This document shows, piece by piece, positions 1 through 35,085 of a stretch of DNA of 35,085 nt. A program made the position numbers and the translations under genes. Origin of the DNA: Microtetraspora sp. NBRC 16547 (GTDB lineage Bacteria; Actinomycetota; Actinomycetes; Streptosporangiales; Streptosporangiaceae); NCBI RefSeq assembly GCF_030268965.1, contig NZ_BSSE01000045.1, forward strand, positions 1 through 35,085, given 5' to 3'. The stretch's first letter is position 1; each line of letters starts with the position of its first letter. Below the pieces are notes generated by a model. That model made no database searches. It had not been told where the DNA came from and was given only the letters and a program-made list of their open reading frames with translations.

Positions 1-261
1 GGGAGACCGAGGGCCTAACCCGGCGACCACCGGGCCTTCTGCATGCCCGAACCCGGAACTCTGCACCCAGCACCCTGATCAACACGACCCCAGGAAGGCT
101 TGATCATGATCGTGAAAGATCTGGGCCAACGCCGCGCCGCACGCCACAGCACTCGCCGTCCGTGGGCCACGCCGTCGCTCATGGCCGCTTCGACCACCGG
201 CCCAACCGCTACGCGGCCCCTATGGGGTCCTTCGGACTGCGCCGGCCGCTCCGCTCCTACG
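1..261. other. No recognisable gene
   Basis: I see no frame here with convincing coding bias, no tRNA-like arm and no strong terminator. Short open frames exist on both strands but read as low-complexity Arg/Pro-rich translations typical of non-coding high-GC DNA. Confidence 0.4.
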
Positions 262-636
262 TCACACCGGCGTGTATGGCTCAAAAGTGTCGGCGAAAAA
301 GGCAACCACTAAGAGAGCCAAGAACTGCACCAAGGCGAGGTCTCGGCGGCGACGCCACCACGTCACAGCGATACTCACCACCAGAACCGAGGCCACAACT
401 CCGTAGGAGGTAGAGGCAACGGTGGAAACAAAGTTCATTTCCCCCAGCCACTCCGCAGGAGTCGGATCACCACCCCAGCACCAGACGCTGGCCCCATCGC
501 ACAGAACCCCTCGGTTCTTGGTCCGCTGTATGACCCACTCTGCCAGCCGCAGAAGGAAGCCGTCTATGACCACGAGCGCGACAGCGGGCACGATCCGCCG
601 GCGAACTGAGATCCTGCCCGTTTCTTGATCATGCAC
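262..636 (-). CDS. Small hypothetical membrane protein
   Basis: A 124-residue protein with a basic N-terminus, a hydrophobic stretch at about residues 16-32, and two more hydrophobic segments at about 70-91 and 100-115 separated by an arginine cluster (WWRRRR). The loop between the first two segments has two cysteines and several tryptophans and could be extracytoplasmic. It is most likely a two- or three-helix integral membrane protein. I do not recognise the family. It is alone on its strand. Both flanks lack clear genes, so operon context gives no help. The start at 636 is the first ATG; an internal start would shorten the basic N-terminus. Confidence 0.5.
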   Translation of the reverse strand: MHDQETGRISVRRRIVPAVALVVIDGFLLRLAEWVIQRTKNRGVLCDGASVWCWGGDPTPAEWLGEMNFVSTVASTSYGVVASVLVVSIAVTWWRRRRDLALVQFLALLVVAFFADTFEPYTPV

Positions 637-775
637 TTATCGATCGTACGAAAGATAAGCCTCCGGCGGGGGCACTCCGGCGCCGGGATGATCGCGGCTC
701 ACAGACTGAGGTCGTAGGTGGCTGGGGTAGATGCGCGATGCGCATGGGAAAGAGCAGGCCAGGCGTTTGATCGTT

Positions 776-795
776 GTGCCATTAGCGTGCCATTA
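776..795 (+). repeat. Direct repeat resembling integrase arm-type sites (site I)
   Basis: GTGCCATTA occurs twice, 11 bases apart. The same 11-base phased pair, in diverged form, is seen at 9116-9133, 10281-10298 and 20546-20563. At the middle two it stands about 90 bases before an orphan tRNA 3' half. No tRNA-like sequence is seen at the matching distance here. It reads as a leftover arm site of an actinobacterial integrative element; that role is inferred from the other copies. Confidence 0.45.
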
Positions 796-899
796 ATCAC
801 AGAGAATGCCCATGCATCACCGCTGATCAACCCAATTCTGTCTGGGGCGATGGCAGGAGGGATCCGCAGGCTCCACCTCGGCCAGCTGCGGATCGTCGG

Positions 900-1352
900 T
901 CAGGGGCGCACCGGGCGTTCGAAGAAGGTCTCCAGGACGACGATCGCCTGGGTGCCCGTCACTCCCTGGATGCCGTAGATCCGCCGCAGCACGTCCTGGA
1001 GCTGCTCGGTGGTCGCCGTACGCACCTTGACGAGCACCGACGCCTCCCCCGCGATCACGTGCGCCTCCATGATCTCCGGGATCCCCGCGAAGGCGCCCCC
1101 AGACTCCCCCATCCACGCGTCGGCGCCGACCATCACGTACGCCAGCACCGGCCGGTCCAGCGCTACGGGATCCACCTCGACCGTGGTCGCCCGGATGACC
1201 CCGCGCTCGCGCAGCTTGCGCACCCGCTCGTGCACCGCCCCGACCGAAAGCTCGACCGCCCGCCCCAGCGCCGCGTAGGACTGCGCGGCGTCGCGCTGCA
1301 GCTCGGTCACGAGCGCGCGATCAATGTCGTCCAACTGAACCCCGTTTGGCAT
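900..1352 (-). CDS. Lrp/AsnC-family transcriptional regulator
   Basis: A 150-residue protein of normal length for the family. The N-terminal winged helix-turn-helix (about residues 6-55) begins with the typical LDDIDRALVTELQRDA opening and continues with SYAALGRAVELSVGAVHERVRKL. The C-terminal RAM/effector domain (about 65-145) includes the AHVIAGEASVLVKVR strand that forms the dimer interface and ligand pocket. It is divergent from the gluconolactonase gene at 1383, with only 30 bases between starts, so it very probably regulates that gene and itself. The start codon lies inside a short A/T-rich inverted motif and no Shine-Dalgarno is seen on the minus strand, so the message may be leaderless. 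The effector cannot be read from sequence. Confidence 0.9.
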   Translation of the reverse strand: MPNGVQLDDIDRALVTELQRDAAQSYAALGRAVELSVGAVHERVRKLRERGVIRATTVEVDPVALDRPVLAYVMVGADAWMGESGGAFAGIPEIMEAHVIAGEASVLVKVRTATTEQLQDVLRRIYGIQGVTGTQAIVVLETFFERPVRP

Positions 1353-1365
1353 AATGCAAATATTA
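1351..1365. promoter_or_regulatory. A/T-rich candidate Lrp operator between divergent genes
   Basis: In the 30-base gap between the Lrp-type regulator and the SMP-30 gene, TAAT and ATTA arms flank a 6-base centre in an otherwise G/C-rich region. Lrp-family proteins favour A/T-rich, weakly dyad sites. The motif overlaps the regulator's own start codon and sits just before the AAGGAGG ribosome site of the SMP-30 gene. Binding is inferred. Confidence 0.4.
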
Positions 1366-1382
1366 CCGAAGGAGGTTCAGTC

Positions 1383-2267
1383 ATGGAACGATTCCGGGCC
1401 GAATTTGAGGTGCTCGACGAGCGTTTCGGCTACGACGGCGGCGACAACTACGTGGAGGTGCTCCACAGCGGCAGCCGCAAGACCGAGGGGCCCGTCTACT
1501 TCCCCGCGGGGCGCTACCTGGTCTGGAGCGACATCCCCAACGACCGGCTGCTGCGCTGGGACGAGACCACCGGCGCCGTCGGCGTCTTCCGCACCCCGTC
1601 GGGCAACGCCAATGGCAACACCATCGACCTCGAGGGCCGGCTGATCACCTGCGAACAGGGCGCCAGGCGGGTCACCAGGACCGAGCACGACGGCACCGTC
1701 ACCGTCCTCGCCGACAACTACCAGGGCAAGCGCCTCAACAGCCCCAACGATGTGGTGGTCCGCTCGGACGGCACGATCTGGTTCACCGACCCGCGCTACG
1801 GCATCACCGGCTACTACGAGGGCAGCCCGGCCGAGAGCGAGATCGGCGGCGACCACGTCTACCGCCTCGACCCCGCCTCCGGCGAGCTGTCGATCGTGGC
1901 CGACGACTTCGTCCGGCCGAACGGCCTGGCCTTCTCGCCGGACGAGTCGCTGCTGTACATCGTGGACACCCGCAAGCGGCACCTGAGGGTGTTCGAAGTG
2001 ACCGCGGAGGGGACTCTGGTGGGCGGCAAGGTCTTCGCCGAGGCCTGGTTCGACGGGATCCGCCTCGACTGCTACGGCCGGGTGTGGGCGGCGGCCATGG
2101 AGGGCCTCCACTGCTACGCCCCCGACGGCACCCTGATCGCCCGCCTCCGCCTCCCCGAGTCGGCCTCGAACCTCACCTTCGGCGGCCCCAAGCGCAACAA
2201 CCTGTTCATCACGGGCTCGGGCGGCGACCTGTACTCGATCCGGGTGACCTTCGCCGGGGCCAGGTGA
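1383..2267 (+). CDS. SMP-30/gluconolactonase-family lactonase
   Basis: A 294-residue six-bladed beta-propeller enzyme of the SMP-30/gluconolactonase/LRE family, which hydrolyses sugar or other lactones with one divalent metal. The metal ligands of the family are visible: Glu35 in KTEGPVYF, Asn in NSPND (residues 119-123), and an Asp in the SPDESLLYIVDT stretch near residue 195. The open frame extends upstream, but AAGGAGG ends about eight bases before the ATG at 1383 and the protein from there has the family's normal length. There is no signal peptide, so it is probably cytoplasmic. It is divergent from the Lrp-type regulator, which suggests substrate-responsive control of a sugar or lactone degradation step. 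The true substrate is unknown. Confidence 0.92.
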   Translation: MERFRAEFEVLDERFGYDGGDNYVEVLHSGSRKTEGPVYFPAGRYLVWSDIPNDRLLRWDETTGAVGVFRTPSGNANGNTIDLEGRLITCEQGARRVTRTEHDGTVTVLADNYQGKRLNSPNDVVVRSDGTIWFTDPRYGITGYYEGSPAESEIGGDHVYRLDPASGELSIVADDFVRPNGLAFSPDESLLYIVDTRKRHLRVFEVTAEGTLVGGKVFAEAWFDGIRLDCYGRVWAAAMEGLHCYAPDGTLIARLRLPESASNLTFGGPKRNNLFITGSGGDLYSIRVTFAGAR

Positions 2268-2649
2268 ACCACCGCTCGCGGAGCTTCTTCAATCCAGCGC
2301 GGGGTGCTTGATCCGGGAAGAAACGCACGGCGACAGATCAGGGCAGGTGGCCCCGAGAGGGACTGGAGGCCCAAACCAGGCCCAGGTGAGGGATGGCTTC
2401 CTCCGCCTGGGCATTGATCTTTAACAAGCATCGCGCCCGCTCGGCAGTGAACTGAGGCAGCGAGGTGAACCGCGCCGCTCAAGGAGTGCCGAAGCACAGA
2501 GCATCCTCCTGGAATCGCTCTGGAGCAGTCCACGAAGGTGCGAAGATCTGGCCTTGCCGTCTCTGCGGATCTCCCCTCTCTCCTCCCCATCAGGCTCCGG
2601 GTGATCTCCGTCGTGGGACGCCGTCACCGCGGCGGACTGCGAACCGCCC
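2268..2649. other. Intergenic stretch with one hairpin
   Basis: There is no convincing gene. The only clear structure is the hairpin at 2380-2412. The open frames here are arginine/proline-rich and lack coding third-position bias. Confidence 0.4.
2380..2412 (+). terminator. Terminator-like hairpin
   Basis: GCCCAGG pairs with CCTGGGC, extended by GAGG/CCTC, around a loop containing GGCTT, and is followed by a short T run (GATCTTT). Loop and tail resemble the hairpin after the tRNA-Gly remnant at 10433-10470. It lies 110 bases after the SMP-30 stop and could end that transcript. Confidence 0.45.
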
Positions 2650-3303
2650 CTAGTGGAAAATCACCGCGCAGCCAGTGGCGATGCTGGCCCGGCACGTCTC
2701 ATGCAGGGCGAGCCACACCACGGATTCGATCGTGAACGGTGCGTCCTCCGGCAGTGTGAACACTCGGGAGGCTTCGGCATCGGACAGGGATCCGTCCTTC
2801 TCGAGCTGGATGCCGATCACCGGAGCGCACTCGCGCAACTCCGCCAGAAGACGGTGACTTGACCCGACCATCCCGCCCCCCGAGATCCCTGCGTCGTCAG
2901 GCAGGAAGAGCGGGTCGCAGAAGTCGACCGGAACGTAGTAGCCGTCGCAGTCGGAGTGGCAGAGCAGATGCGAGTAGAGATCAAGGGTCTCGTCTTTGAC
3001 CTTGTAGTCGTCCCGGGAGAGTTCTTCCTGGCTGGAGATCGGCGTCACCGGCTCCTCCCTCTTCACGAGGGCGAAAACTCTGCGCAGATAGTGCAGGTAC
3101 CCGTAGGGGAACGAATCCACATGGCTGCGCATGAAGGGCGGCGTGCTCTCCGGCCCGCGCCAGACCGGTTCCTCCGGCTGACGCCATGTCACCCCCTCCT
3201 GCATCAGGGCCGCACTCAGCCTGTCCATCTCCGCGCGGTAGTGCGTGATGCCTTCTTCGTCGCTCGCCCACGACTCGATTGCTACAGATATGCCAAGACC
3301 CAT
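2650..3303 (-). CDS. Conserved hypothetical protein, copy 1 of a duplicated gene
   Basis: A soluble 217-residue protein without a signal peptide. It is about 90% identical (21 differences by hand count) to the protein at 16296-16949. Residues 82-127 are unchanged, including the HSDCDGYYVPVDF segment, while changes cluster in the first 81 residues. Similarity extends about 30 bases upstream of the start and stops close to the stop codon, so the duplication is about gene-sized. I do not recognise a functional family. The repeated acidic and aromatic segments and lack of catalytic motif would suit a binding protein, but no role is assigned. Unlike copy 2 it has no deaminase gene upstream. Confidence 0.75.
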   Translation of the reverse strand: MGLGISVAIESWASDEEGITHYRAEMDRLSAALMQEGVTWRQPEEPVWRGPESTPPFMRSHVDSFPYGYLHYLRRVFALVKREEPVTPISSQEELSRDDYKVKDETLDLYSHLLCHSDCDGYYVPVDFCDPLFLPDDAGISGGGMVGSSHRLLAELRECAPVIGIQLEKDGSLSDAEASRVFTLPEDAPFTIESVVWLALHETCRASIATGCAVIFH

Positions 3304-3423
3304 GCGGTAGAAGGTAGCTCTCCCATGCGAGCCGTACGTGAACCGCCCTGAGTCCGCCTTCGGCGGGCGGGAGCAGTAGTCAATACCTGTGGATCAAGAT
3401 CTTCTAGTACTCCAGCCGTAGAT

Positions 3424-3652
3424 CGTGATCTGGCTGGTGAGGGCATCCAGAGGCGGGTGAACCGTCCGGAGGCGGTTCACGTCGACGAGATCGGCTATGC
3501 CGCCGGGGGCATCCGCTCCTTCTCCCATCCTCGAGTCCACGGGGCCGAAGGGTGGTGAAACTCCAGGGAGGGTAGCCCCTCCAACCAGGACGTCTCGGAT
3601 ATCGTCCAGAACATCGCGCTGATGGGCACGGAGAAGAAGCAGGGGTGGCAGT
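3424..3652 (+). pseudogene. Possible gene remnant with an in-frame stop
   Basis: One plus-strand frame keeps strong G/C third positions from about 3424, reading for example HVDEIGYAAGGIRSFSHP. It meets TGA at 3556-3558 and then continues in the same frame with coding bias through NQDVSDIVQNIALMGTEKKQ until it runs into the next gene. No start codon with a ribosome site is evident. This fits a decayed gene with a premature stop. I cannot name the family, and codon bias over about 75 codons is modest evidence. Confidence 0.35.
3457..3480. repeat. Perfect 8-bp inverted repeat
   Basis: GTGAACCG and CGGTTCAC are separated by 8 bases. It could be an operator for the DUF3592-like gene about 170 bases downstream or an RNA hairpin. 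It lies within the coding-biased remnant, so chance is also possible. Confidence 0.35.
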
Positions 3653-4087
3653 GTGACGGCGCTCGAAGGCGTCTTCCTGGTCTTCGGCCTGGCCTGCCTG
3701 ACGGGCTGCGTGCTGAGCGTCAGCCGGGCGCTGGTTGTGATCCGGCTGGTGTTGCGTGGTGAGCGGACCCAGGGATGGTGCGCGCGGCGCGCGTACCGCC
3801 GAGACGGCAGGAGCTACAGCCACCCTGAGTTCACCTTCGCCTTCCGCACCCCCGACGGCGAGTTGGTCGAGTTCAAGGACCGGCCGGGCGCCTTCGGGTA
3901 CGAGGAAGGCGCATCGGTCCGGGTCTGCTACGACCCCGCGCGCCCGCGCAAGCGGGCCACCATCGCGGGCCCCGACACGTGGGGGCCGGTGTACGTACGG
4001 CTCCTGTTCTGCGTGCCGTTGGGGATCCTGTCGTTCGTGCCCTTGTACAGCCTGGCCCTGCACTGGGGCCTTTTCAGGGGGCACTAA
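3653..4087 (+). CDS. DUF3592-like membrane protein
   Basis: A 144-residue protein with a hydrophobic helix at about residues 6-30, a soluble central domain at about 45-110 and a second hydrophobic helix at about 113-138. The centre has the pattern of DUF3592 proteins: a conserved turn before SYSHPEFTFAFRTPDGELVEF, then VRVCYDPARPRKA-type residues. The family is widespread in actinobacteria and its function is unknown; the usual topology puts the beta-rich domain between two helices. The GTG start at 3653 follows AGGGG at a suitable distance. It appears monocistronic. Confidence 0.75.
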   Translation: MTALEGVFLVFGLACLTGCVLSVSRALVVIRLVLRGERTQGWCARRAYRRDGRSYSHPEFTFAFRTPDGELVEFKDRPGAFGYEEGASVRVCYDPARPRKRATIAGPDTWGPVYVRLLFCVPLGILSFVPLYSLALHWGLFRGH

Positions 4088-4220
4088 GGGTCCTGTGGGG
4101 TCTCCCGCGGGCGGCGCCGAGTGGTGGTCGGCGCAGCGAGGCGGTGTGATCTTTTCCCGTCGCCCATATAGATCAGCGTATCGATCATGCAAGTGCGCGC
4201 GTCAGGCGTCCCGGATTCCA

Positions 4221-4258
4221 GTGGGAGCCACCTTGGGAGCCACTCGAACGGACGATCA
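4221..4258 (+). repeat. Paired GGGAGCCAC repeats (site II)
   Basis: GGGAGCCAC occurs at 4223-4231 and 4235-4243, a 12-base phase, with GGACGATCA following at 4250-4258. TTGGGAGCCA and GGACGATCA recur at 14209-14234 with the identical 17-base offset. Phased short direct repeats next to a tRNA core are typical of tyrosine-integrase arm sites. The assignment is inference. Confidence 0.4.
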
Positions 4259-4345
4259 TGGACTGAGTCGAACGAACCTGAACGGAGGGACGACTGCACC
4301 GGCGCCGCGAACGATCCCGGACGACCTTGGAGATCGTTTGGGGAC

Positions 4346-4361
4346 CTACGGATCAGAAGGT
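4346..4361 (+). other. Short tRNA-Arg-like attachment core
   Basis: CTACGGATCAGAAGGT matches the anticodon-loop to variable-loop part of bacterial tRNA-Arg (ACG) as I know it. The flanks do not form a tRNA: there is no T arm downstream. With the arm-like repeats 100 bases upstream, it could be the core of an att site. Sixteen bases alone could be chance. Confidence 0.35.
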
Positions 4362-4378
4362 GCGTGCCCGATGCCTTG

Positions 4379-4510
4379 TTGAGCTGCTCTCTGGCGAGGC
4401 TGTCGAGCCGTTCCGCCACCTGCCGCTCGTTGGGGCCGCGCCGACAGACCATCGCCGCAAGGGTGCTGGCGGCCCGGTCGGATTCGTGTAGGGCGCCCTC
4501 AAGCCGACTG
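4379..4510 (-). pseudogene. Coding-biased fragment ending near the att-like core
   Basis: On the minus strand one frame has strong G/C third positions and reads GALHESDRAASTLAAMV, then NERQVAERLDSLAREQLNKA. Coding character stops near 4379, just before the tRNA-Arg-like core. It has no proper start or end and I cannot name it. It could be the tail of a gene brought in or cut by an integrative element. Confidence 0.3.
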
Positions 4511-4517
4511 TGGCGCG

Positions 4518-4542
4518 TGTCACATCGATCTCATGTCACGTA
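4518..4542 (+). promoter_or_regulatory. Candidate ECF41-type promoter
   Basis: TGTCACA at 4518-4524 matches the -35 element reported for ECF41 sigma factors. CGTA at 4539-4542 resembles the CGTC -10 element, at a spacing of 14 bases, a little short of the usual 16. It lies 54 bases before the oxidoreductase start, as expected for autoregulation of the oxidoreductase-sigma operon. The -10 is imperfect, so this is a hypothesis. Confidence 0.4.
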
Positions 4543-4596
4543 CAGGCAGGCAGCTTGCATCTCGTGGTCGTCAGCACGACGAGAAAGGCGCAGACG

Positions 4597-5796
4597 ATGA
4601 GCACACAGCACGGCATGGCGGCCACGCACCGCGTTCTGATTCTGGGGGCGGGGTACGCGGGCATGTCCACAGCGATCCAGCTCGCGGCTCGGGTCAAGCG
4701 GCGCAAGGACGTGCAGGTAACGCTGGTGAATGCCCAGGAGCGGTTCACCGAGCGGCTCCGGCTGCACATGACCGCGACCGGACAGCAACTCGCCGAGATG
4801 AGCATCCCGGAGCTGCTTGAGGGCACGGGTGCGGAGTTTGTGCGCGGCTGGGTGACGGCTGTGGATGCGAACGCGAAGATCGTGCGGATCGACGACAACC
4901 AGGTGCTGCACTACGACACACTGGTGTACGGCCTGGGCGGCATGGCCGACACGGAGGCGGTGCCGGGCGTTGAGGACCACGCGTACACACTCAACAGCGC
5001 CCAGGACGCCGAGTTGCTGGCCGACCGGCTGGCTCGGCTCGGCCGCGGCACAGTCGTGGTCGGTGGCAGCGGGTTGACCGGCATCGAGTCGGCCGCGGAG
5101 ATCGCCGAGCAGCACCCGGAGCTGAACGTCGTGCTTCTGGGCCGGCAGGAACCCGGTGCAGCCATGAACCCCAAGGCCAAGGCGTATCTGCAGGCCGCGC
5201 TCGAGCGCCTGGATATCCGCGTGCGCAGCGGGATCGAAGTGGTGAAGGTGCTGCCCGATTCGGTCGAGCTGGCGGGTGGTGAGACCATTGCCGCCGATGT
5301 CGTCCTGTGGACGAGCGGTACGCGGGTATCGCCGCTGGCGGCCGTCGCGGGTCTGACCGTCGACGAGCGCGGCCGCATCGTCACCGACGCCGCGCTGCGG
5401 TCGGTCTCGCACCCGGAGGTGTACGCCGTGGGTGATGCGGCCGCGATCCGCCAAGGCTACGGCGTCATGCACGGCACCTGCCAGGGCGGCATGCCGACCG
5501 GTGTGCATGCCGCGGTGTCGATCGTCCGCGCGCTGAACGGCAAACAGCCCAAGCCGTTCCGCTTCGGCTACTACCACACGCCGGTGAGCCTGGGACGGCA
5601 TGACGCGGTCGTTCAGTTCACCCACCCTGACGACAGCCCTCGACGGGTGTATCTAACCGGCCGCACGGCGGCACGGTATAAGGAGACGGTGACTGCTTCG
5701 CCGTGGCCGACCTACGGCCGCATGAAGAAGATGCCCGCCTCGGGCGCGTTCTGGCCCCACGGCGGCCGCTTCACCCGTATCCGGGGGGTGCGGTGA
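4597..5796 (+). CDS. NDH-2-like FAD-dependent NAD(P)H oxidoreductase
   Basis: A 399-residue flavoprotein of the pyridine nucleotide-disulfide oxidoreductase superfamily, closest in layout to type II NADH dehydrogenases. The N-terminal FAD dinucleotide fold starts with LILGAGYAGM. The NAD(P)H fold is centred on VVVGGSGLTGIESAAE near residue 150. The C-terminal FAD contact is EVYAVGDAA near residue 285. There is no CxxxxC redox disulfide next to the FAD motif, so it is not a thioredoxin or mercuric reductase. ATG 4597 follows GAAAGG; the frame is open further upstream but the added residues do not fit the family. Its stop overlaps the GTG of the sigma factor by four bases. ECF41 sigma genes are usually paired with carboxymuconolactone decarboxylase, oxidoreductase or epimerase genes, and this is the oxidoreductase version. 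The substrate is unknown. Confidence 0.9.
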   Translation: MSTQHGMAATHRVLILGAGYAGMSTAIQLAARVKRRKDVQVTLVNAQERFTERLRLHMTATGQQLAEMSIPELLEGTGAEFVRGWVTAVDANAKIVRIDDNQVLHYDTLVYGLGGMADTEAVPGVEDHAYTLNSAQDAELLADRLARLGRGTVVVGGSGLTGIESAAEIAEQHPELNVVLLGRQEPGAAMNPKAKAYLQAALERLDIRVRSGIEVVKVLPDSVELAGGETIAADVVLWTSGTRVSPLAAVAGLTVDERGRIVTDAALRSVSHPEVYAVGDAAAIRQGYGVMHGTCQGGMPTGVHAAVSIVRALNGKQPKPFRFGYYHTPVSLGRHDAVVQFTHPDDSPRRVYLTGRTAARYKETVTASPWPTYGRMKKMPASGAFWPHGGRFTRIRGVR

Positions 5797-6713
5797 CGCA
5801 CCCGTCCCCGGAGCACGACCAGCAGGTGTTCAACCAGCATCGCAACCTGCTGTTCTCAGTGGCCTACCGCATTCTCGGCACCGTGGCAGACGCCGAGGAT
5901 GCGGTTCAGGACGCCTGGATCAAATGGTCGGCCACCGGCCGCTCGCAGGTGGCCGACCCCAAGGCATATCTGGCGCGGATCGTGTCGAATCTGGCGCTGG
6001 AACGGCTGCGGTCGACCCGGCACCAGCGCGAGACATATGTGGGGCCGTGGCTTCCGGAGCCCATTCTCACCAGTGGCGACACCGCCGACGACCTCACGAA
6101 CGCCGAGTCGGTATCGATGGCGATGCTGGTGGTGCTGGAAACGCTGAGCCCGCTCGAGCGCGCGGTGTTCGTGCTGAGGGAGGTCTTCGACTTCAGCCAT
6201 GCCGAAATCGCGGAGGCGGTGGAGCGTTCTGAGGCCGCGGTGCGCCAGGCGGCGCACCGCGCTCGCGAGCACGTGCGGGCCCGGCGGCCACGCTTCACCG
6301 TGGACCGGTCGCGGCAGCGCGACGTCACCGGGCGGTTCCTTGCCGCCGCGACCGGAGGTGACATCAACACCCTTATGGAACTGCTGTCCCCGGACGTCAC
6401 ACTGTGGACCGACGGCGGCGGCAAGGTCCGCCAGGCCCTGCGTCCAGTCGTGGGCGCACAAACGGTGGCCGCCTGGTTCGCAGCCATCGGCAAGGTCACC
6501 TACCAGGGCGTCGAGCCTGCCGACATGAATGCCGAACTGGTCGAGATCAACGGCGGCCCCGGCATGGTGTTCAGCGGCTCGGGCCGCGTGATCGCCACTG
6601 TCACCTTCGACTTCGACGCTGACGGCCGCATCACCGCCATCCACAACGTCGCCAACCCCGACAAACTCCAGGCCATTACCGACAGAACCACTCGCGACGT
6701 CGGCATGCCCTGA
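5793..6713 (+). CDS. ECF41-family RNA polymerase sigma factor (SigJ-like)
   Basis: A 306-residue ECF sigma factor with sigma-2 at about residues 12-80, sigma-4 at about 108-165 and a C-terminal SnoaL-like (NTF2-fold) extension from about 180. The three hallmark motifs of ECF41 are present: WLPEP in the linker (86-90), DGGGK (207-211) and NPDKL (288-292). In this group the fused extension acts in place of a separate anti-sigma factor and modulates polymerase binding. The GTG start at 5793 lies in a GTGA overlap with the oxidoreductase stop and follows GGGGGG, so translation is coupled. The frame is open upstream, but that part is the shadow of the oxidoreductase. Likely targets are its own operon through a TGTCACA-type promoter. 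Confidence 0.93.
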   Translation: MTHPSPEHDQQVFNQHRNLLFSVAYRILGTVADAEDAVQDAWIKWSATGRSQVADPKAYLARIVSNLALERLRSTRHQRETYVGPWLPEPILTSGDTADDLTNAESVSMAMLVVLETLSPLERAVFVLREVFDFSHAEIAEAVERSEAAVRQAAHRAREHVRARRPRFTVDRSRQRDVTGRFLAAATGGDINTLMELLSPDVTLWTDGGGKVRQALRPVVGAQTVAAWFAAIGKVTYQGVEPADMNAELVEINGGPGMVFSGSGRVIATVTFDFDADGRITAIHNVANPDKLQAITDRTTRDVGMP

Positions 6714-6774
6714 GATCTGCGCGGGACCCACCCTCGGTACCGCTGGCCGGCCTGTGTCCTCCGAACGCACGGCA

Positions 6775-7389
6775 TCAGCGGGAGGCGTTCAGCTTTTCGT
6801 ACATCTCCTTGCAGTTGGGCGTGGTGACGTCGTTGGGTGCACACAGTTCGACGCTGAGAAAGAAATCGACGGTTCGCCGCTCACCTGCGGAGATGTAGAT
6901 GAGGCGGATACCTTCCGCGCGAGCGGTGGCATCGCTGTCCTTGGTGTACTGCAGGCCGAGTTCCGTGCGGGGCCACCCTTGACCCGGGTCTTCGCCGGGC
7001 CTGGAACACGTCCTGGTGACGGCCGGGCTCTGCGCGGGGAAACCGAGCGAGGTCAGCGGCTCGTTGGCGTTGCCCAGCATCGGGTGGTCGGCGCTTTGGA
7101 GGCGAGAGGAGAAGGCCGCCAGGCGGATGTCGCCGTCCGGGTGGATCAGTTCGGCTTTCTCGATGCGCACAGCACCGGGCCGGTCCAGGCACATGACCCA
7201 GCCACCCAGCGAGTAGGGCTGGTGGGCGATGGTATTGGGAAGGGTGACGCCGGCAGCGCCGGTCTCGCCGGTCTCGCCGGTTTGCAGATTCCCCCCGATT
7301 GACAGCTGCGGGCCCCCACTCGCGCAGCCGGCGATGGCCATGATCGCGGTCATTGCAGTCGGCAAAGCGACGCGAGTGCGAGCACGCAT
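6775..7389 (-). CDS. Putative lipoprotein
   Basis: A 204-residue protein with a lipoprotein signal peptide: Arg-rich start, hydrophobic core and the lipobox AIAGC with the lipidated Cys at position 22. The mature part begins with a Gly/Thr-rich linker and continues as a soluble beta-rich domain with four further cysteines, which could form disulfides outside the cell. The family is not recognised. It is convergent with the sigma factor. It could share a direction-linked unit with the lipoprotein at 7811-9055, but a 421-base gap separates them, so separate promoters are more likely. Confidence 0.75.
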   Translation of the reverse strand: MRARTRVALPTAMTAIMAIAGCASGGPQLSIGGNLQTGETGETGAAGVTLPNTIAHQPYSLGGWVMCLDRPGAVRIEKAELIHPDGDIRLAAFSSRLQSADHPMLGNANEPLTSLGFPAQSPAVTRTCSRPGEDPGQGWPRTELGLQYTKDSDATARAEGIRLIYISAGERRTVDFFLSVELCAPNDVTTPNCKEMYEKLNASR

Positions 7390-7810
7390 AGGGAGTTACC
7401 TCGTTCCCGGATAGACGGTGGCGATCAGGACTTATTGGTCCTTGAGTCTTTATCCGCAGACCCCCGTGATGGATCGTGATCGCCGGATCGAAGGCGCGGG
7501 CGGTCTTGTGGGCGGAGTCCGCCCCACAAGGTAGTGAAGCGCCTGGTGGAAGTGGCGTTGCGAACGATCAACTCCGGAATCAGAGGCATCATCGGCCTTC
7601 TAGTGTCACATCACCGCCATCACGTCCCAGAACTGGACAACAGGTGGATTGTCGTGCTGGTGGGCGAGGCGCGCCGAACTTGCGATCGAACTTGCGGACC
7701 GAATCTTTCCGAGGCGCTGGCTGATGTCGGGATGCCGACGGTCCACTGCCTGCCGCCGCGAGCTCCTCCATCCGGGCAGGTTCACCTGCATGGCCGGGAT
7801 TCCCGGGACG
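7390..7810. other. Intergenic stretch between two lipoprotein genes
   Basis: It probably carries the promoter of the lipoprotein gene ending the gap at 7389. The only distinct structure is the hairpin at 7505-7530. No gene is supported on either strand. Confidence 0.4.
7505..7530. terminator. Hairpin, possible terminator
   Basis: CTTGTGGGCGGA pairs with TCCGCCCCACAAG, with one bulged base and a single-base turn, so in practice a slightly wider loop. There is no T run on either side. It could terminate the minus-strand lipoprotein transcript that ends at 7811. Confidence 0.4.
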
Positions 7811-9055
7811 CTAACTGACGCGCCAGAGCGCCCCGCGGAAGCTCCCTCTCGAGAAGATCGAACCCAGCGCGTAGATCTCGTGGCCATTGGCCACCAGGTC
7901 TGTGACGTTCTGCTCCGCACCTTCGTCAGCAGGCAGGCGCTCCCTGGTCCAGCGCCCGCTGCTGAAGTGCCAGAGCGTCGAATCGGTGCCGAGATAGCGG
8001 GACGTCACCGCCCAGAACCCGCCGTTCCCATCCGGCACTGCCTCCACGAAGTTATCGTTGAAGTTCTCCCGGTGGAAGGGACCCCACATGCAGGTCCATT
8101 TCCCCTGCGCGTAGCGCAGCGCCACCATCCGTCCGGCATCGGTGTCCTCGTCTACGTCCACGTAGTGAGCGCCGAACGTCGCCGCCCCGAGCACCCATGT
8201 CTCGTCCTTGCCGAGGACCACGACGGCCTGTGGATCGAAGCCGCCGCCTCCATGGGCGGCCTCCTTCGCGTCGATCTCCAGACCGAACTCCACCATTTGC
8301 GACACGCCATTACGCACCCGCACGACCTTGGATTCATCTTCGGGCACGGCCCAGGTTTCCTCGCGCGGGCCGAACAGCCGGTACTCGGCGATCATCCCGC
8401 CATACCGGATGCCGGGGGGCAGGTCCAGCCGTTCCCAGCTCGTACCGTCCCAGCGGACAGCGGTGGCGCCGGAGCTCACCCAGCCGTCGTGCGCGGTGAC
8501 AGGGCGATCCTCCTTCCCGCCGCCCGGCACGGTCAGCGTCAGCTCCTGCCACCCGTCGCCCTCGCGCACGCCCCCCTTCCATGTCCCTTCCTTCGGCTCG
8601 ACCGCCCAGATCTTGCCGTCGGGACCTGTCGCCAGGGCCTTGACCGTCTTCACTCCGGGCGGCATCGCTACCCGCTCCCAGCGGCCGTCTTTCCATCGCA
8701 CCGGTGTCCCGGCGTGCTCCCCTGCGTCGTACAGCGCCCACAACGCCCCGTCTGAGGCCATAGCGCCGCCAAAGAAGCCGTAGTAAGAGAAGACGGCGTC
8801 CTGCTCCTCATCGGTTACGGAGAGTAGCTTCCAGCTCGACCGGACAGAGGCCGCCTTGAATTCGTCAGCAGTGCGAGCCGGCTCGGGGCAGTCCTTCCGG
8901 GAGACGACGATCTTCTCCCCCGCACTCTTGCCAGCGGGCGATAGCACGGGCGCAACAGCCTTGGTGGGCTTGCTCGCCGGATCGCCCACGCCTGCCGCGC
9001 ATCCTGCTGAGATCAGCGCGAGCGTGACCGCCGCCATCGTCCCCCGCCGCCGCAT
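7811..9055 (-). CDS. Putative beta-propeller lipoprotein
   Basis: A 414-residue protein with a lipoprotein signal: basic N-terminus, hydrophobic stretch and lipobox ISAGC, with the Cys at position 19. The mature part has recurring units of the type G-x-W-A-(V/L) and W-x-x-x-x-L. Examples are DGALWALYDAGEH, DGKIWAVEPKEGTW, WDGTSWERLDLP, KDETWVLGAATFG and NGGFWAVTSRYLG. These suggest a two-component-regulator-propeller-like or kelch-like beta-propeller displayed on the outer face of the membrane. Ligand unknown. No Shine-Dalgarno is evident ahead of the ATG at 9055; a slightly shorter N-terminus beginning MAAV is possible. It is followed by the lipoprotein gene at 6775-7389 on the same strand. 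Confidence 0.8.
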   Translation of the reverse strand: MRRRGTMAAVTLALISAGCAAGVGDPASKPTKAVAPVLSPAGKSAGEKIVVSRKDCPEPARTADEFKAASVRSSWKLLSVTDEEQDAVFSYYGFFGGAMASDGALWALYDAGEHAGTPVRWKDGRWERVAMPPGVKTVKALATGPDGKIWAVEPKEGTWKGGVREGDGWQELTLTVPGGGKEDRPVTAHDGWVSSGATAVRWDGTSWERLDLPPGIRYGGMIAEYRLFGPREETWAVPEDESKVVRVRNGVSQMVEFGLEIDAKEAAHGGGGFDPQAVVVLGKDETWVLGAATFGAHYVDVDEDTDAGRMVALRYAQGKWTCMWGPFHRENFNDNFVEAVPDGNGGFWAVTSRYLGTDSTLWHFSSGRWTRERLPADEGAEQNVTDLVANGHEIYALGSIFSRGSFRGALWRVS

Positions 9056-9115
9056 GAACGTTATGTCACGGTTTGAGGAGACTATCTAGTTAGTACGGCT
9101 GCTGGTGATCACCGA

Positions 9116-9173
9116 GCCATTAGCGGGCCATTAAGGGCGGTCAACAGGGGGCAGTCACGGTCACTCGCGGTCG
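9116..9173 (+). repeat. Arm-type repeats of an orphan attachment site (site III)
   Basis: GCCATTA occurs at 9116-9122 and 9127-9133 (11-base phase). GTCAACAGGGGGCAGTC follows at 9140-9156 and CGGTCACTCGCGGTCG at 9158-9173. The first block recurs at 20570-20586 with one mismatch and the same offset from the arm pair. The second block recurs at 10322-10337 with two mismatches. About 90 bases after the arms comes a tRNA-Ala 3' half. This layout is that of an integrase attachment region. Confidence 0.55.
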
Positions 9174-9218
9174 GCCCCTTGCCCAGGCCGAGGCTGTAAT
9201 GCCTGAAGATCAGGACGA

Positions 9219-9260
9219 TTTGCAAGCAGGATGTCAGGAATTCGAATCTCCTAGGCTCCA
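9219..9260 (+). pseudogene. tRNA-Ala (UGC) 3' half, attachment scar
   Basis: Starting at TTTGCAAGCAGG the sequence follows the 3' half of actinobacterial tRNA-Ala with a TGC anticodon: right side of the anticodon stem, variable loop, T arm with AGGA/TCCT around the TTCGAATC loop, and the acceptor end GGCTCCA. The 5' half is absent; bases before 9219 do not match. Integrases that use tRNA genes exchange strands in the anticodon loop or T arm and leave such a half at one end. It cannot encode a tRNA. Confidence 0.7.
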
Positions 9261-9354
9261 CTCATACGCAAGCCCAGATGAGGTCATGGTAGGCGGCCTG
9301 TCCGGCGTCGCCTTCCTCTCACCACCTCGACGAGGCAGTAATGGCCATCGCAAG

Positions 9355-10173
9355 CTATTTCACGAACTCCCGCGCACCGCGCAACCTCGTCCCCAGATGC
9401 CGCCGAGTCAGACCGCAGTCCAACCGCACATCGATCGGCCCAGGCAAGTCGGTGTCGGCACGCCGGCCAAACGGCAGCAGCGCTGGATCGAATCCATCAC
9501 GCTGCGCGATAAGACACCCAAGCTCATATCGACTTACCGCATCTGCCCCGGCTATGTGATGGATCCCCGCGCGATCAGAGTTCGCGAGCTCCAAGAGGGC
9601 TGCTGCCAGATCACAGACATGCACTGGGCAGCGCACGTCATCCGTGAACAACATCCCGTGCATGCCGCCTGCGGCCAGCGAGTGCACCGAGCCTTCATGT
9701 GGAGAGCCGCCGTCACCGATGATCAGAGACGTCCGTGCGATCACGGCCGCGGGATTGATCACCTGCACAGCCGCCTCTGCGGCCGCCTTCGCAGCTCCGT
9801 ACGGAGTGACCGGATCGGGGACACAGTCCTCGGCATAGGTAATCGCCTCACCTGAAAAGACAGCATCGCTGGACACGTGCACCAAACGTCCGCCATTCTC
9901 GGCGGTTGCGATGGCCACGTGAGCGGCACCAACGGCCGTCGTCACCCAGTCCGATTGGCGGAAGGCCGCGTTGATGACGATGTCAGGGCTGAACGCGCCG
10001 ATCAGGTCGACCACGGCCGTACGGTCACGAACATCAAGCGGCAGCCAGTTGACTCCCGCTGCCGTTCCCGGCCGAGTCAGATAGGTCGCAGCCACGACAT
10101 GGCCATCCATTGCAGACTGCTGCACGAGTTCGTTGCCGAGAAAGCCGCTGCCGCCCACGATGAGGATTCTCAT
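9355..10173 (-). CDS. RmlD-like NAD(P)-dependent sugar-nucleotide reductase (extended SDR)
   Basis: A 272-residue extended short-chain dehydrogenase/reductase. It resembles dTDP-4-dehydrorhamnose reductase (RmlD) and related NAD-dependent epimerase/dehydratase-fold proteins. The nucleotide-binding motif is GGSGFLG at 7-13, the catalytic Ser is in HVSSDAVF near 101, and the YxxxK pair is Tyr125/Lys129 in TPYGAAKAA. The protein fits the family from ATG 10173; an upstream in-frame start exists but adds a sequence unlike SDRs. It sits alone between two tRNA-derived attachment scars, which suggests cargo or relic of an integrated element rather than part of a dTDP-rhamnose operon, because no rml neighbours are present. 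Confidence 0.85.
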   Translation of the reverse strand: MRILIVGGSGFLGNELVQQSAMDGHVVAATYLTRPGTAAGVNWLPLDVRDRTAVVDLIGAFSPDIVINAAFRQSDWVTTAVGAAHVAIATAENGGRLVHVSSDAVFSGEAITYAEDCVPDPVTPYGAAKAAAEAAVQVINPAAVIARTSLIIGDGGSPHEGSVHSLAAGGMHGMLFTDDVRCPVHVCDLAAALLELANSDRAGIHHIAGADAVSRYELGCLIAQRDGFDPALLPFGRRADTDLPGPIDVRLDCGLTRRHLGTRLRGAREFVK

Positions 10174-10280
10174 GGGCGGTGACCGTAGTGGATCGATCAG
10201 CCCAGAGCCCCGGTCGCCCGCTGCCGCAAACCCATGCTTCCGCGCCACTTCTGTGACGCCATGACCGGCGATGCCAGCCG

Positions 10281-10337
10281 GCCGTTAACGGGCCATTAAC
10301 CAGGGGTACGAGGGGTGACCGCGGTTACTCGCGATCG
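10281..10337 (+). repeat. Arm-type repeats of an orphan attachment site (site IV)
   Basis: GCCGTTA at 10281-10287 and GCCATTA at 10292-10298 form the same 11-base phased pair as at site III. CGGTTACTCGCGATCG (10322-10337) matches the site III block with two mismatches. The second arm lies 90 bases before the tRNA-Gly half, against 92 bases at site III. Confidence 0.55.
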
Positions 10338-10381
10338 TCCCGAAGCCCAGCTCAGCCGCCCTGCGAGCGATGATCCATGCA

Positions 10382-10421
10382 CTTCCCAAGCTGACAGCTC
10401 GGGTTCGATTCCCGTCATCCG
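10382..10421 (+). pseudogene. tRNA-Gly (CCC) 3' half, attachment scar
   Basis: From CTTCCCAAGCTGA the sequence follows tRNA-Gly with a CCC anticodon: anticodon loop, variable loop, T arm CGGGTTCGATTCCCG and acceptor TCATCCG. The upstream 5' half is missing and bases before 10382 do not pair with the anticodon stem. It is followed by a tRNA-style terminator, so this end looks like the displaced chromosomal side of a tRNA target. It cannot fold into a full tRNA. Confidence 0.7.
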
Positions 10422-10432
10422 TGCGAAGCACA

Positions 10433-10470
10433 AAGGCCCAGGTCGGGGACGGCTTCCCGACCCGGGCCTT
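10433..10470 (+). terminator. Strong hairpin terminator behind the tRNA-Gly remnant
   Basis: AAGGCCCAGGTCGGG pairs with CCCGACCCGGGCCTT (14 of 15 positions) around GACGGCTT and is followed by GATCGTTT. Hairpins of this style commonly end tRNA transcripts in actinobacteria, which supports the reading that the tRNA 3' half retains its native downstream flank. Confidence 0.7.
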
Positions 10471-10515
10471 GATCGTTTCTACGGTCTGCTCGATCTCCCG
10501 TGCCTGGCCCGTCTT

Positions 10516-10763
10516 TTACCCTTCGGCGTCCTGGGGGTACCAGCGCAGTTCGACGGTGTTGCCGTCCGGGTCCTGCACATAGATCGAGGTTGCCTCGCCG
10601 CGCGCGCCGAACCGGCCCACCGGACCTTCGAGGAGGGTGAAGACGCCCGATTCGATGACCTCTTGCCAATCCAGCGGTTCCACAACCAAGCAGATATGGT
10701 CGATGTTCGACTCGCCCCGAGGGCGGCGGACCAGGTCGATGATGGTTTCCGGTGTGACTCTCA
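10516..10763 (-). pseudogene. VOC-family protein, C-terminal part (interrupted by IS)
   Basis: This is the C-terminal two thirds of a vicinal-oxygen-chelate (glyoxalase/bleomycin resistance fold) protein. It begins at VRVTPETIIDL and includes NIDHICLVVEP, with the metal-ligand type His, and the closing IYVQDPDGNTVELRWYP motif with its Glu ligand. It joins exactly to the N-terminal part at 12528-12672 once the IS and one copy of CTGAG are removed, restoring an unbroken 130-codon frame through the codons for PFPS-VRV. As it stands the gene is broken; an ATG within the IS end could at most start a hybrid frame. Substrate unknown. Confidence 0.9.
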
Positions 10764-10768
10764 CTGAG
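10764..10768. repeat. Target site duplication CTGAG, left copy
   Basis: CTGAG is repeated at 12528-12532 and directly flanks both ends of the IS1380-family element. Removing one copy plus the IS restores the VOC reading frame. Confidence 0.85.
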
Positions 10769-12527
10769 CCTGGATGCACCGAGCCGATTCTGACTTGATT
10801 GCTGTGAAATGAGAGGAGGTGCCCTGCGAGCTGGGATGATGGGAGTTCTCTACGCTTCCAAGATCCGCAGCCGAAGGACACCTCGTACGTGCGATTGTTT
10901 CATGCCGCCGCCAGGACTCATGCGAGCTTCGATGACGAGCACGTGATCGCCTACGCCGGGCTGGAGCCGGTGATGCGGTTGGCCGAGCGCTGCGACCTGG
11001 GCGGACTCGTCGACGAGCACGTCGCAATCGCCGACCAGCTCGGGGTCAACGCGGCAGCGAAAATCAGCTCGATCGTGGCCGGGATGGCCGCCGGCGCCGA
11101 CAGCATCGCCGATCTGGACGCGTTGCGGCACGGCGGCATGGACAAACTGCTGGCCGGTATCCGCGCCCCGTCCACGCTCGGCTCGTTCCTGCGCTGCCTG
11201 AAGTGGGGGAACGTCCGCCAGATCGAGAAGGTCTCCCGGATGCTGCTGGCCCGGCTGGTCGCGCACACGCCGCTGCTGCCCAGCGCGAATGTGCTCGCCT
11301 TCCTCGACCTGGACTCGATGCAGAAACGGACCTACGGATACGCCAAGCAGGGCAGCGGGTTCGGCCACACCAAGATCCAGGGGAAGAGTGTGCTGGTGCG
11401 CGGGTTGAACGTGCTGGCCTCGACCCTGTCGACACCGCTGGCCGCGCCAGTCATCACCGGCACCCGGCTACGCGGCGGGAAAGCGAACTCAGCCCGTGGC
11501 GCGGAATCGTTCATGGCCGAGTCGATCAGCACCGCGCGGGCGGCGGGCGCCACCGGCATCCTCCTCGTGCGCGGCGACTCGGCGTTCTACACCGGCGCGG
11601 TCATAGCCGCCTGCCGCCGCGCGGGCGCACACTTCTCCATCACCGCGAAGATGGACCCCAAGATCAAGGCCGCGATCGCCGCCATCGACCAGGGCGCCTG
11701 GCAGGCAATCGAGTACCCGGACGCGATCTGGGATGAGCAGGCCGGCTGCTGGGTGTCCGACGCCGAGATCGCCGAGACTCGATACACGGCCTTCGCGTCG
11801 AAGAAGGGCCAGGCGGTCACGGCCCGGCTGATCGTGCGCCGGGTCAAGCGGCTCAACCCCCAGGCCTCGAGCGGTCAGGACGAGTTGTTCAGCGTGTATC
11901 GGCATCACGCGGTGTTCACCGACAGCCCGTTCCATCTGGTTCAGGCCGAAGAACAGCATCGTGACCACGCGATCGTCGAGCAGGTCTTCGCCGACCTGTC
12001 CTGCGGCCCGCTCGCGCACCTGCCCTCGGGTGACTTCGCCGCGAACGCCGCGTGGCTGACCTGCGCGGCGATCACCCACAACCTGTTACGCGCCACCGGC
12101 TGCCTGGCCGGTCCCGTCCACGCCAAGGCTCGCGGTGCCACACTCCGCCGCCGGTTGATCGCCGTCCCAGCCCGCCTGGCCCGGCACGGACGCGGTCACA
12201 TCACCCTCCACCTGCCGCAGCATTGGCGCTGGCAGCAAGCGTGGATGAACGTCTTTGACGCCGTTCATGACCCGCCGCCCGCCCGAGCGGCCTGACCAGC
12301 CCGAACCCTCGGTCACTGCCCGCACCACCACGACCCCACGGTCACCCGCGCCCGTGCCCTCAAGCGCACGAACCTCCCACCCCCGAGCCCTGTGGACATG
12401 TGGACAGGCTGCGACCCGCGCGCAGCGGCTCTCTCATGCCCAGAAACAGCGCTTCGCCTGGTGAAACGGCCCTCGCGGCCGAATTGGACCAGGAATCGAT
12501 CACAAGAAATCACGCGGTGGATCCAGG
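10769..12527 (+). mobile_element. IS1380-family insertion sequence, 1759 bp
   Basis: The element starts CCTGGATGCACCG and ends with the imperfect complement (CGGTGGATCCAGG on the plus strand). Similarity of the ends continues patchily for about 35 bases. It carries one transposase gene, and both ends are flanked by CTGAG. The left non-coding end is about 120 bases and the right about 230 bases. It is inserted in a VOC gene, opposite to that gene's direction. The intact transposase and perfect target duplication point to a recent insertion. Confidence 0.88.
10889..12295 (+). CDS. IS1380-family transposase
   Basis: A 468-residue DDE transposase of normal length for IS1380. Visible catalytic landmarks are the Asp pair in FLDLDSMQ (140-142), the Asp in LVRGDSAFY (230) and the late Glu in HAIVEQVFADL, which is the typical IS1380 third acidic residue. 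It starts with GTG at 10889; no better start lies in frame inside the element. No frameshift or internal stop is present, so the element is probably active or only recently silenced. Confidence 0.9.
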   Translation: MRLFHAAARTHASFDDEHVIAYAGLEPVMRLAERCDLGGLVDEHVAIADQLGVNAAAKISSIVAGMAAGADSIADLDALRHGGMDKLLAGIRAPSTLGSFLRCLKWGNVRQIEKVSRMLLARLVAHTPLLPSANVLAFLDLDSMQKRTYGYAKQGSGFGHTKIQGKSVLVRGLNVLASTLSTPLAAPVITGTRLRGGKANSARGAESFMAESISTARAAGATGILLVRGDSAFYTGAVIAACRRAGAHFSITAKMDPKIKAAIAAIDQGAWQAIEYPDAIWDEQAGCWVSDAEIAETRYTAFASKKGQAVTARLIVRRVKRLNPQASSGQDELFSVYRHHAVFTDSPFHLVQAEEQHRDHAIVEQVFADLSCGPLAHLPSGDFAANAAWLTCAAITHNLLRATGCLAGPVHAKARGATLRRRLIAVPARLARHGRGHITLHLPQHWRWQQAWMNVFDAVHDPPPARAA

Positions 12528-12532
12528 CTGAG
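12528..12532. repeat. Target site duplication CTGAG, right copy
   Basis: Matches 10764-10768 exactly; see that entry. Confidence 0.85.
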
Positions 12533-12672
12533 GGAAACGGGGCATCGCCGGCGCGCCATTCGGCGACGCGCACCGGCTCCAGGCCGAGGAGCCCGCAGTA
12601 GAACCCGAGCGCGCGCTCGACGTCCCGGACGTTCAGCACCAGGTGATCGAAGGCTTTCACGCGCATGGTCAT
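12528..12672 (-). pseudogene. VOC-family protein, N-terminal part (interrupted by IS)
   Basis: The N-terminal third of the glyoxalase-fold protein, starting MTMRVKAFDHLVLNVRD. It includes the first metal-site His (FDHLVL) and the RALGFYCGLLGLEPV helix, and breaks after GDAPFPS at the IS end. ATG 12672 overlaps the stop of the DUF1801 gene as TGATG, so the two were translationally coupled. Translation now runs into the IS and adds an unrelated tail. Confidence 0.9.
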
Positions 12673-13034
12673 CACCTCAGTTCCAGGTCGTGGGCCTGAC
12701 GCAGCCAGTCGGTGAACAGGGCCGGGTCGATGTCGTCGATGGTACAGAGCTTCACCGAGGCCATCCGGCGGGCGCCCGCGGTGAGGCGTCCGGACGAGTC
12801 GGTGAGTTCCTGCCCGCGCCACAACCCGAAGGTGATGTACGACCGGTACGCCTTGAGCAGGCAGATGGGATTCGCCCCCGGTTTGTCGCCGAGGCTCCAG
12901 GTCGGGTGGCCGTGCCACATCGCGCCGCTGACGCCGGGCAGGGCCGCGTCGATGACGGGACGGAGTTTCTCGCCGATCTCTCGCAGCGTGTCGTCGAGAC
13001 CGGTCAGGTAGTCGGTGATGTTCGTTGTGCTCAT
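12672..13034 (-). CDS. DUF1801 (YdhG-like) domain protein
   Basis: A 120-residue protein with the DUF1801 pattern: an N-terminal helix pair (DYLTGLDDTLREIGEKLRPV), then the conserved AMWHGHPTW, a GANPICLLKAY strand, a YITFGLW strand and a C-terminal DPALFTDWLRQAHDLE helix. The family is small, soluble and of unknown function. ATG 13034 was chosen because the protein then has family length and MSTTNITDYL is a plausible start. It is coupled by TGATG to the VOC gene, and both are divergent from the LysR regulator, a classical arrangement for LysR control. The IS makes this the only intact member of the operon. Confidence 0.85.
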   Translation of the reverse strand: MSTTNITDYLTGLDDTLREIGEKLRPVIDAALPGVSGAMWHGHPTWSLGDKPGANPICLLKAYRSYITFGLWRGQELTDSSGRLTAGARRMASVKLCTIDDIDPALFTDWLRQAHDLELR

Positions 13035-13258
13035 GAGGTTCCTGTCGCGCCGTCGAGAGAAATGAACAGACCGGCGACGATCTTGCGAGGCTCGGTGGTG
13101 CTGAGCATGCGGGTAGCTCCGTATGTCGTGGGTCGAGGCCGGTCCAGGGGACTTCCCCTGTGATCGGATGACGCTCCATACGATGCGCCTGGCGGCGGCG
13201 GCTACCAAGCCACGATGAGGCTATGATCGTTTACTCACATTCAACGACGGAGAGCCTC
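13035..13258. promoter_or_regulatory. Divergent promoter region for LysR and DUF1801-VOC genes
   Basis: A 224-base gap between divergent starts. LysR regulators typically bind T-N11-A motifs in such gaps. I did not find one dyad that stands out enough to name as operator. Confidence 0.4.
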
Positions 13259-14164
13259 ATGCTCGAACGGCACGAGATCGAGACCTTCTTGACGCTCGCC
13301 GAGGAGCTGCACTTCGGCCGTACTGCCGAGCGCCTGCGGGTTACGACCGGACGGATCAGCCATGTGATCAAGAAGCTGGAGCGCCGCATCGGGGCTCCGC
13401 TGTTCGAGCGCACCAGCCGCGTCGTCCGTCTCACCCCGATCGGGCGGCAGCTGGCCGATGACCTGGCGCCATTGTCAGTCCAGATGGAGGAGGCGATTCG
13501 TAGGGCCGTGGACGCCGGCCGCGGTGTCACCGGACAACTGCGGGTGGCGTTCCTGGGCGAGTGGACCGCGCCGGTGCTGCTCAAGGCCGTCGGCCTGTTC
13601 ACCGAACGCCACCCCGACTGTGAGGTCGACGTTCACGAGGTGCAGCTGTTCAACTCGCGATCGAGCCTGCTTGACGGCTCGATCGACATCCTCATCGCCT
13701 CGTATCCTTTCGACGGCATGGCCTGCGGACCGGCCTTGATGTGGGAGAGCCGCCTCCTGGCAGTGGCCACTGAGCACCCACTGGCCCGCAAGGAGTCGGT
13801 GTCGCTCGAAGTCCTCGCCGAATACCCCGTGGTGCAGTACCCGTCGGTCACGTCAGCGGAGTTCAAGCGCGATCGCACACCCGACCGCACCCCGTCGGGT
13901 AGGCCCGTTCCGAAAGGACCGGCAGGCAACACGATCTCCGAGATGTTGTCCCTCGTCGCGATGGGCAAGGGTGTCCTCCCGGTCGGCGAGTACAGCCGGC
14001 GGTATTACCCCCGCCCGGACATCGCGTACGTGCCGATCCGCGACGCGCCCCCGATCGAACGAGGACTGGTCTGGCTGGAAACCAACACGACCGAGCGGGT
14101 GCGCGAGTTCGTGCGGGCCGCGACGGACGCCAACCGTGGGACCGTAGCGCCGCATGCATCGTGA
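13259..14164 (+). CDS. LysR-family transcriptional regulator
   Basis: A 301-residue LTTR. The N-terminal winged helix-turn-helix (MLERHEIETFLTLAEELHFG to PLFERTSRVVRLTPIG, about residues 1-60) is followed by the linker helix and a periplasmic-binding-fold effector domain from about residue 90 (QLRVAFLGEWTAPVLLKAV). The phrase HFGRTAERLRVTTGRISHVIKKLERRIG is typical of actinobacterial LTTRs. ATG 13259 follows GGAGAG and gives the standard short N-terminus; an upstream GTG in frame would add 12 residues. It probably controls the divergent DUF1801-VOC operon. The effector is unknown. Confidence 0.92.
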   Translation: MLERHEIETFLTLAEELHFGRTAERLRVTTGRISHVIKKLERRIGAPLFERTSRVVRLTPIGRQLADDLAPLSVQMEEAIRRAVDAGRGVTGQLRVAFLGEWTAPVLLKAVGLFTERHPDCEVDVHEVQLFNSRSSLLDGSIDILIASYPFDGMACGPALMWESRLLAVATEHPLARKESVSLEVLAEYPVVQYPSVTSAEFKRDRTPDRTPSGRPVPKGPAGNTISEMLSLVAMGKGVLPVGEYSRRYYPRPDIAYVPIRDAPPIERGLVWLETNTTERVREFVRAATDANRGTVAPHAS

Positions 14165-14867
14165 TCGGTTGCCACCTGCTCCCGCAGGCAGGCGACCCGC
14201 CCGGGCCTTTGGGAGCCATCCGGATGGACGATCACGAACCCGAGCTTGACGGATGTGAAGGGTTCGTTTCTCCCCCTGACTCACCGGGATGCGCGGTTGA
14301 TCCCCGTTGTGTCGCGCTGCTTGCTTGCTCACTGACGGGACCCCAGGCGAAGGAGAGCCTGAAGGTCGGTCAGGCGGGGAGCCGGCGACGGTAGCGGACC
14401 TTGGTGATGAGGAAACCGTCACTCCGGTCCTCGACTTTGCAGCCGTCCTTACTCCAACCCTGCTCGATAGAAGTCCTGGGCCCGGTCATTGCCTTCCAGT
14501 CCGGCCTCGGAGATGCGGGCTGCGTTGATGGCACCAGTCGAATACGTGACGTAACGAGACGCTGAACCAATGCGGAGCGTGAGCGCGATGTGACCGATTC
14601 GAAGGAGTATCGGTGGTGCTCACACAATTTTCTCCTGTCCACCCCCAGGCGCAAGTATTGACACCTTATGGGGCGTCATGGAAAAAAGCTTCCAGAACAG
14701 ACAGGAGGGTCTTCGAGCTTGTCGGGGAGTGTCCGACTTCCGCGTAGCAAGCCGGTTTTTGATGCCCATCGCGGACATCGAGGTCAGAGACTTCACGGGC
14801 CTACCCAACGGCCAGGCCATGGAGACTCCCCGGCTGACTTCGAAGACCCAGGAAGGATTCGCTCCTA
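14165..14867. other. 703-base stretch with gene fragments and a site II-like repeat
   Basis: TTGGGAGCCA (14209-14218) and GGACGATCA (14226-14234) match site II at 4233-4258 with the same 17-base offset. On the minus strand between about 14398 and 14560, two successive short frames show coding bias. One ends in NAARISEAGLEGNDRAQDFY before a TAA. The next reads CKVEDRSDGFLITKVRYRRR to a TGA at 14392. They look like tails of decayed genes. A TTGACA at 14659 lacks a good -10. No intact gene is supported. Confidence 0.4.
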
Positions 14868-15713
14868 ATGCGAACTATTCGGCGCGCCGTAGTCGCGGCC
14901 ATCGTCGCGGTCGTCGCCATGCTGTCCCTGACAGTGCCCGCATCGGCCGTCACTGGTGGAGAGCCCGACGGCAACCGGCACCCCAATGTCGGCCTGATCC
15001 TCTTCTACCAGCCGGACGGAAGGTTCCGCTGCTCGGCCACCCTCATCTCGCCCACTGTGCTGCTCACCGCGGCGCACTGCACCCAGGGCACCCTCGGCAA
15101 GACTCTTGTGACCTTCACGTCGGTCATCGCCGAGAACCCGCCGTCCCCGTTCCCCGCCGCGGCGGACCCGAGCAAGGGATACACCGCTCAGGAACTCGCC
15201 AAGGCCGGATATCTCTCCGGTACGGCTCACACCCACCCCGACTACTCCGACTTCACCGACCGGAACAACTGGAACGACGTCGGCGTGGTCGTCCTTGACA
15301 GCCCGGTCTCAGGGATCACCCCGGCTAAGACCGCCTCCGGCCGGTACCTCGACCAGTACAAGCAGCCGTTGCTCAACAAGACGCTTTTCACCTTCGTCGG
15401 CTACGGCACCGAGGTGCGTAAGCCGGACAGCGGCCCGCAGAAGCCGCAGCCGATGAGTTACCCGTTGCTGCGTCGCTTCGCGACCTCGCCGGGTCAGAAG
15501 CTGACGGACCAGATTCTGCAGGCCAACGGCAACCCCAATGACACCCGCGGCACCGGCGGCACCTGCTTCGGCGACTCGGGCGGCCCGGTGTTCCTCAACA
15601 ACTACGTCGTCGCCGTGACCAGCTACGGCCTTACGGAAAACTGCCGCTACATCGGCGGCTACCAGCGCATCGAGATTCCGGTCGTCGAGAAGTGGCTCGC
15701 CACCTTCGCCTGA
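14868..15713 (+). CDS. Secreted trypsin-like serine protease (S1 family)
   Basis: A 281-residue exported protease. The signal peptide has a basic start (MRTIRR), a hydrophobic core and an ASA cleavage motif at about residue 27. The mature domain carries the chymotrypsin-fold triad: His70 in LTAAHC, Asp137 in NNWNDVGVVVL and Ser237 in GDSGGP. Cys71 and other cysteines can form disulfides. The beginning VTGGEPD resembles the mature N-terminus of S1 enzymes, so processing may be minimal. GGAAGGA lies about ten bases before ATG 14868, and a strong terminator follows, so it is a single-gene unit. Substrate specificity cannot be read reliably. Confidence 0.93.
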   Translation: MRTIRRAVVAAIVAVVAMLSLTVPASAVTGGEPDGNRHPNVGLILFYQPDGRFRCSATLISPTVLLTAAHCTQGTLGKTLVTFTSVIAENPPSPFPAAADPSKGYTAQELAKAGYLSGTAHTHPDYSDFTDRNNWNDVGVVVLDSPVSGITPAKTASGRYLDQYKQPLLNKTLFTFVGYGTEVRKPDSGPQKPQPMSYPLLRRFATSPGQKLTDQILQANGNPNDTRGTGGTCFGDSGGPVFLNNYVVAVTSYGLTENCRYIGGYQRIEIPVVEKWLATFA

Positions 15714-15738
15714 CCGCTCTCTCCCCTACGGCATGCCG

Positions 15739-15766
15739 CCCCCGCCTGTTCGCGTACAGGCGGGGG
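15739..15766 (+). terminator. Strong hairpin terminator after the protease gene
   Basis: CCCCCGCCTG pairs perfectly with CAGGCGGGGG around an 8-base loop. It begins 26 bases after the protease stop. There is no long T run, as is common in high-GC actinobacteria. Confidence 0.75.
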
Positions 15767-15895
15767 ACGGGCCCGCCCATTGCGTGCTCTGCGAAGATTG
15801 GCGGTCGCGTGCCTGGTGGAACTCCTCTGGAAAGAGGGACGTTTTGCCTACGGTGACTGTCATACGCTGGCCAGGACGAAGGAGACGGATCGCTG

Positions 15896-16147
15896 GTGGC
15901 ATCCAAGAACGAACGAGACATCGCGGAGACGATCGAGGCCGCCCGCCTCGCACGCCAAGAGGGGCGAGCGGTTTTCGTGGTCAGCACCAAGACGGAGCTC
16001 AGCCAGACCACCTACCCGGCGTGGGATCTCGCAGGGCTGATCGAGGCGGTAGAGCGCGAGGGTTGGATACTCGCCCACACGTCCGAGACCGCCGTCACTG
16101 TCGCTTATCTGCGTATGACCTGTATCTTCCGACGGCACGACTGGTAG
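15896..16147 (+). CDS. Small conserved hypothetical protein
   Basis: An 83-residue soluble protein that starts at GTG 15896 after AAGGAGA. The pattern DLAGLIEAVEREGWILAHTS followed by a closing CIFRR is seen in many small actinobacterial proteins of unknown role, in which a helix with a Gly-Trp end is followed by two strands. It has good codon bias and ends at TAG. Convincing as a gene, but no function can be assigned. Confidence 0.65.
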   Translation: MASKNERDIAETIEAARLARQEGRAVFVVSTKTELSQTTYPAWDLAGLIEAVEREGWILAHTSETAVTVAYLRMTCIFRRHDW

Positions 16148-16158
16148 GGCGCTGCAGC

Positions 16159-16227
16159 CTCACCGCCGCCGAACTCGTCCAGCGCCTTCAGGTCAGCCCG
16201 GCGTCCATCTCCAAGGCCATCGGACAT
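16159..16227 (+). pseudogene. Truncated helix-turn-helix (MarR-like) fragment
   Basis: One frame reads LTAAELVQRLQVSPASISKA, a clear winged-HTH recognition unit of the MarR/GbsR type. The surrounding wing and dimer helices are missing. The similarity stops within a few bases of the 46-bp dispersed repeat that begins at 16234, which suggests that the repeat's arrival or a linked deletion cut the gene. Confidence 0.5.
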
Positions 16228-16233
16228 CGCTCT

Positions 16234-16279
16234 CCGCCTCGCGATGCATCCATCTGGATCCGCGCTCGCGACGGGCAGC
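16234..16279 (+). repeat. 46-bp dispersed repeat, copy A
   Basis: Matches the reverse complement of 27959-28004 at 44 of 46 positions. It contains the palindrome GATGCATC and a GGATCC. Both copies are intergenic. It could be a REP-like or mobile short repeat. Confidence 0.65.
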
Positions 16280-16295
16280 ATTTGTCAGAGACTCC

Positions 16296-16949
16296 CTAGT
16301 GGAAATTGACCGCGCAGCCAGTCGCGATGCTGGCCCGGCACGCCTCATGCAGTGCGAGCCACACCACGGATTCGACCTCGAACGGTGCGTCCTCCGGCAG
16401 TGTGAACACTCGGGAGGCTTCGGCATCGGACAGGGACCCGTCCTCCTCGATCTGGATGCCGATCACCGGAGCGCACTCGCGCAACTCCGCCAGAAGACGG
16501 TGACTTGACCCGACCATCCCGCCCCCCGAGATCCCTGCGTCGTCAGGCAGGAAGAGCGGGTCGTAGAAGTCGACCGGAACGTAGTAGCCGTCGCAGTCGG
16601 AGTGGCAGAGCAGGTGTGAGTAGAGATCGAGGGTCTCGTCTTTGACCTTGTAGTCGTCCCGGGAGAGTTCTTCCTGACTGGAGATCGGCGTCACCGGCTC
16701 CTCCCTCCTCATGAGGGCGAAAACTCTGCGCAGATAGTGCAGGTACCCGTAGGAGAACGAAGCCGCATGGCTGCGCATGAACGGCGGCGTGCTCTCCGGC
16801 CCGCGCCAGGCCGGTTCCTCCGGGTGACGCCATGTCACCCCCTCCTGCATCAGGGCCGCACTCAGCCTGTTCATCTCCGCGCGGTAGTACGCGATGCCTT
16901 CTTCATCGCCCACCCACGACTCGATTCCCACAGATATGCAAAGACCCAT
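16296..16949 (-). CDS. Conserved hypothetical protein, copy 2 of a duplicated gene
   Basis: A 217-residue soluble protein, about 90% identical to the product of 2650-3303 and in the same orientation. The frame is open to 17039, but similarity to copy 1 begins at the ATG at 16949, and the upstream residues are the antisense shadow of no known domain, so this start is preferred. It lies 43 bases downstream of the cytidine-deaminase-fold gene on the same strand and may be co-transcribed. Function unknown. The unchanged central block around residues 82-127 suggests selection or gene conversion there. Confidence 0.75.
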   Translation of the reverse strand: MGLCISVGIESWVGDEEGIAYYRAEMNRLSAALMQEGVTWRHPEEPAWRGPESTPPFMRSHAASFSYGYLHYLRRVFALMRREEPVTPISSQEELSRDDYKVKDETLDLYSHLLCHSDCDGYYVPVDFYDPLFLPDDAGISGGGMVGSSHRLLAELRECAPVIGIQIEEDGSLSDAEASRVFTLPEDAPFEVESVVWLALHEACRASIATGCAVNFH

Positions 16950-16992
16950 GCGGTAGAACGTAGCTTGTCCGTGTGAAGCGGCCAGAGCGCGC

Positions 16993-17439
16993 CTACTCGA
17001 AGACGCCGGCGTCGAAAGGTTGCGCGCCTTCCGCCGCATCCCACCGCGCCGCCAGAGGCATCAGGTCGGTGATCCGTACGCTCTTGACGCCGCTCGCGGT
17101 CGGCAACAGGACCCGGATACGCGGATGGTAATCCAGCAGGATCTGCCGGCAGCGGCCACACGGACCCACCGGACCGCGCCCCTCGTCTCCCACGGCGACG
17201 ATCGTCGTCAGCTCCCGTGCTCCCTGAGCGCGGGCATTCCCGAGCGTCACCAACTCGGCACACGGACCGCCGGTGAAATGGAAGAGGTTGATGCCACCGT
17301 GCATCCGGCCCGCCTGATCGCGGACGGCGGCGCCCATGCTGTGGACCAATCCTTCGCCGTGCAGATCCACAATCTGACGGGCGTACTCGATCAGCTCCAT
17401 ATCATCGGCGGTCAGATCGACACAGCGGAATACCGGCAT
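16993..17439 (-). CDS. Cytidine-deaminase-fold zinc hydrolase
   Basis: A 148-residue protein with the zinc-dependent deaminase signature: CAE in GGPCAELV (ligand Cys and catalytic Glu) and PCGRCRQ near residue 93 (the two other Cys ligands). Length and layout fit the CDA/blasticidin-S-deaminase group of small tetrameric enzymes that deaminate cytidine-like nucleosides. ATG 17439 follows GGGAGG at nine bases. The downstream neighbour is duplicated gene copy 2, suggesting a two-gene unit. It may act in pyrimidine salvage or on a modified nucleoside; there is no pyrimidine operon around it to decide. Confidence 0.88.
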   Translation of the reverse strand: MPVFRCVDLTADDMELIEYARQIVDLHGEGLVHSMGAAVRDQAGRMHGGINLFHFTGGPCAELVTLGNARAQGARELTTIVAVGDEGRGPVGPCGRCRQILLDYHPRIRVLLPTASGVKSVRITDLMPLAARWDAAEGAQPFDAGVFE

Positions 17440-17554
17440 CGGGCGCTGCCTCCCAAAACGAATGAGACTCGACGTTCGAGGAGTATTCCGCTGAGTGTCG
17501 GCGAAGGCGATTCGATTTCCCCGAGCCTTGGTGGAGCCGCGTGACCGCCCGTGC

Positions 17555-19327
17555 TCAGCGGTTGTCGGCGATGTGGTTGGCGGCGACGTAGCCGAACGTC
17601 ATGGCGGGGCCGATGGTGGAGCCGGCGCCGGCGTAGCTGTGGCCCATGACGGCGGCGCTGGCATTGCCGGCCGCATAGAGACCGGGGATGACCGCACCGC
17701 CCGGAGAGAGCACCCGGGCCTTGCTATCGGTGACCATTCCGCCCTTCGTGCCGAGATCACCAGGGACGATCTTGAAGGCGTAGAACGGCGGCAGCCACAG
17801 CGGGGCGAGGCAGGAGTTGGGAATGATCGCCGGGTCGGTGTAGTAGTGATCGTAGGCACTGTCGCCACGCTTGAAGTCGTGGTCCTTGCCGGTCACGGCG
17901 AAGCCGTTGAAGCGGCTGATCGTGCTCTGCAGAGCATTGGCGGGGACGCCTATCTTGGCCGCCAGACCCGCGATCGTGCTCGACCTGACGAGGGCCCCGT
18001 TGCTGTACCACGAGTCCGGGAACGGCAGGGTCGGCGCGACATCCTTGAAAAGGTAGCGGTTCCGGTAGTTCTGGTCGACGATCATCCAGGCGGGGATGTC
18101 CGGCGCCGCGGCGTTCTTCTCGTACATGACATGGACCACGTCGCTGTACGGCGCGGCTTCGTTCACGAAGCGTACGCCCTGCTGGTTGACGATGATGCTG
18201 CCCGGAAGGGTGCGCTCGGCCAGGCAGAAGTACGGCTCTTCGGGCAGCGGGATCACCGGCCCCCACCAGGAGTCGTCCATCAGCGCGACCTCGGCGCCGG
18301 CGGCGAGACCGGCCGTGATGCCGTCGCCGGTGTTGGAGGACGCGCCGACGGTCCAATCGGTGCCGATGGGCTGCTGTTGATAGTGGTTGCGCATCCCGGC
18401 GTTGTGCTCGAAGCCACCCGAGGCGACCACGACCCCGTACTTGGCCTTGATCAGTGTCTGCGTGCCGTCGCGGGTCACCAGCACACCGGTGACGCGGCCC
18501 CCGTCGACGCGCAGATCGACGAGCGGGGTGTTGAGCCAGACCGGCACGCCGGCCTGCAGTAGTCCGGCCCGCAGTGCTCCGGCCAGGGATTGGCCCATGG
18601 TGAGCGGCTTCTTGCCCTGTGCGCAGGCCTTTGTCCAGCGACTGTAGGTTTCGAGTGCGATGGCCGCGCCCTTGGCGTTGACCAGGGCGATGTTGAGCCA
18701 CTTGTAGTCGGCGCTGAAGACCACCTGGCCGTTCGGAACCGGGATGTACGCGGGGTTCAGGTTGGCCAGTTCCGAACCGAGGAGGTTTCCGTCGAACATG
18801 TCCGGCTCGATCGATCGGCCGGCCGCGATCCCGCCGGGCCGTTCGGGATAGTAGTCGGAGTAGCCCTCCATATAGCGGAAGCGCAGCGGGCTGTTCTGCG
18901 TGACGAAAGAGATCATGACGGGGCCGTTGTCGAGAAAGGCCGCCTGCCGTTCCGCGGGTACCTCGGTCCCGACGACCGCCGCGAGATAGGCGGCGGCCTT
19001 GGCCGGGGTGTCCGGTACGCGCGCGTCGAGAATGACGTGGTTGTTCGGGATCCAGATCCCCGCACCTGACCGGGCCGCTGAGCCGCCGAACTTGGCCGCT
19101 TTCTCGACCACGAGCGTGTTCAGCCCACGCTTCGCCGCCACCAGCGCGGCGGTCATCCCGGCTGCCCCGGCCCCGACCACCACGACGTCGTACTCCGGTG
19201 CGTCAGTGGTGTCCGCATGGGCGGCGACACTGCCGAGAACCTTTGAGCCGAACGCGATCCCGACCCCGGCCGCGGCGGCACCGCGCAGAACCTGCCGGCG
19301 GGTCGGATGAGAACTGTGAGCAGGCAT
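17555..19327 (-). CDS. Tat-exported FAD-binding protein, KstD/fumarate-reductase-like
   Basis: A 590-residue flavoprotein of the FAD-binding-2 family, most like 3-ketosteroid delta-1-dehydrogenase. It has a Tat signal (TRRQVLRG at 9-16, hydrophobic core, VAAHA cleavage region near 38). The FAD motif GAGAAG lies at 52-57, followed by KFGGSAARSGAGIWIPNN as in KstD enzymes. The C-terminal SYAGAG-STIGPAMTFGY block has the Tyr and Gly at the KstD active-site spacing. ATG 19327 after GAAGGG was chosen over an upstream GTG. Most KstDs lack a Tat signal, so this may act on an external steroid or be another oxidase-like member. No steroid catabolic genes flank it. Confidence 0.85.
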   Translation of the reverse strand: MPAHSSHPTRRQVLRGAAAAGVGIAFGSKVLGSVAAHADTTDAPEYDVVVVGAGAAGMTAALVAAKRGLNTLVVEKAAKFGGSAARSGAGIWIPNNHVILDARVPDTPAKAAAYLAAVVGTEVPAERQAAFLDNGPVMISFVTQNSPLRFRYMEGYSDYYPERPGGIAAGRSIEPDMFDGNLLGSELANLNPAYIPVPNGQVVFSADYKWLNIALVNAKGAAIALETYSRWTKACAQGKKPLTMGQSLAGALRAGLLQAGVPVWLNTPLVDLRVDGGRVTGVLVTRDGTQTLIKAKYGVVVASGGFEHNAGMRNHYQQQPIGTDWTVGASSNTGDGITAGLAAGAEVALMDDSWWGPVIPLPEEPYFCLAERTLPGSIIVNQQGVRFVNEAAPYSDVVHVMYEKNAAAPDIPAWMIVDQNYRNRYLFKDVAPTLPFPDSWYSNGALVRSSTIAGLAAKIGVPANALQSTISRFNGFAVTGKDHDFKRGDSAYDHYYTDPAIIPNSCLAPLWLPPFYAFKIVPGDLGTKGGMVTDSKARVLSPGGAVIPGLYAAGNASAAVMGHSYAGAGSTIGPAMTFGYVAANHIADNR

Positions 19328-19586
19328 TCGAAGACCCTTCGCTAAGACCACGGCCTTGACGGCACCTCGCGTTCAGGTACCTGCATGTGAAACATGATCT
19401 ACGCCAGTAACAGTGAACCAATCATGCGCTTGGTTGGTATAGCTGTCAACGGCGGACGGCACTGCCTCTCGGCCTCTGCCACCATGTGCGAATGGAACCC
19501 GTTCCGCCGGATAGAGGCGATGTCGCGCCGGCAGGGAGGGGCCCCAGCATGCTCGGTCTTGTCCCGTGCCGACCTTGGATAGCGTC

Positions 19587-20459
19587 ATGGCCATGCGGCT
19601 TCATGTGGGATGTGCGATGTGGACCCATGCGCCCTGGCAGGGGCGCTTTCTGCCGCATCCGCTCCCTCCTGCGGAACGCCTGCGGTCCTATGCGACCTGG
19701 TGCAACGCGGTGGAGGGCAACACGACGTTCTACGCGACACCGGCGAGGAGCACGGTGGAGTCGTGGGCACGGCAGACTGCCACCGACTTCCGCTTCGTGG
19801 TCAAGCTGCCCAAGTCGATCACGCATGAGCGCCGCCTCAACGGTGTCGACGAGGAGCTCCGATCGTTCCTGGACACGATCGAGCCGCTCGGGCCGCGGGT
19901 CCACGCCTTCTGGATCCAACTGCCGGGATCATTCGCGCCGACGGACCTCGGCACCCTGGCGGCCTTTCTTCATCGGCTCCCCCGCTCACACAGATACGCC
20001 GTCGAAGTCCGTCATCGCGCGTTCTTCGATGACGCGCGATCCGAGCGGCTTCTCGAAGGCGTCCTCGCCCGCGCTGATGCCGAGTGGATCCCGTTCGACA
20101 CCACCGTCCTCTTCCAGAGCCCTCCGACCAGCGACGCCGAACGAGACGCGTGGACGAAGAAACCGCGGGTTCCGCGCCGGTCGTCCGCTCTCACCGACCG
20201 CCCGATCGTTCGCTACCTCGGCCGGGACGCCACAGCGCGCACGATCGAGGGCTGGCAGCACTGGATCGGTACGGTCACCGAATGGTTGCGCGAAGGCCGC
20301 TCGCCGACCGTGTTCATCCATACCCCCGACAACGCCGACGCGCTGGTGCTCGCCCGTCGTTTTCACGACGACGTGCGGGCGCGGCTGCCCGAGATCGAGC
20401 CGCTGCCCGAGCCCATGCCGACCGAGCCCATGCCGACCGAGCCGCTGACCCTTTTCTGA
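19587..20459 (+). CDS. DUF72 (YecE-like) family protein
   Basis: A 290-residue TIM-barrel-like protein with the DUF72 pattern: LHVGCAMWTHAPWQGRF at the start, the YATWCNAVEGNTTFYATP motif, WARQTATDFRFVVKLPKSITH, then an AVEVRHRAFF strand and a closing FIHTPDNADALVLARRF segment. The family is widespread, cytoplasmic and of unknown activity, with a barrel related to AP-endonuclease-type TIM folds. The C-terminus ends in a short EPMPT repeat (15-base DNA repeat) that is not part of the domain. The start at ATG 19587 is uncertain because no strong ribosome site is seen; ATG 19593 is an alternative. Confidence 0.88.
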   Translation: MAMRLHVGCAMWTHAPWQGRFLPHPLPPAERLRSYATWCNAVEGNTTFYATPARSTVESWARQTATDFRFVVKLPKSITHERRLNGVDEELRSFLDTIEPLGPRVHAFWIQLPGSFAPTDLGTLAAFLHRLPRSHRYAVEVRHRAFFDDARSERLLEGVLARADAEWIPFDTTVLFQSPPTSDAERDAWTKKPRVPRRSSALTDRPIVRYLGRDATARTIEGWQHWIGTVTEWLREGRSPTVFIHTPDNADALVLARRFHDDVRARLPEIEPLPEPMPTEPMPTEPLTLF

Positions 20460-20545
20460 CCGCGCATCGGAGCCTTCAGGGAACGGAAGGTTGTGACGAG
20501 GCGACGCGGGCGGGCCGACCCGGGTGGCCGGGCTGCTCACGCCGG

Positions 20546-20586
20546 GCCATTCGCGGGCCGCAAAGAGCCGTCAACAGGGTGCAGTC
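20546..20586 (+). repeat. Degenerate attachment arm repeats (site VI)
   Basis: GCCATTC at 20546-20552 and GCCGCAA at 20557-20563 keep the 11-base phase of sites I, III and IV. GTCAACAGGGTGCAGTC at 20570-20586 differs at one position from site III, at the same 13-base offset. No tRNA half is found about 90 bases downstream. An older, decayed scar is likely. Confidence 0.5.
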
Positions 20587-20674
20587 GGCGGCATTCGTGC
20601 GCCATTCCGCCAGTGACACCGTGCTGCAAGTGAAAGCCTAGAGATCGGCAAGTGGAGGTCGGTAGCTTCTCGGC

Positions 20675-21289
20675 ATGACAAAACGATCTTTCGTCCTCGC
20701 CGTCCTGGCCGCTGCCGTACTCGCCGCTCCCACCGCGGCCTCGGCCGCATCGGGGTTCTCTGGGGCCGAGGTCTCCTCGTACTCGTCGGCTGCGGTAACC
20801 ACCACCTTCTCCTTCCGGGGCATGAACCTGCAGATCCCCGCCGGCTGGAAGGTGCACCGCGACGGAGACGGAGTCGTGGTGGTGACCGGAAAGTGCGATA
20901 AGCCGGAGCCCTTCGCCCCGAATTGTCAGGGGTTCTGGGTGTTCGGTCCGAAGGCGTTCACCAACCTCCCGGTCGGAGGCGGTTCCCTTACTTACACGGG
21001 CAAGGCGCAGTTCTATCCCTTCAGCGGAGTCGTGTCCTGCCCGTTCAACGCCAAGACCGGCTGGTACCCCGGCGAGAAGCCCACCTCGACAGGTCTGCGC
21101 CAGGTCGGACGCGGCCACAAGGCGAAGTACACCGTCTGGCCCAACCAGTGCGTGACGAACAACGGCGGCAAGCGGACGGCGAGCTTCACCCAGCAGGAGT
21201 GGTTCCTCCCCGCGTCGAAGATCCTGGTGGTGGACGTATGGAACACCCCGAAGCTGTCGGATGTGCTCACGCACGCCACCTGGAGCTGA
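20675..21289 (+). CDS. Secreted hypothetical protein
   Basis: A 204-residue exported protein: MTKRSFVLAVLAAAVLAAP signal with an ASA cleavage motif near residue 24, then a soluble domain with a MNLQIPAGWKVHRDGDGVVVVTG start. That start resembles lipid- or stress-related beta-sandwich proteins of actinobacteria. Four cysteines (in GKCDK, NCQGF, SCPF and QCVT) could form two disulfides in the oxidising exterior. The family is not identified. It has its own promoter region after the site VI scar and appears monocistronic. Confidence 0.75.
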   Translation: MTKRSFVLAVLAAAVLAAPTAASAASGFSGAEVSSYSSAAVTTTFSFRGMNLQIPAGWKVHRDGDGVVVVTGKCDKPEPFAPNCQGFWVFGPKAFTNLPVGGGSLTYTGKAQFYPFSGVVSCPFNAKTGWYPGEKPTSTGLRQVGRGHKAKYTVWPNQCVTNNGGKRTASFTQQEWFLPASKILVVDVWNTPKLSDVLTHATWS

Positions 21290-21431
21290 CCCCGGCTTGC
21301 TGGCCAGAGGAAGGTGCTCGGCACACCAGACACAAGGTACGGCGTCGCAGCGCGACCGATCACGGATCTCGATCTTTAGCGCGTTGTTGTTGGGGGGCGT
21401 GATGGTCGTCTCGCGGCGGAAATCCCAGATT

Positions 21432-21452
21432 GCGCGTCGCCGTTGTGACGCG
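21432..21452 (+). promoter_or_regulatory. Inverted repeat at the deaminase start codon
   Basis: CGCGTC and GACGCG (6-bp arms, 8-base loop) occupy 21433-21452, so the last base of the stem is the first base of the GTG. There is no Shine-Dalgarno between stem and start. This hairpin could limit translation. The arms are short and chance is likely in G/C-rich DNA. Confidence 0.25.
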
Positions 21453-21928
21453 TGAACGAGCGCTATGTCAGGCTTTCGAAGGTGAACCTTGATCAGAAGC
21501 TTGTCGACGCAGCGATCGCCCAGATGGACCGCCGATGGCCTGGCCGCGAGTACGGCGGTGCGGCGGCCGTCTATCTGGACGACGGGGAGATCCTCACCAG
21601 CGTCGCTTTGGACAACCTGAACGCCGGGGTGACTCTCTGCCACGAGACCGGCGCCATCTGCCAGGCGTACACACTGAACCGGAGGATCACCGCGTCGGTG
21701 TGCGTCTGCCGGATCCCCGGACGCGACGGGGTGGTCGTTCTCGCTCCGTGTGGCATCTGCCAGGAGCGCCTGGCGCTGTGGGGGCCTGACGTCCAGGTCG
21801 GCGTACACGATCACACCGACCCCGCAGGATGGAGAGCCCGTACTCTCCGGGAGGTCAACCCCTTCTACTGGGGGTCGGACTTCACGGATGACGGCAACTG
21901 GCCTACGCCCGAACTCCACTATGAATGA
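21452..21928 (+). CDS. Deaminase-fold (cytidine deaminase-like) protein
   Basis: A 158-residue protein with a variant zinc-deaminase signature: CHE in TLCHETGAI (Cys ligand, catalytic Glu with His between them in place of the usual Ala) and PCGICQERL near residue 110 for the two Cys ligands. The N-terminal segment YGGAAAVYLDDGEILTSVALDN matches the strand order of CDA enzymes. The C-terminal part contains a VNPFYWG motif. It belongs to the same fold as the protein at 16993-17439 but is not a close copy. It starts with GTG 21452. The substrate is unknown; a nucleoside or blasticidin-like compound is plausible. Confidence 0.8.
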   Translation: MNERYVRLSKVNLDQKLVDAAIAQMDRRWPGREYGGAAAVYLDDGEILTSVALDNLNAGVTLCHETGAICQAYTLNRRITASVCVCRIPGRDGVVVLAPCGICQERLALWGPDVQVGVHDHTDPAGWRARTLREVNPFYWGSDFTDDGNWPTPELHYE

Positions 21929-22053
21929 CCTCGGCCGGGATGCGACCGTGATCACTGCTCAAGGTGTTCGTCCTGTCCGGCATCGTCCACGAACTCACGC
22001 GACCCTTTCCCGATCGATCGACCGCCCGTCCGGTGCCTGACGGCTGCCGGTGA

Positions 22054-22196
22054 GGCGAACGGCACGTTCCGTCCCGCTTCAACCAAATCCGTCCTGAAGA
22101 GGAATGGTTCGCCGCCGATGACCTCGACGGATACGCCGACGAGATGGTCGTCATCGACGGCCATCCGCCGCACCTGTGGATCCTCCCGGTGGTTCG
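22054..22196 (+). pseudogene. Coding-biased fragment, possible gene remnant
   Basis: Immediately after an in-frame TGA at 22051, a frame with strong G/C third positions reads SRFNQIRPEEEWFAADDLDG and YADEMVVIDGHPPH. It has no start codon with a ribosome site and runs into the antisense of the next gene. It is probably the internal or C-terminal part of a decayed gene; the family is not recognised. Confidence 0.3.
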
Positions 22197-22781
22197 TCAG
22201 GCCGCTGCAGGGACGGGCTCAGCGGTACGGGAGACCTGGCCGATGAGCGGGATGAAGGACACGAGCAGGAAGACCGCCCCGACCGGGATGAGGTCCTTGT
22301 CCACGAGCGGCATGACGATGTTGAGCAGGTACACGAACGGGACCCAGATCTTGACGTGACGCTGGACGGTGAGCTGCACGATGAGCGCGAGCTGCCCGAC
22401 GTAGAAGAGGATCGGCAATCCGTCGTAGACCGCGAAGGAGACGCCGGGGACGGCCTGGACCTGGGTGAAAATGGCGTCCATGCCGTCGCGGTCAGTGGCC
22501 ATGAAGCTGACCACGATGTCGATGACGAACTGCGCGAAGAGTGCAAGTGTTCCGACGAACCCGATCACGGTGCTCACGGTCGACAGGGTGCCCCGTCCCG
22601 CCAGACGGCGCATGTGCCAGAAGACGGGGACGGACAGGGCCAGGGCCGCGATGAAGGCGAGATGGCCGGAAGTCCAGGCGAGGCCGGGACCGCGGACACC
22701 GTCCAGTCCGTCCAGAATCCGGATCACTCCGTATGCCAGGACGAGTAGCGGTGCTGCGACGAACGCGATACGGGGGTTCAT
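22197..22781 (-). CDS. Five-helix integral membrane protein
   Basis: A 194-residue hydrophobic protein with predicted membrane segments at about 5-22, 38-54, 68-94, 122-140 and 147-180. Short charged loops (HMRRLAGRG, ATDRDGMD) lie between them. Its length and spacing resemble small actinobacterial DUF-type membrane proteins, but I cannot assign a family. The start at ATG 22781 gives a first helix directly after MNPRI. No neighbour shares its direction closely. Confidence 0.72.
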   Translation of the reverse strand: MNPRIAFVAAPLLVLAYGVIRILDGLDGVRGPGLAWTSGHLAFIAALALSVPVFWHMRRLAGRGTLSTVSTVIGFVGTLALFAQFVIDIVVSFMATDRDGMDAIFTQVQAVPGVSFAVYDGLPILFYVGQLALIVQLTVQRHVKIWVPFVYLLNIVMPLVDKDLIPVGAVFLLVSFIPLIGQVSRTAEPVPAAA

Positions 22782-22950
22782 CCGGGAGACTCCTCAGTGG
22801 TGGGGTGATGTCCCAATCCTGGATTTCTCCGGCTCGGAAGTAATCGCCGAGCAGAGTGATCCCGGCACTCCCCCTCGCGAGGGAGAGGCGTTCCCCCGTG
22901 TCGGCGATGTCGCGGCGAGACGAGTCAGATCGTGCGACGAACTGGAGTCG

Positions 22951-23466
22951 TCACCCGAGGCTCAGGTGCCACCGGATTTCGCCGTCATGCCACTGGTCGG
23001 TCGGCGTGAGCCCGGCGGCGGTGGCGACGGCGGCGGACGCGTGATGGTCCGGATGGATGTGGGCGATGATGCTCCGCACTGGCTTCCCGGCGAGCCAGGC
23101 GACGAGTCCCCGGGCCGCCTCGGTGGCGATGCCCCTGCGCTGCCAGGGCGTTCCCACCACCCACGCGATCTCGGCGACGAGGCCGTCGTCGGAGGGGCCG
23201 ATGGTCGCCTGGACGTAGCCCGTCAGGCACTCCTGCTCGTCGAGCCGGATGACCCAGTTGCACCACGCCTCGGCGGGATCGGGCGAGCCGGCGACCATCC
23301 GTTCGTAGCGGGAACGCAGCGCCTCCGGCCCGGCCGGTGTCCCGCTGATGAAAGTGTGCAGGTCCGGATCGGACAGCACCGCCGCCATCTCCTCGGCGTG
23401 CTCGACGCGAAGCGGCAGGAGCAGCAACCGATCGGTACGGATCGTCTCGGCGGCGATGGTGGTCAT
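22951..23466 (-). CDS. GNAT-family N-acetyltransferase
   Basis: A 171-residue acetyltransferase of the RimJ/RimL-like group, opening TIRTDRLLLLPLRVEHAEEM. The acetyl-CoA motif is in WVVGTPWQRRGIATEAARGL (Q/R-x-x-G-x-A loop), followed by the IIAHIHPDHHASAAVATAAGL segment typical of the family. ATG 23466 was preferred over the longer open frame because the protein then begins at the first strand. Members modify N-termini, aminoglycosides or small amines; the residues visible here do not decide the substrate. It stands alone. Confidence 0.9.
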   Translation of the reverse strand: MTTIAAETIRTDRLLLLPLRVEHAEEMAAVLSDPDLHTFISGTPAGPEALRSRYERMVAGSPDPAEAWCNWVIRLDEQECLTGYVQATIGPSDDGLVAEIAWVVGTPWQRRGIATEAARGLVAWLAGKPVRSIIAHIHPDHHASAAVATAAGLTPTDQWHDGEIRWHLSLG

Positions 23467-23904
23467 GTCGTCGCGAACCTCTCGAACTCGGCCATCATCT
23501 CGATCAGGTTCAGCGGTCCGCAGGCTCCCCGGAACGTACGGCCGTCGCGCATCATGTGGACTCAGCCGTCGTCGCGCTGAGAGACGTACCAACGTTGCAG
23601 GACACCGAAAGAATCAGCGGACATGCGGTCACTCTAGATCTGCGCCCAGGGGGTCGATCAACCCGGTTTCCTGAGGTAAGGGTGCATGTGCCGTCAACGG
23701 CGATGCCCGGCACCTACGCGGGCACGGTCGACCACTCGTGGCGCAGCGCCCGCCCGGGTCGCCAAGATCCGACAAGACACGATGAAGAGTTAGCAGACAC
23801 AACGCCGACGCACCTTCCGGCCGACCTTCTCCACGCACTATGAGCCGCATAAGTACGCCCTGACCTGGGCGTTGTTCCGATGAATCCGATGAAGAGGAGC
23901 GGTC
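23467..23904. other. Intergenic stretch with a paralogue fragment
   Basis: It holds the 22-codon remnant described at 23676-23741 and the promoter region of the WxL-like gene. Otherwise no gene or strong hairpin is seen. Confidence 0.4.
23676..23741 (+). pseudogene. C-terminal remnant of a WxL-like paralogue
   Basis: This stretch encodes HVPSTAMPGTYAGTVDHS, which aligns with the end of the intact gene 740 bases downstream (NVPSSAVAGVYTGTVDHS). The rest of the gene is absent. A tandem duplicate of the surface-protein gene has decayed, leaving its last strand. Confidence 0.6.
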
Positions 23905-24486
23905 ATGTCCGCAAGCCGTCTCGGCATGGTGTGTTCGGGAGTCGCGAGCCTGGTGGCGGCCATGGTGGCCGCGCTGCCGGCGCAGGCGGGCACCTGCCCC
24001 GCCTCGACCACGTGTGCCACCACGGTGAACTTCACCGTCGACGCACCCGACGGGCTCACGATCACCGTGCCCAACGGCCCCGTCAGCATCGGAACCGGGG
24101 CGCCGGGGGGTCAGATCAGCGGCCAGCTCGGCTCCATCCAGGTGTCCGACCAGCGCGCCGCGCTGACGGCGACCTGGGTCGCGTCCGTGGTCGCGGCCAC
24201 CGGCGGCTTCACGACCGGTGGCGGCACCGCCCCGGAGACCATCCCCAACACCGATGTCCTGTACTGGTCGGGTGCCGCGACCGGGACCACCGGCACCGGG
24301 ACCTTCGTGCCCGGCCAGGCCAACGCGGCGGCCGCGCAGTCACTCGACACGTCGCGCACCGCCTTCAGCAAGACGACCGGGTCCGGCGAAAACAGCGCCA
24401 CCTGGAACCCGACCATCGTGGTGAACGTCCCCTCGAGCGCGGTGGCGGGCGTCTACACCGGGACGGTGGATCACTCTGTTGCCTAA
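23905..24486 (+). CDS. Secreted WxL-domain-like surface protein
   Basis: A 193-residue exported protein with a signal peptide (hydrophobic core to about residue 22, AQA cleavage near 28). The mature protein is Gly/Thr/Ala-rich and has no membrane anchor. It carries LTATWVASV in the middle and a closing IVVNVPSSAVAGVYTGTVDHS strand. These resemble WxL domains, where a Trp-x-Leu-like strand and a final G-x-Y-x-G-T strand fold together on the cell wall. RBS GAGGAG precedes ATG 23905. It overlaps the DUF916-like gene by eight bases, as WxL genes are paired with WxL-interacting proteins in Gram-positive csc clusters. The WxL assignment is by pattern only. Confidence 0.65.
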   Translation: MSASRLGMVCSGVASLVAAMVAALPAQAGTCPASTTCATTVNFTVDAPDGLTITVPNGPVSIGTGAPGGQISGQLGSIQVSDQRAALTATWVASVVAATGGFTTGGGTAPETIPNTDVLYWSGAATGTTGTGTFVPGQANAAAAQSLDTSRTAFSKTTGSGENSATWNPTIVVNVPSSAVAGVYTGTVDHSVA

Positions 24487-25495
24487 CCCCCTCCTACGGC
24501 TGTGCCTGCCGGCCATGCTGCTCGCGCTCCCCTTGTACGGTGTGTTCAGCGGACCGGCGGGCGCGGCCGCCGACTCGCGGCGTCCGGACGAGAAGGGCAC
24601 CATCGGGATCAAGCTGCTCGAAGCGCCGAAGAACCGCATGGACGACCCCCGTGCGCGCGTCTTCGTCGTCGATCACGTCAACCCCGGGACCACCTTCACC
24701 CGGCGGCTGCAGGTCAACAGCAGCTCGTCCAAGCGGCAGCATGTTGAGGTCTATGCCGCCGCGGCCGACGTCGCGCACGGATCGTTCACGTTCGCACCCG
24801 GCCGCACCTCGAACGAGCTGAGCTCGTGGATCAAGCTGGACCGCTCCGCGATCGACCTGCCTCCGCACGGCAGCTCCGAGGTGACGGCCACGATCGGTGT
24901 GCCCAAGTCGGCGCCCGAGGGCGAGCAGTACGCCGTCATCTGGGCGCAGGTCTCCACCGGTGCGCCGAGCGCGAAGCGGAACGTCGCGCTCGTCAACCGG
25001 GTCGGGGTCCGGGCCTACCTCGACGTCGGCCCCGGAGGCGATCCGCCGTCGGAGTTCCGGATCGGCGACGTGATCCCGAGGCGCACGGAGGACGGCCACC
25101 CGGCGATCACCGCCGCCGTGCGCAACACCGGCCGGCGTGCCCTCGACCTGGACGGGCAGCTCGCGCTGTCCGACGGCCCCGGCTCCGTCCGGGCCGGCCC
25201 GTTCCGGGTCGCCGGCGGCACGACCCTGGCCCCCGGCGACGAGGGGACGGTCTCCGTCGTTCTCGACGACCGGCTGCCGCCCGGGCCGTGGACATTCCGG
25301 CTCATCGTGCAGAGCGGCCGGGTCAAACACGCGGTGACCGGCACTCTCACCTTTCCGGAGGAGTCCGGCGGCCGTGGCACGCCGGCCGCGCTCGACTCCC
25401 CGTTCACCAAGATCTTCTGGTTGGTGGTCGGGGTGAGTCTCATCAGCGCGCTGGCCCTCCTCGTGGCCGGGCTCACGCGTGGCCGTCGCCGCTGA
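24479..25495 (+). CDS. DUF916-like (WxL-interacting protein) membrane-anchored protein
   Basis: A 338-residue protein with an N-terminal signal (about residues 1-31) and two extracellular beta domains. The first (about 42-185) resembles the DUF916/WxLIP peptidoglycan-binding domain: VNPGTTFTRRLQVNSSSSK, HVEVYAAAADVAHG, IDLPPHGSSEVTATIGVPK. The second (about 190-295) contains AITAAVRNTGRRALDLDGQL. Near 312-331 is a transmembrane helix, followed by a basic tail (RGRRR). TTG 24479, eight bases after GGTGGA, overlaps the upstream gene's end. In Firmicutes such proteins hold WxL proteins on the wall. Here the pair would form a small surface complex. The family call is by pattern and should be tested by profile search. 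Confidence 0.68.
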   Translation: MPNPLLRLCLPAMLLALPLYGVFSGPAGAAADSRRPDEKGTIGIKLLEAPKNRMDDPRARVFVVDHVNPGTTFTRRLQVNSSSSKRQHVEVYAAAADVAHGSFTFAPGRTSNELSSWIKLDRSAIDLPPHGSSEVTATIGVPKSAPEGEQYAVIWAQVSTGAPSAKRNVALVNRVGVRAYLDVGPGGDPPSEFRIGDVIPRRTEDGHPAITAAVRNTGRRALDLDGQLALSDGPGSVRAGPFRVAGGTTLAPGDEGTVSVVLDDRLPPGPWTFRLIVQSGRVKHAVTGTLTFPEESGGRGTPAALDSPFTKIFWLVVGVSLISALALLVAGLTRGRRR

Positions 25496-25606
25496 CGGGC
25501 GATGCCGTACTGACCTGCTGCGCTCCGTACGCCCCTTAAGCCTTGGGGGCCTCGCGGGTTCCGGGCGGCCGCAGCGTCGCCGCAGGAAATGTCGCCGTCG
25601 GGGATG

Positions 25607-27181
25607 TCACCGTACGGGCGCCGGCTGCTCCGCCTTCGTGGCCTCGGTCAGGTCCACGCTGTCGCGGAGCTTGATCGGCTTGAGGAACAGGACGGCGATG
25701 ATGCCGACCGTCGCGATGGCGGCGGAGATGAGGAAGATGTGCCCCGTGGCGTCGCCGTACGCCGCGCGCACGATGCCCTTGATCGGCTCGGGCAGGGCCG
25801 CGATGTTGAGCGTCTTGCTGCCGCCGCTCTGCGTAGGGGTGATGCCGATGCGCGCCAGCCCTTCGGCGATGTTGGCGGCGACCCGGTTGGCCAGGACCGC
25901 GCCCAGGACCGAGACGCCGATGGTGCCGCCGAGCGAGCGGAAGAAGGTGATGGCGCCGCTGGCCGCGCCCAGCTCCCGCAGCGGGACGGTGTTCTGGATG
26001 GCCAGGACGAGGTTCTGCATCGACATGCCGACGCCGGCGCCGACCAGCAGCATGTAGCCCGAGATGAGGATCAGCGGCGTCTTGTGGTCGATGGTGGACA
26101 GGCACAGGAAACCGGCGGTGAGCACGAGGGAGCCGACCACGATGTACGGCTTGATCTTCCCGCTTGCGGAGATGAGCCGGCCCGAGATCGTCGACGAGAC
26201 CAGCACGCCGAACATCATCGGGATGGTCAGCAGTCCGGCCTCGGTGGGGCTGTAGCCACGGCCGATCTGGAAGTACTGCCCGAGGAACACCGAACCGCCG
26301 AACATCGCCATGCCCACGGCGAGGCTGGCCACGATGGCGAGGGCCGGGGTGCGCATACGCACGATGTGCAGCGGCACGACCGGCTCCTTCACCCGGGACT
26401 CGACCCACGTCGCGATGGCGAGGATGAGCAGGCCGCCGCCGACCATGGCGGCCGTCTGCCAGGACAGCCAGTCGAAGGAGTTGCCGACGAAGGTGACCCA
26501 GATGAGCAGGACGCTGACGCCCGCCGCGATCAGTGTGGCGCCGACGTAGTCGACCTTGACGTCCGGCCGCCGGACTGTGGTGATCTTCAGGGTCTTGTGC
26601 AGCAGGATGAACGCGACCATGGTGATCGGCACGGCGATGAAGAAGCACCACCGCCAGCCCAGCCACGAGGTGTCGGCGATCAGGCCGCCCAGCAACGGTC
26701 CGCCGACCGTCGCCACCGCCATGACGCCACCCAGGTAGCCGTTGTACTTGCCGCGCTCCTTCGGAGGGATCATCGCGGCGATGATGACCTGGACGAGGAC
26801 CTGCAGGGCGCCCATGCCGAGGCCCTGGAAGGCGCGGAAGGCGATCAGTTGGCCGGTGTTCTGGGCGAACCCGCTGGCCAGCGACCCGATCACGAAGATG
26901 ATGATGGCCAGTTGGAGCAGGGTCTTCTTGCTGAACAGGTCCGCCAGCTTGCCCCAGATGGGGGTGGACGCGGTCGCCGCGAGCAGGGACGCGGTGACGA
27001 CCCAGGTGTACTGCGACTGTGTGCCGTTGAGAGCGCCGATGATCTGGGGGAGTGCCACCGACACGATCGTGCTGCTGATCATGGCGACGAAGAGCACCAG
27101 GAGCAGGCCGCTCAGTGCTTCCATGATCTGCCGATGCGTCATCGGCGCGGGGCCTGGCGGCGAAGCGGACTGCGCGCTCAA
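25607..27181 (-). CDS. DHA2-family (EmrB/QacA-type) MFS drug exporter
   Basis: A 524-residue transporter with about 14 hydrophobic helices. DHA2 motifs are visible. SSTIVSVALPQIIGAL is in helix 1. The motif-A region is in GKLADLFSKKTLLQL, and the G-x-x-x-G-P-x-x-G-G motif C is in VATVGGPLLGGLIAD of helix 5. These proteins export drugs or cations using the proton gradient. The open frame extends to 27238, but TTG 27181 has GGAGG six bases upstream. It is divergent from the TetR gene across a perfect palindromic operator, so expression is probably induced by the exported compound. Confidence 0.93.
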   Translation of the reverse strand: MSAQSASPPGPAPMTHRQIMEALSGLLLVLFVAMISSTIVSVALPQIIGALNGTQSQYTWVVTASLLAATASTPIWGKLADLFSKKTLLQLAIIIFVIGSLASGFAQNTGQLIAFRAFQGLGMGALQVLVQVIIAAMIPPKERGKYNGYLGGVMAVATVGGPLLGGLIADTSWLGWRWCFFIAVPITMVAFILLHKTLKITTVRRPDVKVDYVGATLIAAGVSVLLIWVTFVGNSFDWLSWQTAAMVGGGLLILAIATWVESRVKEPVVPLHIVRMRTPALAIVASLAVGMAMFGGSVFLGQYFQIGRGYSPTEAGLLTIPMMFGVLVSSTISGRLISASGKIKPYIVVGSLVLTAGFLCLSTIDHKTPLILISGYMLLVGAGVGMSMQNLVLAIQNTVPLRELGAASGAITFFRSLGGTIGVSVLGAVLANRVAANIAEGLARIGITPTQSGGSKTLNIAALPEPIKGIVRAAYGDATGHIFLISAAIATVGIIAVLFLKPIKLRDSVDLTEATKAEQPAPVR

Positions 27182-27232
27182 GAGCTGCCTCCATAGCAGT
27201 TGGTTCACGGGGAGAGCCGTCGCATAATATAT

Positions 27233-27260
27233 GCCCACTGAGAAACTTTGCTCAGTGGGC
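27233..27260. promoter_or_regulatory. TetR operator, perfect 10-bp palindrome
   Basis: GCCCACTGAG and CTCAGTGGGC are perfect inverted arms with an 8-base centre, located between the divergent DHA2 exporter and its TetR-type regulator. A TATAAT-like A/T patch (CATAATATAT, 27222-27231) adjoins it on the exporter side, so binding would block the exporter promoter. It is likely to repress both genes. Confidence 0.85.
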
Positions 27261-27292
27261 AGTTATTCCCAGGACGCTAGGATTGCCGGACC

Positions 27293-27898
27293 ATGGACAC
27301 CACGGTGGGGCTGCGCGAGCGCAAGAAGGCCGAGACGCGGCAGGCCGTCCACGAGGCCGCCATGCGGCTGACCGTGGAGCTCGGCCTGGACAACGTCACG
27401 GTCGAGGCGATCTCCGACGCCGCGAACATCTCGCGCCGCACCTTCTCCAACTACTTCGCCGGCAAGGAGGACGCCCTCCTGTACGGCGAGGAACAGCGCA
27501 TCTGGTCCCTGCTGAAGGAGTTCCGCGAACGTCCGGCTGAGGAGACGACGTGGCAGGCGCTGGTCAACGCGGCCCGCAGTCTCCATGAGGAGATAGGCGA
27601 GCCGAACCGCGAGTGGGCACTCCAGACGCGGCTCGCCAAGCAGCATCCGTCCGTGCTGGCCCGGCAGATGGCCAACCATGTCCGCGTCGAGCGTGAGTTC
27701 GCCCAAGCCATCGCCGTACGCGACGGCGAGGAGCCGGGGGCGCCGCGGTCGCGGGTCCTGGCGGCGGCGTTCCTGATGGGACTCCGCATCGCGGCCAACA
27801 TGTGGATCGAGGGGCAGCAGTCCGGCGACGCACCGCTCCGGACGCTCCTGGACATCGCCGAGGAGGTCCTCGCCGAGGTGGCGCGGCCGTTCCTCTAG
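27293..27898 (+). CDS. TetR-family transcriptional repressor
   Basis: A 201-residue repressor with the N-terminal helix-turn-helix at about residues 25-47 in NVTVEAISDAANISRRTFSNYFAGKEDAL, the standard TetR pattern. The variable C-terminal ligand domain follows from about 60, with the dimer helices near the end (LRTLLDIAEEVLAEV). ATG 27293 has AGGA upstream. It is divergent from the DHA2 exporter, with the perfect palindrome between them. The likely inducer is a substrate of the exporter; the ligand pocket cannot be interpreted by eye. Confidence 0.93.
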   Translation: MDTTVGLRERKKAETRQAVHEAAMRLTVELGLDNVTVEAISDAANISRRTFSNYFAGKEDALLYGEEQRIWSLLKEFRERPAEETTWQALVNAARSLHEEIGEPNREWALQTRLAKQHPSVLARQMANHVRVEREFAQAIAVRDGEEPGAPRSRVLAAAFLMGLRIAANMWIEGQQSGDAPLRTLLDIAEEVLAEVARPFL

Positions 27899-27917
27899 CT
27901 GGTGCCCCCCTTCCGGG

Positions 27918-27948
27918 CAAACCTTGCCGGTCGCGGCACCAAGGTTTG
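27918..27948 (+). terminator. Hairpin after the TetR gene
   Basis: CAAACCTTG pairs perfectly with CAAGGTTTG with a 13-base loop that itself has TGCC/GGCA pairing. It begins 20 bases after the TetR stop. A competing pair GGTGCC (27901-27906)/GGCACC (27935-27940) overlaps it. No T run follows. It is a plausible terminator or part of the repeat unit beside it. Confidence 0.5.
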
Positions 27949-27958
27949 ACGGGCGAAC

Positions 27959-28004
27959 GCTGCCCGTCGCGAGCGCGGATCCAGACGGATGCATCGCGGG
28001 GCGG
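27959..28004 (-). repeat. 46-bp dispersed repeat, copy B
   Basis: Reverse complement matches 16234-16279 at 44 of 46 positions; see copy A. Copy B stands between the TetR gene hairpin and the 72-bp tandem repeat. Confidence 0.65.
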
Positions 28005-28060
28005 CGTGGGAACTCGGCGTGTGCGACCGGATCGAACTGACGAAATACGCCATCCGCGCG

Positions 28061-28204
28061 GGTTGGTCGAGTCCTGAGGACGCCGGCTCGGCACACGGGA
28101 ACGCGGGAACGGCAAAGGACGACAACGCGAGGGGTTGGTCGAGTCCTGAGGACGCCGGCTCGGCACACGGGAACGCGGGAACGGCAAAGGACGACAACGC
28201 GAGG
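28061..28204. repeat. Perfect tandem duplication of 72 bp
   Basis: Two identical 72-bp units, 28061-28132 and 28133-28204, with no mismatch. Each begins GGTTGGTCGAGTCCTG and ends GACAACGCGAGG. It lies about 75-220 bases before the HelD-type start. The end of unit 2 carries ACGACA at 28191, a possible -35, with TATTCT at 28215-28220 downstream at 18 bases, so duplication may have altered promoter context. Perfect identity implies a recent event or an assembly artefact. Confidence 0.9.
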
Positions 28205-28278
28205 GGAGACCTGATATTCTCAACCCTCTGCATATTTGGGCCGACAAAGAACCCAACGCTAAGGATTTTAGCAAAGCC

Positions 28279-30534
28279 ATGATGAGCCGTCAACTCGCGC
28301 AAGCTCTCAGGGAAGAACAGTCCTACGTCTCCATGCTGTACGACCGGCTCGACACCGCGCGGGAACTCGCCGAGGTGGCCCTGAGCACGGTGTTCGCCCG
28401 CGGCGGCGGTGGCACCCGCCAGGCCGTCATCGAGCGCGAGGTGTCCGCGGACGAGCACGCCCGCAGGGTCGCCCAGCTCTCCGCGGTCGAGCGCGGCCTG
28501 TGCTTCGGGCGCATCGACGACTCCGGCGGCGAGACCTACTACATCGGCCGGATCGGGCTGCGCGACGACGAGCACGACTCGGTCCTCATCGACTGGAGGG
28601 CCCCGGCCGCCCGCCCCTTCTACGTCGCGAGCCCCAGCGACCCGGCGTCGCTCGTCCGCCGCAGGCACATCCACACGCGCGGCCGTACGGTCACCGGGCT
28701 GGACGACGAGGTCTTCGACCTCGACCGGATGGCCGAGAGCGACCGGAGGAACCTGGTCGGCGAGGCCGCCCTGCTGGCGGCGCTGCGGCGTGGCCGCACC
28801 GGCCGGATGGACGACATCGTGGCCACCATCCAGACCGAGCAGGACCGCGTGATCCGATCCGGGTTGGCCGGCGCGCTCGTGGTCCAGGGAGGGCCCGGCA
28901 CCGGCAAGACCGTCGCCGCGCTCCACCGGGCGGCCTACCTCCTCTACGCGCACCGCGCCACGCTGGAGCGCAGGGGCGTGCTCGTGGTCGGCCCGAACGC
29001 GATGTTCAGCCGCTACATCAGCCAGGTGCTTCCTTCGCTCGGCGAGACCGAGGTGGTCCTGTCCAGCGTCGGCGAGCTCCATCGCGGCGTGCACGCGACC
29101 GCGGACGACGACCCCGCCGCGGCCGTGGTCAAAGGCGACCTGCGGATGGCCGAGGTGATCGAGGCCGCCGTGCGGGACCGCCAGCGCGCGCCGGAAGGCG
29201 ACCTGGAGGTGCTGATCGACGTGCGGACCTCCGTCCGCGGCGGCGTCGAGGTCGTCGTCGAGCGGATGGCGCTGCGCCTGGACCACGACGCCTGTCTGCG
29301 CGCCCGCGACCGCGCGCGGGGACTCGGCCGGCCGCACAACATGGCGCGGAGGGTGTTCGTCAACAAGGTGCTCATGGGCCTCGCCGTGGACGAGGCCAGG
29401 CAGCTTGACCGGCCGTATGACGAGGAGGACCTGCGCTACGCGCGCCAGGCCCTCTGGCAGCAGGCGTCGGTGCGCGCGGCGCTGGACGAGCTGTGGCCCT
29501 ACCTCACGCCTGAGCGGCTGGTCGGCGAGCTGTTCGCGGACCCGGAGCGACTGCGCGCGGCGGGCGGCCTGCTCGGCGAGGAGGAGCGCTCAACGCTGCT
29601 CCGCCCGGAGGGCAGCCCGTGGACGGTTGGCGACGTGCCCCTGCTCGACGAGGCCGCCGAGCTCCTCGGCGAGGACGACGCCGAGGCCAAGGCGCGCGAA
29701 CGGGCCGCGGCTGAGGAACGCGAAGACGAGGAGAGCTACGCCAGGGGCGTGCTGGAGATCTCCGACCTCACCGGGCTGATGGACGCCGTGTCGCTCGCCC
29801 AACGGCACCACGACACCGGCCCGGCCGTCACCACGGCGCAGCGGGCGGCGGCCGACCGCTCCTGGGCGTACGGTCATGTGATCGTGGACGAGGCGCAGGA
29901 ACTGTCCGCGATGGCCTGGCGCACGATCATGCGCCGGATCCCGGCCCGGTCTCTCACCGTGGTCGGCGACATCGCGCAGACCGGTTCCGCGGCCGGCGCC
30001 CACTCCTGGGCCGAGATGCTCGACCCGTACGTCAAGGACCGCTGGCGCGAGGAACTGCTGTTGGTGAACTACCGCACCCCGGCGGAGATCATGGATGTCG
30101 CCGCCGACGTGCTCAAGGTGGTCGCGCCGGACCAGGAGCCCCCCGAGTCCGTGCGGGACGGCGAGGCGCGGCCGCGTGCCGTACCGCACCGGGGGACGGA
30201 CCTGCGCGCGCTGGTGGAGGAGGAGCTGGAGGCGATCGGGGACGGGCGGCTCGCGGTGCTCACCCCCGACACCCGGCACGCGGAGATCGCCGCGCTCTTC
30301 CCGCTGGAGGACGACCCGCTGGAGTCGCCGGTCGCCGTCCTCACCGTGAACCGGTGCAAGGGGCTGGAGTTCGACGCGGTGGTGGTCGTCGAGCCCATGG
30401 AGATCCTCGCCCAGTCGCCCAAGGGCGGCCAGGACCTGTACGTCGCGATCACCAGGGCCACCCGCCGGCTGACCGTGCTGCACGACGGCGACCTGCCCCG
30501 GATGCTCGACCGGCTGGCACGCGGTGACAAGTGA
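28279..30534 (+). CDS. HelD/HelR-type RNA-polymerase-associated helicase
   Basis: A 751-residue superfamily 1 (UvrD/PcrA-like) ATPase. The N-terminal coiled-coil segment (about residues 1-75) would reach into RNA polymerase. Walker A is GGPGTGKT at 204-211. The Walker B-type motif is VIVDEAQEL near 535-543, followed by RSLTVVGDIAQTGS, motif V VNRCKGLEFDAVVVVEP near 690 and motif VI YVAITRATRRL near 722. Size and motif order fit HelD, which releases stalled RNA polymerase; HelR members also displace rifamycins. No rifamycin-associated element was found upstream, so HelD is the safer call. It starts at ATG 28279 (a second ATG directly follows) after AAGGAT. It seems monocistronic. Confidence 0.9.
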   Translation: MMSRQLAQALREEQSYVSMLYDRLDTARELAEVALSTVFARGGGGTRQAVIEREVSADEHARRVAQLSAVERGLCFGRIDDSGGETYYIGRIGLRDDEHDSVLIDWRAPAARPFYVASPSDPASLVRRRHIHTRGRTVTGLDDEVFDLDRMAESDRRNLVGEAALLAALRRGRTGRMDDIVATIQTEQDRVIRSGLAGALVVQGGPGTGKTVAALHRAAYLLYAHRATLERRGVLVVGPNAMFSRYISQVLPSLGETEVVLSSVGELHRGVHATADDDPAAAVVKGDLRMAEVIEAAVRDRQRAPEGDLEVLIDVRTSVRGGVEVVVERMALRLDHDACLRARDRARGLGRPHNMARRVFVNKVLMGLAVDEARQLDRPYDEEDLRYARQALWQQASVRAALDELWPYLTPERLVGELFADPERLRAAGGLLGEEERSTLLRPEGSPWTVGDVPLLDEAAELLGEDDAEAKARERAAAEEREDEESYARGVLEISDLTGLMDAVSLAQRHHDTGPAVTTAQRAAADRSWAYGHVIVDEAQELSAMAWRTIMRRIPARSLTVVGDIAQTGSAAGAHSWAEMLDPYVKDRWREELLLVNYRTPAEIMDVAADVLKVVAPDQEPPESVRDGEARPRAVPHRGTDLRALVEEELEAIGDGRLAVLTPDTRHAEIAALFPLEDDPLESPVAVLTVNRCKGLEFDAVVVVEPMEILAQSPKGGQDLYVAITRATRRLTVLHDGDLPRMLDRLARGDK

Positions 30535-30563
30535 GGCCGGCGCCGGAGCGCCGGCCGTACGCA

Positions 30564-31091
30564 CTACTGGATCTTGCCCGCGATCTCGTCGGCCTTCTCA
30601 CCGGCCCTGGAACCGGCCTGCTTGGCCTTCTCGCCCGCGCGCTCGGCCTTCTCGCCGGCCCACCTGGCGGTCTCCGACGTGGTCTCCTTCATGGCCTCTG
30701 TCAACCGCTCGGACCTGTTGCGGTACATCACCGCGCCGATCGCGCCGAGAGCGAGGCCGGCGAACAGCATCAGCAACGGCCAGCGCCGCCGGGTCCTGAC
30801 CACCGGGCTTGGCTCGACTCGCCGCGCCGCGCCGGAGAGAAACGAGCTCACGCGCGGGGCGAGCTGCTCCTCAACGGTGTGCGCGACCTGGTCCAGCTTC
30901 GGCGCCGCCCACACGCGGGCGTCCGTGATGCGCATGGCGGTGACGTCGCGCGCGTTCCCCACCATCGGGCTCACCTTGCCGACCATCGGGCTCACTTTGC
31001 CGACTATCGGGCTCACCTGGGCCTTCATACGGCCCATCCGCGTCCGCGGAATCGGTACATCGACGCGGTGTCTTCTGAGAGTCAGGGACAC
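30564..31091 (-). CDS. DUF5324-like single-pass membrane protein
   Basis: A 175-residue protein resembling the DUF5324-type proteins found next to crgA in actinobacteria. A basic N-terminus is followed by three VSP(I/M)VGKVSP-like repeats (a PMVGKV unit of 7-8 residues), then VDQVAHTVEEQLAPRVSSFL-type helix text near 70-95. A transmembrane helix lies at about 112-133 (WPLLMLFAGLALGAIGAVMY), and the tail has AGEKAERAGEKAKQAG repeats. GTG 31091 follows GGGAGG; the longer frame upstream adds residues unlike the family. It is divergent from the cyclophilin gene. Function unknown, possibly cell-envelope related. Confidence 0.75.
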   Translation of the reverse strand: MSLTLRRHRVDVPIPRTRMGRMKAQVSPIVGKVSPMVGKVSPMVGNARDVTAMRITDARVWAAPKLDQVAHTVEEQLAPRVSSFLSGAARRVEPSPVVRTRRRWPLLMLFAGLALGAIGAVMYRNRSERLTEAMKETTSETARWAGEKAERAGEKAKQAGSRAGEKADEIAGKIQ

Positions 31092-31241
31092 GACAAACCT
31101 CCCCGGTGTTGGGGCCCCGTGACGACCCTCTTCCCGTGCCAAAGCCGCTCAACCATGACCGGGCTCCCCGGGCGAGGTGGATACGCTGTTCACCGAAGTT
31201 CAACGGACAACCGAAACCTGCACGAAAAGGGGGCGGCCCTC

Positions 31242-31772
31242 GTGGCTGAGAACCTGATCGCCAACCTTCGCACCAACCACGGCACCATCCGGGTCAAGCT
31301 CTTCCCGTACCTCGCGCCGAAGACCGTGCGCAACTTCGTCGAACTGGCGGAAGGCACCCGCGAGTGGACACACCCCGCGACCGGGGAGAAGACCACCGCC
31401 AAGCTGTACGACGGCACGATCTTCCACCGGGTCATCAGCGGCTTCATGATCCAGGGTGGCGACCCGCTCGGCCAGGGCATCGGCGGCCCCGGCTACGACT
31501 TCGACGACGAGATCCACCCGGAGAACAACTTCAACCGGCCCTACCTGCTCGCCATGGCCAACGCCGGCAAGCGCTTCGGCAAGGGCACCAACGGCTCCCA
31601 GTTCTTCATCACGGTCGCCCCGACGCCGCACCTCAACCAGGGCCACACCATCTTCGGTGAGGTCATCGAGGGCACCGAGGTCGTCGACACCATCGCCAAG
31701 ACCCCGACCGGCCGGCAGGACCGCCCGGTCAACGACGTGGTGATCGAAGAAGTCACCATCGAGCGTTCGTGA
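31242..31772 (+). CDS. ppiA: Cyclophilin-type peptidyl-prolyl cis-trans isomerase
   Basis: A 176-residue cyclophilin that speeds proline isomerisation during folding. The active-site motifs are visible: FHRVISGFMIQGGDP (Arg, Phe and Gln) and NGSQFFIT, with HLNQGHTIFGEV in place of the usual Trp, as in many bacterial forms. There is no signal peptide, so it is cytoplasmic. GTG 31242 follows AAGGGGG at about nine bases. It lies in the conserved actinobacterial block ppiA - rhomboid - crgA - trpG. The symbol reflects that position and is not proven orthology. Confidence 0.92.
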   Translation: MAENLIANLRTNHGTIRVKLFPYLAPKTVRNFVELAEGTREWTHPATGEKTTAKLYDGTIFHRVISGFMIQGGDPLGQGIGGPGYDFDDEIHPENNFNRPYLLAMANAGKRFGKGTNGSQFFITVAPTPHLNQGHTIFGEVIEGTEVVDTIAKTPTGRQDRPVNDVVIEEVTIERS

Positions 31773-31823
31773 AAAACGGCTTATAGGCTAGGAGGCCGTG
31801 GACACGCCCTTCGGAAGGACTCC

Positions 31824-32681
31824 ATGACCTCCCAGCCACCGCCGACGTACCCGGGGGCGGAAGCCGCGCCGACCTGCTACCGCCACCCCGAGCGCGAGAC
31901 CTACGTTCGCTGCCAGCGCTGCGAACGCTCCATCTGCCCTGACTGCATGCGCGACGCCTCCGTCGGCCACCAGTGCGTCGAATGCGTCCAGGAGGGCAAC
32001 CGGAGCGTGCGCCACGCCCATGCGATGTTCGGCGGGGCCACGGTCACCACACCGTGGGTGACCTGGACCCTGCTGACCATCAACGTGCTGGCCTACCTCG
32101 CCGAGCTGACCAGAGCCGACCAGATCATCGGCAAGTTCGGCACCTACTCCGTCGGCATCTACTACGGCGAGTGGTGGCGGCTGATCACCGGCGCGTTCCT
32201 GCACGCGCCGCCGCCGTCCTTCTGGCACATCCTCTTCAACATGTGGGCGCTCTACGCCATCGGCCCCGAGCTGGAACGGCGCCTCGGATCGCTCAGGTTC
32301 GCCGCGCTCTATCTGCTGTCCGCGCTCGGCGGCTCCGTCGCGGTCTACCTGTTCGGCCTGATGGCATACGGTGCCTCCGGCGCGATTTACGGCATGTTCG
32401 GAGCGCTCTTCATCGTCGCTAGGAAGCTCGGCTTCGACGCCCGCGGCGTGCTCTGGCTGATCGGGATCAACATCGTCCTGACCTTCGTCGTCCCCGGGAT
32501 CAGCTGGCAGGGCCATCTCGGCGGCCTGGTGACCGGAACGGTCGTCGCCGCCGCCTTCGTCTACGCCCCGCGCCAATCCCGGAACGCCGTCCAGCTCTCC
32601 GCCGTCGTCGCCGTGCTCGCGGTCATGGCCGTCATCCTGCTGACCCTCCCGCCGTACGGCGCGATGGCCCTGCAGCCGTAA
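31824..32681 (+). CDS. Rhomboid-family intramembrane serine protease
   Basis: A 285-residue protein with an N-terminal zinc-ribbon/B-box-like region (Cys18, His21, Cys30, Cys33, Cys38, Cys41, Cys51, Cys54), then a rhomboid core of about six or seven helices. The catalytic dyad is present: Ser185 in YGASGAIYG and His231 in WQGHLGGL. The HILFNMWALYAIGPELE stretch (about 135-151) matches the conserved HxxxN and GxxxE features. The Zn-ribbon fused to rhomboid is common in actinobacteria. ATG 31824 follows GGAAGGA. Substrates are unknown; a housekeeping or cell-envelope role is suggested by location. Confidence 0.93.
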   Translation: MTSQPPPTYPGAEAAPTCYRHPERETYVRCQRCERSICPDCMRDASVGHQCVECVQEGNRSVRHAHAMFGGATVTTPWVTWTLLTINVLAYLAELTRADQIIGKFGTYSVGIYYGEWWRLITGAFLHAPPPSFWHILFNMWALYAIGPELERRLGSLRFAALYLLSALGGSVAVYLFGLMAYGASGAIYGMFGALFIVARKLGFDARGVLWLIGINIVLTFVVPGISWQGHLGGLVTGTVVAAAFVYAPRQSRNAVQLSAVVAVLAVMAVILLTLPPYGAMALQP

Positions 32682-32701
32682 GGTGTGATCCGATGATCCG
32701 G

Positions 32702-32733
32702 ATGTCCACAGGTGTGGATAACCCTGTGGACAA
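32702..32733. promoter_or_regulatory. Cluster of three DnaA-box-like sites in a 10-bp palindrome
   Basis: In the 61-base gap between the convergent rhomboid and crgA genes lie ATGTCCACA (32702-32710, one mismatch to TTGTCCACA), the complement of TTATCCACA (32713-32721) and the complement of TTGTCCACA (32725-32733). The last two are perfect DnaA boxes. TGTCCACAGG and CCTGTGGACA also form a perfect 10-bp inverted repeat with a 10-base loop, so the element could act as a bidirectional terminator as well as a DnaA-binding site. Confidence 0.75.
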
Positions 32734-32742
32734 CAATCTTCG

Positions 32743-32988
32743 TCAGCGCCAGCGGGTCGAAAGGATCACACCAAAGATGATCATGCCGAAGCCGATCAAC
32801 AGGTTCCAGTTGCCGAGCGCGCCCAGACCCGGAGCGTTCGGAGCGATGTAGTACACCGCGATCCACGCGATCCCCAGGATCCACGATGTGACCATGAGCG
32901 GGGCGAGCCACCGGGGGCTGACCTTCACCGTCTGCGCCTTCTGCGGCGGCGTGTAGACGGCCTTCTTGCGGATCTTGGACTTCGGCAC
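32743..32988 (-). CDS. crgA: Cell division protein CrgA
   Basis: An 81-residue protein with a basic N-terminus (MPKSKIRKK when the GTG is read as Met), then two transmembrane helices at about 28-46 and 59-77. This is the CrgA layout: it helps recruit FtsI/FtsZ partners and co-ordinates septation in actinobacteria. GTG 32988 follows GAGGG. It is divergent from the trpG/pabA gene by 47 bases and convergent with rhomboid. The position next to ppiA and trpG/pabA matches the conserved neighbourhood in mycobacteria and streptomycetes. Confidence 0.92.
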   Translation of the reverse strand: MPKSKIRKKAVYTPPQKAQTVKVSPRWLAPLMVTSWILGIAWIAVYYIAPNAPGLGALGNWNLLIGFGMIIFGVILSTRWR

Positions 32989-33035
32989 GGCAGTTCCCTC
33001 GTTAGTGGGCGCAGTTCCGAGTAAGGATAGTCTGC

Positions 33036-33623
33036 ATGGACGACCGACCGCGATTCCCGGCACGTGTCCTCGTCGTGGACAACCACGACAGCTTCGTCCA
33101 CACCATCGTGCAATACCTGCGCGAACTCGGAGCCGACTGCGACGTCCGGCCCCGCGACGACGTCACCGTGAACGACGCCGACAGGTACGACGGGGTGCTC
33201 GTCTCCCCCGGCCCCGGCACCCCCGAGGACGCCGGAGTGAGCATCCCCATGGTCCGCCACTGCGCCGAACACGGAGTCCCCCTGCTCGGCGTCTGCCTCG
33301 GCCACCAGGCCATCGCCGTCGCGTACGGCGGCACCGTCGGGCGGGCCCCCGAACTCATGCACGGCCGTACCAGCCTGATCGTCCACGACGGCAAGGGAGT
33401 CTTCGCCGGCATCCCCTCGCCCGTCACCATGACGCGCTACCACTCGCTCGCCGTCACCGACGTGCCCGCCGTACTGGAGGTCAGCGCGACCACCCCCGGA
33501 GGCGTCGTCATGGGCCTGCGCCACCGCGACGCCCCCATCGAAGGCGTCCAGTTCCACCCCGAGTCGATCCTGTCCGAACACGGCCACCGGCTCCTCGGGA
33601 ATTGGCTCGCCCAGATCGTGTAA
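33036..33623 (+). CDS. pabA: Anthranilate / aminodeoxychorismate synthase component II (glutamine amidotransferase)
   Basis: A 195-residue class I glutamine amidotransferase with the catalytic triad Cys87 (GVCLGHQ), His174 and Glu176 (FHPES). The oxyanion strand is LVSPGPGTPEDAG and the N-terminus is RVLVVDNHDSF, typical of TrpG/PabA. It supplies ammonia from glutamine to the partner chorismate enzyme for tryptophan or folate synthesis. The partner is not in the window. ATG 33036 follows AAGGA. In actinobacteria this gene sits beside crgA and is annotated trpG or pabA; the sequence does not separate the two roles. A strong terminator follows. Confidence 0.9.
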   Translation: MDDRPRFPARVLVVDNHDSFVHTIVQYLRELGADCDVRPRDDVTVNDADRYDGVLVSPGPGTPEDAGVSIPMVRHCAEHGVPLLGVCLGHQAIAVAYGGTVGRAPELMHGRTSLIVHDGKGVFAGIPSPVTMTRYHSLAVTDVPAVLEVSATTPGGVVMGLRHRDAPIEGVQFHPESILSEHGHRLLGNWLAQIV

Positions 33624-33996
33624 CGCTTCCGGCCCCCGCGACGACTAACAGATGAGGGCTTCCGCCATTGCCCCCGAGTGGCGGAAGCCCTTCCCATGTC
33701 TACCGAAATGCGGGCCAGTGCTCCGGCCTTCAGCTTCAGGCCAGGGGTGAAGGCCCGCGCGGAGAGTGCCCGCTAGGGCGCGAGCGCGCCTTCACCCACA
33801 GGCCACAGTGGGCGTTGCTGCTGCTCGATGTACTGACGTTTTCTCACCGAGATCGACTCGGACATCAGGGCTTTATCCGACAGGAACAGGCACGCTCGTG
33901 CAGATACACGGATGAATGTCAGGAACCCCAAAAAGAACGTGGAGCCTCCGGTAGAAGGGGTCTCACCACAAGATCCTCACACCGAGAAAGCTCCAC
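33624..33996. other. Gap between pabA/trpG and the IS transposase
   Basis: It contains the terminator at 33655-33691 and, from 33834, the left end of the IS5-family element. No gene lies in between. The chromosomal partner of this block, normally pknB and the pbpA/rodA-type genes, is not visible. Confidence 0.6.
33655..33691 (+). terminator. Strong rho-independent-type terminator
   Basis: AGGGCTTCCGCCA pairs perfectly with TGGCGGAAGCCCT (13 bp) around an 11-base loop and is followed by TCCC. It is the best hairpin in the window and ends the pabA/trpG transcript 32 bases after the stop. Confidence 0.88.
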
Positions 33997-34841
33997 GTGA
34001 TCGCCTATCCTGCCATGCTCGACGTCTCCCGTGAACTGATCCGCTACGTCGGCCGCCTGCTACACACCGAACGCCGCCACCGCGGAACGCCCAAGAGGTC
34101 TCGGCGCCTGACCTGCTTCCACCAGGCACTGTTCGCCCTGGCCTGGTTCCGCTCCAAGCCCAACATCCGCCTGCACGGCATCGCGTTCGGACTGTCCCAG
34201 GCCACCGCCTACCGCTACCTGCACGAGGTCATCGACGTCCTGGCCGACCAAGCCCCCGACCTGCACGAAGCACTGGAACACGCCGCCGCCGACCGCGTCC
34301 CCCACCTCATCCTCGACGGCAAAATCTTCGACACCGACCGCTGCCGCATGAAGACCACCAGCGTGAAAGGCGAAACCATCGACGCCTGGTTCTCCGGCAA
34401 GACCGGCGATTTCGGCGGCAACATCCAAGCCTTGTGTGAACCCGACGGCTTTCCCGTCTGGACCAGCGACGTAGAGCCTGGCGGTGTCGTCGATATCGAA
34501 GCTGCTCGCCGTCACGTGCTTCCTGCCGTCTACCCGTACGCCAAGGCCATGCCCGTACTGGCCGATCCCGGCTATCAAGGTGCGGGTCACGGCATCGTCG
34601 TGCCGTTCAAGCAACCCGCCGATGGCAACGTGCTCAGCGTCGGCAACCGCGCCCGCAGCGCCCTACAACGGGCGCTACGCAGCCTCGGCGAACGCGGCTT
34701 CGCCCTCCTCACCGAACGCTGGACGGCCCTGCAGCACACCACGCTCAGCCCCAGCCGGATCGGCGACCTTGTACGCGCCGCACTCGTTCTCGTCCACTTC
34801 GAACATCGCCGGATCAGCTGAAATTCACTGAGAAAACGTCA
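33834..34841 (+). mobile_element. IS5-family (HARBI1-like) insertion sequence, 1008 bp
   Basis: Ends are the perfect 13-bp inverted repeat TGACGTTTTCTCA (left 33834-33846; right complement 34829-34841). It carries one transposase gene. No clear target duplication is seen between the two outer flanks. A second, related element follows 14 bases later in the same direction. Confidence 0.88.
33997..34821 (+). CDS. IS5-family transposase (DDE_Tnp_4 type)
   Basis: A 274-residue transposase. Landmarks are the first Asp in LILDGKIFDTDRC (about 106-118), the second in VLADPGYQG, and the third acidic residue in GERGFALLTERWTAL. These fit the HARBI1-related DDE_Tnp_4 group of IS5. It starts with GTG 33997, directly after the CTCCAC segment shared by both copies, and ends at TGA just inside the right end. 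No frameshift is present. Confidence 0.9.
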   Translation: MIAYPAMLDVSRELIRYVGRLLHTERRHRGTPKRSRRLTCFHQALFALAWFRSKPNIRLHGIAFGLSQATAYRYLHEVIDVLADQAPDLHEALEHAAADRVPHLILDGKIFDTDRCRMKTTSVKGETIDAWFSGKTGDFGGNIQALCEPDGFPVWTSDVEPGGVVDIEAARRHVLPAVYPYAKAMPVLADPGYQGAGHGIVVPFKQPADGNVLSVGNRARSALQRALRSLGERGFALLTERWTALQHTTLSPSRIGDLVRAALVLVHFEHRRIS

Positions 34842-34855
34842 TTGACAGCCCCCAC

Positions 34856-35085
34856 TGACGTTTTCTCAGCGTGATCGACTCGGACAGTAGGACTTTCCTG
34901 GGCAGAAACGATCACACGCGGGCAGACACGCGGACGAACAGAGGATGCCGGAAACAGGCGTGGAGCCTTCGGTAGAAGAGGTCTCACCACAAGATCGTCC
35001 GTCTACCAGAAGGCTCCACGTGATCACCTATCCTGCCATGCTCGACGTCTCACGAGACCTCATCCGCTTCGTCGCACGACTACTG
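34856..35085 (+). mobile_element. Second IS5-family element, partial at window edge
   Basis: Begins with the same 13-bp end TGACGTTTTCTCA at 34856-34868 and repeats the first copy's leader in diverged form, including GTCTCACCACAAGATC and the CTCCACGTGATC start region. Only the first 230 bases are in the window. Confidence 0.85.
35020..35085 (+). CDS. IS5-family transposase, start only (runs off the window)
   Basis: GTG 35020 begins VITYPAMLDVSRDLIRFVAR, close to the first copy's VIAYPAMLDVSRELIRYVGR. The rest lies beyond the window. Differences across the leader show that it is a related copy and not an exact one. Confidence 0.85.
   Translation, partial: MITYPAMLDVSRDLIRFVARLL

Follow-up and report, generated by a model that had tools for sequence, protein, structure and literature searches.

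Integrons line up compact cassettes in tandem, with a single recombination site to each, and they often carry toxin-antitoxin cargo. CIMEs, for example XSAM1 beside pSAM2 and those related to ICESt1, are described in the cited sections as bounded by att sites, devoid of integration and transfer genes, and placed in tandem with an ICE or AICE by which they could be carried along (PMC5704250, PMC4891641). Accretion of AICEs at a tRNA-Arg gene has been described, in the part of the work cited here, in Streptomyces (PMC9513070). The ssrA islands of Dehalococcoides are likewise tandem, with repeats of the tmRNA 3' end, and according to the cited excerpt 15 of them lack an integration module (PMC3146451). 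Two further classes appear in the cited part of a single report: additive flexible genomic islands at tRNA-Lys, which are tandem, carry repeats of the tRNA 3' end and range from 330 bp to 42 kb, and tycheposons, which are tRNA-linked, cargo-carrying elements of 4-200 kb with a tyrosine recombinase and a tRNA gene at the border (PMC10872708).

Accretion and CIMEs are already known. In the open-licence literature searched, no description was found of integrase-less arm-module cassette arrays at tRNA genes in the family studied here, and compact cassette arrays across a family look like a fresh variation on these known parts.

Attachment modules in the window

The window is the whole stretch of 35,085 nucleotides analysed here, and it represents the entire contig C45 of the assembly. 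The initial annotation had described two tRNA 3' halves, each preceded by a GCCATTA pair and a second conserved block, and all of these elements, together with the distances of 92 and 90 bases and the tRNA-style terminator of the Gly half, were found where it had placed them:

9116..9134, plus strand: P-arm repeat pair of the Ala site, GCCATTA class, 11-bp phase, GCCATTAGCGGGCCATTAA
9158..9173, plus strand: second conserved block of the Ala P module (CGGTYACTCGCGRTCG)
9219..9260, plus strand: 3' half of tRNA-Ala-UGC, from the anticodon loop, attR-type core
9261..9283, plus strand: start of a tRNA-Ala-type 3' flank, which ends inside the terminator (9105-9283 aligned to a congener)
9355..10248, minus strand: RmlD-type NAD-dependent sugar reductase, 297 aa, cargo gene between the Ala and Gly sites
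10281..10299, plus strand: P-arm repeat pair of the Gly site, GCCGTTAACGGGCCATTAA, first repeat GCCGTTA (one change)
10322..10337, plus strand: second conserved block of the Gly P module (CGGTYACTCGCGRTCG)
10382..10421, plus strand: 3' half of tRNA-Gly-CCC, from the anticodon loop
10433..10470, plus strand: tRNA-Gly-type terminator hairpin, 3' of the Gly half

Both sites follow the same order, namely a 7-mer repeat with a period of 11 bp, the CGGTYACTCGCG block, a spacer and the tRNA 3' half. The half starts 92 (Ala site) or 90 (Gly site) from the second arm repeat, and about 103 bp from the arm module at both sites. The intact tRNA-Ala-UGC and tRNA-Gly-CCC genes, which the initial annotation had proposed to look for in the genome, were found on two other contigs; the Ala half differs from the former (C21:19821-19896, minus strand) in 2 of 42 positions and the Gly half from the latter (C1:596570-596643, plus strand) in 2 of 40. 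Chance matches are ruled out by an E value of 2.4e-11 for the Gly half and 95% identity for the Ala half. The Rfam tRNA model reported neither half, which is expected for fragments of about 40 nt, and ARAGORN reported no whole tRNA in the window.

The stretch 9105-9283 shows 88% identity to the Ala modules of a congener over the alignment. With up to three mismatches allowed, the arm pair occurs three times in the window (0.02 expected); the second block alone, with three mismatches, occurs five times (4.2 expected), which is not significant. The view that no integrase lies nearby holds for the whole of contig C45, where no match to Pfam Phage_integrase was detected. In this respect the window, with its 3' tRNA halves only, differs from tycheposons. 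Judged by this anatomy, the sites are putative attachment modules, in each of which roughly 100 bp of P arm adjoin the 3' half of a tRNA.

Distribution of the arm module

The exact arm pair is present in 144 of 297 genomes of the family and the reversed control pattern in one. A class-wide draw contained it in 5 of the 10 members of this family and in 1 of 108 other genomes. A stricter arm pattern was matched by 105 stretches among 84,980 species genomes, mostly in genera like Microtetraspora, Planotetraspora, Nonomuraea, Microbispora and Streptosporangium, and in some cases in further genera, among them Actinoallomurus and Actinomadura.

According to the initial annotation, arm motifs at many unrelated places without tRNA sequence would speak against a connection between arm and tRNA. 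With half detection set at 7 of 34 mismatches and arm matches to runs of N excluded, a tRNA half was found downstream of 122 of 204 non-redundant arm pairs (P sites), in 95 of them at a distance of exactly 103 bp; for random positions the count was 4 of 400. Another 41 arm pairs have a half or a tRNA upstream, and the remaining 41 have neither, so that the objection applies only in part. The downstream halves are of Gly-CCC (77), Ala-UGC (39) and Val-UAC (5) type, with one labelled Phe, and these class and tRNA counts are biased because the loci were mostly selected by the GCCATTA motif. A partial Gly match at the usual spacing occurs in 19 of 40 listed among the 41 arm pairs without a half. 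In a similar way, at L077 (about 19793, C1), L074 (about 9485, C56) and L078 (about 3628, C33), the P module is followed by about 20 nt of tRNA-Gly and then by unrelated or degenerate sequence, which possibly reflects secondary-site integration or decay.

Thirteen hand-picked modules share 29 invariant columns in their alignment, the tRNA part included. In a survey of 46 genomes that were not selected by the arm (one per genus, window genome included, counted by eye), at least 17 genomes have same-strand halves no more than 50 kb downstream of an intact tRNA-Gly-CCC, and at least eight have two or more. Where a P module meets a half, ARAGORN called whole tRNAs in L266 (18401-18492, Arg), L199 (4339-4427, Phe) and L303 (5154-5249, Pro); these calls are probably spurious, and annotation pipelines may carry such false tRNAs.

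The P pattern had no match in the viral contig collection. The Ala module with its half, at a coverage of at least 80%, was absent from the best 20 of 49 phage records and present once among the best 20 of 55 plasmid-collection records, in Nonomuraea gerenzanensis (11.85 Mb); the other phage and plasmid matches among those listed comprise the tRNA part only. On these collection matches, a phage origin of the module was rejected.

Integrases and AICEs at the same sites

Downstream of a tRNA or half, arm pairs often adjoin the 3' end of a tyrosine integrase gene that is read towards the tRNA, and a search for the arm motif beside integrase genes, as had been suggested, thus located P' pairs next to int stop codons. 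A midpoint-rooted tree was made from 22 integrase sequences, two rows being the same gene of the window genome. The GCCATTA-arm integrases together with one GCAATTA-arm integrase form a single group in this tree, with Ala, Val and Gly members and 53-67% identity between tRNA types; the GTGCCCG-arm integrases are the neighbouring group, and the GGGTGAC-arm integrase at the tRNA-Ala of the window genome is unrelated (about 20%). Therefore, arm type follows the integrase family, and the tRNA target varies within the family. The Ala integrase L246 groups with Val integrases, which hints at a change of tRNA target. The tree and the sites together point to one tyrosine integrase family, with predicted sites that start in the anticodon loop of tRNA-Ala-UGC, tRNA-Gly-CCC or tRNA-Val-UAC. 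The interpretation of the window as carrying scars of related elements with different tRNA specificity agrees with this grouping, and it is supported that the two half tRNA genes are putative landing-site marks of one mobile-element family.

An intact GCCATTA-arm integrase was not identified in the window genome. Contig C1 of that genome encodes a complete integrase of the same clade with GCAATTA arms, and at L045 (1501-2200, C19) an intact tRNA-Val-UAC is accompanied by GCCATTA P' arms and a truncated integrase gene.

L268 encodes, after the integrase, a protein of the excisionase family, then a RepSA replication initiator (Pfam E 4e-105) and a TraB-like protein of the FtsK/SpoIIIE type (RepSA and TraB under NCBIfam's own cut-offs). 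The combination of int with RepSA-like and TraB/FtsK-like genes is present in 11 of 23 integrase-bearing elements, all of at least 11.7 kb and all in other genomes, and the remaining 12, all shorter than 8.2 kb, are without rep or tra. The long elements at these sites, which carry the gene set of the pSAM2 family, are accordingly classed by gene content as predicted pSAM2-like AICEs. They are located directly downstream of the tRNA or half. Their P' arms adjoin the 3' end of int, and the P module at the opposite end is usually of the same class. The P and P' classes are equal in 20 of the 23 integrase-bearing elements in which both are readable (permutation mean 12.3, p 2e-5), including 9 of the 11 complete AICEs; the exceptions are L263 and L271, both complete AICEs, and one element on C1 of the window genome.

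Integrase-less cassettes

The stretches from half to half that are shorter than 4.5 kb comprise 115 distinct units, and in 84 of them integrase similarity covers less than 100 bp. Integrase-less here means that tblastn with 20 query integrases matched less than 100 bp and that no motif was present, a definition that a quite different recombinase could escape. These 84 units have a median length of 1.22 kb; the integrase motif was absent from all of them in any frame, and none matched the int, excisionase-like, RepSA-like and TraB/FtsK-like queries. They are arranged in 43 single runs and 16 runs of two to six, the longest being in Nonomuraea turkmeniaca (L225). A P' pair of the four classes tested was not found in 72 of the 84 units and is kept in 12, and some units keep one P' repeat (by eye). 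Fourteen units start at an intact tRNA of the right type, and in 11 of these the P' pair of the four classes is absent; two of 16 tRNA-start units (L199 and L266), where ARAGORN had called a different tRNA, were left out. A cassette is thus made up of cargo, a P module and a half, and is located beyond an AICE or directly against an intact tRNA; its left side is often a half only, without P', and its right side is a module with a half. In the single-contig genome G031 the tRNA is followed by a GTGCCAG P' with integrase, 13.1 kb to the matching P, and then units of 0.92 and 0.70 kb. Integrase fragments are present in several arrays.

The cargo was characterised in 119 predicted proteins, at most two per unit, from 77 units shorter than 2.6 kb, whose ORFs were picked by a simple codon-position G+C rule and include some false ones. 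Among the 25 most frequent of 76 Pfam families are HTH_3 (8), Gp49/HigB-like (6), PIN (6), DUF433 (5), DUF5615 (4) and ribbon-helix-helix (3), and further cargo comprises PemK, Uma2, SMI1/KNR4 and acetyltransferase genes. These counts, which are raw and carry no background rate, indicate that toxin-antitoxin pairs are common in cassettes but not universal. The PADLOC matches (best 25 of 44 families) were mainly to HTH-type models and were not taken as defence.

The cassettes resemble CIMEs in having no genes for integration or transfer (none of the tested ones in 84 units), which at the same time separates them from AICEs. On the other hand, XSAM1 measures 42 kb in the cited description, whereas cassettes are mostly 1-2 kb long, have few genes, one or two, and stand up to six in a row. 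Unlike in CIMEs, most are without the tested P' classes and the P module is common to the whole family. Their putative att sites are a module with a half on the right and often only a half on the left. The Dehalococcoides islands differ in using a serine recombinase, and a conserved arm module of matching classes is not mentioned in the cited part of that report. A repeated tRNA 3' end with variable cargo, as in additive flexible genomic islands, is found downstream of tRNA genes in the relatives, although this is a descriptive class only.

Tandem compact cassettes with one recombination site each and toxin-antitoxin cargo are seen here as in integrons, but the anchor is a tRNA gene and the sites are of arm and core type. 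The same architecture and cargo could also mean that the modules act as folded single-strand sites in the manner of attC. Four modules folded as DNA gave z-scores of -1.66, 1.24, 0.71 and 0.70, by which attC-like folding was rejected, and the one integrase scanned reached a score of 25 with the NCBIfam integron integrase model, the cut-off being 265; we give this explanation almost no credence.

Probable movement of cassettes

Close copies of some cassettes are found at different array positions and in different genera. A ribbon-helix-helix cassette is 93.8% identical between Microtetraspora malaysiensis and Planotetraspora silvatica over an alignment that begins where the left half begins and reaches into the right half. 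Beyond this, the two loci have only modules and halves in common; the P. silvatica copy directly abuts an intact tRNA-Ala. A 96.5% relative of this cassette, 884 bp long and without its P module, is located on C53 of the window genome. At the tRNA-Gly locus of two Planomonospora, which is 93.2% identical through the tRNA, three common stretches are in opposite order, two of them being whole cassettes, and an 11.8 kb AICE adjoins the tRNA in one of the two only. Four Nonomuraea carry an 857-bp DUF433/DUF5615 cassette with 98.4-99.9% identity; its left border is unclean, and the 99.9% pair (L167 and L168) is alike for about 800 bp past it. From exact borders and order changes, all of them read in genome assemblies, we infer that the cassettes are mobile.

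The units might alternatively be dead AICE relics that lost int and transfer genes in place. The integrase fragments in several arrays, the P' pair or single P' repeat that some units retain and the decayed appearance of the window itself would fit such an origin, but cassette copies with exact borders and 91-94% identity are found in different array positions, species and genera, which argues against relics as the whole account; we regard it as very improbable. A second alternative is that homologous recombination between repeated P-half modules, and not site-specific recombination, shuffles the cassettes. Most Ala modules from different loci show 74-94% identity with one another over 150-180 bp, and RecA exchange would give similar borders. 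However, a cassette at an intact tRNA shares with other sites only the half and flank at its left border, about 40-90 nt, and this explanation seems to us quite improbable.

A proposed cis model and its main competitor

The cassettes probably ride in cis with an AICE that has entered the tRNA site upstream of them, and are left there when the AICE departs. The AICE inserted at the tRNA would supply the integrase and P', which is why the cassette itself might need neither. Recombination between the tRNA-proximal site and the far P-half of the cassette would excise the AICE and the cassette as one conjugable circle; if the AICE later left alone, the cassette would remain beside the restored tRNA, and repeated AICE visits would make the array grow. 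The model follows a scheme of accretion and cis-mobilisation that is already known from the cited parts of earlier work (PMC5704250, PMC9513070), and Frankia AICEs are described, in the section cited, to excise both alone and jointly with a tandem neighbour, one of them using two alternative attL sites (PMC3218068).

The cis model accounts jointly for the far P module, the mostly missing P' and int, and the cassettes that abut an intact tRNA. The anatomy, the matching arm classes, the exact borders and the order changes are apparent in the assembled sequences, while composite excision, transfer and departure of the AICE alone would be the steps that connect them. Against the model stand the 3 of 23 elements with unlike P and P' classes, the 41 of 204 arm pairs without a half, the window genome, in which no intact GCCATTA-arm integrase was identified, and some near-identical cassettes that also share their neighbours, such as L167 and L168. 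Just 2 of 23 integrase-bearing elements have cassette-type genes within 200 bp of the far end; capture from the end of the element itself is accordingly not evident, and the idea that cassettes are copies of the far end of an AICE has little support.

Each cassette could instead be its own small circle, moved in trans as a satellite by a resident or incoming integrase. Cassettes are compact, recur singly and change order, and every one has a P module or like site with a half, as such a satellite would. Nevertheless, the tested P' pair, which the integrase-bearing elements of the family possess, is missing from 72 of 84 cassettes, and AICE-type replication and transfer genes from all 84; movement in trans is therefore considered unlikely.

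The window as the probable end of a tRNA-Ala island

Window positions 17.5-20.4 kb match the region downstream of tRNA-Ala in two congeners, G118 (C38), where the tRNA is 33 kb off with an AICE and cassettes in between, and G096 (C13), where it is 15 kb off. The third congener, G061, matches 17.5-19.5 kb, yet no tRNA was found within the 35 kb examined there, and the link of the window to tRNA-Ala thus draws on two of three congeners. Because of the match in these two, the window is most likely the far, old and decaying end of a tRNA-Ala island, C45 being unlinked to C21 in the assembly. The Ala half would then be in place, and the Gly half would be the odd one. Mixed units, in which the halves are unlike, make up 2 of 115, and the Ala-to-Gly unit of the window, with unlike cores at its two ends, is one of them. 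Its left border stops short within the Ala-type terminator (about 9283), a hint that two unlike units were brought together by a deletion; either a deletion or an exchange between similar P modules is the probable origin of the unit. The second mixed unit comes from another genome (L249, minus strand, oriented positions 660-1601) and leads from an Ala half to a Val half.

The left part of the window is a mosaic, pieces of which match other congener contigs, and two further scars are located there:

778..796, plus strand: third GCCATTA arm pair, flanked by no tRNA half
4223..4361, plus strand: module of another arm class (GGGAGCCAC pair, 12-bp phase), then a tRNA-Arg-ACG half fragment at 4346-4361

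In the congener locus L303, a GGGAGCCAC-type module stands 2 kb from tRNA-Thr-TGT and ends in a Thr half. With Arg and Thr ends, the GGGAGCCAC module is a further example of arms that stay the same while the tRNA core differs. Positions 2380-2413 resemble, by eye, a tRNA-Ala terminator hairpin without a tRNA half, probably a decayed site, and a gene of about 217 aa occurs twice (2648-3319 and 16294-16965, 95% DNA identity). Window positions 1-125 recur without any difference, and in the same orientation, at the start of C21 and with 98% identity in part of C26, and the repeat end probably broke the assembly here. Direct joining of C21 and C45 was rejected, as the same 125 bp start both contigs in the same orientation, which denotes a repeat end and not an overlap.

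Implications for the family

What do these cassettes amount to for the family as a whole? Tentatively, and with somewhat more doubt than confidence, we suggest a family-wide, integron-like capture system in which a tRNA gene would be the anchor and visiting AICEs the engine, the integrase-less cassettes would bring nothing but a P module, whose arm class would choose the AICE, and the anticodon-loop core would set a switchable Ala, Gly or Val address while the arms stay constant, with toxin-antitoxin genes in many of the cassettes. The combination of an arm pair, 103 bp and a tRNA half offers a search rule for islands that searches for integrase or transfer genes would miss. If the suggestion is true, it would explain how small gene pairs spread among soil actinomycetes without a recombinase of their own, and the arrays beside tRNA genes would be a readable record of past element visits. 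They would also provide natural combinations of arm and core for asking how tyrosine integrases switch their tRNA target.
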